In this document: positions 1 through 64,000 of the stretch, piece after piece
Numbering within the stretch: the first letter of the stretch is position 1
Layout of the letters: the number at the start of each line of letters is the position of its first letter
NCBI GenBank assembly: GCA_027296055.1
Contig: JAPUJT010000064.1
Coordinates: forward strand, 1 to 64,000
From: Planctomycetota bacterium
Lineage (GTDB): Bacteria > Planctomycetota > JAPUJT01
Length of the DNA: 64,000 nt
Direction of reading: 5' to 3'
Position numbers and translations under genes: made by a program
The notes under the pieces: generated by a model
The model's database searches: none
What the model was told of the DNA's origin: nothing
Seen by the model: only the letters and a program-made list of their open reading frames with translations

Positions 1-72
1 CTTGGCCAGATCGATCTCGGCTTCACGCAGCTTCCGGATAACCTGCTCCGAGGTATGTCGCTTCTTGGCCAT
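1..72 (-). CDS. IS3-family transposase OrfA, N-terminal 24 residues (runs off window)
   Basis: The ATG at 72-70 follows AGGAGG by six bases. The visible peptide begins MAKKRHTSEQVIRKLREAE, the typical start of the helix-turn-helix OrfA protein of IS3-family elements (HTH_Tnp_1), which binds the terminal repeats and is joined to the DDE integrase OrfB by programmed frameshifting. Only the first 24 codons are present. The frame is open to the window edge. Confidence 0.8.
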   Translation of the reverse strand, partial: MAKKRHTSEQVIRKLREAEIDLAK

Positions 73-138
73 CTTCGCCTCCTTCCAGGGTCCAGAATCC
101 TAACATCCCTCCTGGACCGGTTTCAGGGGGCTGGGTCA
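1..138 (-). mobile_element. IS3-family insertion sequence, one end (partial)
   Basis: Read on the minus strand, the element begins at 138 with TGACCCAGCCCCCTG, which fits the IS3-family terminal inverted repeat (5' TGA). About 65 bp further in is a ribosome site and the start of a transposase orfA. To the right of 138 the plus strand at once resumes a protein-kinase reading frame, so 138 is taken as the element boundary. The rest of the element and the other target-site copy lie outside the window. Family assignment rests on the terminal sequence and the OrfA N-terminus only. Confidence 0.8.
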
Positions 139-3100
139 ATCCTGTATGAGCTTCTCGTCGGAGTACGACCCTTCGATTTGAAGGATATGCGAGAGGCGGG
201 GATCGAAGAGATCCGCCGCATGATCCGGGAGGAGGAACCGCCGAAGCCGAGCACGCGTGCGGGGAACCTTGGCACCGCAACGACCGAGTTGGCTGCTCGC
301 CGCAAGGCCGATCCGGTCACTCACCCCCGGCTCCTGAGAGGAGATCTGGACTGGATCACAATGAAGGCCCTGGAGAAGGACCGGGAGCGTCGATACGGGA
401 CGGCGTCGGAGTTGGCCGCGGACATTGCTCGGCACCTGGATGACGAGCCGGTACTCGCCGGAGCCCCCAGCGCGGCATATCGCCTGAAGAAATTCGCGCG
501 AAAGCACAAGGCCGCGGTCGCCGCGACCGTGGCCGTGTCGGCCACCCTCCTCCTCGGACTGGCGGCGACCCTGACCATGTACTTCCGCGCCGAAGCGGAT
601 CGCGCCGAAACGGAAAGGGCTTGGCAGGCGCTGGCCGAAGAGCACGAGAAGGTCCTCGCCGCCCAGGGCCAGGTGGAGAAAGAGGCGGAGAAGGCCAGGG
701 CGATAAATAAATTTCTCGAGAGAATGCTCTCTTCGGTGGACCCCAAACGGGCGGGACCTGACATGAGGGTCGCGGAAATCCTGGACGGGGCTGCCGAGAC
801 CATCGCGACGGAATTTGCCGACCAGCCGGAAATCAAGGCCTCTCTGCGAACGACCATAGGCCACACCTACTCGAGCGTCGGACTGTATGCCAAGGCCCTG
901 CTCCAGCTTGAACAGGCCCTGGAGATCCAGCGGACGGTCCTGGGGGAAGATGACCCGGCCACACTCCGTACCAAGAACCACCTTGTCGTGACCCTCATGT
1001 ACCTGGGGGACCTGCGCAGGGCCGAGCCACTGGCCCGCCAGACATTGGCAGAGAGCCGCCGCGTCTTCGGAGAGGAGCATTCCGCCACGCTTGCCTCTAG
1101 AGGCAATCTGGCCGGGATCCTCGGCGGGCAGGGCAACATGGCCGAGGCCGAGCGACTCACTCGAGAGGTAATGGAGACCAGGAAGCGGATCCTCGGCGAA
1201 GAGAGCCCGACCACCCTCCTCAGCGTGAGCCAGCTGGCCACCAGGTTACTCGATATGGGGAGGTTCGACGAGGGCGAGGCTCTCCTACGAATGGCGCTCA
1301 AGGTCTCCCGCCGGACGCTGGGCAATGAGCATCCCCGGACACTCTGGATCATGCACAATCTTGCATCCGCCCTGTGCTTTCTCGGCAAAACGGAGGAAGG
1401 CTTGCCGCTGCTCGAGAGGACGGTCGAGGTCTACCGCCGGAGGCTCGGAATGGAACACCCGGACACGCTGCTTACGGTACTAAAGCTGTCCGGGCACCTC
1501 AGGGAGCAAGGCAGGCTGGCCGACGCTGAGGCTCTCGCTCAGAAGGCCCTGGAAACCAGTCGTGGGGCCCTGGGGGAACGGCACCCCACGACGATCGATT
1601 CCCTTTACGAAATCAGCCGTTGCCTCTACGAGAGTGCCAAGCTGGCGGAGGCCGAGCCGCTGGCGAGAGAGGTCCTGGACTTTCGCCGATCGACGCTGGG
1701 CGAGGAGAACCTCAAGACCCTGAAATCTATGCATAGCCTGGCGGTGCTGCTCTCGGACATGGGTGATTCCGAGGAAGCAGAGAGGCTGTGCCGCAAGACG
1801 CTCACCGCACGCCGCCGCATCCTGGGAGAGGAGCACCATTCGACTCTCGAGACCCGCTCCCTACTTGGCCAGATCCTGATGAGCCGCGAGGGGAAGACCG
1901 CCGAAGCGGAAGCGATCTTCCGGCAGACGCTCGAGGCCACTCGACGCGGGCTTGGCGATCGTCATCCTAGGAGTATCCAGGCTGAGCGCCGCCTCGCCAG
2001 GCTGCTCCGTGGCCAGGGTCAGCTGGACGAGGCCGAGAGGCTCTTCCGTCACGTCCTGAAGGGCGCGCGAGAAATCTACCGGAAGGATCATCCAGAGGTC
2101 TTCCTCTCCATGCACGACTTGGCCTGGGCGCTGATGGATCGTGGAGATTATGCCAAGGCAGAGCCTGTTATCCGACGGGCCCGTGATGGACGCCGCCGCA
2201 TTTTTGGTGACGATCATCCCCATTCGCTCGTCTCCATGGCCGTGCTGGCCCTGGTCCTGGAGAAACAGAACAAGCTGGATGAAGCCGAGGGACTCCTGCG
2301 GCAATCTCTGGCGGGGATCCAGAAAGCGTTCGGCGACACGCACACGGGAACGCTCTCCGCCATGAACAACCTGGCAGGCTATCTGCGGAGGCGGGGCCGG
2401 CTCGACGAGGCCGAACCACTCGTCAGAAAGGCTCTCGAAGGGGCTCTCAGCCGGCACGGCGAGGGGCATCGGAAAACCCTCACCATCAGGAATTTAGTTG
2501 CGACGATAGCGATGGACAAGGGGGACTTCGACGAGGCAGAGGGGTTGCTCCGGGGCGCGCTGGAGGTAAGCGCTCTCAACCAAGATGCAGACCTACCGGA
2601 GATCTTGGTTACCTGCCATAACCTCGGGGCCGCACTCCGGGAACAAGGAAAGCTAGCCGAGGCGGAGCGGTTCTTCCGGAAGGCCGTGGAGGGCCGTCGG
2701 CGCGTTCTCGGCGAGGCCCATCCCCACACGCTCCTCTCCATGAATACCCTGGCGCTCATCCTGGACGACAAGTCCGAATTCGAAGAAGCCGAAAAGCTCT
2801 TCCGAAAGGTGTGCCAGAACCGGCGGCGTGTACTCGGAGAGGACCACCCCGACACGCTCGCCTCCATGCGGAACCTGGCGCTGTTCCTGCGAGATCGGGG
2901 CGAGCTCACCGAGGCCGAGCGTCTGGGCAGACAGGCGCTCCAGTTCACAGAGAACGTGCTCTCGGAGGGAGACTGGCGGCGGGCCACCTTCGTGAGCGCC
3001 TATGGCGCCATCCTGACCAAGTTGAAACGTTACGAGGAAGCCCAGGCGCACCTCCTCGAGGCATACGACCGCCTGAACGATGCCCGCGGCGCCGGGCACT

Positions 3101-3234
3101 TGACGACCCGGCAGACCATCGAAAGACTGATCAAACTCTACACCGCCTGGGGAAAGCCTGAGAAAGCGGAGGACTATCGGAAGCTCTTGAAAGAGGCTGC
3201 GGACTCGAAGCAAGAAGCCCTCAAGTCAAACTGA
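139..3234 (+). pseudogene. Ser/Thr protein kinase with TPR repeats, 5' part separated by IS insertion
   Basis: The frame resumes after the IS end with ILYELLVGVRPFD, which is kinase subdomain IX. It continues through the kinase C-lobe (a DWITMKALEKDRERRYGTA segment, as in PknB-like kinases), a transmembrane helix at about 508-586, a short coiled coil and then some 18 kinesin-light-chain-like TPR repeats of 42 residues carrying the G(E/D)xHPxTLxSMxNLA signature. ATP-binding lobe, catalytic loop and DFG are absent because the IS element lies upstream. An ATG at 55 keeps the frame open, but it lies inside the element, antisense to orfA, so it is not a natural start. The intact protein would be a membrane-anchored signalling kinase with a protein-interaction tail. 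The remaining TPR part has no frameshift, which suggests the insertion is recent. Confidence 0.85.
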
Positions 3235-3615
3235 CCCACTCACGCCAATCGTTGAAAACATACCGCGCAAATTAGCGAGGGGGGCTAGTAACAAACACGC
3301 CCGCGAGGCGGCCCCTGCCGCCGGGGGGTCGGGCGTCGACGGGCATGAATGAGGTTGCCCGTCCACGGTGGACGATGCCCATCACAAAGAGCTGTGCCTC
3401 GAGCACGGTGAGCTGGCTCACGCGGTGGCTTGCCACGTCCCCCCGGTCTGGCATCCAAGGAGTTTGTATACCTAACTGTATACCTTAACCATGCGCGCTT
3501 GGGCGCGAGCTGGCGCGACTCTGCGCGCTCATCGCTCCCCGCTAAGTGGCCCCACATCGGCCTGTATTCTGAAGATACTGGCTGTATTTAGCGGATGGCC
3601 TTGTTGCAGAAGGGG
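3235..3615. other. Intergenic stretch with no recognised gene
   Basis: About 380 bases between the kinase remnant and tRNA-Arg. I see no convincing gene. A direct repeat TGTATACCT occurs at 3465-3473 and 3477-3485, operator-like in spacing. On the minus strand just downstream is a 60-codon open frame (3454-3272, ATG start, no ribosome site) that I do not recognise. It may be a decayed small gene. Confidence 0.4.
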
Positions 3616-3689
3616 CACGCCCGGCAGGACTCGAACCTGCGACATTCGGATTAGAAATCCGATGCTCTATCCGACTGAGCTACGGGCGC
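3616..3689 (-). tRNA. tRNA-Arg (anticodon TCT)
   Basis: The minus strand folds into a full cloverleaf of 74 nt. The 7-bp acceptor stem is GCGCCCG with CGGGCGT (one G-T pair). The D arm GCTC/GAGC, anticodon stem TCGGA/TCCGA with loop TTTCTAA (anticodon TCT, reads AGA) and T arm GCAGG TTCGAGT CCTGC are all present. The discriminator is G at 3616. CCA is not encoded. Confidence 0.95.
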
Positions 3690-3816
3690 GCTGTGTGAGG
3701 ATCTGCGTGAATTCGGGAAAACATCGGAGAGATGCCACCTCCCGGGGCTCATCGTACGAGTCCTACTTGGACGGGTCAAGGAACGGGAGATCGAGAGTGC
3801 AGCCCGAAGAAGGAAC

Positions 3817-4086
3817 TCAGGCTGCCGAAGTATTGGATGCGGGAGAAAGGGCATCGATGCGATGCCGGAGGCTGGCCACGAGCCGCTGGATCTCGAGGCG
3901 GTGCTTGCGCTGGTTCTTGAAGGAGAGCTGGATGCAATCGATGTACATCCAGCAGGAGTGGCATTCCTCCTTCTTCTCCTCCCAGAAGTCCTCCCGGAAG
4001 GTGCCGTAGCAGATCTTCTTCTCGGGGAAGGATGCCTTGGGCTTCCTGGGGGGAGGAGCGATGGTAGCGATCTGGGTCGTGGACAC
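3817..4086 (-). CDS. Small Cys-containing protein of unknown function, last gene of the pyrE operon
   Basis: 89 residues from a GTG at 4086 that has GGAGGG eight bases upstream. An ATG at 4113 would add nine residues but lacks a good ribosome site. The centre has four cysteines, C-x13-C-x2-C-x5-C (ICYGTF, then ECHSCWMYIDC), a spacing that could bind zinc or a metal cluster. This is followed by a basic helix rich in K and R. I know no named family for it. It lies about 70 bases after the MPN-fold gene on the same strand, so it probably belongs to the pyrE-Ubl-MPN transcription unit. Function unknown. Confidence 0.5.
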   Translation of the reverse strand: MSTTQIATIAPPPRKPKASFPEKKICYGTFREDFWEEKKEECHSCWMYIDCIQLSFKNQRKHRLEIQRLVASLRHRIDALSPASNTSAA

Positions 4087-4154
4087 GGGGTTCCCTCCGT
4101 ACCGATTCCTCATTATTCATCGGCTATCTCGACGTCGAGATTGAGGGAGAATGG

Positions 4155-4682
4155 TCAGTTTCGGCGGGGATGGACGATGAAGAAGCCGCACTCCTCCAGC
4201 CGTCCCTGCTTCCAGTGGTAGGAGCGAGCCGTCTGGCTGCCTGGATCGGCAAGCAGGGCAATCTGCCAGGAGAGGGGAAATAGGGCCTGGTGGAACGCCT
4301 TCTCCCCAAGATCGAGAGTCGGGGCTCCATTCCGGGCGACCCACCAGCCCAGGCCCAGCAAATCAGGATGCCCAGCGTATCCTTGGCGCAAGATTTTGCC
4401 CCATTGCTCCTCGGCGAAGGGAAGGCCGGTGGACCCAGGCTCGGCGGCCGCGGAGACCGCCTGAATCTCCAGGAACTCGACACCGTTGCTGATCCCGTGG
4501 CGGCCGAGGAGCAAACCCCCTGCGTTCTCGGTCCCCAAGGTCTCGGTGAGGAGTTCTTGCGAGATGAAGACAGGGATCTCTCCCACCGCCGGGTTATTCG
4601 TCGGGTCGGTCTCGAGGCGAGGATCTTCGAAGATGATTCGAGCGGGTTCCGGGGAGCGAGTCTGGAGGGTGCCCACCTTCAC
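4155..4682 (-). CDS. MPN/JAB-fold protein lacking the JAMM metal ligands
   Basis: 175 residues. The fold is recognisable from ENAGGLLLGR (residues 52-61), a following strand, LGLGWW (109-114), a helix ending FHQALFPLSWQIALLADP and a C-terminal GFFIVHP. Active JAB/JAMM deubiquitinase-like enzymes have GW-x-H-x-H-P then L-S-x2-D. Here the positions read V115, R117, D124 and E127, so the zinc site appears lost. It starts with GTG at 4682, overlapping the stop of the ubiquitin-like gene by four bases (GTGA), which implies translational coupling. In known bacterial ubiquitin-like systems JAB proteins trim or remove the Ubl. This one is more likely a binding or scaffold version. Not an assembly artefact in any obvious way: the frame is intact. 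Confidence 0.7.
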   Translation of the reverse strand: MKVGTLQTRSPEPARIIFEDPRLETDPTNNPAVGEIPVFISQELLTETLGTENAGGLLLGRHGISNGVEFLEIQAVSAAAEPGSTGLPFAEEQWGKILRQGYAGHPDLLGLGWWVARNGAPTLDLGEKAFHQALFPLSWQIALLADPGSQTARSYHWKQGRLEECGFFIVHPRRN

Positions 4683-4963
4683 CGGGGGCCTCCCTGATCG
4701 CCGTGGACGACAGTGATGACCAGGGTCTCTCCGTCCTTCACCATGCCGTCGGCGAAGGTCGCGTCAGATGGAAGGATTGCCCCGGATTGTCTATGGTGAA
4801 GGAGATAGCGAACCGGCTGGCTGCCGATTCGATCTTCGGGATAGCCGAATCGATCGACGAGCTGTCGGGTCAGCGTATCGATCGAGTCACCCGTCTCGAC
4901 GCTCACTTCTAGCGAACGCGCGCCGCTCGGGTCCATGACGTGAAATCGCGTTGGCTCGGCCAT
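4679..4963 (-). CDS. Ubiquitin-like beta-grasp protein (YukD/EsaB-like) ending in GGPR
   Basis: 94 residues with the full beta-grasp pattern: first hairpin FHVMDPSGARSLEVSVETG, helix SIDTLTRQLVDRFGYP, a middle segment YLLHHRQSGAILPSDATF and a last strand ETLVITVV. It closes with HGDQGGPR, so a di-glycine (91-92) sits two residues from the end, in the place where ubiquitin has its reactive GG. YukD/EsaB-like proteins without GG work in type VII secretion. Ubls with GG are conjugated by E1/E2 enzymes. No E1, E2 or WXG100 gene is visible nearby. It begins six bases after the pyrE stop and overlaps the MPN-fold gene. Homology is by pattern; function is inferred. Confidence 0.7.
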   Translation of the reverse strand: MAEPTRFHVMDPSGARSLEVSVETGDSIDTLTRQLVDRFGYPEDRIGSQPVRYLLHHRQSGAILPSDATFADGMVKDGETLVITVVHGDQGGPR

Positions 4964-4969
4964 CGGCGG

Positions 4970-5521
4970 CTACCCCAACCCGAGCTGCTCAGCCGTGAAG
5001 ATGGAGATGAGCTCGATGCCCTCCTTCTTCAGTGCATCCTCTCCACCGGCCTGCCGATCGACGATGCAAAAGACGTTGGAGACCTTGGCCCCCACTTCCC
5101 GGACTCTCTTGACCGCGTCGATCACCGTCTTGCCACTCGTCAGGACGTCTTCGAAGAGGACCGCTATATCCTCCTTGTCGAGGGGAGGCCCTTCAATCCA
5201 TTTCTGGGCTCCGTGCTTCTTTTCCTCTTTCCGGATGTAGAACATCTTGAGCGGCTTTCCGTTCTCGAAGCAGATGTGGCCCACTGTGCTGACCATCGGG
5301 TCGGCCCCTATCGAAGGCCCCCCGATGGCGCTACAGTCCATGCCCGATATCAAGGTGTACAGGATCTGCGAGACGAGGTGCGCGCCCTTCTGGTCGAGGG
5401 TGATCAGCTTTCCATCGATGTAGTAAGTGCTCTTCGCTCCCGAGGCGAGGGTAAAGTCTCCTTTTTGCACGGCGTCATCGACTCGGGATTTGAGAGATTC
5501 CTTGAGCATCTCGACGTCCAA
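4970..5521 (-). CDS. pyrE: Orotate phosphoribosyltransferase
   Basis: Transfers phosphoribosyl from PRPP to orotate to give OMP in pyrimidine synthesis. The PRPP-binding loop is IAVLFEDVLTSGKTVIDAV, with TYYIDGKLITLD near the N-terminus and GGPSIGADPMV in the middle. About 183 residues, normal for the family. The longer frame starts with ATG at 5539, but codons 3-4 of that frame are AGGAGG, six bases before a TTG at 5521. The TTG is therefore the more likely start. First gene of a four-gene minus-strand unit followed by the ubiquitin-like gene. Confidence 0.9.
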   Translation of the reverse strand: MDVEMLKESLKSRVDDAVQKGDFTLASGAKSTYYIDGKLITLDQKGAHLVSQILYTLISGMDCSAIGGPSIGADPMVSTVGHICFENGKPLKMFYIRKEEKKHGAQKWIEGPPLDKEDIAVLFEDVLTSGKTVIDAVKRVREVGAKVSNVFCIVDRQAGGEDALKKEGIELISIFTAEQLGLG

Positions 5522-5629
5522 GGGGCTCCTCCTTTCCATGTCGGGTAATAGGATCTGGCATCGGATCGATCGTAGTCGGCCGTGATCGGCGGCGCAAGAG
5601 ATTTCGCTCGAACATCGATCCCGGTGTCA

Positions 5630-5658
5630 TTGACGCATCCGAGCGAGGGGACTATAAC
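5630..5658 (+). promoter_or_regulatory. Sigma-70-type promoter for lgt
   Basis: TTGACG at 5630-5635, a 17-base spacer, then TATAAC at 5653-5658. This is close to the consensus. Predicted transcription start is near 5665, giving a leader of about 30 nt before the lgt ATG at 5696. Confidence 0.7.
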
Positions 5659-5695
5659 CTACTCCTCGCCGTTGCCCTGTTGAGAGAACAAGTTC

Positions 5696-6880
5696 ATGTG
5701 GCCCATTCTCTTCAAGATCTGGAAGATCCCTATCCGCATGTTCGGAGTGACGGCGGCGATCGGGTTCCTCTTCGGGATCTGGGTGGCCACGATCGAGGGT
5801 CGCCGGCAGAAGCTCAACACGGAGAAGATGCAAGACGTGGCGATCTGGCTCTTCGTCGGAGTCATCGGCGGCGGCCGCCTCCTCTTCGTGATCGTGAACT
5901 GGCGCGACTACATTCACGATCCGATAGAGGTGTTCAAGATCTGGAAAGGGGGACTGGTGCTCTACGGGGGCCTGATCGGCTCGATCAGCCTCGGGATGTG
6001 GCGGCTGAAGGTCCTGCACCTTCCGTTCTGGAAGACGACGGACATCTTCTTCGTGGGCGGGATGCTCGGGCTCGCCATCGCCCGGGTGGGCTGCCTCTGC
6101 GTGGGCGACGACTGGGGCCGCGTGGCGCCGGCGATCACGATCCTGTTCCCATCCGGAGAGTACGCGGCGGGCACGCTTTATTCGTGGGATCCGATGGACC
6201 CCGGCCGGGCCAAGCCCGATATCGACCACCTGACAGAGGATCCGCAGCTTCTTTACGACGAGAGAACGGAGATCGTGAGGGATGGACCCGGCCCCGACAT
6301 CGATTTCAGAGGCTACTGCAAGGAGCCGTGCCCGATGCGGGTGCGAATCGGGGAGGGGAGCGAGTTCGAGTACTCGACCGACGGAGGCGTCAGCTTCAGC
6401 GAACCGCTGCCGATCCCCGAGGCCCGCTTCGAGACGCCGCCGGATGCTCCAGAGGGAAGTGAACCTATCGAGGTGGCTTCTGGTGATTTCGTCGTGCCGG
6501 GAACGAAGCTGCCCTGGGCGATCCGCTTTCCCACGCCGAAAAACCCGGACAACCTCCTCGATGACAGTTTCGTCGGTGAATGGCTCCATCCGACGCAGCT
6601 CTACCTCTCGGCGAATGTCCTCTTTCTCTTCGGAATTCTCTCTCTACGCCAGAGGACGGGGAAGCGGTTCGACGGAGAGCTGATCGCGATCGGGATGATG
6701 TTCTACCCCGTGACGCGATTCATCATCGAAAACTACCGGGGCGACATTGCGCGGGGCGGGTACGGTGGACTCTCGACCTCTCAGTGGGTGGGGATCCCGT
6801 GGTTTCTCCTGGGCGTCGCGCTCTACATCCTGCTCTCCCGGAAGGCCAGGAGGCGGAAGGCCCTTGCCCAGGCCGATTAG
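5696..6880 (+). CDS. lgt: Prolipoprotein diacylglyceryl transferase with an unusual ~110-residue insertion
   Basis: Moves diacylglycerol from phosphatidylglycerol to the lipobox cysteine of prolipoproteins, at the inner membrane. Visible marks are several membrane helices, LVLYGGLIG (88-95), the ARVGCLCVGDDWGR loop (129-142) with the conserved Arg, and HPTQLY (298-303). The protein has 394 residues against about 260-300 usually. The extra length is a soluble, acidic segment at roughly 160-285, between the conserved Arg loop and HPTQLY, with two cysteines (YCKEPCP). It probably enlarges the extracytoplasmic head domain. The gene converges on moxR with a four-base overlap. Confidence 0.9.
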   Translation: MWPILFKIWKIPIRMFGVTAAIGFLFGIWVATIEGRRQKLNTEKMQDVAIWLFVGVIGGGRLLFVIVNWRDYIHDPIEVFKIWKGGLVLYGGLIGSISLGMWRLKVLHLPFWKTTDIFFVGGMLGLAIARVGCLCVGDDWGRVAPAITILFPSGEYAAGTLYSWDPMDPGRAKPDIDHLTEDPQLLYDERTEIVRDGPGPDIDFRGYCKEPCPMRVRIGEGSEFEYSTDGGVSFSEPLPIPEARFETPPDAPEGSEPIEVASGDFVVPGTKLPWAIRFPTPKNPDNLLDDSFVGEWLHPTQLYLSANVLFLFGILSLRQRTGKRFDGELIAIGMMFYPVTRFIIENYRGDIARGGYGGLSTSQWVGIPWFLLGVALYILLSRKARRRKALAQAD

Positions 6881-7983
6881 GCTTTGGCCAGGGAGGGCCA
6901 GAAGCGGCCGAGAAGCCGTGCCCATCTGGATTTCGGGGCCTCCACGTCGCCCTCCCAGCGGTCCGGGCTAGGGACGGCGTGAAGGAGGCGCGTGATCACC
7001 TGGTCCGGCGTCACCCCCTCGGCCTCGGCGTGGAAGGTGAGGATCAGCCGGTGGCGGAACGCCGGGTGGACGACCGCTCGGATATCCTCGGGCAGCACAT
7101 GCGTCCGGCCGTGCAGCATCGCCAGAGCCTTGCCCCCGACGATCAGATGCTGCGGTCCCCTCGGACCCACACCCCAGGACAACCATTCCTTGATCTCGGC
7201 GGACACTTCCTCGCGGCGCACCCGCGTGCCGCGGGCCAGCGCGACCGCATACTGGAGGACCTCCTCGGAGACGGTGACTCTGCGCACGATACGCTGGAGG
7301 GCGATCAGTTCCTCTTTCGGGATCAGCGGCTCCAGCTCGGCGTGATAGGAGGTCGTCGTCAGGTTGAGCATCCGTTCCTCGTCCTCCACGGAAGGGTAGT
7401 CGACGAAGACCTGGAACATGAAGCGGTCGAGCTGTGCGACCGGAAGGGGATACGTTCCCTCCTGCTCGATCGGGTTCTGGGTCGCCAGGACGTAGAAGGG
7501 AGACTCGAGCGGATACCGCTTTCCACCCGACGTGACCTGCTGCTCCTCCATCGCCTCCATCAAGGCGGCTTGCGTCTTCGGCGGCGTCCGGTTGATCTCG
7601 TCCGCGAGAACTATGTTGGCGAAGATGGGCCCCTTGATGTAGGTGAGACCGCGCTCGCCCGATACCGGATCGGAAGCGATGATCTCGGTCCCCGTGATGT
7701 CAGAGGGGAGCAGGTCGGGAGTGAACTGGATCCGCCGGAAGGTGAGGGAGAGGATCTGGGCGAGCGAGCTGACCATCAGGGTCTTGGCCAGACCGGGGAC
7801 GCCGACGATCAGGCAGTGCCCCCCGGCGAAGATGCTGGTCAGGATCTGATCGACCGCCTCCTCCTGGCCGACGATCACACGCCGGAGCTGCTGCTTGGCG
7901 GTGAGATACGTCTGCTCGAGCCGGTCGACCCGGGCCTGGTCTTCGGGAGTGAGAATGTCCTGTAGATCGGCAGCGGATGTCAT
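6877..7983 (-). CDS. MoxR-family AAA+ ATPase
   Basis: 368 residues. Walker A is VGVPGLAKT, Walker B is VLADEINRTPPKTQAALMEA followed by the MoxR-typical MEEQQVTSGG, and sensor 1 is LATQNPIEQEG. MoxR ATPases act as chaperones that insert cofactors or remodel partner proteins, usually with DUF58 and von Willebrand A proteins encoded next to them. Here the next gene downstream is lgt on the opposite strand, so those partners are missing. Upstream in the same direction is a receiver-like gene (36-base gap), suggesting a two-gene unit. Confidence 0.9.
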   Translation of the reverse strand: MTSAADLQDILTPEDQARVDRLEQTYLTAKQQLRRVIVGQEEAVDQILTSIFAGGHCLIVGVPGLAKTLMVSSLAQILSLTFRRIQFTPDLLPSDITGTEIIASDPVSGERGLTYIKGPIFANIVLADEINRTPPKTQAALMEAMEEQQVTSGGKRYPLESPFYVLATQNPIEQEGTYPLPVAQLDRFMFQVFVDYPSVEDEERMLNLTTTSYHAELEPLIPKEELIALQRIVRRVTVSEEVLQYAVALARGTRVRREEVSAEIKEWLSWGVGPRGPQHLIVGGKALAMLHGRTHVLPEDIRAVVHPAFRHRLILTFHAEAEGVTPDQVITRLLHAVPSPDRWEGDVEAPKSRWARLLGRFWPSLAKA

Positions 7984-8019
7984 CGGCTGCTCTCGCAGGA
8001 GGTGCGGCCGCGGAGGAGG

Positions 8020-8385
8020 TTAGCTCCAGGCCTTCTGGATCTTCTTGAGGAGAGTCGAGTAGTCCAGAGGCTTTTCGAGGATTGCATAGGTGATTCTCTT
8101 GAGGATCTTGTGCTTCTTGGCCCGCTTCTCCTTGGGGAGGATCACGATGATCGGCAACTCCGGCTGGCCCTCCCGCATCCCTTCGATTGTATCAATCGTG
8201 TCGGGGAGGGTCAGTTCGGAATCAAAGACCGCCACATCCATGTGACGCTGCCCGATGATCGAGAGCCCCACCTCGGGGCTGAGGGCAATCTCCACGTGGT
8301 GTCCGGCGTTCTCGAGGGAATCGCGTACTTTGTCCGCAATCTCCCTCTCCTTCTCTATGATCAAGACCCTATGATGCTGTGACAA
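8020..8385 (-). CDS. Stand-alone receiver-domain protein with altered acidic pocket
   Basis: 121 residues, one CheY-like domain and no output domain. The phosphoacceptor is probably the Asp in VAVFDSELTLPD, and the conserved Lys-Pro occurs as EKP near the end. The usual Asp-Asp or Glu-Asp pair that binds magnesium (ILVVDDE) reads VLIIEKERE, so the acidic pocket is changed and metal-dependent phosphorylation is doubtful. It lies directly upstream of the MoxR gene on the same strand and may regulate it by contact. Confidence 0.75.
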   Translation of the reverse strand: MSQHHRVLIIEKEREIADKVRDSLENAGHHVEIALSPEVGLSIIGQRHMDVAVFDSELTLPDTIDTIEGMREGQPELPIIVILPKEKRAKKHKILKRITYAILEKPLDYSTLLKKIQKAWS

Positions 8386-8456
8386 GTCTCTCTCCCTGGC
8401 TCGCCCGGGGGCGCGGGATTATATCGCATTAGCGGACGATGGGAAGGGGATTCTTG

Positions 8457-9956
8457 ATGCGAGGCGCCGAACCCAAGGTCTCAGGTGGATTCAGGGTCGT
8501 CTGGGTGACTCCCCTGCTGGTGGGCCTCGGGCTTCGGGGAATCCTCGCCGGATTCACCGGAAGGCCCTCGGTGGACGGAGCCGCATTTCTCCTGCCCCTG
8601 GCGGAGGAGTTTCTGGACGGAGACTTTCAGGACTGGCGATGGGGAACGTTTCCTCCCCTCTATCCCGCCATGGTGGCCGCTTTCAGGCTGATCGTCGTGG
8701 ATTCTGTGCTGGCCGGGCAGGTCGTTTCCGTCCTGGCCGGGGCGCTCACGATCATCCCCGGGGCCATGCTGGCCGGGAGGCTCGTCGGTCCGAGGGCCAC
8801 TGCGCCGGCCGCATGGCTTCTCGCCGCCCTCCCCCTCGCGTGCCAGTACTCGGCCCGACCGCAGACGGAGGCCCTTTACGCTCTGCTCCTCGCATGGGGA
8901 CTCTACGCTTTCGTTCGGCTGCTGGATGAGCCGAGCGTCATCATCGCATCGTTCCTCGGGACGGCCGCCGGTCTGGCTGCCGCAACTCGTCCCGAGGGGG
9001 CAGGGATATTCCTGGCGGGGTGCGGGGCCATCCTAGCCCGCAGGGGGGGGCGCTGGGGGTTGCAGCTCGTTGCCCTGATCCTCCCGTTCATCGTCCTGTC
9101 CATCCCCGGAGCCCTCATCACAAAGCAGGTGACGGGTCAATGGAAGTTGTCGTCGAAGGCGGGCTATATCTTCTACCGGAACCTGCAGGACAATCCGGAC
9201 GAGTTCTACTTTCGACTGACGCCGGATCGGGAACACCTGCTCTTCGAGACGTATATCCGCTCCCCGGAGGGGACCCGACCCTTCGCCGACCTCCCCGTGG
9301 AGCCCGGTCAGGTCGTCTCCCGATATGCCTCCTCCCTCGGTCGTATGCTCCTGAACTTTCCTCGGGTCTTCGACGTCCCCCTGATCCTCCTTGCCCTGCT
9401 CGGGGTGCTCGTCTCCCCTCGGCCGCGCTGGACTCGTTCGGGCCGGGCCGTAGCCATCCTGCTCGTCGCGTACCTGATCGTCCTTCCGATCTTCTCGTCG
9501 GAGCGCAGATTCTGGGTGCCGCTCCTGCCAATCCTGATCCCCCTGGCCGCTCGCGGGTTGCTCTCCATCCCCGCTCGATGGCGCCGCATCTCGTTGATCG
9601 CGACGATTCTCATCCTCCTGCCACATGCGGGGAGCCCGGTGAGGGATCAGGGGTACTCGTGGAGGGACTCGCCCGAGAGGAGACTCGCCCGCCTCGTGGG
9701 TGCCGAGGCGACCGTTCTGAGCGAGGATGGGAGGGTGGCGATCTTCGCCGGCGCCGGCCATGTCTTCTTGCCGGTCGCGCCGGCCGACGATCTCATCGAA
9801 TTCGCGAAGCGAAGGGGAGCTCGGTTCCTGGCGGTCGACCCGGCTCGCCTGGAGACGCGACGACCGGGGCTCCTCCTGGATCTGGGAGATAGGCTGGAGA
9901 AGCTGGGTGAGGAATCCGGCCGCGACCGCACGATCGTCCTCTACCGACTCCGCTGA
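8457..9956 (+). CDS. GT-C membrane glycosyltransferase (GT39/ArnT-like)
   Basis: 499 residues with about nine to eleven membrane helices, a first extracytoplasmic loop containing an acidic residue (SVDGAAFLLPLAEEF), then WGTFPPLYPAM, as in dolichyl-phosphate-mannose-protein mannosyltransferase relatives. The C-terminal 100 residues look like a small soluble domain. Such enzymes transfer a sugar from a polyprenyl phosphate to an acceptor outside the membrane. The acceptor is unknown. The ATG at 8457 is chosen over 8439 because GGAAGGGG lies seven bases upstream. Converges on the next gene with a 16-base overlap. Confidence 0.7.
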   Translation: MRGAEPKVSGGFRVVWVTPLLVGLGLRGILAGFTGRPSVDGAAFLLPLAEEFLDGDFQDWRWGTFPPLYPAMVAAFRLIVVDSVLAGQVVSVLAGALTIIPGAMLAGRLVGPRATAPAAWLLAALPLACQYSARPQTEALYALLLAWGLYAFVRLLDEPSVIIASFLGTAAGLAAATRPEGAGIFLAGCGAILARRGGRWGLQLVALILPFIVLSIPGALITKQVTGQWKLSSKAGYIFYRNLQDNPDEFYFRLTPDREHLLFETYIRSPEGTRPFADLPVEPGQVVSRYASSLGRMLLNFPRVFDVPLILLALLGVLVSPRPRWTRSGRAVAILLVAYLIVLPIFSSERRFWVPLLPILIPLAARGLLSIPARWRRISLIATILILLPHAGSPVRDQGYSWRDSPERRLARLVGAEATVLSEDGRVAIFAGAGHVFLPVAPADDLIEFAKRRGARFLAVDPARLETRRPGLLLDLGDRLEKLGEESGRDRTIVLYRLR

Positions 9957-10969
9957 GGCTTGATGACGATGGAGGAGCCGACGATCTCGTAGCGGAGACC
10001 GCGGGGGGTCAGGATCTCGTCCAGGATCCGCGCCATCGGCTTGGAGGTGCAGTTGTAGCTGAGAGGCCGGGTCGAATGGGCCGCATCGAGGACGATCGTG
10101 AAACCGCTGAGGGTCTCCAGGTATCGGATCACCCAGGGGAGGGGCTTTTTCATGAATAGCAGGGTCAGATGCCGGACCTGCAGGGCAGCGAGGGTCTCCT
10201 CCCGGGTCTTCGGCCGCACCGGATTCGGCATGCCGTACTTGCGACGGATTTTTCGTGCCTCGCTCCGGCTGGTGACGAGGACCCCTCTCTCGGTGAAGAC
10301 ATAGTCGAGGTTCCGGACGTTCCTCACGAAGTCCTCCAGCACGTCAGTCGCAGCTCGTTCCTCGACCAGGTAGGTCATGCGGAACTTCTCGAGCTTCGGG
10401 GCTCGCACGAGGCGAAACGTCTCCTCCGTCTGGCGAGCTAGCTCCTTCAGGATGGTCACGAGGTCAGCCCTCGTGAATTTCATAGTGACCTTCCGTTCCT
10501 GGAGTCGCTGGCGCATCTCCCTCGCCCAGGGATAGCGTGTGATCTCCCGATGCTCGTTTCTTGTGATCCATTTCCCCTCGTGGCGCACGAAATCCAGCGC
10601 TGCCCTGGCGTCCGCGTGATCGGAATCGATCTCGAGGACGCGGGTGTATTCCCAGCGGCCCTCTCGGTGTAGGTCGTTCTCGATGCACCACTTCGCCAGA
10701 TCGACCCGCCCCTGGAGATCGTCCTCCGACAGCTTCGATGCGCGCTCCTGGTATACCTCCTCGGCCGTCGGCCCCTTCTCGATGGAGACGATGTCCGACT
10801 TCTGGATCGTCATCTTTCCGTAGTGAAGGATCAGAAGTATCGTCTCGCCGTCCTCGCTCTCCACCTTGCCCTCGAGCCGCCGACCGTCCTTGAGGACAAC
10901 CGTGTCGGCTGCGCAAGGCAAGGCAAGAGCCGCGGCGATCATCGCCGCGGCCGTGATCATGGACCTCAT
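9941..10969 (-). CDS. Secreted STN-domain protein
   Basis: 342 residues with a signal peptide (MITAAAMIAAALALPCAADT). The N-terminal part reads VVLKDGRRLEGKV...IVSIEKG, a small beta-rich module that I associate with planctomycete secreted proteins. It is followed by a TPR-like helical stretch. The C-terminal half holds two copies resembling the STN domain (secretin/TonB short N-terminal domain): one around MTYLVEERAATDVLEDFV...YVFTERGVLVTS, the other around TIVLDAAHSTRPLSYNCTSKPMARILDEIL...YEIVGSSIVI. No secretin barrel follows, so it may act as a periplasmic adaptor. Sits 31 bases after the CHAT-TPR gene's stop on the same strand. Confidence 0.65.
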   Translation of the reverse strand: MRSMITAAAMIAAALALPCAADTVVLKDGRRLEGKVESEDGETILLILHYGKMTIQKSDIVSIEKGPTAEEVYQERASKLSEDDLQGRVDLAKWCIENDLHREGRWEYTRVLEIDSDHADARAALDFVRHEGKWITRNEHREITRYPWAREMRQRLQERKVTMKFTRADLVTILKELARQTEETFRLVRAPKLEKFRMTYLVEERAATDVLEDFVRNVRNLDYVFTERGVLVTSRSEARKIRRKYGMPNPVRPKTREETLAALQVRHLTLLFMKKPLPWVIRYLETLSGFTIVLDAAHSTRPLSYNCTSKPMARILDEILTPRGLRYEIVGSSIVIKPQRSR

Positions 10970-11000
10970 GTAGGGTTCCTCGCGAGGCAGGGGTGCGTGT

Positions 11001-13136
11001 TCAGCCGTCCAGATTCCGGAACGCCTCTTCTCCCATCTGGGACTGAAGGCGCGCCCGCAGCTTTTCCGAAGAGGCGGCGAGCGAATTCAGTCCGAGATTC
11101 TGGGAGATCGTCAGCGCCTCTTTCGATAGCTCGTGGGCCTTGTCGAACTCACCGAGTCGAAGGGAGATGTTCGCCAGGTTGTGGCAAACCGACGCGATCC
11201 CCTCCTGGTTTCCTGTCTGCCGGAAAAGATCGAGCGATTCCAGGTAGCGTGACACCGCCTGGTCGCGACCCCTCTTTCTCAGTGTCACGTTTCCAAGGTT
11301 GTTCAGCGCTGTCGCCATCCCGATCCGATCGTCCCTCGCCCGATGGATCTCGAGGCTGCTCTCGTAGGCCACTTCTGCCTCGGTGTACTCGTCCTGCCCC
11401 TGCAGGACGGCTCCGATCCGGGCGAGGAGATCGGCGGCGCGACCATCCTTCCCGGCCGATTTCCATCGTTCGACCGCGGTTCTCCATGTCTGAATGGCCT
11501 CTTCATGGGAGCCATCGACTCGCTGCATCTCCCCGATGTGCATCAAGGCGGCGGCCGCCCTCTTTTCATCTCCGAGTCGCTCCGCGAGAAACAGCTGCTC
11601 CTCGTAAGTCTGGAGCGCCCGCTCCGGCTCCTGTGCCCGCTCGAAGGCCTGTCCCAGGTGCAACATCACGGCGAGGGCATCCCCGGCCTTTTCCTCCGCC
11701 TGGAGAATCTCCAGGGCGCGCTGGTAGGAGACGATGGCCTTGCGGGCCCGGCCGCGTTTCGCCTGGCATCGCCCCAGCCGATCCAGAGCGGCTGCCTCGT
11801 TCATCTTGTCCCCCTCCTCGATGAACCCTTTAACCATTTCCTGCAGCTCGTCCTCCTCCTCGAGAGCCTCTTCCTCGAGGTCCGCCGCCTCGAGATCCAT
11901 GACCGGAATCGGCGTGGTCGGAAACTGTGGCAGGAAGCTGTCGGGCACGGTCGTCTGCTCCTCCATCGGGTGGCCCGGCTCGGCGGATTCCGGGGCACCC
12001 GACACCTTGAGGCAGAACGGGTCGCCCGCGTACAGGATGGGGATGGCATACTCCAGGGAATCTCTCTCCTGGATCGCGCGGCGAGCCTCTCCGGCGGCCA
12101 CGTCGATCGGCTTACCGGCTATCGCCCCCTCGAAAAACGTGCGCAGGAAACCGACGTAAGCAATCCTGTTCATCGGATTGACCAACGCCAGCGCGCCGGA
12201 GATCTTCATGCCGAAGCAGAGGCGGATCAGACTCTCGTACGAATCTCCGATCCAGTCCTCATGAGCGCAGCCGGCGGAGAGAAGGAGGAAGCGGACACCT
12301 CGGTGGCCGTAAAGGAGGGGTGCCAGCTCGGTGACGTTGTGTTCCCGCACACCGCCTCCATCCCCCATGAGCTGGAGATAACCGGTCGCTCGGTCGGTGC
12401 CGAGGGGACCGCCGGCGACGATAGCGATCGCACGGAACTGGCCGGCGTCGAGGGTGCTCCGGATCGTCGCCAGGGATGCCGACCGAAGGATCGTGACCTG
12501 GACAAGCCCCTTACCGCTCAGGCCCGAGAGGGCCTCCTCGAACGCCTCGATCTCCGCCGATCTGCCGGATTCGGCCGAGGCGACCAAGATCGACAGCTCG
12601 TCCGCCATAGGGGGCGGTTTGAATCCCGTCGCGTCCATCGGGAGACGTGAGAAAGCGATGTCCGGGGACAGCGAGATCGGTTTCTCACCTGCCGCCAGGA
12701 TCTCCCACGGAACACGGGCCATCTCCGGGGGCTCCGCCCGTATCCGAAGGCGAACCGGTCCCGATTCTCTCGCTGACTTGAAGGCGATCTCGATCGGCTC
12801 CTGGAAGACCTGCGCGTAGAAGCGGTTGGCCAGACCGATGACCCCCTTCGCAGGCGTCCCACCCCCCACGGCGGCCCGCAGCATCGCCGGCAGGCTGCGG
12901 ATCTCGTCGGAGTGTCTCAGGAACACTTCCGCGAGCTTCTCCCCGCCGGAGAGGAGGGAGACCGTGTAGCCGGTGATGGACGACTCTCGGATCTGGAGGT
13001 CGATTTCCTTCAAGGATCGGAGTACCTCGCGACAGGCGACAGGTGGGCGTGAAGCCGGGTAATCGTACGCCGCAACTGAAGACGGGTCAAGAACTTTGGG
13101 CCGCAGGTAGACCTGCCGTTCCGGGCCCCATATCAT
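11001..13136 (-). CDS. CHAT-domain (caspase-like) protein with TPR repeats; catalytic His not seen
   Basis: 711 residues. Residues about 90-375 form a CHAT domain of the separase/caspase clan: ARVPWEILAAG, the strand FRAIAIVAGG (234-243), then VRFLLLSAGCAHED with the likely nucleophile C290. In active CHAT proteases the strand before ends in GHG. Here it is AGG (241-243), so the catalytic His is missing. An acidic linker (about 415-440) leads to roughly six to seven TPR repeats (440-700). CHAT-TPR proteins occur in programmed-cell-death and defence settings, but no partner gene (gasdermin, TPR-CHAT substrate) is visible. It could be a degenerate, substrate-binding form. Starts 26 bases from the divergent gene on the other strand. 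Confidence 0.75.
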   Translation of the reverse strand: MIWGPERQVYLRPKVLDPSSVAAYDYPASRPPVACREVLRSLKEIDLQIRESSITGYTVSLLSGGEKLAEVFLRHSDEIRSLPAMLRAAVGGGTPAKGVIGLANRFYAQVFQEPIEIAFKSARESGPVRLRIRAEPPEMARVPWEILAAGEKPISLSPDIAFSRLPMDATGFKPPPMADELSILVASAESGRSAEIEAFEEALSGLSGKGLVQVTILRSASLATIRSTLDAGQFRAIAIVAGGPLGTDRATGYLQLMGDGGGVREHNVTELAPLLYGHRGVRFLLLSAGCAHEDWIGDSYESLIRLCFGMKISGALALVNPMNRIAYVGFLRTFFEGAIAGKPIDVAAGEARRAIQERDSLEYAIPILYAGDPFCLKVSGAPESAEPGHPMEEQTTVPDSFLPQFPTTPIPVMDLEAADLEEEALEEEDELQEMVKGFIEEGDKMNEAAALDRLGRCQAKRGRARKAIVSYQRALEILQAEEKAGDALAVMLHLGQAFERAQEPERALQTYEEQLFLAERLGDEKRAAAALMHIGEMQRVDGSHEEAIQTWRTAVERWKSAGKDGRAADLLARIGAVLQGQDEYTEAEVAYESSLEIHRARDDRIGMATALNNLGNVTLRKRGRDQAVSRYLESLDLFRQTGNQEGIASVCHNLANISLRLGEFDKAHELSKEALTISQNLGLNSLAASSEKLRARLQSQMGEEAFRNLDG

Positions 13137-13162
13137 CAGTCATCAGCCGATTGGCCGCCCCC

Positions 13163-15817
13163 ATGCAGTCTTCCAGCCTATCGAAACTCGCCGCGAAAAT
13201 CTTCCTCCTTGTCCTCTTCATCGGGACGGGCGCCGCGATTGCCCTCTACGTCAGCCTTTCCCGATCGGGGTCGGGCACGGGGACCGGGGCCGATTCCGGG
13301 TCCATCCTCGAGACCTCATCGCTGTTCCGGTTGAACCTTCTGCCCATCCCATTGGACCAGCCCATCCCGTCCGGGTGGAGCGTCGAGGGCTCCGTGCAAC
13401 TGGAGGAAGGGCGGACGGTGAGACTGGAAATCGCCTACGCCGACCCGAACGGAGAAGCCTTTGACTCGAAGAAGATCCGGGTCGCCGGAGGAAGGATCTC
13501 CACCGAGTTTGGCCCCTATTCGGCCCCGCTGCCCAGCGGAGACTACACGCTGCGCGTCCGACACAGCGATCACCGGGTTCAGGAGGTCGCCAGTTCGGTT
13601 CTGGGTGACGCGGCGGCTGCTGCAGCGGAGGATCGAGCTCGACGAATGCACTTCCTTGGCGTTATCCAATCCACTCGGGAGGTGATTGCCTTGCTCCAGG
13701 AGGCCACCGATTCGGCCCGCGAAGGGAAACGGTTCGTCGATTCGACGGGGAAATTCATGGCCGAGCCATGGCGGAGGTGGCTCGACGAGATCTTCAACGC
13801 CGACCTGCGGCAGATCCGGGCATCGCAGCAAGCCTACGAGACGAGCTTCGCGGCGGACTCCTACCCTTTCGCATCGGTGCAGGTGATCGAGATATTCGAT
13901 CGCGTCCGTAGCCTGTCCCTCTTCCATTCGGCACAGGTGCATCGGCGATACGGCCTCCCTCCCCGAAGAGCGGCCGAGGCGATCGATGGGGCGGATCTCC
14001 TCCGACGGCTCGACGCCCTTTCGGGGGCGCTACGCCTCACGAACCTATCGGCTTCCCCCGAGGACCTGACCGAGACGGTCGAGATCGAAGGCGCCCGCAT
14101 CACGCGCAAGACGCGCGGGCGATCATCGGTCCTGAGGATTGACGGCTCCTCCCCCTTTCCGGACGCTTGCCAGTACACGGTCGAGCTTCGGTTTCATCGA
14201 CCGGAAAACTCGATCATCGCTTCGCACCGCGGGATAGGTCCTCAATACTGGCTTCGACTGGGCTCCCTGGAACGTTCGATACCGACCGGAACGTACTCCC
14301 TGACGACACAGATGGACTACCGCTCGCAGCCCGACTCCGTCCGGGAGCGGATCGATCGGGAGGCCCCGGATCTCCGTCAGGGCCGAACGACGCTGCGGAC
14401 CTTCGTCCTCGGCACCGAGGCGGCGCGGGCGGTCGAGGAGGCGGGGCGCGTCGATCACTACAGCTATGCACTGCAGACCGCAGCCGGCTGGTTCTGGGGG
14501 ACGAGGGATCGCCTGGAGGACGCGTCTGTGGGCGATGCGTTTGTCCTCGATGGTGGCGGTCTGGATGTGAAAGCGCTGAAAGTCTGGGGCGCCGAGATGG
14601 ACGCGGAGATCAGGGACCTCAGGGACCGGCACGAAGCCTATCGCGGCGCAACGATCGCGGTGAAATACGAATCGGAGGGGAGGAGCCTGAGTCAGCTCAT
14701 CCAGGCGATTTATGGGGAAAAGAACAAGGGGATGGCGGCAGTGCTGGGGCGCGAGACGGGCGGGGGTGCGTTCGAGCTGCCCATCAAGCAAGCCCACCTG
14801 AACATGCTCATCCGGAATGACATCTGCCCGGGGCTTGGCCTGCCCGCCGTCACTCTCGGCTCGCTTCGTTGGGGAGAGGCCCAGAAGGCGGCACAGGCAG
14901 GTCGCGGGGAGAGAGCGCTGGAGATCTGCTTGCGTCTCGGCAGGGCGCAGGTCAAGGAGAAGAGCGTGGAGGGCCATGCCCTCCTCATGGCATCGGAGAT
15001 CCTGATCAAGGCGGGTAAGGAGTGGCGCGCCTTGCCCGTGCTGAAGAGGCTGGCCGAGGGAAAGAGGTATCGCGGCCTGAGGAGCGCGGAAGAGGGCACT
15101 TCGAGACTCGAGGCCATCCGCGCGTCGAGTGAACCCTGGGCCCGCCCCAAGCAGAAGGCGTACCGGGATGAAATGGCCGGCCTCATGGAGGAGATCCGTG
15201 AGCGAATCGACGACGGCAGGCTCGAGGCCGCCTCCCACCGGATCGAGAGGCGGAAGATCTTCGACCAGGGGTACCGGGAAGTGTTTCGTTCTCTCCTCGG
15301 AGAATCAGAGATCGCAACGGAGATGGATGGGATCTTTTCCGCCGCCCGCCGACTGGCAGGCTTTTACAAGCTGTGCGAGACCCATCTCGGCGGCGCGGGC
15401 GAACTGGTCAGATCGCTTCGAAAGGATCTCGATCACGGGCGGGTCGACAGATACCAGGCGCGGATGAAGTCGGAGTTCCTCCCCTACCTGGGGAGCATGG
15501 AATCCCTCCAGATCCCCGAGGCGATCGTCCGCAGGGCGTCCCGGGCCTTGCCCATCTTGAAAGCGGAGGAGAAGCGGCTCCGGAAGCTCCGCCAGATCCT
15601 CGAGGATCGGGGCCTGAAGCTGTTCGATGTGTTCGGGCCGGACGAGGCGCTCTTCCAGCTCACCGGCTCTCGGATGCTCAGGGCGGTCGGCCTACGTCCC
15701 GGGGGAGGAGGCCACGATGGGATCGTGCTGCTGGAGATCCTGCAGCTGGACGATGGGTGGCTCGTCGTTCTACGAATAGACGATCAAGGCACTCTCCCCC
15801 TCTTCCATTCTCGCTAA
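13163..15817 (+). CDS. Large membrane-anchored protein of unknown function
   Basis: 884 residues from ATG 13163; an in-frame ATG at 13043 would lie inside the divergent CHAT gene. An N-terminal membrane helix (KIFLLVLFIGTGAAIALYV) is followed by a Ser/Gly/Thr linker and a beta-sandwich-like region (LEEGRTVRLEIAYAD...LPSGDYTLRVRH). After an alpha-helical stretch a second similar beta region occurs (YTVELRFHRPENSI...IPTGTYSLTTQM). The C-terminal 400 residues are mostly helical, partly TPR-like (ALEICLRLGRAQ...). I do not recognise a family. The topology suggests a periplasmic protein tethered to the inner membrane. It sits between the CHAT gene and a hybrid kinase, with which it may be co-regulated. 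Confidence 0.6.
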   Translation: MQSSSLSKLAAKIFLLVLFIGTGAAIALYVSLSRSGSGTGTGADSGSILETSSLFRLNLLPIPLDQPIPSGWSVEGSVQLEEGRTVRLEIAYADPNGEAFDSKKIRVAGGRISTEFGPYSAPLPSGDYTLRVRHSDHRVQEVASSVLGDAAAAAAEDRARRMHFLGVIQSTREVIALLQEATDSAREGKRFVDSTGKFMAEPWRRWLDEIFNADLRQIRASQQAYETSFAADSYPFASVQVIEIFDRVRSLSLFHSAQVHRRYGLPPRRAAEAIDGADLLRRLDALSGALRLTNLSASPEDLTETVEIEGARITRKTRGRSSVLRIDGSSPFPDACQYTVELRFHRPENSIIASHRGIGPQYWLRLGSLERSIPTGTYSLTTQMDYRSQPDSVRERIDREAPDLRQGRTTLRTFVLGTEAARAVEEAGRVDHYSYALQTAAGWFWGTRDRLEDASVGDAFVLDGGGLDVKALKVWGAEMDAEIRDLRDRHEAYRGATIAVKYESEGRSLSQLIQAIYGEKNKGMAAVLGRETGGGAFELPIKQAHLNMLIRNDICPGLGLPAVTLGSLRWGEAQKAAQAGRGERALEICLRLGRAQVKEKSVEGHALLMASEILIKAGKEWRALPVLKRLAEGKRYRGLRSAEEGTSRLEAIRASSEPWARPKQKAYRDEMAGLMEEIRERIDDGRLEAASHRIERRKIFDQGYREVFRSLLGESEIATEMDGIFSAARRLAGFYKLCETHLGGAGELVRSLRKDLDHGRVDRYQARMKSEFLPYLGSMESLQIPEAIVRRASRALPILKAEEKRLRKLRQILEDRGLKLFDVFGPDEALFQLTGSRMLRAVGLRPGGGGHDGIVLLEILQLDDGWLVVLRIDDQGTLPLFHSR

Positions 15818-15835
15818 AGAAGGACAGTTCTCGAT

Positions 15836-18217
15836 CTAGGCGTTTACGACCTCGAGGATGTCGTCGAGGTTAAAGGGCTTCTTGATGATTCCGCAGGCTC
15901 GGTTGCTGTAATCGAGGAGCCGATCGTCCATCCTGCGAGCCGTGACGAAATAAACCTTCGACCGCGAGCCGAGAGCCTCGATCTCATCGAACAGGTCGAA
16001 TCCGTCCAGCTCTCCCGCCATCAGTACATCCATGAAGATGAAGTCGAAATTGTCCTTGTGGATATGTGTCAGGGCATCCTCTCCGCAGGAGGCCAGCGTC
16101 ACCCGGTGGCCGGCCAGCATCCCGTCGAAGAGATCCAGGATGGGCTTCTCGTCGTCCACCACCAGGATCCGGCGGGATACCTTGGGTATAGGGAGCCGCG
16201 TCTTCTGCCTTTTCAGGCTCTTCTTCTTGGGCCCCTCGACGATCGGCAGACTGATGGTGAACGTCGTCCTCTTCCCGATCACACTCTTGACGGAAATCTC
16301 CCCTTTGTGATCCTTGACGATGTTCGCCACGAGATTGAGCCCCAGCCCGGTGCCAAGCGGCTCTCCATTCTGCCCGAAGCCCTTGGTCGTGAAGAATGGG
16401 TCGAAGATCTTATCGATGTTCTCCTTGGGGATGCCCCGGCCCGTATCGGAGATCCGGATGACGATATTCTCCCCTTCGAGGGTCATCCCCGCCTCGATGG
16501 CCCCGTTTCTGCCGATGGCCTGGCGGGCGTTGATAAAGAGGTTCAGGAACACCTCTTCGATCGCCCCGACGTTGACCAATGTATTCGGTATCGCCTGGAA
16601 CTCTCTCTTGACGGTGATATTGAGCTGGTTCAGCTCTTTCTCGATCAGTTTCAAGATGTTCTCGACCACGTCGACAAGGTTCGCAGTCTCTCGCGCCTCC
16701 GCCTTGGGGCGGGAGAACGACAGCAGGTTGCGGGTGATGGTCTCCGCCCGCTTTGTCTGGGCGATCACGATGTCGACGAGCTGATCGAGGTGCTTCGGGT
16801 TCCGCTTCGCTAGCTGGGCGAAGCCGGACATGCTGCCCAGGAGGTTGTTGAATTCATGAGAAATTCCGGCGGCAAGGAGACCGACGGCGGCCATTTTCTC
16901 CTGGCGCACCATCTGCTTCTGCAGCTCCTTTTGCCGTGAGATATCCTGGATCGTGCAGCTGAATCCCATCTCAACAGCATCGGAGCCCATCAGGGGAACC
17001 ATCCCCACGTTGGCCGGAAATTCGTGCCCGTCCCGCGCCTTGAGAACCAACTCCCCTTCGAAGCTGCCCCCCGACGCCACCTGTTCGAGAACGTGAGGGC
17101 CGGCCGCCGGGTCCCGGAGGAGATCCGCAAGCGCGAGCTTCCCCACCGCCTCTTCCTTCGAGATACCGAAGAGCTTCTCGTTGTGGGTGCTCCATCCGGA
17201 CACGGTTCCCCCTGGGTCGAGGGTCACAATGCCCACCGGGACGGACTGGAATACGCACTCCAGGTGCCGTTTCGTGGTCTCGTTTTCCCGCTCCAGAAGG
17301 GTCCTCTCGATGGCGATCCCGGCCTGCTTTCCGATCGCCACGATCAACTCGAACTCCTGCTCGGTGAACACCCCGGCACGCTTGACGCTGTCCAGGTAGA
17401 TAGCCCCCAGGATGGTCTTCTGGGAGACGAGAGGGACGCACATCACGGACTTGATACCGAAGTTGAGGACGCTGTCGTTGACGCGGAATCTCGCGTCCGA
17501 CATCGTATCGGAGCAGAGAATCGCCTGCCCTCTCTGCAGGGTCTCCCGGACGATCGTCTTGGAGAGGGTAAGAACCAGCCCCTTATCGTTCTTCGACTTC
17601 GTCCGGACCACGACGGGCTTCAGGACATCCGGGGTCTTGTCCATCATGATCAGGAAGCCGCGATCCGCTTTCACCACCGAAAGGATCGTGTCCATGATCG
17701 TATGAAAGAGCCGACCGAGATCTCGCTCACCGTGGATCGAATTGCCGATGCGATAAATCGTCGAAAGCGACTGGATGATCTGAAGATGCTTGGTCGGATC
17801 GGCACCCTGGTCCTTGGCGAGGAACTCGTCCTCGCGGACGTCCAGCGTCTTGCGGATCATCTCCTCGGGGCGGCTCGTGAGGAGGATTGTCGTCTCCGTC
17901 CCCGAGTCGATCTTGGGGGCCTCCTCGCTCGCCTGGAACTGAAACTCTGCATCCCCAGCGCGAATCGTATCCCCGGGGAAGAGTTCCTTGTGGATGACCT
18001 TGACGCCATTGACGTAGGTGCCGTTGCCGCTGTGAAGATCGGAGAGGAAGTAGCGTCCGTCCCGACACTCGACCATCAGGTGGAACCGGGAGACGGTGTC
18101 CGAGGCGAGCTGGACTTCGCAATTGGGATCTCGGCCGAGCACGAGCTTCTCGCCAGCTCCTACGGAGAAGATCTGTCCCTCTTCTCCGCCGCTCGTGACT
18201 CGAAGTACAGCTTGCAA
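15836..18217 (-). CDS. Hybrid histidine kinase: FHA-GAF-PAS-HisKA-HATPase-receiver
   Basis: 793 residues, predicted cytoplasmic. FHA 5-95 (LGRD, SRFHL, GNGTYVNG), GAF about 165-310, PAS about 320-430, HisKA with phosphoacceptor H454 in GISHEFNNLL, HATPase with N box FLNLFINARQAI, G1 ISDTGRGIP, F box FDPFFTTK and G2 GTGLGL. The receiver begins at 683 (RILVVDDEK), with D730 as phosphoacceptor and IKKP near the end. FHA domains bind phosphothreonine, so the kinase may read Ser/Thr kinase signals, which fits the kinase-TPR gene family here. The start is TTG at 18217, preceded by GAGGAGG. The gene stop is 18 bases from the convergent unknown gene. Confidence 0.9.
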   Translation of the reverse strand: MQAVLRVTSGGEEGQIFSVGAGEKLVLGRDPNCEVQLASDTVSRFHLMVECRDGRYFLSDLHSGNGTYVNGVKVIHKELFPGDTIRAGDAEFQFQASEEAPKIDSGTETTILLTSRPEEMIRKTLDVREDEFLAKDQGADPTKHLQIIQSLSTIYRIGNSIHGERDLGRLFHTIMDTILSVVKADRGFLIMMDKTPDVLKPVVVRTKSKNDKGLVLTLSKTIVRETLQRGQAILCSDTMSDARFRVNDSVLNFGIKSVMCVPLVSQKTILGAIYLDSVKRAGVFTEQEFELIVAIGKQAGIAIERTLLERENETTKRHLECVFQSVPVGIVTLDPGGTVSGWSTHNEKLFGISKEEAVGKLALADLLRDPAAGPHVLEQVASGGSFEGELVLKARDGHEFPANVGMVPLMGSDAVEMGFSCTIQDISRQKELQKQMVRQEKMAAVGLLAAGISHEFNNLLGSMSGFAQLAKRNPKHLDQLVDIVIAQTKRAETITRNLLSFSRPKAEARETANLVDVVENILKLIEKELNQLNITVKREFQAIPNTLVNVGAIEEVFLNLFINARQAIGRNGAIEAGMTLEGENIVIRISDTGRGIPKENIDKIFDPFFTTKGFGQNGEPLGTGLGLNLVANIVKDHKGEISVKSVIGKRTTFTISLPIVEGPKKKSLKRQKTRLPIPKVSRRILVVDDEKPILDLFDGMLAGHRVTLASCGEDALTHIHKDNFDFIFMDVLMAGELDGFDLFDEIEALGSRSKVYFVTARRMDDRLLDYSNRACGIIKKPFNLDDILEVVNA

Positions 18218-18494
18218 TGGACCTCCTCGTCGGGAATCGTTTCGGAGATCGGAGCGGAGGCGTGTATTAATGGATTCCGAGACGGACCCTCCCCCACTCT
18301 CATCTACAGGGCCATCGTCCGCTCGATCCCCCCAAGCATCTGATTATAGGATGGGCTCGAATACGTGACAAGGAGAGCGTATCGCGGGCGAACGGCGGGA
18401 CTTTCGCCTTGCCTCTCGCGCCTTCCGCTCTACTCTGGGGGCCGACAGGTTCCACGTTCAGGCCGCCAGACCACGCCCAGGAGATCCAGGTTCC

Positions 18495-19133
18495 ATGGTC
18501 ATCGCCACGGCGATCTTCTACTGCCTAATGTTTGCCATTGCCTGGTTCTGGCTGGGCATCGAGGAGAGCGAGGGCATCTTCCTGACGGGCCTGAGGGATG
18601 GGCTGCCCCTGGGGCTGGCGGTGGGCGTCGCGGCGGCCGCCCTCGTGGTCGCGGCGAGCCGCTTTGGCCACAAACGGTTCCAGTGGGCGCGAGCGCTGGA
18701 GGACGAGTTTCGAAGCATCCTCGGGAAGCGCGGAGGAGCCGAGGTCCTGGCCCTTGCCCTCTTCAGCGGCGTGGCGGAGGAGGCCTTCTTTCGTGGAGCG
18801 ATGCAGGAGGCCTGGGGTCTCGTCCCCACGAGCCTCATCTTCGGAGGCATCCACTTCGTCCCCCGCCGGGTCTACCTCCCGTGGACCCTCTTCGCTATCG
18901 TCGTGGGGTTTCTGATGGGTGGGATTTACATGGCCACCAGGAACATTTACGCGCCCATCGCGGCGCACGTCCTGATCAATGCATTGAACCTCTGGAAGAT
19001 CTGCGGCCCGGGCGCCCCTCCTACTCTCCTTCACCCTTCGGAGATTCCCTTCCCGATGACTTCGGAGATGGAGATCCCGCCTGCTGCCCCCCCCCCGCTG
19101 GGGGATTCAGCTCCGCCAGAACCGCATCCGTGA
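18495..19133 (+). CDS. CPBP-family intramembrane metalloprotease (CAAX/Abi)
   Basis: 212 residues, four to six membrane helices. It carries the three family motifs: EEAFFRG (EExxxR), FGGIHF and PIAAHVLINALN (HxxxN). Members include Rce1-like and bacteriocin-immunity proteins; the substrate here is unknown. The start has AGGAG eleven bases upstream. The last 38 codons, Pro-rich, overlap the 3' end of the convergent OmpH-like gene by 113 bases, unusually long for two real genes, so the C-terminal tail may be a relaxed extension. Confidence 0.8.
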   Translation: MVIATAIFYCLMFAIAWFWLGIEESEGIFLTGLRDGLPLGLAVGVAAAALVVAASRFGHKRFQWARALEDEFRSILGKRGGAEVLALALFSGVAEEAFFRGAMQEAWGLVPTSLIFGGIHFVPRRVYLPWTLFAIVVGFLMGGIYMATRNIYAPIAAHVLINALNLWKICGPGAPPTLLHPSEIPFPMTSEMEIPPAAPPPLGDSAPPEPHP

Positions 19134-19665
19134 GATCCACTGCCCGGTCGGCGTAGAGGACGACCGGGATCCGCCTGCCTCTGAAACTCTTCGCCTCGTC
19201 CAGCGTCGGGGGATCGAAATTGATCACGATGTCGAATCCCTTCCTCTTCGCCACCTTGGCCGCGGCGTTGCGGAGGTCCTGCTCGACCTCATCCGTGAAC
19301 TTCACGAGCTTTTTCGCGATCTCCTCGCCCTGCGTTTTCTTCCAGTACTCCAGTGTCACCTTCAGCTTCGACCACGCGATCTGCCTATCCATGTGCCTCC
19401 CGGTGCCTGGCTCGAGCTCGCTGATCTCGTCCTCGACGACCTTGATTTCCTTCTCGCGATTCAAGACCCCCTGCCTGTGCTCCCGTTGGAGCTTGGCGAG
19501 CTCCTCATCGTACCGGATGCTCTTCTCGTAATTCCGGAAGATGAGCTCCATGTCCACCACCGCTATACGCCCCGCCGGCCGGTCCTTCTCTTGCGCGAGC
19601 GCAGGGGAGCCGAGGGTCAGTATCAAGGCCATCAGAATGCTCAAGGATACGATCGACGACTGCAT
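19021..19665 (-). CDS. OmpH/Skp-like periplasmic protein
   Basis: 214 residues with a signal peptide (LMALILTLGSPALAQ). The mature part starts IAVVDMELIFRNYEKS, the typical opening strand and helix of OmpH/Skp chaperones, and continues with a long coiled coil (about 50-110) and a closing strand FDIVINFDPPTL. Skp-type proteins hold unfolded outer-membrane proteins in the periplasm. No bamA or lpxD is next to it. The last 25 residues are low complexity (PSPKSSGRESPKGEGE) and lie in the overlap with the CPBP gene. Confidence 0.8.
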   Translation of the reverse strand: MQSSIVSLSILMALILTLGSPALAQEKDRPAGRIAVVDMELIFRNYEKSIRYDEELAKLQREHRQGVLNREKEIKVVEDEISELEPGTGRHMDRQIAWSKLKVTLEYWKKTQGEEIAKKLVKFTDEVEQDLRNAAAKVAKRKGFDIVINFDPPTLDEAKSFRGRRIPVVLYADRAVDLTDAVLAELNPPAGGGQQAGSPSPKSSGRESPKGEGE

Positions 19666-19755
19666 GACAACGTTCCTTTCACCGACGGAGATGGGAGCGA
19701 GGATGTAGAGTTTCGTCCCCGGAGACTCCCTCCCGCTGCCGCCTCTTCGGGCGGG

Positions 19756-19932
19756 CTACTTGTCTTTCCTGGGAAAGGGGACCTTCGCGACATCGTGCGC
19801 AATGGGACATCCGTCCGCTACGAGCCCGCACAGCTTGGTCGAGTCACAGGTGATACGGGTGTGGCCAAGGGAATCCTTCTTGAGGCTGCACTCCACGTCC
19901 TTCTGAACCCGGTAGCAGAAGCCCTGTGCCAT
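19756..19932 (-). CDS. 58-residue Cys-rich small protein, unknown function
   Basis: ATG at 19932-19930 with a GGAAGGAAGGAA tract just upstream; stop at 19758-19756. The product has five cysteines (residues 6, 15, 29, 35, 42) in motifs GFCYRV, VECSLKKD, RITCDSTKLCG and DGCPIAHD and ends with a basic tail. No signal peptide. Spacing could suit a zinc site. It lies between a membrane-protein gene and the OmpH-like gene, all on the minus strand with about 90-base gaps. I know of no family. Confidence 0.5.
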   Translation of the reverse strand: MAQGFCYRVQKDVECSLKKDSLGHTRITCDSTKLCGLVADGCPIAHDVAKVPFPRKDK

Positions 19933-20023
19933 CGTTCCTTCCTTCCGGCAGGCCTGGGGATGTGCCTTCGCAGCCTCGGTGGCCCCTCAGGCCGCTCAGT
20001 GTAGGCCCAGGCGTCTCGGCGGG

Positions 20024-20767
20024 TCAAGTGGACCGGCCAGACGGCTTCTGCTCTCTCCCTTCTACCTCCCGGGGGGGCGCAGATCTCCCGGTCCATCCCG
20101 CGGCGGCGGCCAGGGCCGACAGCAGGGCGAAGGCGAGCAGCGACGCGGTCCAGTTCGGATAGACGAAGGGATGGCTGGAGGCGAAGCGAGTCCTCGTGTA
20201 GAGGGACCCCTCGCGGATCCAGTCCACATCGAACAGAGACTGCGAGATCGACGCCGGGGGATTCAAGATCAACGCGGCGCGGAGCACATGGGATCGGAGC
20301 CTGCCATCACCGGCGGCATCGAGCAAGGGATCGATGCCGAGGGGGGAGACGAGAAGAGCCCATCCGAGAAGCGAGCTGACGAGGAGTGCGGCGACAGATC
20401 CGATCCGCTTCCTGAGCGAGAGAGAAAGAAATCGCAAGAACCCTGCAAAGGCCGCGAGCAGTAGATGGGCCTGGATCGACGCGCCGATCCGGTCAGGGGC
20501 GCAGATGATGGCGAGACCGATGGTGACGACCAGCCCCGTCGTGAGCAGGGCGGCAAACACCCTCCAGTTCATGGCCAGCGGGGCGAAAATCGCCAGGAGG
20601 GCGGATTCGAGCAGGATCGCGTACAGGACTCGTTCTCGATCCCATCCCCCACCGATCGGGATCGTCCCTATGAGCAGGAAGCCGAGAAAGAGCCCGACGA
20701 TCGGCGCGGCGCTCCGGATCAGGTTCCACCTGCTCGGCTCGTGGCGTGTGGTCATGCGCCGTTCCAA
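20024..20767 (-). CDS. Multi-pass membrane protein, unknown function
   Basis: 247 residues with about six hydrophobic helices (e.g. IVGLFLGFLLIGTIPIGGG, VFAALLTTGLVVTIGLAII, ASLLAFALLSALAAAAGW). Between helices four and six is a polar loop with SHVLRAALILNPPASISQ. The extreme C-terminus is charged and cytoplasmic-looking. It resembles permease subunits of the ABC-2 kind only in topology; no motif confirms this. A second ATG at 20755 is equally plausible. First gene of a minus-strand group with the Cys-rich peptide and OmpH-like protein. Confidence 0.55.
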   Translation of the reverse strand: MERRMTTRHEPSRWNLIRSAAPIVGLFLGFLLIGTIPIGGGWDRERVLYAILLESALLAIFAPLAMNWRVFAALLTTGLVVTIGLAIICAPDRIGASIQAHLLLAAFAGFLRFLSLSLRKRIGSVAALLVSSLLGWALLVSPLGIDPLLDAAGDGRLRSHVLRAALILNPPASISQSLFDVDWIREGSLYTRTRFASSHPFVYPNWTASLLAFALLSALAAAAGWTGRSAPPREVEGREQKPSGRST

Positions 20768-20850
20768 TGGAATAGGAAGGAAACTCGAAATCTTTTGACT
20801 CTACGCGAGGGGGATCGTAATCCCCGCGGAGCCTCGTGGCCAACTTTCCT

Positions 20851-20879
20851 TTGCCGCAGCCGGTCGCCCGGCTTAGAAT
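20851..20879 (+). promoter_or_regulatory. Sigma-70-type promoter for the nucleotide-sugar dehydrogenase gene
   Basis: TTGCCG at 20851-20856, 17-base spacer, TAGAAT at 20874-20879. Transcription would start near 20886, about 27 nt before the ATG at 20913. Confidence 0.55.
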
Positions 20880-20912
20880 CGTTCGGGGCCAAGAATTCCC
20901 ACGGAGCGTATC

Positions 20913-22223
20913 ATGGGACTCGCCGAGAAGATCTCCAGTCTAGAGGCGACGGTCGGTGTGATGGGACTCGGGTACGCCGGGCTCCCGTTCGCCGCGCAGT
21001 TCTGTCGGGCGGGGTATCCGGTCATCGGGTTCGACGTCAATGTCGAGAGGGTGAGGATGCTCTCCGAGGGGAAGAGCCCGATCGGAAGTGTCTCCTCCAA
21101 GTCCATAGCGGAGCTCGTCGAGAAGGGTCGTTTCACGGCCACGAGCGACTTCAGCTCCCTCGCCTCCACCGACGCGATCGCCATCTGCGTCCCCACTCCC
21201 CTGACGAAGCACCGGGAGCCGGACCTACAGTACATCCGCTCCACCGCGGAGGCGGTCGCCGAGCACCTCCAGCCGGGGCACCTCGTGATCCTCCAGAGCA
21301 CGACCTACCCGGGGACGACCGAAGAGGTCGTCCTGCCCATCCTGAGCCGGGGAGGACGCGTGTGCGGGAAGGATTTCTATCTGGCCTACTCACCGGAGCG
21401 TGAGGACCCGGGCAATCCGACCTATACGACGGCCAGTATCCCCAAGGTCGTCGGCGGCATCGACAAGCGCAGTCTCGACCTGGCAGTAAAACTCCTCACG
21501 CCGGTCGTCGAGAAGGTCCTCCCGGTAAGCAGCGCGGGCGCCGCCGAGGCGACCAAGATACTGGAGAACATCTACCGATCGGTCAACATCGCTCTCGTCA
21601 ACGAGATGAAGATCCTCTTCGACAAGATGGGCATCGATATCTGGGAGGTGATCCAGGCGGCCTCGACGAAACCGTTCGGATTCCATCCGTTCTATCCGGG
21701 TCCGGGGCTCGGGGGGCACTGCATCCCGATCGATCCCTTCTACCTCACGTGGAAGGCGAGGGAGTACCAGATCCCCACCCGTTTCATCGAGCTGGCAGGC
21801 GAGGTGAACACGTCGATGCCGTACTACGTCCTGAGGAAGTCACTCGATGCCCTGAATGATCGGGGAGTCACGGTCCGCGGGGCGAAGGTCCTGATCCTCG
21901 GGGCGGCCTACAAGGCCGACGTCGATGACCCGAGAGAGTCGCCCGCCATCAAGTTGATGGAACTGTTCGAGGAGCGAGGAGCGACCGTCTCCTACCACGA
22001 TCCGCACGTCCCCAAGATCCCGTCGATGCGCCACTACAAGGTATCTCTCGAATCAGTCCCCCTCACCGAGGAGGCGATCCGGGAGTCGGATCTGGTTCTC
22101 ATCGCCACCGCCCATTCTGCCTTCGACTATCCCTGGATCGTCCGCCACGCACGCCTCGTCGTGGACACCCGAAACGCCACCTCAGCCGTCACCGAGGGCC
22201 GAGAAAAAATCATCCGAGCGTGA
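20913..22223 (+). CDS. wbpA: Nucleotide-sugar dehydrogenase (UDP-GlcNAc 6-dehydrogenase type)
   Basis: 436 residues. N-terminal NAD-binding fold (VGVMGLGYAGLPFA), middle dimerisation domain with TKILENIYRSVNIALVNEM, and the catalytic-cysteine motif GPGLGGHCIPIDPFYLTWKA. This version of the Cys motif matches WbpA/TviB enzymes, which oxidise UDP-GlcNAc or UDP-ManNAc to the uronic acid, better than UDP-glucose dehydrogenase (Ugd). The C-terminal UDP-binding domain contains GAAYKADVDDPRESPA. Makes charged sugars for surface polysaccharide or glycan decoration. Converges with rsmD, overlapping by 14 bases. Confidence 0.85.
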   Translation: MGLAEKISSLEATVGVMGLGYAGLPFAAQFCRAGYPVIGFDVNVERVRMLSEGKSPIGSVSSKSIAELVEKGRFTATSDFSSLASTDAIAICVPTPLTKHREPDLQYIRSTAEAVAEHLQPGHLVILQSTTYPGTTEEVVLPILSRGGRVCGKDFYLAYSPEREDPGNPTYTTASIPKVVGGIDKRSLDLAVKLLTPVVEKVLPVSSAGAAEATKILENIYRSVNIALVNEMKILFDKMGIDIWEVIQAASTKPFGFHPFYPGPGLGGHCIPIDPFYLTWKAREYQIPTRFIELAGEVNTSMPYYVLRKSLDALNDRGVTVRGAKVLILGAAYKADVDDPRESPAIKLMELFEERGATVSYHDPHVPKIPSMRHYKVSLESVPLTEEAIRESDLVLIATAHSAFDYPWIVRHARLVVDTRNATSAVTEGREKIIRA

Positions 22224-22803
22224 TGGGCCCCTTATTCGCGATCGTGATGTGGGCGTCGCTGTAGGAGCGGTGATCGAGCTCGCCGAGGAAGGCGAGTTCG
22301 TCCGGCTCCGGGGCGTCGTGCGGATGGCCAATGACCCAGATGGCATCAGGTCGTATCGCATCCGAGGAGGCGAAGGATTCGAGGAGGCGGAGGAGCCGGT
22401 CTTTCTTGGTCTCCCAGTACCCGTGGGGCGGATCGAAGAAGACCAGGTCGAACGGGGCCCCCACCTGGCCCGCGTAGATCTGCCCGCGGAAGGCGTCGCC
22501 CGGGATTTTTCTGCAGTCCGCCTCGAAGCCGAGCTTCTTCACATTCCTCCGCAGCGCCTCCATCGCCTCAGCTCGCTTCTCGATGAAGAGACAGAAGGCG
22601 GCTCCCCGGCTCAGGGCATCCAGCCCGAGGCTGCCCGTCCCCGCGAACAGGTCGAGAACCCGCGCCCCTTCCACCCTTGGCCGGATGATGTTGAAGATGG
22701 CGATACGGACCCTCGACGAAGACGGCCGGATCCAACGACCGGCGGGAGAGAAGAGGCGTCTGCCTCTCGCTTTCCCGCCGGTGATTCGGAGGAATGGTTT
22801 CAT
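22210..22803 (-). CDS. rsmD: 16S rRNA (guanine-N2)-methyltransferase RsmD
   Basis: 197 residues from ATG 22803. It starts with LRITGGKARGRRL, as RsmD proteins do, then has the SAM-binding loop VLDLFAGTGSLGLDALSRGA and the catalytic FFDPPHGY. RsmD methylates G966 of 16S rRNA in the assembled 30S subunit. A longer open frame upstream overlaps the TPR gene and is not needed. The ATG follows the TPR gene's stop by 16 bases, so the two are probably co-transcribed. Confidence 0.9.
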   Translation of the reverse strand: MKPFLRITGGKARGRRLFSPAGRWIRPSSSRVRIAIFNIIRPRVEGARVLDLFAGTGSLGLDALSRGAAFCLFIEKRAEAMEALRRNVKKLGFEADCRKIPGDAFRGQIYAGQVGAPFDLVFFDPPHGYWETKKDRLLRLLESFASSDAIRPDAIWVIGHPHDAPEPDELAFLGELDHRSYSDAHITIANKGPITLG

Positions 22804-22819
22804 GTTGTGGCTTGGGGAG

Positions 22820-23752
22820 CTAGGGCTGTTCGCTGGTGAGAGCCGCCAGCTGGAATTCGATCCGCTCTTTCTTCCAGGTTCCCCGTCGGGAGTCGCGGAC
22901 GTCGCCTCCGGAGAGGGCGAAGTTCCAGCGGAGAATCGGATTGTCTGGTGAGACGTCCACGGCGCGGTCGAAGGCCTCGCTCGCCTCCTCCTTCTTCCCC
23001 CGATGGTACAGGGAGACCCCCAGGTCGTTCCAGGCCCGAGCATCCCGGGGAGAGAGCTGTACCGCCTTCCGGAGGTGTCTTTCCGCCTCCGTCCAGCGAC
23101 CCATCGAGAGCATCGACCGACCCCGTCCGTAGGCGCGGCGGGCCCGACGCTCCGCCTCGGCCAGTCCTGTGCCCGGATCGATCTCCGGGTAGGAGATCAC
23201 CGCCTCTGTCTGGTTTCCTGCGCGGTCCGTGGCCAGTAGCCTTACCGTCCAGCTCTCTCCGTTTGACGGAGGGCTCAGGACGACTTTGCCCTCCGCCCCG
23301 CCTTTCCAGGTCGCATCCGTATCCGCCAGCTCCAGCCTGACCGTCACCGCATCGGAGGACAGGTTGGCGTCCCGTGCCTCCCAGAGGATCCTGATGGAGG
23401 GCCCCATGCCCTCCAGGCTGCGGGACACAATGAGCTCCGGGGGAACGGTGTCGACGACCAGGACCACCTCGGGTTCCGACCCGGGCTTCTCCCGGGACCC
23501 ATCGATTCCCACGGCTACCGCCGAGAGATGGAAGGTCCCGTCACCGGGCGGGACGAAGCGGATGGTGCCGCCGACGGCACTCTCGCCGACCTCGATCCAG
23601 GCCTCGCCCGGCTGACGAGCGAGGAGGATCACCTTCTCCGCCGAGACGGCGTCGTGGGCGTCGATTTCCGTGTGGACGCGAAAAGCCCGGCCGCGCGTAT
23701 GAACTTCGTCGGGGCCGGGCAGAAGGAGCGTGAGCAAGATAGGGAGTATCAT
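22820..23752 (-). CDS. Secreted Ig-like/TPR protein
   Basis: 310 residues. A short hydrophobic N-terminus (MILPILLTLLLPGPDE) suggests export. Two beta-sandwich repeats follow (about 20-100 and 105-190), each ending in a transition such as VVDTVPPELIVS and LLATDRAGNQTEA, typical of bacterial Ig-like domains. The C-terminal third has two TPR repeats (RWTEAERHLRKAVQLSPRD, KKEEASEAFDRAVDVSPDN). Probably a periplasmic protein. No enzymatic motif seen. Lies between gdhA and rsmD on the same strand. Confidence 0.65.
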   Translation of the reverse strand: MILPILLTLLLPGPDEVHTRGRAFRVHTEIDAHDAVSAEKVILLARQPGEAWIEVGESAVGGTIRFVPPGDGTFHLSAVAVGIDGSREKPGSEPEVVLVVDTVPPELIVSRSLEGMGPSIRILWEARDANLSSDAVTVRLELADTDATWKGGAEGKVVLSPPSNGESWTVRLLATDRAGNQTEAVISYPEIDPGTGLAEAERRARRAYGRGRSMLSMGRWTEAERHLRKAVQLSPRDARAWNDLGVSLYHRGKKEEASEAFDRAVDVSPDNPILRWNFALSGGDVRDSRRGTWKKERIEFQLAALTSEQP

Positions 23753-23780
23753 CGAGAATCCTCCAAGCCGAACAAGTCGG

Positions 23781-23803
23781 CCTATCGCCTCTCGGGCGAT
23801 AGG
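23781..23803 (-). other. Strong hairpin after gdhA
   Basis: CCTATCGCC and GGCGATAGG form a perfect 9-bp stem with a 5-base loop, between the gdhA stop and the TPR gene. There is no T-run after it on the minus strand, so it is not a textbook terminator; it may protect the gdhA mRNA 3' end or attenuate read-through. Confidence 0.45.
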
Positions 23804-23824
23804 ATTCCCCCTCCCCGTGTGAAC

Positions 23825-25129
23825 CTACGGATAGAGCCCGCGGAGGCTCTGGGCCTCGGCGACCCGCTCCACGGCGACCGCGTAGCACGCGGTCCGCATA
23901 TCGAACTTCCGATCCGTGTGTACCTTGTAGACCGCATCGAACGCGCGGTTCATCACCTCACGGAGCCGCAGGTTGACTTCCCGCTCGCTCCAGAAGAATG
24001 CCTGAATGTCCTGCAGCCACTCGAAGTACGAGACCGTCACGCCGCCGCCATTGGCGAGGATGTCCGGGATCAGGAAGATTCCCTTGTCCGTGAGGATCTT
24101 GTCCGCTTCGGGGGTGGTGGGGCCGTTGGCCGCCTCGGCGACGATTTTCGCCTTGATCTTGTCGGCGTTCTTGCCGCTGATCTGGTTCTCCAGGGCAGCC
24201 GGGACCAGGATGCCGCACTCCAGCTCCAGGAGCTCTTCGTTCGTGATGGTGTCCGTATCGGGAAAACCAACGACCGAGCCGGTCTTCTTCTTGTGCTCGA
24301 GGACGGCCCGCGGGTCGAACCCCTTCGTGCTGAAGATCCCTCCCCGGCTGTCGCTCACGGCGATGATGTTGCAGCCCTGATCGTACAGGAGATAGGCGGC
24401 GATCGACCCGGCGTTTCCGAAGCCCTGCACGACCACGGTCTGGCCGCTGAGGGAGATATCCAGGGCCTTGGCGGCGCTCATCGTGGTGAACATGCAACCC
24501 CGAGCCGTGGCCTCGTTGCGGCCGAGAGAGCCGCCGACCGAGACGGGCTTTCCCGTCACAACGCCGTGGACCGTGTAGCCGCGCTTCATGCTGTAGGTGT
24601 CCATGATCCAGGCCATCACCTGGGGGGTCGTGTTGACGTCCGGGGCGGGGATGTCCATGTAGGGGCCGATCACCGGGAGGATCTCGGAGGTATAGCGGCG
24701 AGTCAGCCTCTCGACTTCGGTCGTGGTCATCTCCTTCGGGTTGCAGGAGACGCCGCCCTTGGCTCCCCCGTAAGGGATGCCCATGAGGGCCGTCTTCCAG
24801 GTCATCCACATCGCCAGGGCCTTGACCTCATCGAGCGTGACGTCGGGGTGATACCTGATTCCCCCCTTGCCCGGCCCGCGTACGCTGGAATGAAGGACCC
24901 GATAGCCGTGAAACACCTCTACTTTGTCGTTTTCCATCTTGACGGGGATCGAGACGCTCAGAGCCCTCTGGGGCTCGCGCAGAGTCTTGTGGATGTTCTC
25001 GTCGAGGCCGATCTTCTCGGCCACCGCGTCGAGCTGGCTCTGCGCCATTCTCCAGGGGTTGAACTCCTGGACAGGACTCGTCATTTTCGTACCCTTCGTG
25101 TCTTGCTTCACAGTGCCCACCGGAGCCAT
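23825..25129 (-). CDS. gdhA: Glutamate dehydrogenase (Glu/Leu/Phe/Val family)
   Basis: 434 residues. Interconverts glutamate and 2-oxoglutarate plus ammonia. Visible marks: substrate site GPGKGGIRYHP, catalytic-Lys region GIPYGGAKGG, the PAPDVNT motif and the nucleotide-binding turn VVVQGFGNAGS. The C-terminus ends with YAVAVERVAEA. ATG 25129 has GGGAGGAAAG upstream and is preferred over the internal Met at 25084. It follows the PII gene by 13 bases, so nitrogen signalling and ammonium assimilation appear to be one unit. Confidence 0.93.
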   Translation of the reverse strand: MAPVGTVKQDTKGTKMTSPVQEFNPWRMAQSQLDAVAEKIGLDENIHKTLREPQRALSVSIPVKMENDKVEVFHGYRVLHSSVRGPGKGGIRYHPDVTLDEVKALAMWMTWKTALMGIPYGGAKGGVSCNPKEMTTTEVERLTRRYTSEILPVIGPYMDIPAPDVNTTPQVMAWIMDTYSMKRGYTVHGVVTGKPVSVGGSLGRNEATARGCMFTTMSAAKALDISLSGQTVVVQGFGNAGSIAAYLLYDQGCNIIAVSDSRGGIFSTKGFDPRAVLEHKKKTGSVVGFPDTDTITNEELLELECGILVPAALENQISGKNADKIKAKIVAEAANGPTTPEADKILTDKGIFLIPDILANGGGVTVSYFEWLQDIQAFFWSEREVNLRLREVMNRAFDAVYKVHTDRKFDMRTACYAVAVERVAEAQSLRGLYP

Positions 25130-25142
25130 GGTTCTTTCCTCC

Positions 25143-25484
25143 CTACCGTATTGCGCTGCGACCGGCCTCGTCCGTGCTGATCCGGATCGCGTCCTCTACG
25201 GGGATCACGAAGATCTTTCCCGCTCCCACAGAACCCGTATACGCTAGCTTCTTGATCTCGGAGATCACCATGTCGACCCGCTCCTCTTCCACGATGATGT
25301 CGACCCTCATACGCTCGACGAGCCGGACCTTGCCGTCCTGTTTCTCCTCCGGAGTCATGGTCTGGAGGCGGCCGAAGCCCATGATGTTGGCGACGCTCAT
25401 TCCGTCGACCTCCAGCTCGATCAGGCGATCCTTGATATCTTCCAGCTTAGACTGGCGTACGTAGCACTCGATTTTCTTGAGCAT
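25143..25484 (-). CDS. glnB: PII nitrogen-regulatory protein without T-loop tyrosine
   Basis: 113 residues, the normal PII length. MLKKIECYVRQSKLEDIKDRL is the typical N-terminal strand-helix, and TGSVGAGKIFVIPVEDAI carries the ATP-binding B-loop. The T-loop (about 37-57) reads GFGRLQTMTPEEKQDGK and has no tyrosine, where Tyr51 is uridylylated in GlnB/GlnK. It also lacks the usual serine phosphorylation context. Regulation by ADP/ATP and 2-oxoglutarate binding without covalent change is therefore likely. Co-transcribed with gdhA, its probable target or partner. Confidence 0.9.
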   Translation of the reverse strand: MLKKIECYVRQSKLEDIKDRLIELEVDGMSVANIMGFGRLQTMTPEEKQDGKVRLVERMRVDIIVEEERVDMVISEIKKLAYTGSVGAGKIFVIPVEDAIRISTDEAGRSAIR

Positions 25485-25639
25485 GCTGCTTCACTCTTCT
25501 TTCCACCGGTCCCGTCCGTGGTCGGCTCGACCCTGGGCCGGAGGAGGAGGCAGACCCCTACCCTATCCTATCGGCCACATCGAGATGGGACGTTCCGGAA
25601 AAATCCTTATTTCGGGAGACGATTTCCTGCTATTTCTCG

Positions 25640-25782
25640 GGGTACCGGCCCCCCTCGGAAGGACGGTACTCGGATGGGCAACGCTGACCGGCATCTCGCG
25701 CTATTGGCTCGATAATCATAGCGAGCGAAGCCCCGATGGCAACCACCCTTGGGCCCTCTGTGGGACATGCAACATCGGGCCC
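25640..25782 (+). ncRNA. Candidate structured leader RNA upstream of the IPT lipoprotein gene
   Basis: Four successive stems can be drawn: GTACCG/CGGTAC (25642-25647 with 25664-25669), GATG/CATC (25673-25676 with 25692-25695), CGCTAT/ATAGCG (25699-25704 with 25718-25723), and CCCGATG/CATCGGG (25732-25738 with 25773-25779) enclosing CCAC/GTGG (25743-25746 with 25760-25763). The last unit contains GGCAACC and GTGGGAC-ATGCAAC in its internal loops, faintly like a cyclic-di-GMP-I (GEMM) core, but the key GACGCAAAGCC element is not matched. The whole lies about 100 bases before the lipoprotein ATG. It is an unassigned cis-regulatory candidate. The remaining 25485-25639 shows nothing recognisable. 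Confidence 0.35.
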
Positions 25783-25883
25783 CCCGGGGCCGTCCTTAAG
25801 GAAACGAGGAGACCTTCATGGGTGATCGGATCCGACGGACCCGGCCCACCCCGAACCAGCCCAAAACTCGTGGAGGAGAAGCC

Positions 25884-27434
25884 ATGCCGTATCGGAGCCT
25901 ACTGGTCCTGAGCCTCGTCCTGGGTGTGGTCTTGCTGTCCTGCGAGCTCAAGGATGACGGCTCGAGCAAGCCGCCGGTCCGCGGGGGCCCTCCCGGCGGC
26001 ACGAACGTCGTCTCCAGGAAGGGGGGCGACGGCGTGAAGGGCCTGGATCACAGGCTGATCCTCTTCGCCATCGCCCCGACCCAGGGGTCCACGGCGGGGG
26101 GGACTTCCGTCCTTCTCGTCGGGTTCAACTTCTACCAGGCGGGCCCCGTCACGGAGGTCCTCTTCGATGGCGTCCCGGCCACCTCCTTCGTCGTCGAGTC
26201 GAACAACCGCATCGATGCGTTGAGCCCGCCCCATGGGCGTGGGCTGGTGGGAATCACGATTCGAAATGCCGGCGGGGACGAGGATACGCTGGCGGACATC
26301 TACGAGTTCGTCTCGCCGCCCCCCGCCTGTCTCACGCTGAATCCTGCCACGGGTCCGGACACCGGCGGGACGCTGGTGACCGTGGCGACGGCCAATTTCT
26401 TCGATGACTTCACGTTCGACGTCCCAAACGTCTTCTTCGACACGGCCCCGGCGACGTCGATCACCGTCCTCGACGCCACGACGGTCCTCGTCGAGACGCC
26501 TCCGGACCCGAACCCCGTCCCGCCCCCGAACGTGCACGCAGTCGATGTGACCGTCGTCACCACGGGGTTGGCCGAGACCTGCGTCTTCCCGTTCGGCTTC
26601 ACCTATGTCTCACCGACCGGCACACCTTGCATGACGTTGATCCCGAATTCGGGTGACATCGCCGGCGGGAATACCGTTACGGTGCTCAGCAACGGCTCGT
26701 GCACCTGGTCGCCGAATACAACGGTTACGTTCGGTGGCGTACCCGCACAGATCGTGACGTTCATCGACACCCTGACGATCGAAGTGACGGTTCCGGGGGG
26801 ATTTGCGGTAGGCGCGGTGGACGTCGAGGCGACGGGCTTCGATGCGACCGGGGCGTGCACCTGTCTCCTTCCCAACGGCTACACCTACACGAGCACCACC
26901 GGATGCACGATCCGGATCATCCAGCCGCCGTGGGGAGGGACCAACGGGGGGATCACGGCGACGTTTACCGGATCCGGGTTTGGGTCCGTTACCGAGATCT
27001 CCTTCGGGGCGATCTTCGTAGATCCGAACACAATCTCCGTGGACCCGTCGGGGACGAGCCTCACCTGCACGGTGCCTCCGTCTCCGATGGGGGGATTCGT
27101 GGACGTGACGGTCTTCAACAACGTGGGAGGCACCGGCTGTACGCTTCCTTCCGGATACGAGTATATCCTGCCCGGCGCCTCGGCCTGCAGCATCACCTCC
27201 ATCAGCCCGCCAAACGGCTCGCCGATGGGTGGCGACACGGTGATCATCATCGGCTCGGGGTTCGATGCGAACTCGGGTGTCCTCTTCGGGACAAGGCCCG
27301 CGACGCAGGTGACCTTCGTGAGCTCGACCCAGCTGTATGTCGTCACACCGCCCGGGCAAGGGACGGTGGACGTGGTCGTGGCGCCCGAGTTCAGCGACCC
27401 GTGCATCCTCCAGGGCGGATTCACATACAACTGA
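25884..27434 (+). CDS. IPT/TIG-repeat lipoprotein
   Basis: 516 residues. Start ATG 25884 has GGAGGAGAA just upstream. The signal peptide ends in VVLLSC, a lipobox, so Cys14 or so is lipidated. The mature protein holds about five IPT/TIG immunoglobulin-like domains, each opening with a proline-glycine turn such as IAPTQGSTAGGTSVLLVG, LNPATGPDTGGTLVTV, LIPNSGDIAGGNTVTV, IQPPWGGTNGG and ISPPNGSPMGGDTVIIIGSG, and spaced by Cys pairs that may form disulfides. Likely a surface or periplasmic binding protein. Preceded by a hairpin-rich leader. No other gene of the same function next to it. Confidence 0.75.
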   Translation: MPYRSLLVLSLVLGVVLLSCELKDDGSSKPPVRGGPPGGTNVVSRKGGDGVKGLDHRLILFAIAPTQGSTAGGTSVLLVGFNFYQAGPVTEVLFDGVPATSFVVESNNRIDALSPPHGRGLVGITIRNAGGDEDTLADIYEFVSPPPACLTLNPATGPDTGGTLVTVATANFFDDFTFDVPNVFFDTAPATSITVLDATTVLVETPPDPNPVPPPNVHAVDVTVVTTGLAETCVFPFGFTYVSPTGTPCMTLIPNSGDIAGGNTVTVLSNGSCTWSPNTTVTFGGVPAQIVTFIDTLTIEVTVPGGFAVGAVDVEATGFDATGACTCLLPNGYTYTSTTGCTIRIIQPPWGGTNGGITATFTGSGFGSVTEISFGAIFVDPNTISVDPSGTSLTCTVPPSPMGGFVDVTVFNNVGGTGCTLPSGYEYILPGASACSITSISPPNGSPMGGDTVIIIGSGFDANSGVLFGTRPATQVTFVSSTQLYVVTPPGQGTVDVVVAPEFSDPCILQGGFTYN

Positions 27435-27513
27435 CGTCCGGGTCGACCGTCGATTCCTCGAATTCTCGGGGTTCGTTGACCCACGACGTGGGGAGTCATA
27501 GAATGTTCCTCTC

Positions 27514-30405
27514 TTGAGCGAGAGGGACACCCAAAGGCGAGAGCCCTGGCGCATCGAAGTCGGTCTGCTCCCCGAGCACGCCGACCCGGTGGGCCGCGAG
27601 ATCGAGGCGGAGGTCACCGCCGCGGGGCTTCCGCCGGCGCGGGGCGTCCGGACCTCCCGCATCTACCTCCTCGACGGGATCCTCACGCGTGATCAGGCGG
27701 AAAGGGTCGCCACCGGGCTCCTCGCCGATCCCGTCTCGGATCGCTACTCGCTGGATCGTCCCCTTTACCCCGATCTACCCACCCTGGTCACGGTGACGAG
27801 GCGGCCAAGGGTGATGGACCCCGTCTCCGGCAGCCTCCTCAAGGCGGTGGCCGATCTCGGCCTCGAGATCCGCCACGCCAGGACGGCCCGACGGTTCTAC
27901 TTTCCCGCTTCCCACCCGACCGACACCCTAGAGGATTTCGCCGCGAGGGTGCTCTGCAACCCCATCATCGAGGAGGTCTACTTCGGCGAGGCGAAGATCC
28001 CGCTGCCGGAGGCGGACCGGGAAGGGGCCCCGCAATCCCGCCGGGAAGTTCCGATCCTGTCCCTCGCTGACGAGGAACTGGACCGGGTCAGCGATGCGGG
28101 GGGCCTGGCCCTCTCCCTGCTGGAGATGCAGACGATCCGCGATCATTACAAGGGACTGGAGAGGGAGCCGACCGAGCTGGAGCTGGAGACGATAGCCCAG
28201 ACCTGGTCGGAGCATTGCAAGCACAAGACGATGCGCGGTCGAATTCTCTACAACGGCCGGGAGATCGATGACCTCCTTGGCGGGACGATCATGAAGGTCA
28301 CCGCCGACCTGGCCCGGCCGTGGTGCGTCTCGGTTTTCTCTGACAATGCGGGGGCCGTATCCTTTGACGGCAAGACCGCGATCTGTGCCAAGGTGGAGAC
28401 GCACAACCACCCCAGCGCCATCGAGCCGTACGGGGGCGCCGGCACGGGAATCGGCGGCGTGATCCGCGACATCATGGGCTGCGGCCTTGGCGCCTGGCCG
28501 ATCCTGAACACGGACGTCTTCTGCTTCGGGGAGCCGGACACGGCCCCCGAGGCCCTCCCGAAAGAGGTGATCCACCCGCGACAGATCATGAAGGGCGTCG
28601 TGTCCGGGGTGAGGGACTACGGCAACCGGATGGGTATTCCGACGGCGAGCGGAGGGATCTTCTTCCATCCATCGTACGCTCGCAATCCGCTGGTCTTCTG
28701 CGGAACGATCGGCGTCATGCCCGTCGAACACGTCGACAAGGAGGTCTTGCCCGGGGACATCATCGTCGTCGTCGGTGGTCGCACCGGCCTGGATGGGATC
28801 CATGGGGCGACGTTTTCGTCCGAGGAGCTGCACTCGGACGTGGATCGGGGCGCCGTGCAGATCGGCAATCCGATCACGGAGAAGAAGACGCTCGACACCT
28901 TGATCCAGGCACGCGACCTGGGCCTCTACCGAGGCGTCACCGATTGCGGCGCGGGGGGGCTCTCCAGCGCCGTCGGGGAGATGGGCGCCGAGATCGGAGC
29001 CGAGGTCGATCTGGACAAGGTCAAGCTCAAGTACGAGGGACTGACGCCAGCGGAGATCTGGATCTCGGAGGCACAGGAGAGAATGGTCCTTGCGGTCCCA
29101 CCGGACCGGCTGCAGGAGGCCCTCGACGTCTTCGAGGCGGAGGAGGTGGAGGCGACGCCGATCGGCAGGTTCACCGATACGTCCCGCCTGCAGATCCGCT
29201 ACCTCGGAGAGGATGTCGGCCAGATCGATCTCGAGTTTCTGCACCACGGCCTTCCACGCCCTGCCCGTACTGCCACCTGGAGCCTGCCCTCTTTCCAGGA
29301 ACCGGAGATGACGGACAAGGACGTCTTCAACGAGGAGGTCCTCTCGATCCTTTCATCCTGGAACGTCTGCTCGCGGGAGTGGGTGATACGCCAGTACGAT
29401 CACGAGGTGCAGGGAGGCAGCGTCCTGAAGCCCCTCCAGGGGGATGACGGACCAGGGGACGCGACCGTGATCACGCCCGTCCTTGGCAGCGAGGATGGGA
29501 TCGCCGTCTCTCACGGAATGAATCCCCTCTACGGGGAAATCGATCCGTACGCGATGGCGGCCTGCGCGATCGACGAGGCGATACGAAACCTGGTCTCCGT
29601 CGGAGCCGACCCGGAACGAATCGCTTTGCTCGACAACTTCTGCTGGGGAAACACGAATCGTCCGGATCGTCTCGGTACGCTGGTCCGGGCGTCCGAGGGG
29701 TGCCATGACGTGGCGGCGGCGATGGGAACGCCGTTCATCTCGGGCAAGGACTCCCTGAACAATGAATATCGCCAGGGCGACGAATCGTACCCCGTGACGC
29801 CGACGTTGCTGATCACCGCGCTCGGACACGTCCCCGACATCCGCCGCTGCGTCTCGATGGATTTGAAATCGCCGGGGAACCTGCTGGTCCTCGTGGGGGA
29901 GACGGGAAAAGAGATGGGAGGGTCCCATTACTACGCCCTCCTCGGCGCCAAGGGCAACCGCGTTCCGGAGGTCCGGCCCGCACTGGCCAAGCAAGCCTAC
30001 CTCGGGCTCCACCAGGCGATCCGTGGCGGCTGGGTCCGCTCGTGCCACGACCTGAGCGAAGGAGGCCTGGCCGTGGCGGCGTGCGAGATGGCAATCGCCG
30101 GCGGTTTCGGCCTGGAGATATCCCTCGGAGACGCGCCCTTGCGGGAGGGAATCGATCGCGACTTCATCATTCTTTTCAGCGAGACGGCATCCCGCTTCCT
30201 CATCGAGGTGGAGGAAGAGAACCTCCAGGCGCTCCAGTCCGCCCTGACCGATGTCCCTCATCGGGTGATCGGGCGGGTAACGGAGGAGGCCTACATCCGG
30301 ATCTCGGGCCGCGACGGGCAGCGAATGGTCGATCTCCAGCTCCACGAGGCGCGACGATCCTGGAAGGAGCCTATCTTCCGGATGTTCGGTGAGGAGGAAT
30401 CATGA
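27514..30405 (+). CDS. purL: PurS-PurS-PurL fusion, phosphoribosylformylglycinamidine synthase
   Basis: 963 residues against about 740 for a small PurL. Residues 12-85 (RIEVGLLPEHADPVGREIE...) and about 90-165 (LVTVTRRPRVMDPVSGSLLKAV...LCNPIIEEVYFG) each look like a PurS subunit, followed by a full PurL: ETHNHPSAIEPYGGAGTG, GNRMGIPTASG, and a C-terminal half with WGNTNRPDRLG and SGKDSLNNEY. The enzyme makes FGAM from FGAR with ammonia from PurQ. Large single-chain PurL (about 1300 residues) has the same order plus glutaminase. Here the glutaminase is a separate gene. The likely start is TTG at 27514; no strong ribosome site is visible, so the start is uncertain. Confidence 0.9.
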   Translation: MSERDTQRREPWRIEVGLLPEHADPVGREIEAEVTAAGLPPARGVRTSRIYLLDGILTRDQAERVATGLLADPVSDRYSLDRPLYPDLPTLVTVTRRPRVMDPVSGSLLKAVADLGLEIRHARTARRFYFPASHPTDTLEDFAARVLCNPIIEEVYFGEAKIPLPEADREGAPQSRREVPILSLADEELDRVSDAGGLALSLLEMQTIRDHYKGLEREPTELELETIAQTWSEHCKHKTMRGRILYNGREIDDLLGGTIMKVTADLARPWCVSVFSDNAGAVSFDGKTAICAKVETHNHPSAIEPYGGAGTGIGGVIRDIMGCGLGAWPILNTDVFCFGEPDTAPEALPKEVIHPRQIMKGVVSGVRDYGNRMGIPTASGGIFFHPSYARNPLVFCGTIGVMPVEHVDKEVLPGDIIVVVGGRTGLDGIHGATFSSEELHSDVDRGAVQIGNPITEKKTLDTLIQARDLGLYRGVTDCGAGGLSSAVGEMGAEIGAEVDLDKVKLKYEGLTPAEIWISEAQERMVLAVPPDRLQEALDVFEAEEVEATPIGRFTDTSRLQIRYLGEDVGQIDLEFLHHGLPRPARTATWSLPSFQEPEMTDKDVFNEEVLSILSSWNVCSREWVIRQYDHEVQGGSVLKPLQGDDGPGDATVITPVLGSEDGIAVSHGMNPLYGEIDPYAMAACAIDEAIRNLVSVGADPERIALLDNFCWGNTNRPDRLGTLVRASEGCHDVAAAMGTPFISGKDSLNNEYRQGDESYPVTPTLLITALGHVPDIRRCVSMDLKSPGNLLVLVGETGKEMGGSHYYALLGAKGNRVPEVRPALAKQAYLGLHQAIRGGWVRSCHDLSEGGLAVAACEMAIAGGFGLEISLGDAPLREGIDRDFIILFSETASRFLIEVEEENLQALQSALTDVPHRVIGRVTEEAYIRISGRDGQRMVDLQLHEARRSWKEPIFRMFGEEES

Positions 30406-31154
30406 TCCGTGTGATCGTGATCCGGACAGCCGGGACGAACTGCGACCTCGAGATGGTGCATGCCTTCGAGCTAGCCGGGGCGAGAGTGGATCGGGTGCAC
30501 GTCCGGCGTCTCGTCCGGAAAGAGGTGCGGCTCGACGACTTCCAGATCGTCGCGATCCCCGGAGGGTTTACCTACGGAGATGACATCGCAGGTGGAAAGA
30601 TCCTCGCCAACGAGCTGCAGGCGCACGTCGGAGAGGATCTCCGACGCTTCGTCGACAGCGGCAAGCTGCTGCTGGGGGTCTGCAACGGGTTCCAGGTCCT
30701 GGTGAAGATGGGCTTCCTCCCCGGCGGCGGCCAGGCGGCGACGCTCGCAACCAACGACTCCAATCGATTCGAGGACCGGTGGGTGTACATCAAGGCCGAG
30801 ACGGATCGCACCCCGTTCATCGGAAAGGGAGAGGTGATCGCCCTTCCGGTGGCGCACGCCGAGGGGAAGTTCATCGTCCGGACGCGGGAGGAGCTCCAGC
30901 GTCTCAAGGACCAGGACCGGATCGTCTTCCGTTATGTCGATGCGGAAGGGCAACCGGGGCCCTATCCGGTCAACCCGAACGGATCCCAGGGTGACGTGGC
31001 GGGGATCTGCGACGAGACCGGCCGGGTCATGGGCCTGATGCCCCATCCGGAGCGTCACATCTATCCTCACCATCATCCGCGGTGGACGAGATTGCCGAAG
31101 AAAGAGGGCGATGGCCTCCGGATCTTCCGAAATGCAATCCGAAACCTCTCCTGA
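30402..31154 (+). CDS. purQ: Phosphoribosylformylglycinamidine synthase, glutaminase subunit
   Basis: 250 residues, class I glutamine amidotransferase. PGGFTYGDDIAGGKILAN, nucleophile Cys in LLLGVCNGFQVLVKMG, and the His-Glu of MPHPERHI are present. Supplies ammonia to the PurSL product. The ATG overlaps the purL stop by four bases (ATGA), so the two are translationally coupled. Confidence 0.95.
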   Translation: MIRVIVIRTAGTNCDLEMVHAFELAGARVDRVHVRRLVRKEVRLDDFQIVAIPGGFTYGDDIAGGKILANELQAHVGEDLRRFVDSGKLLLGVCNGFQVLVKMGFLPGGGQAATLATNDSNRFEDRWVYIKAETDRTPFIGKGEVIALPVAHAEGKFIVRTREELQRLKDQDRIVFRYVDAEGQPGPYPVNPNGSQGDVAGICDETGRVMGLMPHPERHIYPHHHPRWTRLPKKEGDGLRIFRNAIRNLS

Positions 31155-31839
31155 TCCGGAGCCGCTCCTCAGCATCGTGCTGCCGGCCTACAACGAGGAG
31201 GACCTCCTCGAGGAGTCGGTGGAGGGTCTCCTCGACTGTCTCGATGGGAGGTTCGAGGTCCTGATCGCCGAGAACGGCAGCACCGACAGGACCGGCGAGA
31301 TCGCCCGACGTATGGCGGAGAAGCACTCGATGGTGGTGACCAGCTCTCTGAGGCGTCCGTCCTACGGCGAAGCGGTACGGCAGGGAATGAGACACGCCCG
31401 CGGTCAGGCGGTGGCTATCTTCAACGTCGACTTCTGGGACCTGCAGTTCCTCCGCTCCGGGGTGCCTCTCCTGGAAGAGTGCGATGTAGTGGTCGGCTCC
31501 AAGGCCCTCGACCGGTCCCTGGACCGGAGGCCGCGCCACCGCCGATGGATCACCCGGGCCTTCAACTCTCTACTTTCGATCGTGTTCGGCTTCCGGGGCA
31601 CCGACACACACGGCCTGAAGATTTTTCGGGCCGAGGCTCTCAGGCAGATACTCCCCCGTTGCAAGACGAGGGGCGAGATCTTCGACACGGAGCTGATCCT
31701 TCGCTGCTACAAGGCGGGGCTGAGGGTCAGGGAACTGCCGGTGGAAGTGAGGGAGATGCGCCCGAGCCGTTACAGCCTGCTCGGGCGGGTCCCGTCCACA
31801 GCGAGAGACCTCGTCAGCCTGTTCATCGCCTTGCACTGA
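31132..31839 (+). CDS. GT2 glycosyltransferase (dolichyl-phosphate-sugar synthase-like)
   Basis: 235 residues from ATG 31132, overlapping the purQ end by 23 bases. Opening SIVLPAYNEEDLLEESVEGLL and an AENGSTD motif in place of DDGS, acidic NVDFWD, then VVVGSK and a C-terminal GEIFDTELILRCYKAG typical of polyprenyl-phosphate sugar synthases. Probably makes a lipid-linked sugar donor on the cytoplasmic face for GT-C enzymes. The loss of the first Asp of DDGS is unusual. Same strand and tight spacing with the YfhO-type gene. Confidence 0.8.
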   Translation: MQSETSPDPEPLLSIVLPAYNEEDLLEESVEGLLDCLDGRFEVLIAENGSTDRTGEIARRMAEKHSMVVTSSLRRPSYGEAVRQGMRHARGQAVAIFNVDFWDLQFLRSGVPLLEECDVVVGSKALDRSLDRRPRHRRWITRAFNSLLSIVFGFRGTDTHGLKIFRAEALRQILPRCKTRGEIFDTELILRCYKAGLRVRELPVEVREMRPSRYSLLGRVPSTARDLVSLFIALH

Positions 31840-31850
31840 GGGCGAACCTG

Positions 31851-34340
31851 GTGGAGAGAGACTACGGGAGTCGAAGTCGGGTCGCGCTGCCGATCCTCCT
31901 CTTGCTCGTCCTCCTCCCCTTCACGCCCGTCGTCTTCGCCGGGAAGAGCTTCTTCCTCACCGACACGTTCAACTTCTTCTATCCGCTGAAGAAGACGGTA
32001 ATCGACATCCTGGAAGCCGGGGCTCTGCCCCACTGGAATCACCTCTCCGCCGGAGGAAAGCCCCTCATCGGGGGGCTCCAGTCGGGAGCCTTCTATCCGC
32101 TGAACTTCGTCATGATCGTCCTCCCCTTTCACCGGGGGTTCCCGATCTTCTTCGTGATTCATTATCTCCTAGCCGCCTGGTTCACGTTCCGGCTGGCTCG
32201 ACGGATGGGGCTCGGCCCCCCCTCGGCGGCCTTCGCGGGCCTCGTATTTGCCCTCTCCGGCTACCTCGTCTCGATGGCCAATTCCATCTCGATCGTGATG
32301 ACCCTCACGTGGCTGCCATTACAGATACTGTTCGCTCTCGATCTGATCGATCGCGGCCGCTGGGTAGACCTCGCGTCCCTGGTCATCGTCACCGCTTTCG
32401 CCTTCCTCGCGGGGGCGCCGGTCACGTTTGCCTACGGAGTCGGAGCGGTGATGCTCCTCATCGCAGTTGGCTTGTTCCGGCGCGGGAGAGGGGGGGAGCC
32501 GTGGCGGGCGCGGGCGATCTTCGCCCTGGTCTTCCCGGTCCTCGTCTTCGGGGTCTGCGCGGTGCAGTTCCTTCCTGCGCAGGACTTCGCCCGCTACTCG
32601 CTCCGGGCCGAGGGGATCCCGTACGATGACGCGGCGAGGGAATCGTTACATCCTTTGCGACTCGCCACCTATCTGAGCCCCTTTCTCTTCGGCAACCATG
32701 CGGTGGATTTGCCCTATCGGTTCCAGGTCGCCCCGCAGATCATCATCCTGATCACGATCTATCTCGGGGTCGTCCCCCTGCTCATCGCGCCCCTTGCCTT
32801 CATCGGCACGCACCGAAAGCCGTACTTCTGGCTCGGCGCACTGGTCGTCTCCTTGCTCCTGGCGTTCGGCAAGCACCTGCCCCTTTACCGGCTGGTCTAC
32901 GAGGTCGTCCCCTACTTCGATCAGTTTCGATCCCCGTTCAAGGCCCTCGGGATCGCGACGTTCTCCGTGGCCATCCTGGCGGGGTACGGGCTCGAAACTC
33001 TTCTTCGAGGCGAGGACGCCGCGCGGGCGGCGCGCGCAATCCTCGTCTCGGGAATCGCCTGGGCCATCGGCCTGGGGATCATCGTGTGGATCAGCTTCGC
33101 CTTCTACGGCCGCATCGCCGCTACGGAGCCCCTTGCGCAGGAGGCCGTGGGCACCATCAAAGACGCCATGCTCGGACGCGCCCTGATAGCCCTCGCGGTC
33201 CTTTCGGCCGGGACGATTCTTGTCGCCATGGCTGCCCGCACGGCGTCGACCCGCCGGATCGGCTGGTTTTCGTTGCTCCTGTTCGCGGCGGCGGATCTCG
33301 GGCTCTGCGCCTGGCTTGCGACCCCGACGAAGCTGGACGAGTTCTACACGATCCCCGCACCCCTCGTAACGAGCCTCAACCTGCGGACCAGTGGCGCACC
33401 TGCCCGGCTGTATAGAACGCCGCCGGATGAATGGGCGGGCCTGGAGAACCTACAGCTCGAAAAACAGGTGGATTTTTACGAGGTCCGCAGGTGGCTTCTC
33501 GCGCCGAACTACGGGACGATCTTCGGGATCGAGCAGTTCGACTCGTACGAATCCGCCGTCCTCTTCTGGCACAGCAAGCTCCAGAACTTCATCGAAAGGG
33601 CGCCCGCGAGGGAGCGGGCCCGGATGGTCGGCCTGTTTAACGTCGAGTACATCATTTCGATCCCGAGAGCGCTCGGGCGAAATTTTTATGGACCCCCTTA
33701 CGCGTTCGAGAGCACCTTTCCCTTGAATGTAGGGACCGGAACGGAGCCGCGCACGGTCTTACGGAACCGACTCGCCTTTCCCCGCGCCTACTGGGCGCCG
33801 GAGGCTGTGGAGATCACCGATGGAAACGAGATGTTACGGCGCATCCTCGAGGGGGCGGATTTCACGAAACAGGTCCTCGTGACGCCGCCGGGCGGGGGTC
33901 CCTCATCCGTGCTGCACGAGGAGCAGCGTATGCTGCCTTACGATCCCGCCTGGCGACCCACGCCCATGGAGAACATCAATATAGGCCCGAACAATCCCCT
34001 CCCTGGCCTCGTGGAAGCCGCCTCCGTGAAGTACAGCCCCAACGAGGTGGAGGTCGTCGTGGTGGCGCCTGCAGCCGGCTATCTCGTCCTCAATGACACG
34101 TACCACCCGGACTGGAAGGCCTGGGTCGCCGGGGAGGAGCGGGAGATCCGCCGGGCCAACTATCTCGTGCGAGCGGTCCCGGTCCCCGAAGGGAGGTCGA
34201 CCGTGAAATTCCGCTTCGAGCCCCCCTCTCACAGGCTGGGGATGGCGATCTCTCTTTTCACCCTGCTCCTTCTCGCCGCCCTGACGGCGGCCTGGATCTT
34301 CGCCCAACGGCCGTGGAAGGCGCCGAATAAGGGAGTATAA
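31851..34340 (+). CDS. YfhO-family GT-C-like membrane protein
   Basis: 829 residues from GTG 31851, which has GAGGG upstream. The open frame extends further left but only antisense-free and across the GT2 gene. About 12 membrane helices. Early motifs SFFLTDTFNFFYPLKK (acidic residue in the first loop), GALPHWNHLSAGGKPLIGGLQSGAFYPLN and FDQFRSPFKALG are those of YfhO/GT-C proteins implicated in glycosylation of cell-wall or lipid polymers. The C-terminal part is a soluble beta-rich domain with a final helix. Likely transfers a sugar made by the preceding GT2. Confidence 0.75.
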   Translation: MERDYGSRSRVALPILLLLVLLPFTPVVFAGKSFFLTDTFNFFYPLKKTVIDILEAGALPHWNHLSAGGKPLIGGLQSGAFYPLNFVMIVLPFHRGFPIFFVIHYLLAAWFTFRLARRMGLGPPSAAFAGLVFALSGYLVSMANSISIVMTLTWLPLQILFALDLIDRGRWVDLASLVIVTAFAFLAGAPVTFAYGVGAVMLLIAVGLFRRGRGGEPWRARAIFALVFPVLVFGVCAVQFLPAQDFARYSLRAEGIPYDDAARESLHPLRLATYLSPFLFGNHAVDLPYRFQVAPQIIILITIYLGVVPLLIAPLAFIGTHRKPYFWLGALVVSLLLAFGKHLPLYRLVYEVVPYFDQFRSPFKALGIATFSVAILAGYGLETLLRGEDAARAARAILVSGIAWAIGLGIIVWISFAFYGRIAATEPLAQEAVGTIKDAMLGRALIALAVLSAGTILVAMAARTASTRRIGWFSLLLFAAADLGLCAWLATPTKLDEFYTIPAPLVTSLNLRTSGAPARLYRTPPDEWAGLENLQLEKQVDFYEVRRWLLAPNYGTIFGIEQFDSYESAVLFWHSKLQNFIERAPARERARMVGLFNVEYIISIPRALGRNFYGPPYAFESTFPLNVGTGTEPRTVLRNRLAFPRAYWAPEAVEITDGNEMLRRILEGADFTKQVLVTPPGGGPSSVLHEEQRMLPYDPAWRPTPMENINIGPNNPLPGLVEAASVKYSPNEVEVVVVAPAAGYLVLNDTYHPDWKAWVAGEEREIRRANYLVRAVPVPEGRSTVKFRFEPPSHRLGMAISLFTLLLLAALTAAWIFAQRPWKAPNKGV

Positions 34341-34351
34341 TTGCCCGAGCG

Positions 34352-35227
34352 ATGTCACGGGCAATCCTACTTCTTGGTCTCGTAGTCCCCTTCCTGCCGC
34401 TGGTTCCGGGTGACGAGGCCCGAGAGAAGGAACGCCAGGAGATCGGATGGGATTTCAAGGGCAAGCAGAAGTCCGAGCACTTCCTGATCTATTACGGGAC
34501 CTCGTCGAAGCTCGCCAAGAAGCTCGCCGTCTACGGCGAAGCCCTCGTCAGCACATTCCAGGCAGAATTCGGCGAGGTGATGGGGCCCGGCGAGCCCAAG
34601 CCCCTTCGTGTCTACGTCTTCCGTACGAAGGATCAGTACGCTTCCTATCTGAAGGAGCGGGCCCCCGGCATGGCGACCACTCTCTACGCCCAGTACGACC
34701 CGTTCCATCAGATCGCCTACATCTGCAAGGAAGGCTCTTCGGAGGCGTTCCTCATCCAAGGCTTCGTCCACGAGAACACGCATGCGCTCTGCGGTCGCCT
34801 GATGGGAGGCGGGGTGTCCTGGCTCCTGGAGGGCTGGGCCGACTACATGGCCCTCTCGGTCGAGCACAAGAAGCAACGCCTCTCTCTCGGCAAGGTGTAC
34901 CAGACGAAGCAGTCGGGCCATGCGACGGTGACGAAACTGCTGATCAAGCAAGGGAAGGCCCTCCCCCTCTCCGATCTCGTCGTGATGGATCGCGTCACTT
35001 TCTCGCGACTCGGTCTGAGGAGCTACCCGCAATCGTGGGCACTCTTCTACTTCCTCCGTCACTACGGCGGCGGAGTCTATCGGGAGGGGCTGGATCGATA
35101 CATCAAGGCCATCTCCGAGGGAAAGAGGGGGAAAGCAGTCTTCGAGAAGGAGATCGGTCAGCTTGAATCCATCGAAAAGGAGTGGCGTGACTATGTTCGG
35201 ACGATTTCGACTCGTCGGGCTCGCTAG
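34352..35227 (+). CDS. Secreted DUF1570-type zinc metallopeptidase
   Basis: 291 residues with signal peptide (AILLLGLVVPFLPLVPG). The gluzincin signature is HENTH (140-144, HExxH) with a downstream Glu in LLEGWADYM (E160). A preceding beta strand LRVYVFRTKDQYASY is typical of DUF1570 proteins, which are frequent in Planctomycetota. Substrate unknown; acts outside the cytoplasm. Overlaps the next gene by 35 bases. Confidence 0.75.
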   Translation: MSRAILLLGLVVPFLPLVPGDEAREKERQEIGWDFKGKQKSEHFLIYYGTSSKLAKKLAVYGEALVSTFQAEFGEVMGPGEPKPLRVYVFRTKDQYASYLKERAPGMATTLYAQYDPFHQIAYICKEGSSEAFLIQGFVHENTHALCGRLMGGGVSWLLEGWADYMALSVEHKKQRLSLGKVYQTKQSGHATVTKLLIKQGKALPLSDLVVMDRVTFSRLGLRSYPQSWALFYFLRHYGGGVYREGLDRYIKAISEGKRGKAVFEKEIGQLESIEKEWRDYVRTISTRRAR

Positions 35228-36257
35228 CGTCGTCGCGATCCTGGGCAGTCTCCCGATCGGGGCGGCCGCCCAGGACGCGGGCGCCGACAACCAGGTCGTC
35301 CTGAAGAACTTCCACCGCGGCGTCTTTCAGGGCGGCTCCCGCCATTACATATTCTGGTCAATGAAGGGAGACGGAGGGGACAAGACGCGGGTTTCCATCG
35401 GGTTTTCCCGGAACGGGGGCGAGGAGTGGGAATCGATCGCGGATGGGATCGACAATACGGGACGCTTTCTCTGGAGCCTTCCGGACGAGGATGGCGTCGG
35501 CTTCCGGCTGCGAATCAAGGTCGCCGGGGACGACGGAAAGATCATCTCCTCCACGTCGGCGGGGAATTTCGCCATCGACACCGCCGCCCCGGACGTGGTC
35601 CCGTACTGCAAGGTCCCGGGCGAGACGTTTTACAACCTCGACCGCTCCGACCCTCGGATCCGGTTCAATCTTCCGACGGACCCCGGACCGGCCTCGATCG
35701 TGGAGCTGGAGATCTGGGCCACGAAGGACGCCGGCAAGACCTGGAGAAAAATCGCAACCGGTCGACCCTCGGACGGATCGATCCCGATCCGGATCAGCGC
35801 GATGGAGACCGGAATCGTCCTGGTCGCCCTGGATGCGGCCGGCAACAGGGACAACCCGCCGACCGCGGGCAGCAAGCCCGAGTTGAGGCTCCTCTGGCTC
35901 GCCGACGAGCCGCCTCCCCCGGAGACAGATTTCGAGGGGATCTCGAAGGGGGACGTCTTCAACGGCAGCGCTTCCGTCGAGCTGCGCTGGAATCCTCCGT
36001 TCGAATACGACGGGGTCACTGCCCGGATCGAGATCCAGGTGAAGGGAGATAACCGGTGGAAACCGCTCGGTATGGGCCTTCACTGGAGAGGCACCAAAAA
36101 AGTCGTGCTCCCCAGGACGGAATCCTTTCCTACTTTCGTCCGGGTCATCCTGGATCCGGAGAGAGAAGATCTTGGCGTCTGGGAGCGCCGCCTCGGCCCC
36201 TTCCGGATCCACGTGAAGCCGCCCGAAGCGAAGATCAAGAAGGTGGAAGAAGAGTAG
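35193..36257 (+). CDS. Secreted beta-sandwich (KNH/Ig-like) protein
   Basis: 354 residues from ATG 35193, which has AAGGAG ten bases upstream; a start at 35163 would lack a signal peptide. Signal peptide LASVVAILGSLPIGAAAQ. Three beta-sandwich units of about 100 residues. The first (GGSRHYIFWSM...VSIGFSRNGGEEWESI...NTGRFLWSLP...LRIKV) resembles the Kre9/KNH-like adhesion module. The second and third resemble the same pattern. Probably an extracytoplasmic structural or ligand-binding protein, perhaps working with the metallopeptidase. Confidence 0.6.
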   Translation: MFGRFRLVGLASVVAILGSLPIGAAAQDAGADNQVVLKNFHRGVFQGGSRHYIFWSMKGDGGDKTRVSIGFSRNGGEEWESIADGIDNTGRFLWSLPDEDGVGFRLRIKVAGDDGKIISSTSAGNFAIDTAAPDVVPYCKVPGETFYNLDRSDPRIRFNLPTDPGPASIVELEIWATKDAGKTWRKIATGRPSDGSIPIRISAMETGIVLVALDAAGNRDNPPTAGSKPELRLLWLADEPPPPETDFEGISKGDVFNGSASVELRWNPPFEYDGVTARIEIQVKGDNRWKPLGMGLHWRGTKKVVLPRTESFPTFVRVILDPEREDLGVWERRLGPFRIHVKPPEAKIKKVEEE

Positions 36258-36275
36258 CGGGCCCCTCAGAGGTGC

Positions 36276-38261
36276 TCACTCGCCCCCAAGCACACGGATA
36301 CGATCCAGCGCCTCCAGGCGGGCGGCCTCCGTGAGCCCGTCGCCCGCTTCGATCGACTCCCGGTACATCTGGATTGCCTCCGACGGACGGCCCAGCGCCT
36401 CCAGGGCCCGCGCCTTACGGAAGAGATCGGTGGCGCCCGTCGGATCGGGCTCCAGTCGCAAGGCCTCCTCGTAGGCCTTCCTCGCCTTCCACTGTCTGTT
36501 CCCCTGCCACTCGCAGTCTCCGATGAGATACCAGGCGGTGGCCGAAGGCTCACCCCATCGGATCGCGCTGCGCATCGCCACGAGCGCCTCCGCGTATCGC
36601 CCCTGCCTCGCCCGTAGCCCCGCCAGATTTTGCAAGGTAGCCGCGTGGTCCGGGTGGTAACCGAGGACCTCCAGAAAGATCCGCGACGCCTTCTCGAGGT
36701 CGCCATCGAAATAGGCCAACGTTCCGAGGTTCAGACGAGGGTTTGGCTCGCTCGGCAGTATCCCGAGGGCCTCCTGGAAGAGGGCCTCCGCCGCGTCGCG
36801 ATCTCCCTGCATCAACAGGACTTCCCCGAGCTGGTAGGTCGGATGATACGAGCCGGGACGGTCCTTCTTCATCCACGTGAAGTGCTCCGCAGCCGCGTCC
36901 AGGAGCCCTGCATCCCGGAGCAACACGCCCAGGCCCACCCGAGGTATCTCGAACCTCGGCTTCAGCTCCAGGGCCCGCGTATAGTGGTGGCGGGCCAGGT
37001 CGACTTCTCCCCTCCTGGAAAAGTGTGTCCCGGCCTCCGCGTGCGCCTTGTACGAGTCCGGATAGTGACGAAGGGTGTAGAGGGCCGACGTCCCCGGATC
37101 GGAGAGCACGCCGTTCCTGTGGATGGTGAGCGTTCCGTAGCAGGCGATGATCAGGGTCAGGATCGTCCACCGGAGACGTCGGGGGAGGCGCGCCATGACT
37201 ACGCCGAGGAGGAGGCAGAATCCGATGCTGGGGAGATAAAGAAGCCGCTCTCCCATGATCTCCCCGACCGGGATGATGTTGGAAACGGGAATCAGGGGGA
37301 TCAAGAAGAGCAGGATTCCGAGGCCGAGGGCGGATCTTCGCTTCCAGGAGAGAACGATGCCGCCGATCGCAGCGATCAGGAGCCCGGCCCCCGCAAGTCC
37401 ATCCACCGCGCCGAAGGCCCCCTGCTCCGTGAGAAACTGATAATCCAATGATTGCTTCACCGGGAAGAGGCAAAGGAGGACGTACTCCTTGAAGACGGGA
37501 AGCATCGCTCCTACACGCTCCAGGAGGCCCATGCCGGGGAAGATCGTTTGATCCGCCGGAGGGGAGAACCCGCCCAGGGCGACGATGCGCATCGGGAGAT
37601 AGAGGAGGAAGACCCCACACGCATACAAGAAGTACCGGACCCCGGCGCGCCACGACTCTCCCCGCATCCAGATGCCGACCAGGTACAGGACCGGGAAGAT
37701 CGCGGCGGTTTCCTTGGACAGGAGGGCGAGGAGGAAGAGGAGGAGGGATAGCGGCGTGGAGCCCTTTCTCCCCGACAAGGTGATGAGCCAGGCGCCGAGC
37801 AAGAGGCCTGCCGCCAGAAGCTCGGCCCGGCCCATGATCACGGCCACCGCCTCCGAGTGGATCGGATGTACGGCAAAGAGGCACGCGGCCAGAAAGGGAG
37901 CTTCGCCACTCCTGTTCAGGAGCCGCGAGAGAACGAGGAAGACCAGCCAGCTCACCCCCGCATGCAGGAAGAGATTCACCAGGTGGAAGGCCCACGGACG
38001 CGGCCCTCGAAAGATCGCGTAGTCGAGAGCGAACGTCGTGAGGAGAACGGGGCGGTAGTTACCCGCCCGCTCTCCGGTCCCCGCATAAAGATCCGATCCG
38101 AAAATCTGGGGTATGTGCCGGACGCGCTTGATCAGATGGTTTCGGGAGATGCCGCGAATATCGTCCCAGATGAACTCGTTTGTCAGGGAGTTCACGTATA
38201 CCAGCGTCGCCAGGGCCACGATGGTGATCAGCGGTACGTGCTTTCCGACTCCCCCCTTCAT
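36276..38261 (-). CDS. TMTC-like GT-C glycosyltransferase with TPR repeats
   Basis: 661 residues from ATG 38261 (a TTG at 38297 would extend it by 12 residues). N-terminal half: about ten membrane helices with FIWDDIRGI in the first loop (the Asp pair typical of GT-C) and HPIHSEAVAVIMGRAELLA, the DUF1736/TMTC signature. C-terminal 270 residues: six to seven TPR repeats. TMTC proteins are O-mannosyltransferases. The bacterial relatives are presumed to glycosylate exported proteins. Divergent from recJ across 56 bases. Confidence 0.75.
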   Translation of the reverse strand: MKGGVGKHVPLITIVALATLVYVNSLTNEFIWDDIRGISRNHLIKRVRHIPQIFGSDLYAGTGERAGNYRPVLLTTFALDYAIFRGPRPWAFHLVNLFLHAGVSWLVFLVLSRLLNRSGEAPFLAACLFAVHPIHSEAVAVIMGRAELLAAGLLLGAWLITLSGRKGSTPLSLLLFLLALLSKETAAIFPVLYLVGIWMRGESWRAGVRYFLYACGVFLLYLPMRIVALGGFSPPADQTIFPGMGLLERVGAMLPVFKEYVLLCLFPVKQSLDYQFLTEQGAFGAVDGLAGAGLLIAAIGGIVLSWKRRSALGLGILLFLIPLIPVSNIIPVGEIMGERLLYLPSIGFCLLLGVVMARLPRRLRWTILTLIIACYGTLTIHRNGVLSDPGTSALYTLRHYPDSYKAHAEAGTHFSRRGEVDLARHHYTRALELKPRFEIPRVGLGVLLRDAGLLDAAAEHFTWMKKDRPGSYHPTYQLGEVLLMQGDRDAAEALFQEALGILPSEPNPRLNLGTLAYFDGDLEKASRIFLEVLGYHPDHAATLQNLAGLRARQGRYAEALVAMRSAIRWGEPSATAWYLIGDCEWQGNRQWKARKAYEEALRLEPDPTGATDLFRKARALEALGRPSEAIQMYRESIEAGDGLTEAARLEALDRIRVLGGE

Positions 38262-38317
38262 CGAGCTGCATTGTAGGGGTTTGCAGCGAGACGGCAATCG
38301 AATAGACTGGGCCGAGG

Positions 38318-40024
38318 ATGAAGAGGGGGAACTCTACAAGCTGGCGGCTTCGCAGAGAAGACTCGGGAGCGGTGAAGGAGATGTCGGACGCCCTCCGGAT
38401 CTCGCGGCCGCTGGCGCAAGTGCTCGCCTCACGCGGCTTCTCCGAGCCGGAACCGGCTCGCGCCTTCCTGCAACCTGCCCTCAACGATCTGCACGACCCC
38501 TTTCTTCTCGGCCCGATGGAGGAGGCCGTGGACTGTATCACCAATGCCATCCGGAGAAAGAAACGGATCGTGGTCTTCGGAGATTTCGACGCGGACGGCC
38601 TCTGTAGCTCCTCCATCATGGCCCGCATCCTGAAGGCCCTCGGGGCGGACGTCGAGGTGATGATCCCGAACCGACTCCGGGATGGATACTCACTGACCGA
38701 CGCCGCCGTCGCCCGGATCATTGACAGCGGCGCCGCAGTCACGATCACGGTCGATAACGGGATCAGCGCCAACAAGGCGGCCGAAAGCCTCGAGGCGGCG
38801 GGGATCGAACTGATCATCGCTGATCACCATGAGCCGGGGTCCGTGATCCCTCCCGCCCGAGCGATCCTCAATCCCAAGATGCCAGGCTCGAGGTACCCCT
38901 ACGGGGAGCTGTGCGCGACGGGTGTGGCTTTCAAGCTGGCCTGGGCGCTTACCCAGAGGAGTCCGATCTCGGGGGAGAAGGCGCAGACGATTCTTCTCGA
39001 GTCTCTCGGAGTGGTCGCGCTGGCGACGATCGCGGACGTCGCGCCGTTGACGGGGGAGAATCGGGTGCTCGTCACATTCGGGCTTCGGGCCCTTCGTGCC
39101 TCCCGGAGCCCCGGGATCCGGGCCTTGCTGCGCAGTGCGCGGGTGCAGGGCCCGATCGTAGCTCGCGACGTGGCCTTTCGCCTCGCCCCGATGTTGAACG
39201 CTCCCGGCCGACTGGGAGATGCGCGGAGCAGCCTCGACCTCCTCCTGAGCGAATCGGACGACGAGGCGACGCAGCTCGCCCGCGAGCTATCCCGGATCAA
39301 TCGGAAAAGACGCGTGATCCAGAAGACCGTTCTCGACTCGGCGCTCAAGCGGATGAGGGAAGAGCTGGACAGGGGTCGGCAGGCCATCGTCCTGGCGGAA
39401 GAAGACTGGCACCCGGGGGTGACCGGCATCGTGGCGGGTCATATCGCGCGCGAATCGAATCTTCCCACGGTTGTGATCACCCTCGAAGGATCGAGGGGTC
39501 GCGCCTCCGCGCGGTCCGTCCCCGGCGCCCATCTGCCCGAGCTCTTCGATGCGTGCCGTGATCTCCTGATCTCCTACGGGGGCCACGCCCGGGCAGCGGG
39601 GCTCGTCATCGAGCGCAAAAATGTGGAAGCCTTCCGGGACCGTTTCTGCGAGGCAGTGAGCCAGAAGTGCAGCGGAACGAGCGATGCGCCCCTCGACGTG
39701 GACGCCGAGGTCGAGCTCGGCGAGATGAAGCCGGCCTCCGTCCGCGAGATGGAACGCCTCGCCCCGTTCGGGGAGGGGAACCCGCCTCCTCTCCTCATCG
39801 CGCATCGATGCCGGGTGGCGGGAGCGGTCCGCAAACGGCGCGGCGGACTCTCGTTCTTCCTTCGGCAGGGAGATGTCGCTCTTTCCGCCCGTGTGGGCAA
39901 GGGAGTGGACCTTCCTGATGGTCCAGGAGGTCCCGAGCGATTGACCGTCGCCTTCCGGCCGAGCGTGGCCGGTTCCGGAGAGGTCGATCTCGAGGTCCTC
40001 GACTTTCCCGAGACAAGATCCTGA
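38318..40024 (+). CDS. recJ: Single-strand-specific exonuclease RecJ
   Basis: 568 residues. DHH motifs: VFGDFDADG (87-94), TVDNGIS (145-150), ADHHEPG (168-174). DHHA1 domain with SYGGHARAAG. Degrades single-stranded DNA 5' to 3' in recombination and mismatch repair. The N-terminal SWRLRRED, conserved in RecJ as a W-x-L/R start, supports ATG 38318 rather than the internal Met at 38381. Confidence 0.92.
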   Translation: MKRGNSTSWRLRREDSGAVKEMSDALRISRPLAQVLASRGFSEPEPARAFLQPALNDLHDPFLLGPMEEAVDCITNAIRRKKRIVVFGDFDADGLCSSSIMARILKALGADVEVMIPNRLRDGYSLTDAAVARIIDSGAAVTITVDNGISANKAAESLEAAGIELIIADHHEPGSVIPPARAILNPKMPGSRYPYGELCATGVAFKLAWALTQRSPISGEKAQTILLESLGVVALATIADVAPLTGENRVLVTFGLRALRASRSPGIRALLRSARVQGPIVARDVAFRLAPMLNAPGRLGDARSSLDLLLSESDDEATQLARELSRINRKRRVIQKTVLDSALKRMREELDRGRQAIVLAEEDWHPGVTGIVAGHIARESNLPTVVITLEGSRGRASARSVPGAHLPELFDACRDLLISYGGHARAAGLVIERKNVEAFRDRFCEAVSQKCSGTSDAPLDVDAEVELGEMKPASVREMERLAPFGEGNPPPLLIAHRCRVAGAVRKRRGGLSFFLRQGDVALSARVGKGVDLPDGPGGPERLTVAFRPSVAGSGEVDLEVLDFPETRS

Positions 40025-40037
40025 GCCGGGAGGCCCG

Positions 40038-41537
40038 ATGCGGCTTTCCCATGATCAGCTGATCCTTGCTGGACTCCGAGCCCTCCTTCTCGGCACGGTC
40101 TTCGCCCTGTCCCTGTTCCCCCTCACGAGCTACGACGTCTGGCTTCACCTCGGGATCGGACGACGAATCGTGGAGAGGATGGAGGTGCCGAGGGCAGCCT
40201 GGGGGTGCCGGATCTATCCGGACAGAGAGTGGGTGGCGCACGAGTGGGGGGCCCAGGCCCTGTTCCACCAGGTCCACTCCTTCGGGGGCGAACGCGGGCT
40301 CGTGCTCCTTCGGGCCGCCGCCGCAACCCTGGCCGCGGCGCTCCTGCTCTGGGCCCTCTCCGAAGCGGGGGCCGGCCCGTTCACCGGCTGCGCCGCCACG
40401 GCCGTTGCGAGTTCCATCGGATTCTCGCAGCTCTTCTGGCCTGCGCGACCCCAGATTTTCACCCAGCTCTTACTCCCCCTGCTGCTCGCCGCACTTCTGC
40501 GCGGGAGGGCAGGCAAGCGAAGGGTTCTCTACGGCGTCCCCATCCTCTTCATCCCCTGGGTCAACCTCCATGGAGGTTACGTCCTGGGACTCGTCGTCAT
40601 TGCCATCTTTCTGTTTGCCGATCTCGTCCAGGGGCTCTTCGGGCGCCAGGGGGCGGCGGGATGGAGGAAGACGCTGATCCTGCTGCTTCTCGCCTCCACG
40701 GCGGCATGCCTCATCAACCCGTACACCTATCGTTCCCTGGTCTATCCGTTCATTTACTATCTCGGTGAGCCGATCACGGCGGGCAACATCGAGTGGAATC
40801 CCCTCGTCCTCCACCAGTTCGCCCTCTATGAGGCCTTGATCGTGATCACCGCCATCTCGATCCTCCTCGCCCGGCCAGGACCAGACCTGCTGGAAGGGAC
40901 TCTCGCCTTTGCCTTCTTTCACCTCTCCGTCATCTCACAACGACACGTGCCGCTCGGAGCGATGGTCCTCGCCGTGGTGCTTGGCGCATCCTGGAGCCGA
41001 TGGTGGAAGGCCTTTCCCGATTCGCCCGTCGGCCCCATTGCGCGGCTCGGCGCAGCCATCCGGATGAGTCCCCCGCGGCGAGCAGGTCTCGTCCTCGTCG
41101 TGATGCTCGCCTCCTTCGCCGCCATATGGTTCTCGAGAACGCCCCCGTGGTGGCTCGAGAAGAGCAAGTGGGGGGGGGGAAGCCCCCTGCCTGTGGCGGC
41201 TTCTAGTTTCCTCGAGCGCGAGGGGCTCACGGAGGGGCTCTTCAATCAGTACGAGTGGGGGGGCTACCTTCTCTACAGGTTTCCCGACAAGGATGTCGTC
41301 TCGATCGACGGTAGGAACGATGTCTACGGGGCGGATCACATCCGATTGTACATGGAGGCAATGGAGGGTATACCGACCTGGAAGGACACTTTCGATCTAT
41401 GGGAGATCAGAGTCGCCATGATTTCCCGGCGATCCCCTGGATGGGGGCTTCGTTTCGTGCTCGCCCAGGACCCGGATTGGGAGGCCCGCTTCCAGGGAGA
41501 GAATGCTCTCGTCTTCGTCCGCAAGGAGCGACGGTGA
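40038..41537 (+). CDS. Multi-pass membrane protein, GT-C-like
   Basis: 499 residues, about ten to eleven helices. SYDVWLHLGIGRRIVE early on (the Asp is in the position of GT-C catalytic acids), then VAHEWGAQALFHQ and VNLHGGYVLGL. A soluble C-terminal domain (about 390-499) contains NQYEWGGYLLYRFPDKDVVSID. ATG 40038 follows GGGAGG. Probably uses a polyprenyl-phosphate sugar made by the next gene, with which it overlaps by four bases. Family not named with certainty. Confidence 0.6.
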   Translation: MRLSHDQLILAGLRALLLGTVFALSLFPLTSYDVWLHLGIGRRIVERMEVPRAAWGCRIYPDREWVAHEWGAQALFHQVHSFGGERGLVLLRAAAATLAAALLLWALSEAGAGPFTGCAATAVASSIGFSQLFWPARPQIFTQLLLPLLLAALLRGRAGKRRVLYGVPILFIPWVNLHGGYVLGLVVIAIFLFADLVQGLFGRQGAAGWRKTLILLLLASTAACLINPYTYRSLVYPFIYYLGEPITAGNIEWNPLVLHQFALYEALIVITAISILLARPGPDLLEGTLAFAFFHLSVISQRHVPLGAMVLAVVLGASWSRWWKAFPDSPVGPIARLGAAIRMSPPRRAGLVLVVMLASFAAIWFSRTPPWWLEKSKWGGGSPLPVAASSFLEREGLTEGLFNQYEWGGYLLYRFPDKDVVSIDGRNDVYGADHIRLYMEAMEGIPTWKDTFDLWEIRVAMISRRSPGWGLRFVLAQDPDWEARFQGENALVFVRKERR

Positions 41538-42238
41538 AGGTCTGCGCCATCATCCCCGCGTTCAACGAGGCATCCAGGATCGCCGGCGTCGTCGGCGGAG
41601 TCCAGGATCGCGGCGTGACGCCCGTCGTGATCGATGACGGATCGGCGGACACGACGGCAGACGCGGCTCGCCGGGAGGGGGCGGTGGTCCTGCGACACTC
41701 TAGCAATCTGGGCAAGGGAGTCGCTCTCATGACGGGCTTCAAGCACGCGCTGGATCGAGGTCTGGATGCGGTGATCACGCTGGATGGGGACGGCCAGCAT
41801 GACCCGGCCGAGATCCCCAAGTTCATAAGCCATGCCGAGCGAGGGGGGGACGACATGGTCCTCGGCTCCCGCATGGGTGACGTGGTCTCGATGCCTCTGA
41901 TCCGGAAATGGACGAATCAGGCCACATCCGCCGTCGTCTCGCGGCTCGCTCACGCCAGGATCATGGACAGCCAGTCGGGGTACAGGCTGATCCGGACGCG
42001 CGTGTTGCGAGCCGTGGACCTCGTCTCCCTGCGGTATGATCTCGAGTCGGAGATACTCATCCAGGCGGCGCGGCGAGGTTTCCGCATCAGCGAGATTCCC
42101 GTGCGCACGATCTACGAGGGAAGCACCAGCGATATCCGGCCCGGCCTCGATGCCCTTCGATTCATCCGCCTCGTCCTGCGCCTGGCTTGGACCGGAAAGC
42201 GAGGATCTCGGAGTGACGTTCATTGTCACGCCGGTTGA
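41534..42238 (+). CDS. GT2 glycosyltransferase (polyprenyl-phosphate sugar synthase)
   Basis: 234 residues from GTG 41534, with AAGGAG five bases upstream and a GTGA overlap with the preceding stop. AIIPAFNEASRI, VIDDGSADTT, LDGDGQHDP and LESEILIQAARRGF are all GT2/DPM1-like. It makes a lipid-linked sugar on the cytoplasmic side. The last ten codons run through the inverted repeat (42213-42229) that belongs to the pilin promoter module. Confidence 0.85.
   Translation: MKVCAIIPAFNEASRIAGVVGGVQDRGVTPVVIDDGSADTTADAARREGAVVLRHSSNLGKGVALMTGFKHALDRGLDAVITLDGDGQHDPAEIPKFISHAERGGDDMVLGSRMGDVVSMPLIRKWTNQATSAVVSRLAHARIMDSQSGYRLIRTRVLRAVDLVSLRYDLESEILIQAARRGFRISEIPVRTIYEGSTSDIRPGLDALRFIRLVLRLAWTGKRGSRSDVHCHAG
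42213..42229. promoter_or_regulatory. Inverted repeat, pilin module copy A
   Basis: GTGAC-N7-GTCAC, identical in sequence to copy B (42882-42898). It lies about 100 bases before a degenerate sigma-54-like site (TGGTCG at 42321, with no clear -12 GC). Possible binding site for PilR or another activator. Confidence 0.45.
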
Positions 42239-42402
42239 GAAGACCCGCTCTCCGGACGTTAACACCCGCCCCACAACCGACTACGGTGCCACTACTTAGG
42301 GGATCGACGATATGTCCTCGTGGTCGTTACGGTGATCATGATTCATACTTGATCGTACGGCCCGGTGCGCCTGAAGGAGGAGGGAGGCGGGGTCGCGTAG
42401 CC

Positions 42403-42846
42403 ATGAATTCGAACCGGATAAGAGCGTTCACACTGATCGAGCTGATGATCGTTGTGGCGATCATCGCCATCATTGCGGCGATTGCCATTCCCAATCTGAT
42501 CGAAGGCCGCAAGGCGGGCAACGAGACGTCTGCCATCGGATCTCTCCGCTCGCTCTGCTCCTCCCAGGTGCAGTTTCGCGAAGGCGATCGGGAAAGGGAC
42601 AACATCCTCGATTACGCCACATCCCTCGCGGAATTGAGAGATCTGGGTCTTATTGACAACGTTCTCGGCAGCGGCACGAAGAGCGGTTACGTATTCACCC
42701 TCTCTGGCAGCACGTACGAATGGATGTGCTCCGCCACCCCCATCAGTGCCAACACGGGCTACCGGAATTTCATTATCTGCACCGACGGGCTGATCCGCTT
42801 CGCACCCTCCGGGGCCGCCGATTGCAGTTCCGCGGCGGTCCAGTAA
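42403..42846 (+). CDS. Type IV pilin paralogue P1
   Basis: 147 residues from ATG 42403, with GGAGG sites upstream. Short leader then AFTLIELMIVVAIIAIIAAI, so the prepilin cleavage residue is Ala instead of Gly. The Glu at +5 is kept. The C-terminal domain closely matches P5 (SLAELRDLGLIDNVLGSG, SGYVFTLSGSTYEW, three Cys). Its own promoter looks degraded. It follows the GT2 gene by 164 bases that carry copy A of the inverted repeat. Confidence 0.75.
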   Translation: MNSNRIRAFTLIELMIVVAIIAIIAAIAIPNLIEGRKAGNETSAIGSLRSLCSSQVQFREGDRERDNILDYATSLAELRDLGLIDNVLGSGTKSGYVFTLSGSTYEWMCSATPISANTGYRNFIICTDGLIRFAPSGAADCSSAAVQ

Positions 42847-42881
42847 TCAGGGAAGCACCAGCCGGGCTCGAGGGCCCGCGA

Positions 42882-42898
42882 GTGACGTTCATTGTCAC
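42882..42898. promoter_or_regulatory. Inverted repeat, pilin module copy B
   Basis: GTGAC-N7-GTCAC, centred 96 bases upstream of the -24 GG of the sigma-54-like site at 42985-43000. Same spacing as in copy C. Confidence 0.5.
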
Positions 42899-42984
42899 TC
42901 CTGCTGACGCTGCACGCCAACTGGCCGGCAACCCGCGATCCTCAACCGCCTACGCTTCCGCCAGTTAAGTAGTTTTCAACATGC

Positions 42985-43000
42985 CGGCATAGCCGTTGCA
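42985..43000 (+). promoter_or_regulatory. Sigma-54-type promoter before P2
   Basis: CGGCAT-AGCCG-TTGCA fits TGGCAC-N5-TTGCA with one mismatch in the -24 element. The GG and GC dinucleotides are correctly spaced. The start of transcription would fall near 43010, almost at the ATG (43013), so the message would be nearly leaderless. Confidence 0.5.
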
Positions 43001-43012
43001 ACGTAAAGACTC

Positions 43013-43459
43013 ATGCAGCCCGGCTCGCAGCGGACAAAGGCAATCACCCTGATCGAGTTGATTATCGTGGTGGCGATCATCGTCATCATCGTAGCGATTG
43101 TCGTTTTCGGCATGATCGAGCCCCCCCACACGCACAACGAAATTGCCGCCATCGGCTCCCTTCGTGCGATCGCCTCCATCCAGGCGCAGCTTCACGAGGG
43201 CGATGGCGAGAGTCGCTTCCATGGCTACGCCTCATCCTTCGAGGAATTGAGCCATGTGGGCCTGATCGACAACATTCTGGGAAGCGGTTCGAAAGGCGGC
43301 TATGTCTTCGCCCTCTCGGGCGGCACGCACGAGTGGTACTGTACCGCCACCCCGATGAGCGACCGCACGGGGACCCGAAACTTCATTGTCTGCACGGACG
43401 GGGTGGTCCGCTTCTCAACCTCCGGGGGCGCCGATTGCTCTTCAGCGGCGATCCAGTGA
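43013..43459 (+). CDS. Type IV pilin paralogue P2 (altered N-terminus)
   Basis: 148 residues. The prepilin region reads TKAITLIELIIVVAII, so the cleavage site is Ala-Ile and not Gly-Phe, and the helix continues FGMIEPPHTHNEIAA where P5 has IPNLIEARKTGNETA. The globular part (VGLIDNILGSGSKGGYVFALSGGTHEWYC) is still close to P5. First gene of a P2-P3-P4 run in which the starts overlap the preceding stops. Confidence 0.7.
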   Translation: MQPGSQRTKAITLIELIIVVAIIVIIVAIVVFGMIEPPHTHNEIAAIGSLRAIASIQAQLHEGDGESRFHGYASSFEELSHVGLIDNILGSGSKGGYVFALSGGTHEWYCTATPMSDRTGTRNFIVCTDGVVRFSTSGGADCSSAAIQ

Positions 43460-43923
43460 TCGTCAAGTCCTGCCAGCAAGACCTGTTCACCTGGAGGGAT
43501 GGATATACTCTTCGGAAATTGTTGATCGTCGTTTCGATGATCGCCCTCATCGCACCCCTTGCCCTCTTTCCCCACCTGCTAGAGGCCAGGAAGGCGGAAA
43601 ACGAGATCTCCGCTATACGCGCGCTGAGAGTGCTCGCCGCCTGCCAAGTTCCGTTTCGGAGCAGCGATCGGGACAGCGACGGATACCTGGACTACGCCAC
43701 GTCTCTCCAGGAATTGAGCCAGGTGGGTCTGATTGACAACGTTCTGGGTGGCGGAGTAATGAGCGGCTATGTCTTCACGCTCTCGGGGAGCACCTACGAG
43801 TGGAACTGCTCCGCCACTCCCATCAGTAGCAACACCGGCGTCCGGAATTTCATCGTCTGCACCGATGGAGTGGTTTGCTTCTCCTCATCCGGCCGCGCCG
43901 TTTGCAGTCCCTGCGTTGAATGA
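43456..43923 (+). CDS. Type IV pilin paralogue P3 (prepilin motif lost)
   Basis: 155 residues from GTG 43456, overlapping the P2 stop (GTGA). A 16-residue leader (MIVKSCQQDLFTWRDG) precedes YTLRKLLIVVSMIALIAPL. The conserved Ile-Glu before the helix is Arg-Lys, so the Glu at +5, needed for assembly, is missing. The globular part (VGLIDNVLGGGVMSGYVFTLSGSTYEWNC) is conserved. Probably not assembled as a normal subunit. Confidence 0.6.
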   Translation: MIVKSCQQDLFTWRDGYTLRKLLIVVSMIALIAPLALFPHLLEARKAENEISAIRALRVLAACQVPFRSSDRDSDGYLDYATSLQELSQVGLIDNVLGGGVMSGYVFTLSGSTYEWNCSATPISSNTGVRNFIVCTDGVVCFSSSGRAVCSPCVE

Positions 43924-44402
43924 TCGTCGACACCTGCCAGAAAGACCGCTTCTCCTGGAGGGATGGATACACCTTCCTGGAGCTGATGGTCGTCGTTTCG
44001 ATGCTTGCCATCCTGTTGACCGTTGCCCTTCCCTACGTCTTTCCCCACTTGCTGGAGGCCAGAAAGGCGGAAAACGAGAGGTCCGTCATGACCTCGCTTC
44101 GTTCGATCGCCTCCTGCCAGACCCAGTTTCGCGAGGGCGACCGGGAAGGCGACGGCTTCCTCGATTACGCCACATCCCTCAAGGAATTGAGCCAGGTGGG
44201 CCTGATTGACAACGTTCTGGGTGGCGGAGTAATGAGCGGCTATGTCTTCACACTCTCGGGCAGCACCTTCGTTTGGCGCTGTTTCGCCACCCCGATCAGC
44301 GACCGCACAGGAAACCGACATTTCATCATCCGCACCGATGGGGTCGTATACTCTGCCCCATCCGGCGTCGCCATCCGGATGTCGAGCGAGTGCTTCGAAT
44401 GA
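43920..44402 (+). CDS. Type IV pilin paralogue P4
   Basis: 160 residues; ATG 43920 overlaps the P3 stop (ATGA). The leader MIVDTCQKDRFSWRDG is a clear duplicate of the P3 leader, and GYTFLELMVVVSMLAILL keeps Gly at -1 and Glu at +5. The second conserved Cys is Arg (FIIRTDG). The final residues (SECFE) differ from P5. Likely a tandem duplicate of P3. Confidence 0.65.
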   Translation: MIVDTCQKDRFSWRDGYTFLELMVVVSMLAILLTVALPYVFPHLLEARKAENERSVMTSLRSIASCQTQFREGDREGDGFLDYATSLKELSQVGLIDNVLGGGVMSGYVFTLSGSTFVWRCFATPISDRTGNRHFIIRTDGVVYSAPSGVAIRMSSECFE

Positions 44403-44499
44403 GAGTGATTCTCCATACCTGTTGACGACATCAGGTGACGTCACGGACGTGAACGAAATACACACTTTTTCCCAATATTGCCACAGGTTGTCGCCTGGA

Positions 44500-44516
44500 C
44501 TGACGATAAGTGTCAC
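44500..44516. promoter_or_regulatory. Inverted repeat, pilin module copy C
   Basis: CTGAC-N7-GTCAC with its centre 98 bases upstream of the -24 GG at 44606. This is the distance expected for a binding site of a sigma-54 enhancer-binding activator. It is the third copy of the TGAC-N7-GTCA repeat. Confidence 0.55.
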
Positions 44517-44604
44517 ATGGAGTGCCTGCGGGGGTGGTCCGCGCATCGGGTCTATAGACCTTAAGATGTTGTATTCATGGAGTTTATGTTTTTTTGACTG
44601 GCGT

Positions 44605-44620
44605 TGGCACTGTCGTTGCA
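44605..44620 (+). promoter_or_regulatory. Sigma-54 promoter of pilA
   Basis: TGGCAC-TGTCG-TTGCA is a match to the consensus TGGCAC-N5-TTGCA, with GG and GC at the right spacing. Predicted transcription start is near 44632. Sigma-54 control of pilA is well known, and pilR/pilS genes lie 2-5 kb away. Confidence 0.8.
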
Positions 44621-44771
44621 CTGTCAGGCCATGGTTGGTTGCATTAGGTATGGAGGTTGCCCCTCACGGGAGAAAGGAGATTCGGACCAAGAGTTAGTGC
44701 TCGCGAGAGGGGATGAGAGAGATACGGTTTTTTAATAGACGTTTTTTTTGGTCATTACGGGAGGCCCAGCA

Positions 44772-45209
44772 ATGAAGGGACAGTCCGGATTTACTCTTAT
44801 CGAGCTTATGATCGTGGTGGCGATTATTGCGATTATCGCCGCCATCGCGATTCCGAACCTGATCGAAGCGAGAAAGACCGGTAACGAGACGGCCGCAATC
44901 GGCGCTCTCCGTACGATTTCTTCGACCATGGCGCAGTTCAGGGAAGGTGACCGTGAAGGCGACTCCGCTCTGGATTACGCCACGAGTATTGCCGAGCTCA
45001 GCAGCGTCGGTCTCATCGACAACGTTCTCGGCAGCGGCACGAAGAGTGGTTACGTGTTCGTCCTCTCTGGCAGTACGTACGAGTGGAACTGCTCGGCGAC
45101 GCCTGTGAGCAACAACACGGGAGCCCGGAACTTCATGGTCTGTACGGACGGTGTGGTCCGGTTCTCTTCTTCTGGCGCTGCGAACTGCACGTCTGCAGCG
45201 ATCGAATAG
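44772..45209 (+). CDS. pilA: Major type IV pilin (P5)
   Basis: 145 residues. A short leader MKGQSG precedes FTLIELMIVVAIIAIIAAIA, the textbook prepilin sequence with Gly at -1 and Glu at +5. The globular domain has VGLIDNVLGSGTKSGYVFVLSG and three cysteines. It differs from the other four copies in having a perfect promoter and the canonical cleavage site and in ending at a strong terminator, so it is taken as the expressed subunit. Confidence 0.9.
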   Translation: MKGQSGFTLIELMIVVAIIAIIAAIAIPNLIEARKTGNETAAIGALRTISSTMAQFREGDREGDSALDYATSIAELSSVGLIDNVLGSGTKSGYVFVLSGSTYEWNCSATPVSNNTGARNFMVCTDGVVRFSSSGAANCTSAAIE

Positions 45210-45233
45210 TTCGACCCGATCTTGATAGTAGAA

Positions 45234-45270
45234 AGCGGCGGCCCTCTCGGCCGCCGCTTTTTCTTTTTGC
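45234..45270 (+). terminator. Rho-independent terminator after pilA
   Basis: AGCGGCGGCC (45234-45243) and GGCCGCCGCT (45249-45258) form a perfect 10-bp stem with a 5-base loop, followed by TTTTCTTTTT. Confidence 0.9.
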
Positions 45271-45334
45271 TCACACCCTATCTGAGCTGAATGTGTTTTT
45301 CAAATCGCAATCTCTCCGCTAGGATATCGGAGCC

Positions 45335-46879
45335 TTGAATGAGCGGATCCATCCTCCGTTGAACTTGACGCGGTACTTTGCCGCGTTCGCGCCCGCTGCG
45401 CTGATCGGGATCTTCCTGATCCTCGCCATCACGAGCCTCGCCCGAAAGAACCCTACATTCGATGAAGTCTCCCACATCCCCGCGGGGTACGCGTTCCTCC
45501 GGACAGGGGAGCCGCGAATGAACTCGGAGCATCCGCCCCTCGCCAAGGTCCTGGCCGGGCTTCCCCTCATGGTCCTGGGCCTCGGGGACCCCGAGGACTT
45601 CGAGGGATATGCGCAGGGGGACCAGTGGCGATTCGGCAAGGCGTTCCTGTTCGAAAATCGCGTCGCCGCGGACCGGATCACCTTCTGGGCCCGGATTCCT
45701 CTCGTCCTCCTGGCGGCGGCCCTGGGGCTGTTCGTCTATCGCTGGTCCAGGGAGATTCACGGGGAGGTCGGCGGCCTGGTCTCTCTCGCCCTGTTCTGTC
45801 TGTCGCCCAACCTGATCGCCCACGGCCGTCTCGTCACGACAGATGTCCCCATTGCCCTCTTCTCACTCCTCGTGGCCTATTTCCTGTGGAGGAACCTGAA
45901 GGCCCCGCCGGGGCGGCTGTGGTGGCCTTATGGCCTCTCTCTGGCTCTCGCGTTTCTTGCAAAGTACTCGGCCATCGTCCTGTTACCCGCCACGGTCGGG
46001 GTGGTCCTCTGCTGGCTATGGCTCGATCGTCCTTCGCGGAAAGACGCCGGGCTCTTCCTGCGCAAGTTCGGTGTCGCCACGACGTTGCCCATCATGGCGG
46101 TGGTGGTCTTCGGTTTCGGACCCACGACCCCGTTCGCCTACGTGGAAGGGTTTCGTGACGCCCTCGAGAAGTTGAACACGGAGTATCTGTTCTACCTGGC
46201 AGGAGAGTACTCGAGGGAGGGCTTCTACCTCTATTATCTGCTCGCCTTCGCCTTGAAGACTCCCATCGCGACCCTGATGATCCTGGCCATCTCGCTCCTG
46301 GCGATTCGACGACATCCCAGGCTGGTGCTGGTCTCGCTCGCTCTACCCGCTCTGCTCTTTTTTCTGGCGCCGACGCTACGCCGCTACAACATCGGGTTCC
46401 GGTACATCCTCCCGATTTATCCCTTTCTCTTCGTCCTGGCCGGTGGGGCGATCAGCGTCCCATCCCCACGGGGAGCGCTCCGCTGGGCCACAGCGGTTCT
46501 CCTCGTCTGGCTTGCGGTCGGGACGCTTCGCGCCTATCCCCACTATCTGCCATACTTCAACGAGATGGCGGGGGGATCACCCGGGGGAATCCGCTGGCTG
46601 GACGACTCCAACGTCGATTGGGGACAGGACCTGAAGGCCCTGGGGAGAGTCGCCCGCGAGGAGAGTTTGGGCCGGATCGGCATCATTTATCACGGGACGG
46701 CCAGACCGACGTACTACCTGCCTGACTCCTACGTGCCGACCCGCTCCGAGGCCGACCGGCCTCGATCGGGCCAGGTCTACGCGGTCAGCGCGCATCTCGC
46801 CCTTCGGGAAGGCTGGCTCGACCGCGCCAAGCCCTTCCGCATCATCGGCCACACGATCTACCTGTACCGCTTTCCCTAG
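45335..46879 (+). CDS. GT39-type membrane glycosyltransferase
   Basis: 514 residues, about ten helices. TFDEVSHIPAGYAFL with the first-loop Asp-Glu, then MNSEHPPLAKVLAGLP and LVTTDVPIALFSLL, as in dolichyl-phosphate-mannose-protein mannosyltransferases (PMT/ArnT fold). Start is TTG at 45335 with GGAG four to five bases upstream. Its position right after pilA suggests a role in pilin glycosylation, but this is only neighbourhood evidence. Confidence 0.75.
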   Translation: MNERIHPPLNLTRYFAAFAPAALIGIFLILAITSLARKNPTFDEVSHIPAGYAFLRTGEPRMNSEHPPLAKVLAGLPLMVLGLGDPEDFEGYAQGDQWRFGKAFLFENRVAADRITFWARIPLVLLAAALGLFVYRWSREIHGEVGGLVSLALFCLSPNLIAHGRLVTTDVPIALFSLLVAYFLWRNLKAPPGRLWWPYGLSLALAFLAKYSAIVLLPATVGVVLCWLWLDRPSRKDAGLFLRKFGVATTLPIMAVVVFGFGPTTPFAYVEGFRDALEKLNTEYLFYLAGEYSREGFYLYYLLAFALKTPIATLMILAISLLAIRRHPRLVLVSLALPALLFFLAPTLRRYNIGFRYILPIYPFLFVLAGGAISVPSPRGALRWATAVLLVWLAVGTLRAYPHYLPYFNEMAGGSPGGIRWLDDSNVDWGQDLKALGRVAREESLGRIGIIYHGTARPTYYLPDSYVPTRSEADRPRSGQVYAVSAHLALREGWLDRAKPFRIIGHTIYLYRFP

Positions 46880-46918
46880 CCCGGTCGTGATGAGAATCAG
46901 GATATCCGTGGAGGGGCG

Positions 46919-48286
46919 CTAGTCGACGTCCTTCAGGCCGTATTTCTTCACCTTGTAACGCATCGAGCGGAAGGAGAGGCCGAGGATCTTGGCCGCCTGG
47001 GTCATCTTGCCCCCACCACTGCGGAGTGCCTCCTCGAGGTAGAGCTTCTCGATCGATTCGAGGCGCTCGTCGAGATCGATCCCCTCGTCCGGTATCGACA
47101 CGCCCAGGAACCGGTCACGCTCTTCCGTCTCCTCGCCAGGGGGTATCTCCACGGTGAGCGTTTTCTCATCGGCGGCGAGGGCGACGGCTCGATGAATCAG
47201 GTTTTGCATCTCGCGGATATTGCCCGGCCACCGATACGCCATCAGCCTATCCATGGATCTGGGCTCCAGCTGGGTGATCGTCTTGCCCATTTCCTTGGTG
47301 TATCTGGCCAGAAAGTGGCCGGCGAGGAGTGGGATGTCCTCCCTGCGATCCCGTAGAGGGGGCAGCAGGATCGGTATCACGTTGAGTCGATAGAAGAGGT
47401 CGTCTCGAAACCTACCCTCCCTCACTTCCTTCTCCAGATCCTTGTTCGTCGCTGTAACGAAGCGCAGATCGATTCGACGTGGCGCGGTTCCTCCCACCGG
47501 CGTGACCGTCCTGTCTTCCAGGACCCTGAGGAGCTTCACCTGGGTCGCAGGTGAGAGATCCCCCACCTCGTCGAGGAAGAAGGTGCCACCACTTGCCGCC
47601 TCCAGAAGACCTCGCTTGTCGGCGATGGCCCCGGTAAACGTTCCCTTCAGATGGCCGAAGAGCTCGCTCTCCAGGAGTGACTCCGGCAAGGCGCCGCAGT
47701 TGGTTGCGATGAACGGACCTGACCCGCGCATCGACTGGAAGTGGATGCTCCTTGCCACCAGCTCCTTGCCAGTGCCGCTTTCACCTCGTATCAGGACGGT
47801 AGTGTTCGTCTGGGCCACGGTACCGATGAGACGAAAGATATCTCTCATCGACGGCGTGTTGCCGATGAACTCCATCGGCGGGAGGACCCTGTCGATCGGT
47901 CCCTTCGAGGCCATCTTGCGGATCGCCGTCTGCTCGAGGGCTCGGGCTATGATCGACCGGATCAGATCGGTGTCGAACGGCTTCTTGATGTAGTCGAAGG
48001 CGCCCAGGCGCATCGCCTCCACGGCGCTCTGCCAGTCCCCGAACGCCGTGATCACGATCACGGGGACATCGGCGTTCGAATCCTTGAGGGCCTGAAGCAG
48101 TTGCAGGCCGTCCATCCGTGGCATCCGGAGGTCCTGCACGACAAGATCGATCTCGTTCTCCCGGAACGCTTCGAGGCCTTCCTTGCCATCGGCCGCCTCG
48201 ACGACCTCATGGCCCTCATCTCGGAAGACAATCCGGAGCATATCCCGCATGCTCTTCTCGTCATCCACAACAAGCAGGTTCGCCAT
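46919..48286 (-). CDS. pilR: Sigma-54 response regulator PilR (NtrC family)
   Basis: 455 residues. Receiver with D52 in VVQDLRMP, AAA+ domain with GESGTGKE, Walker B GGTFFLDEVGDL, and a Fis-type helix-turn-helix at the end (MTQAAKILGLSFRSMRYKVKKYGL). The sigma-54-contact loop reads GTFTGA in place of GAFTGA. Activates sigma-54 RNA polymerase at distant sites, so pilA is the natural target. It follows pilS by three bases. Confidence 0.88.
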   Translation of the reverse strand: MANLLVVDDEKSMRDMLRIVFRDEGHEVVEAADGKEGLEAFRENEIDLVVQDLRMPRMDGLQLLQALKDSNADVPVIVITAFGDWQSAVEAMRLGAFDYIKKPFDTDLIRSIIARALEQTAIRKMASKGPIDRVLPPMEFIGNTPSMRDIFRLIGTVAQTNTTVLIRGESGTGKELVARSIHFQSMRGSGPFIATNCGALPESLLESELFGHLKGTFTGAIADKRGLLEAASGGTFFLDEVGDLSPATQVKLLRVLEDRTVTPVGGTAPRRIDLRFVTATNKDLEKEVREGRFRDDLFYRLNVIPILLPPLRDRREDIPLLAGHFLARYTKEMGKTITQLEPRSMDRLMAYRWPGNIREMQNLIHRAVALAADEKTLTVEIPPGEETEERDRFLGVSIPDEGIDLDERLESIEKLYLEEALRSGGGKMTQAAKILGLSFRSMRYKVKKYGLKDVD

Positions 48287-48289
48287 GAT

Positions 48290-50011
48290 CTATCTTTCGT
48301 CGGGAGGAGAGTGTCGTTCCAGGGGGAGCCGGACCCTGAATGTACAACCCTTCCCAGGTTCGTTCGCCACCTCCACGTCGCCCTCGTGGCCCCGAACGAT
48401 CCGGTTGACGACGGCGAGCCCGAGGCCCGTGCCCTGACTCTTGGTGGTGAAGAACGGCGTAAATATCTTGGAAAGGACCGCCTCGTCGATCCCTCCTCCT
48501 TCATCCACGACGGAGATCTCGATGGCCTCGCTCCCCCGATCTTGCTGAGCGGCCTGTCTTCCCCGGCGCCCGCTTCCCGCGCGCTCTATCTTCGTCGGCT
48601 CGACCCTGAAGCGGATCCTGGCACCCTCGGGGGATGCCTCCAGGGCGTTCAGGCCGAGATTCAGGAATACTTGCTGGAGCTGCCCCCGATCTCCGAGCAG
48701 GGGGTAGGGACCTTCGTACTCCCTCTGGACGGCGCCCCGGGGGACGCCGGAACGATTCTCCAGCAGGACCGCCACGTCGTCGAGGATTTCTGCAATATTC
48801 ACCTTTCGCAGAACGGGGTCACGCATCCCCGTGAACCGAAGGAACTCCCCCAGGATACCATCGAGACGATCCGATTCTCTGTAGATGATCTCCGCCAGCT
48901 CTTTCTCCGCCTCGGGGCCCATCGTTCCTCGAGCGAGCTCCTGAACGCTTCCCCGTATGGAGGCGAGCGGGTTTCGGATCTCGTGAGCGATCCCCGCCGC
49001 CACCTCTCGAAGCCCTTCGAGGTGGGTTGCCCTGCGTTCGGCCGCCTCCAGTCTCTTTCTCGGGGTCAGATCCGTCAAGACGGCCACCGCCCCGCGCATC
49101 CGCCCCTTGGCGTCACGGTTCGCGGAGACCCGGATATTCACCGATCTCGGTCCATTGTCGCCGGGGAGCGACACTTCCCAGTCCGCTTCATCCTGCGTGA
49201 GAAGGAGATCCGCCAGGTTGGCGATCTCCGGTTGCTGGAGGACTTCTCGCACCGGCTCTCCGACGAATTCCTTTCCGCTCGGGAGACCGAGCAGGATCCG
49301 GGCTTCCAAGTTGAGGAATGCTATGCGCTGCTGCCCGTCCATGGCGACGATGCCCTCGGGCAGGCTGGCCTGCACGAGCTCGTAGAGTAGAGTCACCCGG
49401 CGGAGCCGTTCGGCAAGGAGCCCGCCCGCCAGAGCCAGCAGATGGAAGGCGATTCCCTGCCCGATCAGGAAGAGTGCGGGATCCCTGAACCCGACCTCCA
49501 TATCCATCTCCGTATTGAGGATCCCGGCGAGGACGAGCTTCCCGCCAAGCGGAATCACGATCACCTCGGCGGCATGGAGATGGTAGAGGGTCGTGACCCC
49601 CGCCCAGCCGATCGTGGCCGCGCTGGCCATGACGAAGCTGAACCGCTGGGAGAGCAGGAGGGCCGCCCCAAGAATGATCACGTAATAGAGGAAGGTGAAG
49701 ATCGAATCTGGGCCGCCGGTAAGATAGATGATCCCGGTGACGATGAAATAGTCCGTTGCAAGCTGACCGAGGAAGAAGCGGGTGTCACTCCGAACTGTCC
49801 CCCAGATGAAGAAGTAGATCACGCCGAGGAGTCCGGCCAGGATGAAGAGGAGGGCCGCCCAGAACCGCGTGTCCGGTGGCCCGGGAGGCCAGGTCGCGTG
49901 GATCAGGACTCCCCCCAGGCCCAGGAGGGCCAGGACAAATCGGAGCAACAGGGCCCAGTGAAGCCCCGTTCGAGAGGCCGCGTCGTGATCCAGATCCGTG
50001 GCCACGGTCAT
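48290..50011 (-). CDS. pilS: Sensor histidine kinase PilS
   Basis: 573 residues. Six membrane helices within the first 205 residues (no large periplasmic loop), a PAS domain (about 210-310), HisKA with AHEIRNPLASIRGS, and HATPase with GTGLGLAVVNRIV. This is the PilS architecture. The gene precedes pilR and starts after a terminator downstream of pilC, so its transcription may be separate from the pilTBC part. Confidence 0.85.
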   Translation of the reverse strand: MTVATDLDHDAASRTGLHWALLLRFVLALLGLGGVLIHATWPPGPPDTRFWAALLFILAGLLGVIYFFIWGTVRSDTRFFLGQLATDYFIVTGIIYLTGGPDSIFTFLYYVIILGAALLLSQRFSFVMASAATIGWAGVTTLYHLHAAEVIVIPLGGKLVLAGILNTEMDMEVGFRDPALFLIGQGIAFHLLALAGGLLAERLRRVTLLYELVQASLPEGIVAMDGQQRIAFLNLEARILLGLPSGKEFVGEPVREVLQQPEIANLADLLLTQDEADWEVSLPGDNGPRSVNIRVSANRDAKGRMRGAVAVLTDLTPRKRLEAAERRATHLEGLREVAAGIAHEIRNPLASIRGSVQELARGTMGPEAEKELAEIIYRESDRLDGILGEFLRFTGMRDPVLRKVNIAEILDDVAVLLENRSGVPRGAVQREYEGPYPLLGDRGQLQQVFLNLGLNALEASPEGARIRFRVEPTKIERAGSGRRGRQAAQQDRGSEAIEISVVDEGGGIDEAVLSKIFTPFFTTKSQGTGLGLAVVNRIVRGHEGDVEVANEPGKGCTFRVRLPLERHSPPDER

Positions 50012-50020
50012 CTCCAGCGG

Positions 50021-50058
50021 ACAAAAACAAGAGGGGGCAGCCTCGCGACCGCCCCCTC
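50021..50058 (-). terminator. Rho-independent terminator between pilC and pilS
   Basis: On the minus strand GAGGGGGC and GCCCCCTC (50051-50058 with 50031-50038) form an 8-bp stem with a 12-base loop, followed by TTGTTTTTGT. Confidence 0.8.
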
Positions 50059-50090
50059 ATTGATACCGAACTTATGCTGACCCGGGGAGA

Positions 50091-51332
50091 CTACCTGTTC
50101 ATCACCTTCTTCTGGATCTCGAAGATCGGCAAGAAGACGGCGAGCACGATGCCTCCCACGATGCTGCCCATGACGCCAATCATCAAAGGCTCAATGAGGG
50201 AGGTGAGCGACTCCACCGACTGGGAGACCTGCTGATCGTAGAACTCCGCAATCTTCTCCAGCAGCGATTCGAGCGCGCCCGACTTCTCCCCGATCGAGAT
50301 CATTCGCGTCACCATCGGAGGGAAGACTTGCGAACGGGCGAGCGGCTCTCCGAGCGTATCGCCCTGACGCACACTGTCCACGGCGGACATCACGGCGTCC
50401 TCGATCACCCTGTTTCCGGCCGTGCTGGCGACGATCTCGAGAGCTCCGAGGATCGGTACGCCGGACTGGATCAGCGTGGCAAAGGTGCGAGCGAATCGAG
50501 CGATGGCCACCTTGCGGAAGAGAGGGCCGAAAACCGGCATCGAGAGCTTGAATTTGTCATAGAGCTTCTCACCCGAATCGGTCTTCTTCCACCACAAGAA
50601 GAACACGAACATACCGGCCATGCTGAAGAGCCACACGTACCAGTAATTTTTCATATAGTCGCTGATACCCAGCAAGGCCCTCGTGATGAACGGAAGCTCG
50701 ATGCTCAGCGAGCTGAAGATCTCCTTGAACTTGGGGATGATGAAGACGAGCAGAAATATGGTAATCATGCCGATCATGGCCAGGGACACGACCGGGTAGG
50801 TCATTGCGGCCTTGATCTCGCCTTTCAGCTTTTCGGTGGATTCCTGGTATTCGGCCAGCCGCACGAGGATCTCATCGAGCTGACCACTAGCCTCCCCCGC
50901 CTTGATCATGTTCACGTAGATCCGGACAAAGCAGCCGGGATGCTTACGCATCGACTCCGAAAGGTCTCCCCCGGCTCGCACGTCGTCGGCGACTTGCGTG
51001 AGGATCACGCGGAACCCCTGGTCGTCCGACTGCTCCGCGAGAATCTCGAGACACTCCAGCAGCGGAATACCAGCCGCAATCATCGTCGCGAGCTGTCTGG
51101 TGAAGATGACCAGTTCCTGCGACTTCACCTTCACCTTGGGTCCCGCACCCCCGGAGAAGAACCTGATCCCCCCCCCCGTCGTCGCCCGCTTCGCCCCGGT
51201 CTCGGTCATCGAGACCACGACTAGGTTCTGACGGCGGAGTTCCCCGACAGCATCGGCCTCGTTCTGGGCGACCAAGGTCCCGGAGACCTTTTGCCCAGAG
51301 CTGGTCTTTGCGTCGTACCGAAATTCCGCCAT
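50091..51332 (-). CDS. pilC: Inner-membrane pilus assembly protein PilC
   Basis: 413 residues, type II secretion F fold: two homologous helical halves, with the characteristic LATMIAAGIPLLECLEILAEQ and FARTFATLIQSGVPILGALEIV motifs and three membrane helices. Sits in the inner membrane, connecting the motor ATPases to the pilus. Confidence 0.92.
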   Translation of the reverse strand: MAEFRYDAKTSSGQKVSGTLVAQNEADAVGELRRQNLVVVSMTETGAKRATTGGGIRFFSGGAGPKVKVKSQELVIFTRQLATMIAAGIPLLECLEILAEQSDDQGFRVILTQVADDVRAGGDLSESMRKHPGCFVRIYVNMIKAGEASGQLDEILVRLAEYQESTEKLKGEIKAAMTYPVVSLAMIGMITIFLLVFIIPKFKEIFSSLSIELPFITRALLGISDYMKNYWYVWLFSMAGMFVFFLWWKKTDSGEKLYDKFKLSMPVFGPLFRKVAIARFARTFATLIQSGVPILGALEIVASTAGNRVIEDAVMSAVDSVRQGDTLGEPLARSQVFPPMVTRMISIGEKSGALESLLEKIAEFYDQQVSQSVESLTSLIEPLMIGVMGSIVGGIVLAVFLPIFEIQKKVMNR

Positions 51333-51370
51333 AACGGTCCTCCTTCGAACACCGGGTGGACTCGATCTGC

Positions 51371-51396
51371 CCCCGCCTGCTCGCTTGCAGGCGGGG
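51371..51396 (-). other. Hairpin between pilB and pilC
   Basis: CCCCGCCTGC and GCAGGCGGGG form a perfect 10-bp stem with a six-base loop. There is no T-run, so it is more likely an mRNA stability or attenuation element in the pilB-pilC transcript. Confidence 0.45.
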
Positions 51397-51414
51397 CCCC
51401 GAGCCCCCGGGTGG

Positions 51415-53127
51415 TTAGTCGTCGGCCATGGTGGATCTCAGAATCTCTTCCAGCCCCGTCTTGCCTCGAAGGACGTTCAAGAGGCCTGCGCGTCGAAGGG
51501 TGACCATCCCCTCCTCTTCGGCCGCCCTCTTGACGTCGAGGGCGCTCTCTCGATTGACCACCATTCTCTTGATCGTATCGGTGAAAGGCAAGGTTTCGAG
51601 CATTGCGAACCTTCCCTTGAAACCGTCGGAGCACTTCGTGCACCCCACAGGACGGTATATCGTGACGTCTTTCAGCTCGTCATCCTTCAGGCCGTACTGT
51701 CGGAGCACCTCCTCCGGAGGTATGTCCTCCGCCGGGACCAGTTCCTTGCATTCATCGCAAAGCTTCCGCGACAACCGCTGCGCGGAGAGAAGGATGACGG
51801 ACGAGGAAATCATGAACGGGTCCACACCCATGTCGAGCATACGAGAAATCGTCGAAGGGGCGTCGTTGGTGTGAAGGGTACTGAAGACCAAGTGCCCCGT
51901 CAACGCGGACTTCACCGCGATCTCGATCGTCTCGAGGTCGCGAATCTCACCGATCATGATGATATCCGGGTCCTGTCGAAGGATGGACCGGAGAGCGGCG
52001 GCAAACGTCAGCCCCCGCTTGGCATTGACCGGGACCTGATTGACGCCGTCCAGCTGGTACTCGACCGGATCCTCGACCGTCGTGATGTTGTCCGCCTCGT
52101 TCATGATCTGTTTCACGGCGCAGTAAAGGGTCGTCGACTTGCCGGAACCGGTGGGGCCCGTGACGAGGATCATCCCGTATGGCTTCTCGATGGCATCCTG
52201 AAAGTCAACGAGCGCCTTCTTCTCGAATCCCAGAACCGCGAGACTGAGAGTCAGGCTGGAAGAATCGAGGAGTCGCATGACGACCTTCTCGCCGTGGATC
52301 GTCGGCAAGATGGAGACCCGGAAGTCGATCTGGCGCCCCTCGACCCTGAGCTGGAACTTTCCATCCTGCGGGATCCTCTTCTCGGCAATATCCAGGTCGG
52401 CCATGATCTTGATACGGGAGACGAGGGAGTTCTGCATCTTCTTCGGGGGAGAGATCGTCTCCCGCAGAACGCCATCCCGCCGGCACCGGACTCGCACCGC
52501 CTTCTCGAACGGCTCGACGTGGATGTCCGAGCAGCCATCCTTGATCGCCTGATAGATGATCAGGTTGACCAACTTCACCACGGGGGAGTCGTCGGAGTTC
52601 ACCTCCGCGAGGTTGATCTCCTCGTCCTCCTGCTCCGTCACCATCTCCATTTCGGGTGAAATCTCGCCCATCAGCTCTGACATCGCCGCATCGCTGCGGT
52701 TGTAGTACTTGTTGATTGCCGTCATGATGCTCCGCTCGGTGGACACGACGGGGCGGATCTCACAGCCGGTCACCAGTCGAACGTCGTCCAGCTTGAGGAT
52801 GTCGAAGGGATTCGAGACGGCGAGCGTGAGGAGATCTCCGACGTTGGCCACGGGGAGGGCCCCGTAGTAGGTGGCAAGGTCCTTGGGCAGCCGATCCAGA
52901 ACGGCGGCCTCGATCTCCACCCGGTTGACGTCGATGGGTGGAATGTTCATCTCTAGGCTGACCGCGCAGATGATGTCCTTCTCAGGGAGATAGTCTCCGT
53001 CCACGAGGATGTCGGTGAGGGATTTGTCCTCGCTCACCGACGTGCTCAGGGCCTCCTCAGCCGTCGCCTCGGCCATGAACCCCCGCTTGACGAGGATGTT
53101 CTTCAGTCTCTTGTCGAACTTCGCCAC
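51415..53127 (-). CDS. pilB: Pilus extension ATPase PilB (GspE family)
   Basis: 570 residues. N-terminal MshEN-type domain, Walker A TGPTGSGKSTTLY, Asp box EIRDLETIEIAVK, and the zinc-binding four-cysteine site CDECKELVP...CTKCSDGFKGR, typical of PilB. Powers extension of the pilus at the cytoplasmic face. On the minus strand between pilT and pilC. Confidence 0.93.
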   Translation of the reverse strand: MAKFDKRLKNILVKRGFMAEATAEEALSTSVSEDKSLTDILVDGDYLPEKDIICAVSLEMNIPPIDVNRVEIEAAVLDRLPKDLATYYGALPVANVGDLLTLAVSNPFDILKLDDVRLVTGCEIRPVVSTERSIMTAINKYYNRSDAAMSELMGEISPEMEMVTEQEDEEINLAEVNSDDSPVVKLVNLIIYQAIKDGCSDIHVEPFEKAVRVRCRRDGVLRETISPPKKMQNSLVSRIKIMADLDIAEKRIPQDGKFQLRVEGRQIDFRVSILPTIHGEKVVMRLLDSSSLTLSLAVLGFEKKALVDFQDAIEKPYGMILVTGPTGSGKSTTLYCAVKQIMNEADNITTVEDPVEYQLDGVNQVPVNAKRGLTFAAALRSILRQDPDIIMIGEIRDLETIEIAVKSALTGHLVFSTLHTNDAPSTISRMLDMGVDPFMISSSVILLSAQRLSRKLCDECKELVPAEDIPPEEVLRQYGLKDDELKDVTIYRPVGCTKCSDGFKGRFAMLETLPFTDTIKRMVVNRESALDVKRAAEEEGMVTLRRAGLLNVLRGKTGLEEILRSTMADD

Positions 53128-53178
53128 GGCGCGCTCCTGAACTCCCCCTCCGGGTTAGTCCGAATTAGTCCAAATTCC

Positions 53179-54243
53179 TCAATTCTTCTGCATCACCCGC
53201 TTCAGATCTTCCGGATCTCCAGAGTGGCTGACCGCATCGTCGAAAGTAATGTACTTCTTCTTGTACAGCTCGTACAGGGACTGGTTCATCGTCTGCATCC
53301 CGTACTTTCCACCCGTCTGGATGTGCGAGTAGATCTGGTGAACTCGATCATCCCGGATGAGGGCCCGGACCGCCGGGCTTCCAATCATGATCTCGCTCGC
53401 CATGACCCGCCCCTTCCCGTCCGCCCGGGCGATCAACTGCTGACAGAAGACCGCCTGGAGCGTGAACGAGAGCTGAGTACGCACCTGCGACTGCTGGTAG
53501 GCCGGAAAGACGTCCACGATACGGTTGACCGTCTGGACGGCGTCAGACGTATGGAGACTTGCCAGCGTGAGGTGGCCGGTCTCCGAGATCGTCAGCGCCG
53601 CGTCTATCGTCTCCTGATCTCGCATCTCGCCAATAAGCACGATGTCCGGGTCCTGTCTCAGGACGGTGCGCAAGGAGTTCTTGAATCCATGCGTATCGTT
53701 GCCCACTTCCCTCTGGTTCACCAGGCAATTGCGATTGCGGTGAACGAACTCGATCGGGTCCTCGATCGTCATGATGTGCTCATGCCGAGTTCGGTTGATA
53801 TAGTCTACCATCGCAGCCAGGGTTGTCGATTTTCCCGAGCCCGTGGAGCCGGTCACGAGGATCAGCCCCTTCGGCAACGAGCAGAGCTCCTCGCATAGAC
53901 CCAGCGGAAGCCCCAGCTCCTTCGCCGACCGGATATCGTACGGGATGATCCGGAGTACGGCGCCAATCGCCCCTCTCTGCTGGAAAACGTTCGTGCGGAA
54001 GCGCCCCAGGCCCGAGATCCCGAACGACATGTCCAGCTCGAGGTCCTTCTCGAAGCGAGCGATCTGCTCGTTATCCAGCACGCTATAGACGATCTTCTGC
54101 GAAGACTCCGCGTCGAGAAGATCGTGCTCGGTGCTGATGAGCTTTCCATCGATGCGAATCTTCGGTGGGGCGCCGGCGGTGATATGAAGATCCGATCCTC
54201 CACGTTCGACGAGAAGCTGAAGCAATTCCTCCAGAGTGACCAT
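53179..54243 (-). CDS. pilT: Pilus retraction ATPase PilT
   Basis: 354 residues. Walker A VTGSTGSGKSTTLAAM, Walker B and His box as in TIGEMRDQETIDAALT, and SLHTSDAVQTVNRIVDVFP. The C-terminal region PAVRALIRDDRVHQIY stands for the AIRNLIRE motif of retraction ATPases. Shorter than PilB and lacking the MshEN domain. Confidence 0.93.
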   Translation of the reverse strand: MVTLEELLQLLVERGGSDLHITAGAPPKIRIDGKLISTEHDLLDAESSQKIVYSVLDNEQIARFEKDLELDMSFGISGLGRFRTNVFQQRGAIGAVLRIIPYDIRSAKELGLPLGLCEELCSLPKGLILVTGSTGSGKSTTLAAMVDYINRTRHEHIMTIEDPIEFVHRNRNCLVNQREVGNDTHGFKNSLRTVLRQDPDIVLIGEMRDQETIDAALTISETGHLTLASLHTSDAVQTVNRIVDVFPAYQQSQVRTQLSFTLQAVFCQQLIARADGKGRVMASEIMIGSPAVRALIRDDRVHQIYSHIQTGGKYGMQTMNQSLYELYKKKYITFDDAVSHSGDPEDLKRVMQKN

Positions 54244-54248
54244 AGCTG

Positions 54249-56273
54249 TTAGCCTTCCCCCTTTTCCTTCGCCAGCCGAGCCCGGGCAACGATCTTGTCC
54301 TGGATGTGGGTCGGCACGGCGTCGTAATGAGCTGGTGCGATGGAGTACGTTCCCTCGCCGCCGGTCTTTGACTTCAGTTCCGTCGAGTACTTCATGATCT
54401 CGGCGAGTGGAACCCTCCCGTCGATCGTCTGCATCCCTCCATTGGCGGTTGTATTCACGATCCGACCCCTGCGCCCGTTGAGATCCGAGATGATGTCTCC
54501 CATGAACGCGTTAGGCGCCGTGATCGAGATATCGACGATCGGTTCGAGGAGAACTGGGCCGGCCACCATGAAAGCCTTCTTGAAGACTTCCCTGCCCGCG
54601 ATCTGAAAGGCGATGTCCTTCGAATCAACCGGGTGGGTCTTGCCATCCACCAAGGTGACCTTCAGGTCCACCACCGGGTACCCGGCCAGCACGCCTTCGA
54701 CCATCTTCGCGTGGATCCCCTTGTCGACGCTGCCGCGCAACGGTTGGTCGATCGATCCCCCTACGATCTTGTCCTTGAACTCGTAGCCGGCCCCACGTTC
54801 GGTGGGTTCGATGTCGATGTAGACCCGCGCGAACTGTCCGGCCCCGCCTGTCTGTTTCTTGTGCGTGTATTCGACGTACTTGATCCCCTTGGTGATCGTC
54901 TCTTTGTACGGGATCTTGGGTGTTCGCGTCTCCACCTCGACCTTGAACCGGCGTTTCATCCGACGGAGGAGGATCTGAAGATGAAGATCGCTCATCCCGC
55001 GGATCACGAGCTCTCGGGTGGTTTCGTCCCGTTCGAAGCGAAACGTGCGGTCCTCCTCCGCCAGCTTCTGCAAGGCGGTGGAGATCTTCTGCTCGTCACC
55101 ACGACTCTTGGGATGGACGGAGAACGCCACCATCGGAAACGGGTACTCGATCGCCGGAAAGACCCAGTCTACCGTAGGGGCCCTCAGGGTGTCGGATAGG
55201 GCCAACTCATCGATCTTGGCCACGGCGACGATCTGTCCCGCCTCAGCGATCTCCATCGCCTCCTGGTGGGTCCCCTGCACTCGATAGATCTGTCCGGTAC
55301 GAGCGCTCTTTCGGGTCCGCGCGATCTTGAAAGAGTCGCCCGGCTTGATGCTGCCAGAGAAGATCCGGAAGAAGCAGAGCTTTCCGACATGCTCGTCCGA
55401 AACGAGCTTGAAGACGAAGGCCGTGAACGGGCCGTCTTCCTGGACGTCGGTCGGATCCTCACCCTCCTTCTGGACAACCCGGACCGGACGGTCGGCGGGG
55501 GACGGTCCGTAGTCCACGATGGCGTCGAGGACCTCCTCCACCCCTATCTCCTTTTCCGCCGCAACGAACAGGATGGGGGTCAGCGTGCCGCCCAGCAGGG
55601 CCTTACGGAAAGTCCTCGAGATGTCCTCTTCAGGGATCTTCTCTCCGTTGAAGTACCGCTCCAGGACCGCGTCATCCGACTCGACGATCGCCTCCAGGAT
55701 CTGCTCGTTCAGGGCCTTGGCCCGCTCGGAGGCTCCATCCTGCAGGACCAGGGTCGACTGCACGGCCTTGAAATCGGGTCCATCAGCGTCAGGCACGTTC
55801 AGCGGTATGCACCGATCCCCGAACGCCTCCCGGATCTCCCCCAGGATCTCGTCGAACGAGACGTTCTCCGAATCGTGTCGTGTCACCACTATGATCCGGG
55901 GAAGGGCCTGGGCCATCAACTTGGCCCAGAGTAGCCGTGTGTTGACCTTCACCCCCCCGCCCGCGTCGACGCAGAAGACGGCCATTTCAACCGCATGGAG
56001 CGCGCTCAGGGCGTCCCGGACGAAGTCCTGGGCCCCCGGAGTGTCGATCAGGGTGATGTCATGATCTTTCCAGGTCAGGTGGGCCAGAGCGGAGTCGATG
56101 CTTTTTCGCTGATCTTTCTCTTCCGGGTCGAAGTCACAGGTGGTGTTCCCATCCACCACTCGACCGAACCGGTTGATGGCTTTGGCTTTGTGGAGCATCG
56201 CCTCGGCAAGTGTGGTCTTGCCGGAGGCTTCATGTCCCACAAGCGCGGCATTCCGAAAGCGGGTCGATGTCAT
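54249..56273 (-). CDS. EF-G-like translational GTPase (EF-G-2 type)
   Basis: 674 residues from ATG 56273, where the sequence MTSTRFRNAALVGHEASGKTT matches the usual start of this family. G1 GHEASGKT, G3 DTPGAQDFV, G4 varied (TRHD), and the domain III-V order of elongation factor G with GGAGQFARVYIDIEP and the Ub-like domain IV. These EF-G paralogues with a short DFDPEE insert are distinct from the housekeeping EF-G and often do not translocate well. It lies five bases before pilT on the same strand. Confidence 0.85.
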   Translation of the reverse strand: MTSTRFRNAALVGHEASGKTTLAEAMLHKAKAINRFGRVVDGNTTCDFDPEEKDQRKSIDSALAHLTWKDHDITLIDTPGAQDFVRDALSALHAVEMAVFCVDAGGGVKVNTRLLWAKLMAQALPRIIVVTRHDSENVSFDEILGEIREAFGDRCIPLNVPDADGPDFKAVQSTLVLQDGASERAKALNEQILEAIVESDDAVLERYFNGEKIPEEDISRTFRKALLGGTLTPILFVAAEKEIGVEEVLDAIVDYGPSPADRPVRVVQKEGEDPTDVQEDGPFTAFVFKLVSDEHVGKLCFFRIFSGSIKPGDSFKIARTRKSARTGQIYRVQGTHQEAMEIAEAGQIVAVAKIDELALSDTLRAPTVDWVFPAIEYPFPMVAFSVHPKSRGDEQKISTALQKLAEEDRTFRFERDETTRELVIRGMSDLHLQILLRRMKRRFKVEVETRTPKIPYKETITKGIKYVEYTHKKQTGGAGQFARVYIDIEPTERGAGYEFKDKIVGGSIDQPLRGSVDKGIHAKMVEGVLAGYPVVDLKVTLVDGKTHPVDSKDIAFQIAGREVFKKAFMVAGPVLLEPIVDISITAPNAFMGDIISDLNGRRGRIVNTTANGGMQTIDGRVPLAEIMKYSTELKSKTGGEGTYSIAPAHYDAVPTHIQDKIVARARLAKEKGEG

Positions 56274-56432
56274 CCGCCATAGCTCTCTTAGAAGATCGGA
56301 GACGAGTATACAACGGGGATCCGCTTCTTTCAACCCAATCCAAGGGACAATAGGCCCTTACGGCCGATCCAGCTGTCCCCGAATCCCCTGCAGGTGGGCG
56401 GATTCTAACAAGCTCCAAGGGGAGCGTCAAAT

Positions 56433-57431
56433 TTATTCGTCAGGAGGCGGCCGCCGGCGCGAGCGCCGGACAATCAAGGCTATCAAGAGGCCTCCGAGGA
56501 GGATCACGAGGCCAAGAGTCGCGCCGGTTCCGAGCCTTTCGGCCATCCGGTCGAGAAGCGCCCCGAACCGGGCATCCGTCCAGCCGAGGATCCATTCCCC
56601 GAAAGCGAGCATCGAGAACGCCCCGAGGCCAAGAAACGGGCCGAACGGTATGTAGGAGTCACCTGTCATCGCCTTGCGGACGATCCCCACGATCGACCCG
56701 GCCACACATGCGATGAAGAGCGCGATCATGACACCTTTCCATCCCAGCACTCCTCCCATCATCCCCATGAACTTCACGTCCCCGAACCCCATGGCCTCCT
56801 TTCGGAAGAGGAGCTTTCCGGCGACTCCCATTCCGTAGATGATCCCGGCTCCGAACATCATGCCCACGAGAGACGTGTAGAGCCCCTGAGCGTGGGCGGA
56901 AGCGATCCAGACGTGAGGAAAGACGCTCGGGAGTTCGACGAGATCCGTGGCTCGATGGATCTCGGGAAATGTGAGGCCCAGGATCGGAGCGATCACGAGG
57001 CCTGGCTTCGTGATCCGGTCCGGTATGATCATGAAATCCCAATCGATGAACGATGCGACGAGGATCGCGCAGCAGAGGGCGATCTGGATCACGAGGACGG
57101 ACCACTGCGGGGGAGCGGGATGCACGTCGACGACCCGCAGCCAGTAGAAGCCCGCGAAGAGGAGCCCGGTGATCAATTCCACGATCGGATACCGTACGGA
57201 GATGGCCGCCTTGCAATGCCGGCATCGGGCCCTGAGGGCGACGAATGAGAGGATGGGCAAGTTGTCGTACCACGCGATGCGATGCTTGCAGGAAGGGCAG
57301 AAGGATCGGTTTGGCTTGAAGATGCTGAGGCACCGGCGGGGCATCCGCCAGATGCACACGTTGAGGAAAGAACCCACGGTCAGGCCGACCACGAGGGCGA
57401 AGGCGGTCCAGATTAGGTGAGGCAGGGCCAT
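56433..57431 (-). CDS. pilD: Prepilin peptidase/N-methyltransferase PilD
   Basis: 332 residues, eight helices. GSFLNVCIWRMPR, a zinc site CPSCKHRI/CRHCKAAI, catalytic aspartates in FIDWDFMIIPD and GFGDVKFMGMMGG. Cleaves and methylates the pilins. About 45 residues longer than usual because of a segment around 165-190 and a basic C-terminal tail. Confidence 0.92.
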   Translation of the reverse strand: MALPHLIWTAFALVVGLTVGSFLNVCIWRMPRRCLSIFKPNRSFCPSCKHRIAWYDNLPILSFVALRARCRHCKAAISVRYPIVELITGLLFAGFYWLRVVDVHPAPPQWSVLVIQIALCCAILVASFIDWDFMIIPDRITKPGLVIAPILGLTFPEIHRATDLVELPSVFPHVWIASAHAQGLYTSLVGMMFGAGIIYGMGVAGKLLFRKEAMGFGDVKFMGMMGGVLGWKGVMIALFIACVAGSIVGIVRKAMTGDSYIPFGPFLGLGAFSMLAFGEWILGWTDARFGALLDRMAERLGTGATLGLVILLGGLLIALIVRRSRRRPPPDE

Positions 57432-57443
57432 ATCGTTTCCATC

Positions 57444-58802
57444 TTAATCGTACCGGAGTGCGGAGATCGGGTCCAGTCGCGACGCTCGGTGCGCCGGATA
57501 GAGACCGGCGATGGTCGCGATGATGATGGCAAAGAGGACCGCTCCCACCAGGAGCCAACCCGGGAAATCGAAGATCGCATACCCTTCCCATTGCGTCGGG
57601 AAGATCAGGTGAAAGATTCCGTTGATCACCTCGCCGGCGATCAGCGCGGTCCCGATCCCTATCAACCCGCCGAGGAGACCGATGATCGCCGCCTCCAGCG
57701 AAAAGAGCCGGCGGATCGTCTTGCGACTGGCCCCCAGGGCCAGGTAGAGGCCAATCTCGCGCGTCCGTTCGTATACGGACATCAGGAGCGTGTTGGCGAT
57801 GCCCAGGGCCGCCACGCCGAGCGCCGCCAGTCCAACGATCGAGAGGGCGGAATTGATGAAAACGAAGATCGTGTTGAAGGCGGCGAATCGCTCCGCCTCC
57901 GACCTGGCGCCCAGATCCAGTTTCTTGATCGCCTTGACCACCTCCTTCGACCGACCCTCCTCGTCGACGAGGATGTTCGCGACCAGCCCGTACTTCTTTG
58001 ACGTGTAGAGAGTGGGATCTCCCTGGACCTGCCGGCTCAGTTCCATGGCGCGGGCGTGGGGGACGAACGCCGCCGTGGAGAAGAGCGTGCGCTTCGTCAG
58101 GCCCACCACCTCCGCCTCGAACTCGATCGGCTCCGGGATCTTGTCGATGAGGGCCAGAGGGTTCCCTATCCCCGGAATCCAGACTCGATCGATCTGGATT
58201 ATCACTTTTCTCCCGATGAGCTCCTCGGGCCGGGACAGGCCGAGAGAGTCCAGGTACTGATGTGAGAGGATGACTTCACTCGCCTCGTTCGACGAGAAGC
58301 GCCGGCCAGACTCCATGGGGAGGAAGTCAACGTGTGCCCACCCCCAGGGAACCGCATGGACGGTCCAGCGACGATCGTCTCCGTCGATCTGGATCGATCG
58401 GGCGTTCAAGAACACGGACGGCCAGACCGCCACCACCCCCTCGATCGCTTCGACCTCTTCGATCTTCTCCTGGGAGAGAAACCTCGGTCCACGCATCAGC
58501 ATCCGACGCATCGCCTCCATCTCGCTGTCATCTTTGATCTCGCGTGGAGGGGTTCCCAGCTGCAACAGGTTTTCCAGGAGGAGCGCGCGGAAATCCACCT
58601 TGTCGGGGAAGACATGAACGAGACGGGGGTTGGCGATGGTTCCCATCTGCGTGGAGATAAAGTTTCTGAGTCCCTCTCCGATCGCGACCATGAGAGTGAT
58701 GAGGAGCGTTCCCGTCACGATCCCCATCATCGTGAGGCCGGTGCGTAGCCAGCGTTTTCTGAGATCTCGGATGACATCTCGGATCAGATCACTCAGGAGC
58801 AT
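57444..58802 (-). CDS. ABC transporter permease (MacB/FtsX type)
   Basis: 452 residues. One N-terminal helix (TGLTMMGIVTGTLLITLMVA), a large periplasmic domain (about 45-310) and three C-terminal helices with GVAALGIANTLLMSVYERTREIG, typical of MacB/LolC-like permeases. Works with the ATPase encoded immediately upstream, overlapping by 14 bases. Substrate unknown; could be lipoprotein or peptide. Confidence 0.85.
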   Translation of the reverse strand: MLLSDLIRDVIRDLRKRWLRTGLTMMGIVTGTLLITLMVAIGEGLRNFISTQMGTIANPRLVHVFPDKVDFRALLLENLLQLGTPPREIKDDSEMEAMRRMLMRGPRFLSQEKIEEVEAIEGVVAVWPSVFLNARSIQIDGDDRRWTVHAVPWGWAHVDFLPMESGRRFSSNEASEVILSHQYLDSLGLSRPEELIGRKVIIQIDRVWIPGIGNPLALIDKIPEPIEFEAEVVGLTKRTLFSTAAFVPHARAMELSRQVQGDPTLYTSKKYGLVANILVDEEGRSKEVVKAIKKLDLGARSEAERFAAFNTIFVFINSALSIVGLAALGVAALGIANTLLMSVYERTREIGLYLALGASRKTIRRLFSLEAAIIGLLGGLIGIGTALIAGEVINGIFHLIFPTQWEGYAIFDFPGWLLVGAVLFAIIIATIAGLYPAHRASRLDPISALRYD

Positions 58803-59475
58803 CGGCGCCCCCGTCGATGATCCGGCCGTCTCGTAGAGAGACCGATTTGCCGATCCGTCTCGCCACGTCGCTGTTGTGGGTGACGATCAGGACCGTCACT
58901 GCCTTCTCTCGCCACAGGGAGAGGAACAGATCCACGATCTCGCCGCTGGTCCCGCTGTCGAGATTCCCCGTCGGCTCATCCGCGAGGAGAATCGACGGGC
59001 CGTGCACGATCGCCCGGGCGATACAGACTCGCTGGCGCTCCCCTCCCGACAGCTCCTTCGGCCGGTGCGTCCCTCGATCGGCCAGGCCCACCTGCTGCAG
59101 GGCCACATTGGCGCGCTCCCTTCGCTCCCGGCGAGGGACACGATTCAGCTTCAGAGGTAGCTCGACGTTTTCGACCGTGTCGAGGTGGGGCTGGAGGTAG
59201 AAATCTTGGAAAACGAAACCGACGGATACCCGCCGGTACTCCGCGAGGTCGTCTTCAGAAAGACTCGAGATGATCCGATGATTCACCTCGACCTCTCCCG
59301 AGGTGGGGGTATCGAGCCCCCCGACCAGCTGGAGCAGCGTGGACTTTCCTGATCCGGAATGGCCCAGGATCGCGAGCGCCTCTCCGGCTTCGACCTCGAG
59401 GGTCACCCCGTCGAGGGCCCGGACCGTCGTCGAGCCCATGCGGTAGGACTTGCTGAGATCGCGGAGGCGGATCAT
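58789..59475 (-). CDS. ABC transporter ATPase (MacB/LolD type)
   Basis: 228 residues from ATG 59475. Walker A LGHSGSGKSTL, Q-loop FVFQDFYL, signature LSGGERQR, Walker B ILLADEPTGNLD, and His in LIVTHNSD. The ATG overlaps the DUF2752 stop by four bases, and the stop overlaps the permease gene, so the three are coupled. Confidence 0.92.
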   Translation of the reverse strand: MIRLRDLSKSYRMGSTTVRALDGVTLEVEAGEALAILGHSGSGKSTLLQLVGGLDTPTSGEVEVNHRIISSLSEDDLAEYRRVSVGFVFQDFYLQPHLDTVENVELPLKLNRVPRRERRERANVALQQVGLADRGTHRPKELSGGERQRVCIARAIVHGPSILLADEPTGNLDSGTSGEIVDLFLSLWREKAVTVLIVTHNSDVARRIGKSVSLRDGRIIDGGADAPE

Positions 59476-59912
59476 GCGGTGAGGAGGAGGGTCTTCGCGA
59501 TCCGGTACCCCCAGATCAGGAACAGGAAGGCGAAGAAGCCGATGCCCACCTTCCACCAGGGAAAGCGAATCACCCAGCTCTCCACCTGCTCGGGAGACAA
59601 GGGTCCTACCAGTCCAGCCATCGCGACGACGCCGACGACGAGAACTGACGCGAACATCAGGAAACCACAGGGATGGGCTTGCAGAGACTCCTCTATCTGC
59701 AGACGCGAGGCATGGGCGAAGGCGGTGGTCATCCCACACGATGGGCAGGGGATCCCGGCCACCAGCATCATCCCGCACGGGGGGAGGCCGAGGGACTCGT
59801 GGGTCCCGTACCCGCGCGGATCGGGGTCGAGGGCGCGGGCGGCGCCGATCACGGCCAGACTCGCCAGGATCGCTCCGGCCAGGACCCAGCGACGGCGGGC
59901 GGCTTCGCTCAT
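59472..59912 (-). CDS. DUF2752 membrane protein
   Basis: 146 residues, three or four membrane helices, with the family signature GIPCPSCGMTTAFAH. DUF2752 proteins are short membrane proteins of unknown function. It overlaps aspC and the ABC ATPase gene, so it may take part in the ABC transporter's role. Confidence 0.85.
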   Translation of the reverse strand: MSEAARRRWVLAGAILASLAVIGAARALDPDPRGYGTHESLGLPPCGMMLVAGIPCPSCGMTTAFAHASRLQIEESLQAHPCGFLMFASVLVVGVVAMAGLVGPLSPEQVESWVIRFPWWKVGIGFFAFLFLIWGYRIAKTLLLTA

Positions 59913-61105
59913 TCGAGCGTCTCCTCGAAGAACTTCGCGATGCGGGCCATCCCCTCCGTGATTGCCTCGAAGGAGAGGGCGTAGGACAGACGTATCGCCC
60001 GGTCGTCGCCGAACGCCGCCCCGGGCACGATCGCCACGTGGGCCTCTTCGAGAAGGGCCTCGCCGATATCGATGGAGCTTCGGAGTTCCTTTCCCTTGAC
60101 CTTTCGACCGAAGAAGGAAGCCACTCTCGGGAAGGTGAAGAAGGCCCCGAACGGTTCGGTCACCTGAATCCCAGAGATCTGCCTCAGCCCGGCCAACATC
60201 GCCTTTCGTCTACGATCGAACTCGGTCCGCATCGCATCGCAGGCGTCGTCCGGACCGCGGAGAGCGGCGAGGGCCGCCTTCTGAGATATCGATGTCGGGT
60301 TGGAGGTGGTCTGGGACTGAAGCGTTTCCATCCCCTGGATGATCGGGCGGGGTCCCGCGGCGTAGCCGATCCGCCATCCGGTCATCGCGTACGTCTTGGA
60401 GACACCCCCCACGATGATCGTATTCTCGCGAACCTCCTCCCCGGCCGCCGTGATGCTGGCGAACCGGTGACCTCCGTAAATGAGTCGGTCATAGATATCG
60501 TCCGTGATCACGGCTATGTCCCGCCCACGGATCGCCTCCGCGATCTCCTTGATCTTATCCTCCGTGTACACAGCCCCGGTGGGGTTGCTCGGGCTATTCA
60601 GGATCAAGACCCGCGTCCTCTCGGTGAACGCCGCTTCAAGGTCGGCGGCGGACGGAATGTAGCCGTCCTCCGCCCGGGTCTTCACCAGAACCGGCGTTCC
60701 TCCCGCGAGGCGGATCATCTCCGGGTAAGAAGTCCAGTAGGGGGAGATGCAGATCACCTCATCGCCCGCATTGCAAAGGGCCATCAGGGCGTTGGAGATC
60801 GCGTGCTTGGCCCCGCAGGTGATGATGATCTGATCCGTCCCGTACTGCAGCCCGTAGTCCCGCTGGATCCGATCCCGCACCGCCTCTCTCAGTTCCAGGA
60901 TCCCTCCGGCGGCGGTGTACTTGGTGAAACCCTCCCGCATCGCCTTCGCCGCCGCATCCTTGATGTGCTCCGGGGTGTCGAAGTCCGGCTCCCCGGTCGT
61001 GAACGAGATGATCGGCTTTCCCTCGCGGCGGAGGGCCGCCGCGCGCGCCGCCATCACCAGGGTGGCGGAGGGTCGAATCTCTTGCAGTCGGGTCGCTACC
61101 TTCAT
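59909..61105 (-). CDS. aspC: Aspartate aminotransferase family enzyme (class I)
   Basis: 398 residues from ATG 61105. N-terminal FTTGEPDFDTPEHI, PLP site with the Lys in GGVSKTYAMTGWRIGY, and NSPSNPTGAVY. Exchanges amino groups between aspartate (or similar) and 2-oxoglutarate. The upstream 24 codons in frame lack a sensible start. First gene of the long minus-strand run that continues to pilR. Confidence 0.88.
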   Translation of the reverse strand: MKVATRLQEIRPSATLVMAARAAALRREGKPIISFTTGEPDFDTPEHIKDAAAKAMREGFTKYTAAGGILELREAVRDRIQRDYGLQYGTDQIIITCGAKHAISNALMALCNAGDEVICISPYWTSYPEMIRLAGGTPVLVKTRAEDGYIPSAADLEAAFTERTRVLILNSPSNPTGAVYTEDKIKEIAEAIRGRDIAVITDDIYDRLIYGGHRFASITAAGEEVRENTIIVGGVSKTYAMTGWRIGYAAGPRPIIQGMETLQSQTTSNPTSISQKAALAALRGPDDACDAMRTEFDRRRKAMLAGLRQISGIQVTEPFGAFFTFPRVASFFGRKVKGKELRSSIDIGEALLEEAHVAIVPGAAFGDDRAIRLSYALSFEAITEGMARIAKFFEETLE

Positions 61106-61177
61106 GGGGCGTGAACGGATGGTATTAGGGTGAAATGATGAAGCGGGATCGGTATCATAAGCCGACCTTGAATTCAA

Positions 61178-61265
<88 letters not shown>

Positions 61266-61300
61266 CTCAGTCCGTACCCGGTAGGTCATCGAGCGAGAGG

Positions 61301-62185
61301 TCAGCGACGGCTGACTTCCCGCTTTCCCTTCGACTTGCGGTCGATCCGCGAGAGCCGTATCTCCTTCCTCAATATCAGCACATTCTGGTGGGTGATGTTC
61401 GGGACAAAGGTGGTCTTGACCGCATAGGGGCGGAGACGGCGAAGCGTGCTCTTGTTCGTCCAGATCTTGATCCCCTTCAGATGGAAGCCGACGGACCGCA
61501 GAACGTCGGCCACACGAACCCCGAGGGGAAGGTATTCCTTTCTCCGGTAGCGGTCTCCGCAGAGCACGACCAAGTAGCGCCCCGCCTTCAGCACCCGCCA
61601 GGCCTCCCGGCCGAACAACTCCATCCGGCGGTAGAACTCATCGAAATCCGGCGTGGTCCCGAAGTCTCCTTCCTCAACGCCTGTCATGGAGAAGTTGGTC
61701 TCGTCGGCGAAGCCGTGCGCCGCATGCTCCGTCCCGTAAGGAGGATCGCAGATGATGGCGTCGGCGAAAAACTCAGGCAAGGACTGCATCAGTTCCAGAC
61801 AATCCCCTACCCGCATCTCCGGCTGGATGGGCTCGACGTCGCTCCGACCCTCCCGGGCCACCAGGGCCCCGTCGGCGACCCCGAACTCCTTCTGGATCCT
61901 GGCGTACACCTCCGCCCAGCGGGGATCGATTTCGAACCCGAGGGCCTGCCGACCGCATAGCACCGCGCCGAGAAGGGTGCCACCCACTCCCGCGAACGGG
62001 TCGAGGACGGTCTCCCCCTTCTTCGTGAAGAACTGGATGATCTCGCGCATCGCCTCCGGAGGCTTCATCGCCCCGTGGGCTTTTCGGAGGCGGTGCGTGG
62101 CATCGACGGAGTAGTTGGTCTCCCAGACGGTGTTGGTCCAGAAGAGCCACTCGGAGCCGGTCAGATCGTTGAGGCGGTTCTCCAT
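61301..62185 (-). CDS. DNA methyltransferase (N4-cytosine/N6-adenine type)
   Basis: 294 residues. Motif I DPFAGVGGT (62-70) precedes motif IV DPPYGT (147-152), so the motifs come in the order FGG then DPPY. No adjacent restriction endonuclease is visible, so the enzyme may be an orphan or act with a gene outside the window. It follows the zinc-finger gene by five bases, and both may be one unit. Confidence 0.85.
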   Translation of the reverse strand: MENRLNDLTGSEWLFWTNTVWETNYSVDATHRLRKAHGAMKPPEAMREIIQFFTKKGETVLDPFAGVGGTLLGAVLCGRQALGFEIDPRWAEVYARIQKEFGVADGALVAREGRSDVEPIQPEMRVGDCLELMQSLPEFFADAIICDPPYGTEHAAHGFADETNFSMTGVEEGDFGTTPDFDEFYRRMELFGREAWRVLKAGRYLVVLCGDRYRRKEYLPLGVRVADVLRSVGFHLKGIKIWTNKSTLRRLRPYAVKTTFVPNITHQNVLILRKEIRLSRIDRKSKGKREVSRR

Positions 62186-62190
62186 CTTGA

Positions 62191-64000
62191 TCAGTCCGCG
62201 TTGATCGCCCAGATCTCGACTCGGATGGGTGCGCCGGGGATCACGCGACCGACCATCGTCACCAGCCTGTCGGCATCCAGGAGACGCGCCTTCTGCTCCG
62301 TCCTGAAGTCATACTCCAGGACGAGATCCTTCAGGAACGTCATCCCGTACAGCCCGGCCAGTCCTTCGAGGGAGCGCTGGGCGCCTTCCTTCCAGACGTA
62401 AAACTCCAGGACGTGAGCGAAACGGCTCTGGATCTCCAGGCGGAGGAGATAGGGATTGTCGGGATCCTCCCCGATATCCAGGAACTTCCCGCGGACCCGG
62501 ATGAACTTCGGGCTCAGGTCTTCGGCGAATGCCCCCACCTCTTCGGGGCCCAGGAGCGCATCGCCCGCCTTCGCCGGACTTCCACTAGAGAGGGCCTTGC
62601 GAGCCCCCGGGTGATTGACGAAGGAGACCCGGCCGAGAATATTCGTGAACTCGACGGCCCAGGAGAGGAGGAAGTTCATCTTCTCTTCCCCTAGGGCGGA
62701 GGCCCAGCGAGCATCGGCATCCGCGGACGGCAGGGCGCTCGAAAGGGGGGGCGCTGCCATGGCCCTGCGGATGTCCATGCTCCCGTAGTATGGGGCGTCG
62801 AGGTGCGAGAGGAACCCGAGCTTCTTCCTGACGACGAACTTTTCGACCTTCTTCAGGGCGGTGCTGAGATCCGCCTCGACCAGCATCTCCTTCCCCCAGA
62901 GCTTGTCCCTCAGGGCGGCGATGCCTTTCTTCTCCCTCTTCGTCATCCCCTCGAGGATCGAGGTGAGGCCCGCGCAGGTCCTGCAGACAATCCTCTTGTT
63001 GCCGTGGCACTTGTCGCACCTGTCCCAGTATGTCTGTTTTCGACGACCCACCCCTGAACGACGACCGCTGATAACGCGTACCCACCTCGTCTTCTGGACC
63101 TTCCCCGACCCTTTGCAAGTGGGACAGGTCATGAACGAAGCGCCGATGCCCCCCTCCGAACCCTTCGGGGTGCACGTCGGACAGTGGGCCGAGCCCCGAT
63201 CCGCTCCGCTCCTCTCCAGTTGAGCTGCGAGGCGGGCGATCTCGCTGCAGACCTTCTCGAGCGGCAGCATCGGGAGTCTCTCCTTCGCCTTCCTCATCTC
63301 ATCCGCCACCTTCCGGTAGGCCTTCAGGGAATCCTTCCCCCCGCCGATCGCCTTCTCCCTCGCGCTGGAGAGAGCGCTCTGGATCCGATCGAACTCGCTG
63401 CTCGAGATCTGGGCGAGGAGGGAGTGAGACAGCTCCTCGCCCTCGTTGGCCCCGCGTTCCAGAACGGAGCGGGCCTCCTCCATCCGGCCCGATCGCATCC
63501 GAGCGGACGCGAGTCGCGCCCGGGAACGCTCGGTGAAGGGGTTCTTGGGGAGGGAGAGGATCTTCTCGAAGCAGATGGCGGCCTCATCATCCATCCAGTG
63601 CCGCTCGAGGAGGTCTCCGAAATAGAAGAGGCAGTTGAGATCTCCTCCCGGGATCGCGCGGAACGACTCGCTGAAGGAAGCCACGTCGAGCGCCTGCTCG
63701 CAGGGCCCCTTCTCCAGGCTCCTCTTTCTCGACACGATGATCGAATTCTGCAGCTCGAACGATTTCTCCTGTGCCTGGACCGATTCGGCGGTCCCGATGT
63801 AGCGCTTCGCCACCTCGAAGAAGCGAGCCATGATCCGGAACGTCTCCCGAGGGTTCTGCTCCTCGTATCGCTTGGCCGAGGCGAACGCTTCCCTCGCCAG
63901 TTCCTCGCGGCTTGTCTCCTCCGGCTCATCCTCATCATCATCGCCGAGATCGATCACCTTGTCGCGACGGGCCCAGAAGATCTGCGAGTTGATGTCGACG
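62191..64000 (-). CDS. DnaJ-type zinc-finger/TPR protein (5' end outside window)
   Basis: At least 602 residues. The frame is open to the window edge: before V-I-D-L at 63957 come VDINSQIFWARRDK, which look like true protein, so the beginning is missing. The N-terminal third is helical and TPR-like. The middle has CPTCTPKG, CPTCKGSGKV, CDKCHGNK and CRTCAG, four CxxC units like the DnaJ zinc-finger cluster, but with no J domain seen. The C-terminal half is globular and unrecognised, ending VRVEIWAINAD-like. Such proteins may be chaperone-like or bind nucleic acid. Confidence 0.6.
   Translation of the reverse strand, partial: VDINSQIFWARRDKVIDLGDDDEDEPEETSREELAREAFASAKRYEEQNPRETFRIMARFFEVAKRYIGTAESVQAQEKSFELQNSIIVSRKRSLEKGPCEQALDVASFSESFRAIPGGDLNCLFYFGDLLERHWMDDEAAICFEKILSLPKNPFTERSRARLASARMRSGRMEEARSVLERGANEGEELSHSLLAQISSSEFDRIQSALSSAREKAIGGGKDSLKAYRKVADEMRKAKERLPMLPLEKVCSEIARLAAQLERSGADRGSAHCPTCTPKGSEGGIGASFMTCPTCKGSGKVQKTRWVRVISGRRSGVGRRKQTYWDRCDKCHGNKRIVCRTCAGLTSILEGMTKREKKGIAALRDKLWGKEMLVEADLSTALKKVEKFVVRKKLGFLSHLDAPYYGSMDIRRAMAAPPLSSALPSADADARWASALGEEKMNFLLSWAVEFTNILGRVSFVNHPGARKALSSGSPAKAGDALLGPEEVGAFAEDLSPKFIRVRGKFLDIGEDPDNPYLLRLEIQSRFAHVLEFYVWKEGAQRSLEGLAGLYGMTFLKDLVLEYDFRTEQKARLLDADRLVTMVGRVIPGAPIRVEIWAINAD

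Follow-up and report, generated by a model that had tools for sequence, protein, structure and literature searches.

The window analysed here is a 64,000-nucleotide stretch from the genome of a deep-branching planctomycete (contig JAPUJT010000064.1), and the features of interest lie on its minus strand in the order pyrE, Ubl, MPN, C4 protein, and tRNA-Arg (Table 1). A sequence-only reading of this DNA had placed a gene for a ubiquitin-like protein (Ubl) and an overlapping MPN gene behind pyrE. This gene order was borne out, with the pyrE product scoring above the TIGR00336 cut-off and the Ubl stop codon overlapping the GTG start of the MPN gene by 4 nt at position 4682. Both the Ubl and the MPN reading frames are intact and in frame, and their GC1, GC2, and GC3 values resemble those of the neighbouring genes. 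The codon score was positive for the MPN gene and weak for the Ubl gene (0.064 bits per codon versus 0.12 for the antisense frame). Judged by gene order, the Ubl-MPN pair may be tied to pyrimidine metabolism.

Table 1. Features of the pyrE-Ubl-MPN locus (window coordinates)
Feature	Position	Strand	Remarks
pyrE, orotate phosphoribosyltransferase	4970-5539	-	First gene of apparent operon; TIGR00336 137.7 bits versus cut-off 106.8, E = 3.2e-40
Ubl, YukD-type beta-grasp protein, 94 aa, C-terminus VVHGDQGGPR	4679-4963	-	Window-free HMM and fold model
MPN/JAB-fold protein, 175 aa, GTG start, catalytically dead	4155-4682	-	Window-free HMM and AlphaFold MPN fold
Shine-Dalgarno AGGGAGG of the MPN gene	4689-4695	-	Within Ubl codons for Gln-Gly-Gly
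Small Cys4 (C4) protein, 98 aa	3817-4113	-	Lies 41 nt beyond the MPN gene; GC3 and codon score are coding-like
tRNA-Arg	3613-3690	-	Last in minus-strand order, after the C4 gene

The C4 protein had also been proposed as a partner of the pair, a suggestion that found no support. Searching 392 genomes with it yielded three matches at ~19 bits, none of them convincing, and the protein was rejected as a conserved partner for lack of a convincing homologue.

Folds and ancestry of the Ubl and MPN proteins

In single-sequence searches the Ubl matched Pfam YukD (PF08817) with an E value of 3e-5 and 25.1 bits, below the gathering threshold of 27, and the MPN protein gave no Pfam match. Sequence searches of the PDB returned short ubiquitin matches only for the former and chance matches only for the latter. 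Profile HMMs were then built from 48 operon Ubls and 58 JABs, with the window sequences excluded to avoid circularity, and were run against 1,102 stop-to-stop frames from the window plus one further contig stretch of this genome. The Ubl model recovered the window Ubl with 46.3 bits (1.9e-13) and no other convincing match in the 1,102 frames, and the JAB model recovered the MPN protein with 53.3 bits (1.3e-15). The sole other significant match to the JAB model was a second MPN protein of this genome, on contig C106 (3.2e-9).

AlphaFold modelled the Ubl as a beta-grasp protein (pLDDT 82.5, residues 90-94 being of low confidence), and the nearest PDB folds were the Ubl domain of EccD from ESX-5 (the best match), ubiquitin, and the Caldiarchaeum ubiquitin. 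The second protein was modelled with an MPN fold (pLDDT 89.7, pTM 0.87), nearest to archaeal (Caldiarchaeum) Rpn11 and then to P. furiosus JAMM1, Rpn8, and BRCC36. Since both models were built from homologue alignments, they support the folds, yet depend on homology. Together with the window-free HMMs, they upheld the beta-grasp and MPN/JAB assignments that had been made from the letters.

Using phmmer with the MPN protein as the query, we obtained matches in 16 of 392 same-phylum genomes, the window's own included, and outside the window locus the matched JAB genes mostly have Ubl, E2, and E1 genes for neighbours. The pairing of a Ubl with an MPN protein was likewise confirmed, as homologues of both share an operon in ~30 other planctomycete loci. 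Operons of this Ubl-E2-JAB-E1 type are common, being found in Planctomycetota, Chloroflexota, Bacillota, and other phyla (L022-L034, L039-L118), and they correspond to the type that Iyer, Burroughs and Aravind predicted in 2006 (PMC1779556). At the level of sequence, these results show that the window Ubl and MPN proteins descend from a conjugation operon encoding a YukD-type Ubl, a UQ_con-type E2, a JAB, and a ThiF-type E1.

An E1 and/or E2 gene lay within the fetched stretch at 33 of the 35 Planctomycetota Ubl loci, the exceptions being the window and L200. At L200 (genome G279, 2444-3238 and 3106-3747), an ORF with a YukD-type Ubl domain (YPEMVEPFP...) at its end directly follows an ECF sigma-factor gene; this domain has no terminal AG, and E1, E2, and JAB genes are absent nearby.

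The window genome is the sole sampled genome of its class, and the pair is known from this one genome. Queried with just the MPN protein, GTDB r220 yielded no relative, in the one whole-collection scan capable of detecting dead kin; a scan of IMG/VR for a pattern with an active HTHP motif likewise gave no close relative. Both proteins have very long branches (1.83 changes per column for the Ubl and 9.04 for the MPN protein, versus medians of 0.34 and 0.12), and the trees leave them unplaced for this reason; the MPN protein was joined to that of L030 (SH-aLRT 87), a grouping to which we give no weight.

Loss of the catalytic site and the conjugation tail, and probable loss of the enzymes

The sequence-only reading had noted that the HxH motif of the MPN protein is replaced (V115 and R117). 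This proved correct, and alignment with active JABs revealed that the serine, the aspartate, and the catalytic glutamate are lost as well, giving NVRLK in place of EHHSD (E53N, H115V, H117R, S125L, and D128K). Thus, while the fold of JAMM metalloproteases is shared, the zinc ligands and the catalytic Glu are all substituted in the window protein. Only 1 of 11 catalytic-motif columns was retained compared with 14 of 20 other conserved JAB columns (Fisher p=0.002, with columns assigned to the catalytic motif by the analyst), and 15 of 31 conserved columns were retained overall. At the N-terminus, the segment KVGTLQTRSPEP has kept a likeness to the corresponding part of active soluble JABs (RLGNLQVRPPES in L023). 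Sequencing error was considered as the cause of the lost HxH motif and rejected, because one error cannot explain five separate substitutions in an uninterrupted frame that is alignable from end to end.

Among all JAB-type matches examined, 174 carry the full EHHSD signature and three proteins are dead: the window MPN, the C106 protein, and one in genome G011. Incomplete signatures are partial matches, mostly of JABs interrupted by a cysteine-rich insert. The 80 loci collected through the HTHP pattern form a biased sample and, having been selected by that motif, are uninformative on the rarity of dead JABs; the three dead proteins all came from the unbiased phylum sample.

The Ubl retains the 7 invariant residues D11, G14, P42, Y53, H57, G61, and L64, and 10 of 21 conserved columns. 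Its C-terminal GG had been taken for a ubiquitin-like diglycine, an assignment that did not survive comparison with the family. In 86 distinct family Ubls the tail carries an xxAG end, with 49 of them terminating exactly there and the others bearing short variable tails. None of the invariant P, E, and A of the family tail PExxAG (PEITAG) survives in the window Ubl, and the motif is unrecognisable; a single glycine, G88, is all that can be aligned, the GG lies away from the site used for conjugation in the family, and the alignment to the window-free HMM stops short of the tail. The last codons, CAG GGA GGC CCC CGG TGA, read Q-G-G-P-R-stop and contain AGGGAGG (4695-4689) 6 nt before the GTG. 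The GG therefore sits where the ribosome-binding site of the MPN gene would lie, and the Shine-Dalgarno overlap and the tail comparison together rule it out as a conjugation motif. A second family Ubl was not found in the window genome.

The assembly of this genome is 91.7% complete in 206 contigs. No match to the family E2 profile was obtained in it at E<=1; as a positive control, the same profile found the E2 in 10 of 12 other genomes. A search with PF00899 detected just two ThiF proteins, whose genes are neighbours on contig C146. NCBIfam classes both as MoeB-like; one of them barely passes the MoeB subfamily cut-off, and the two have good scores with the MoeB and UbaA models. No operon-type E1 was found in the assembled genome, and no active family JAB either, the single Prok-JAB match being RadC-like. 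Thus, the earlier claim that E1 and E2 are absent held in that none lies nearby and no family E2 or operon-type E1 was detected genome-wide, but it has to be qualified for the two MoeB-like adenylyltransferases encoded elsewhere. Given the 91.7% completeness, absence of the machinery is likely, short of certain.

On contig C146 (L003:3597-5378), a short ORF lies between the two MoeB-like ThiF genes; by eye it has the look of a TusA-type sulfur carrier, unconfirmed by Pfam, and the three genes could be a sulfur-transfer cluster.

Possible reuse of the pair and alternative explanations

The window locus resembles Ubl-E2-JAB-E1 operons in having homologous, adjacent Ubl and JAB genes and in the MPN and beta-grasp folds of their products, and it differs in missing E1, E2, the JAB catalytic site, and the Ubl conjugation tail and in lying behind pyrE. 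BilABCD, a type I anti-phage ubiquitination-like system, is also composed of Ubl, E1, E2, and JAB components, whereas the window locus has a single Ubl domain and no E1 or E2. The window proteins had no match among the PADLOC models, and membership of a defence system was rejected on that ground. Judged by its sequence, the pair is a derivative, without conjugation, of a familiar type of system, with a single occurrence and a putative function.

How such a derivative arose can be envisaged as follows. E1 and E2 would have been lost from the ancestral conjugation operon in this lineage. Of the two proteins that stayed, the JAB retained nothing of its zinc and catalytic site and the Ubl gave up its conjugation tail, while both kept their folds and the overlapping gene pair persisted downstream of pyrE. 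The resulting pseudo-JAMM protein may bind the Ubl non-covalently via the old JAB-Ubl interface, acting as a receptor or scaffold; precedents elsewhere are YukD/EccD for a Ubl that is not conjugated and Rpn8/CSN6 for MPN domains devoid of zinc. Reuse as a non-covalent Ubl/pseudo-JAB pair after loss of the machinery is favoured by the intact ORFs, the strong Shine-Dalgarno sequence, the gene-like GC profile, and the positive MPN codon score, and also by the kept structural residues and the N-terminal MPN segment that resembles active JABs. Loss of the machinery is itself supported by the full operons of relatives, with their E1 and/or E2 genes at nearly all Ubl loci, and by the finding of no family E2 and only MoeB-like E1s in this genome. 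This explanation is weakened by the single genome, by the very long branches, which fit relaxed constraint, and by the weak Ubl codon score; we regard reuse as an even call. Continued binding between the two proteins and a functional pair are what we infer from these features.

The main rival is decay, in which the operon fell apart, leaving the Ubl and JAB genes as unselected remnants that drift to loss. The long branches of both proteins would suit such a relict, as would the many conserved residues gone from each, its occurrence in a single genome, and the weak Ubl codon score, but against it speak two intact, in-frame ORFs with coding-like GC3 and a strong Shine-Dalgarno sequence, structural residues preferentially kept, confidently predicted folds, and the likewise intact ORF of the other dead MPN gene, on C106. 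We consider decay unlikely, although it deserves serious weight. Alternatively, E1, E2, and an active JAB may reside in the unassembled ~8% of the genome, the window MPN being a non-catalytic partner of that active JAB, as Rpn8 is of Rpn11. The fragmented, incomplete assembly leaves space for this, and several relatives have two JABs per operon; however, these paired JABs are both active, the parts are usually linked in the relatives' operons whereas the 224-kb contig carrying the Ubl-MPN locus is devoid of E1 and E2, and the conjugation tail of the Ubl is also lost, making a gap in the assembly a rather improbable cause.

Could the MoeB-like enzymes of C146 instead activate the Ubl, making it a sulfur carrier or a SAMP-like modifier? 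Those two proteins match the MoeB and UbaA models well and the Ubl has a GG near its C-terminus, yet a GGPR end needs trimming while the adjoining JAB is inactive, the Shine-Dalgarno sequence accounts for the GG codons, the MoeB-like genes are on a different contig, and the Ubl is of the YukD/operon type, not ThiS/MoaD; such a role appears very improbable. A last alternative is a part in type VII (WXG100) secretion, with the MPN gene an unrelated neighbour. YukD, which undergoes no covalent conjugation (PMC1779556), is the sole Pfam match, and the type VII protein EccD provides the closest solved fold, but conjugation-operon Ubls match YukD too (58.1 bits for the operon homologue in L026), the window Ubl fits the operon profile far better, and the adjoining gene is a homologue of the JAB found beside this Ubl family in other loci. 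We consider this reading highly improbable.

Returning to reuse, a bolder version would have the bacterium remodel a complete conjugation system so that the Ubl and the pseudo-JAMM serve only as a non-covalent module for signalling or scaffolding, connected with pyrimidine synthesis, the same genome having a second, LysM-bearing pseudo-JAMM as well; we hold this to be a doubtful, though conceivable, extension. In the eukaryotic proteasome, COP9, and eIF3 complexes, dead MPN proteins and non-conjugated Ubls have a central place, and Rpn8 and CSN6 are MPN scaffolds without zinc. The window MPN shares with such MPN- scaffolds (Rpn8, CSN6, and eIF3h) the MPN fold devoid of zinc ligands; the eukaryotic proteins, however, are subunits of large assemblies, and in the proteasome lid and COP9 they are accompanied by an active MPN+ protein, whereas no active family partner was found for the window protein. 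To our knowledge, the origin of dead MPNs or non-conjugated Ubls from working conjugation systems has not been directly seen. If the bolder version of reuse is correct, the locus would be a bacterial parallel to the eukaryotic origin of MPN- scaffolds and non-conjugated Ubls. Here the loss of the enzymes, the isopeptidase site, and the conjugation tail is seen side by side while the gene pair persists, and the locus offers a direct test of whether selection can keep Ubl-MPN recognition alone.

Other dead MPN proteins and a composite cluster

The product of the second MPN gene of the window genome (C106, L178:8600-9820, minus strand) is 406 aa long, and VGWYRVGKG replaces the HxH motif of its MPN domain; LysM was identified by Pfam, and a coiled coil and a TM segment were recognised by eye. 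Upstream of this gene is a kinase-TPR ORF comparable to a long one at 55-3234 on the plus strand of the window, in which the last part of a kinase-like domain precedes numerous tetratricopeptide-like repeats. In G011, the dead MPN (L197:7285-8013) and a LysM protein (L197:5498-7270) are encoded by separate neighbouring genes, and no Ubl match was obtained in that genome. The C106 and G011 proteins group in the tree (SH-aLRT 95), both on long branches. These data indicated that dead MPN proteins recur in the phylum, at least one form being without a Ubl.

A composite cluster was observed in three planctomycete genomes of different families (L030/L211 in G016, L195/L212 in G013, and L196/L213 in G049). 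It comprises divergent E1, E2, and Ubl genes and a JAB with a Cys-rich insert, after which come an Mpa/ARC-like proteasome ATPase (TIGR03689, ~290-313 bits, below the cut-off) and two Pup-ligase-family proteins (PF03136, E 1e-74 to 1e-102). In some Planctomycetes, only a single-copy PafA/Dop relative has been described (PMC7947786). The cluster possibly encodes ubiquitin-like/pupylation hybrid machinery.
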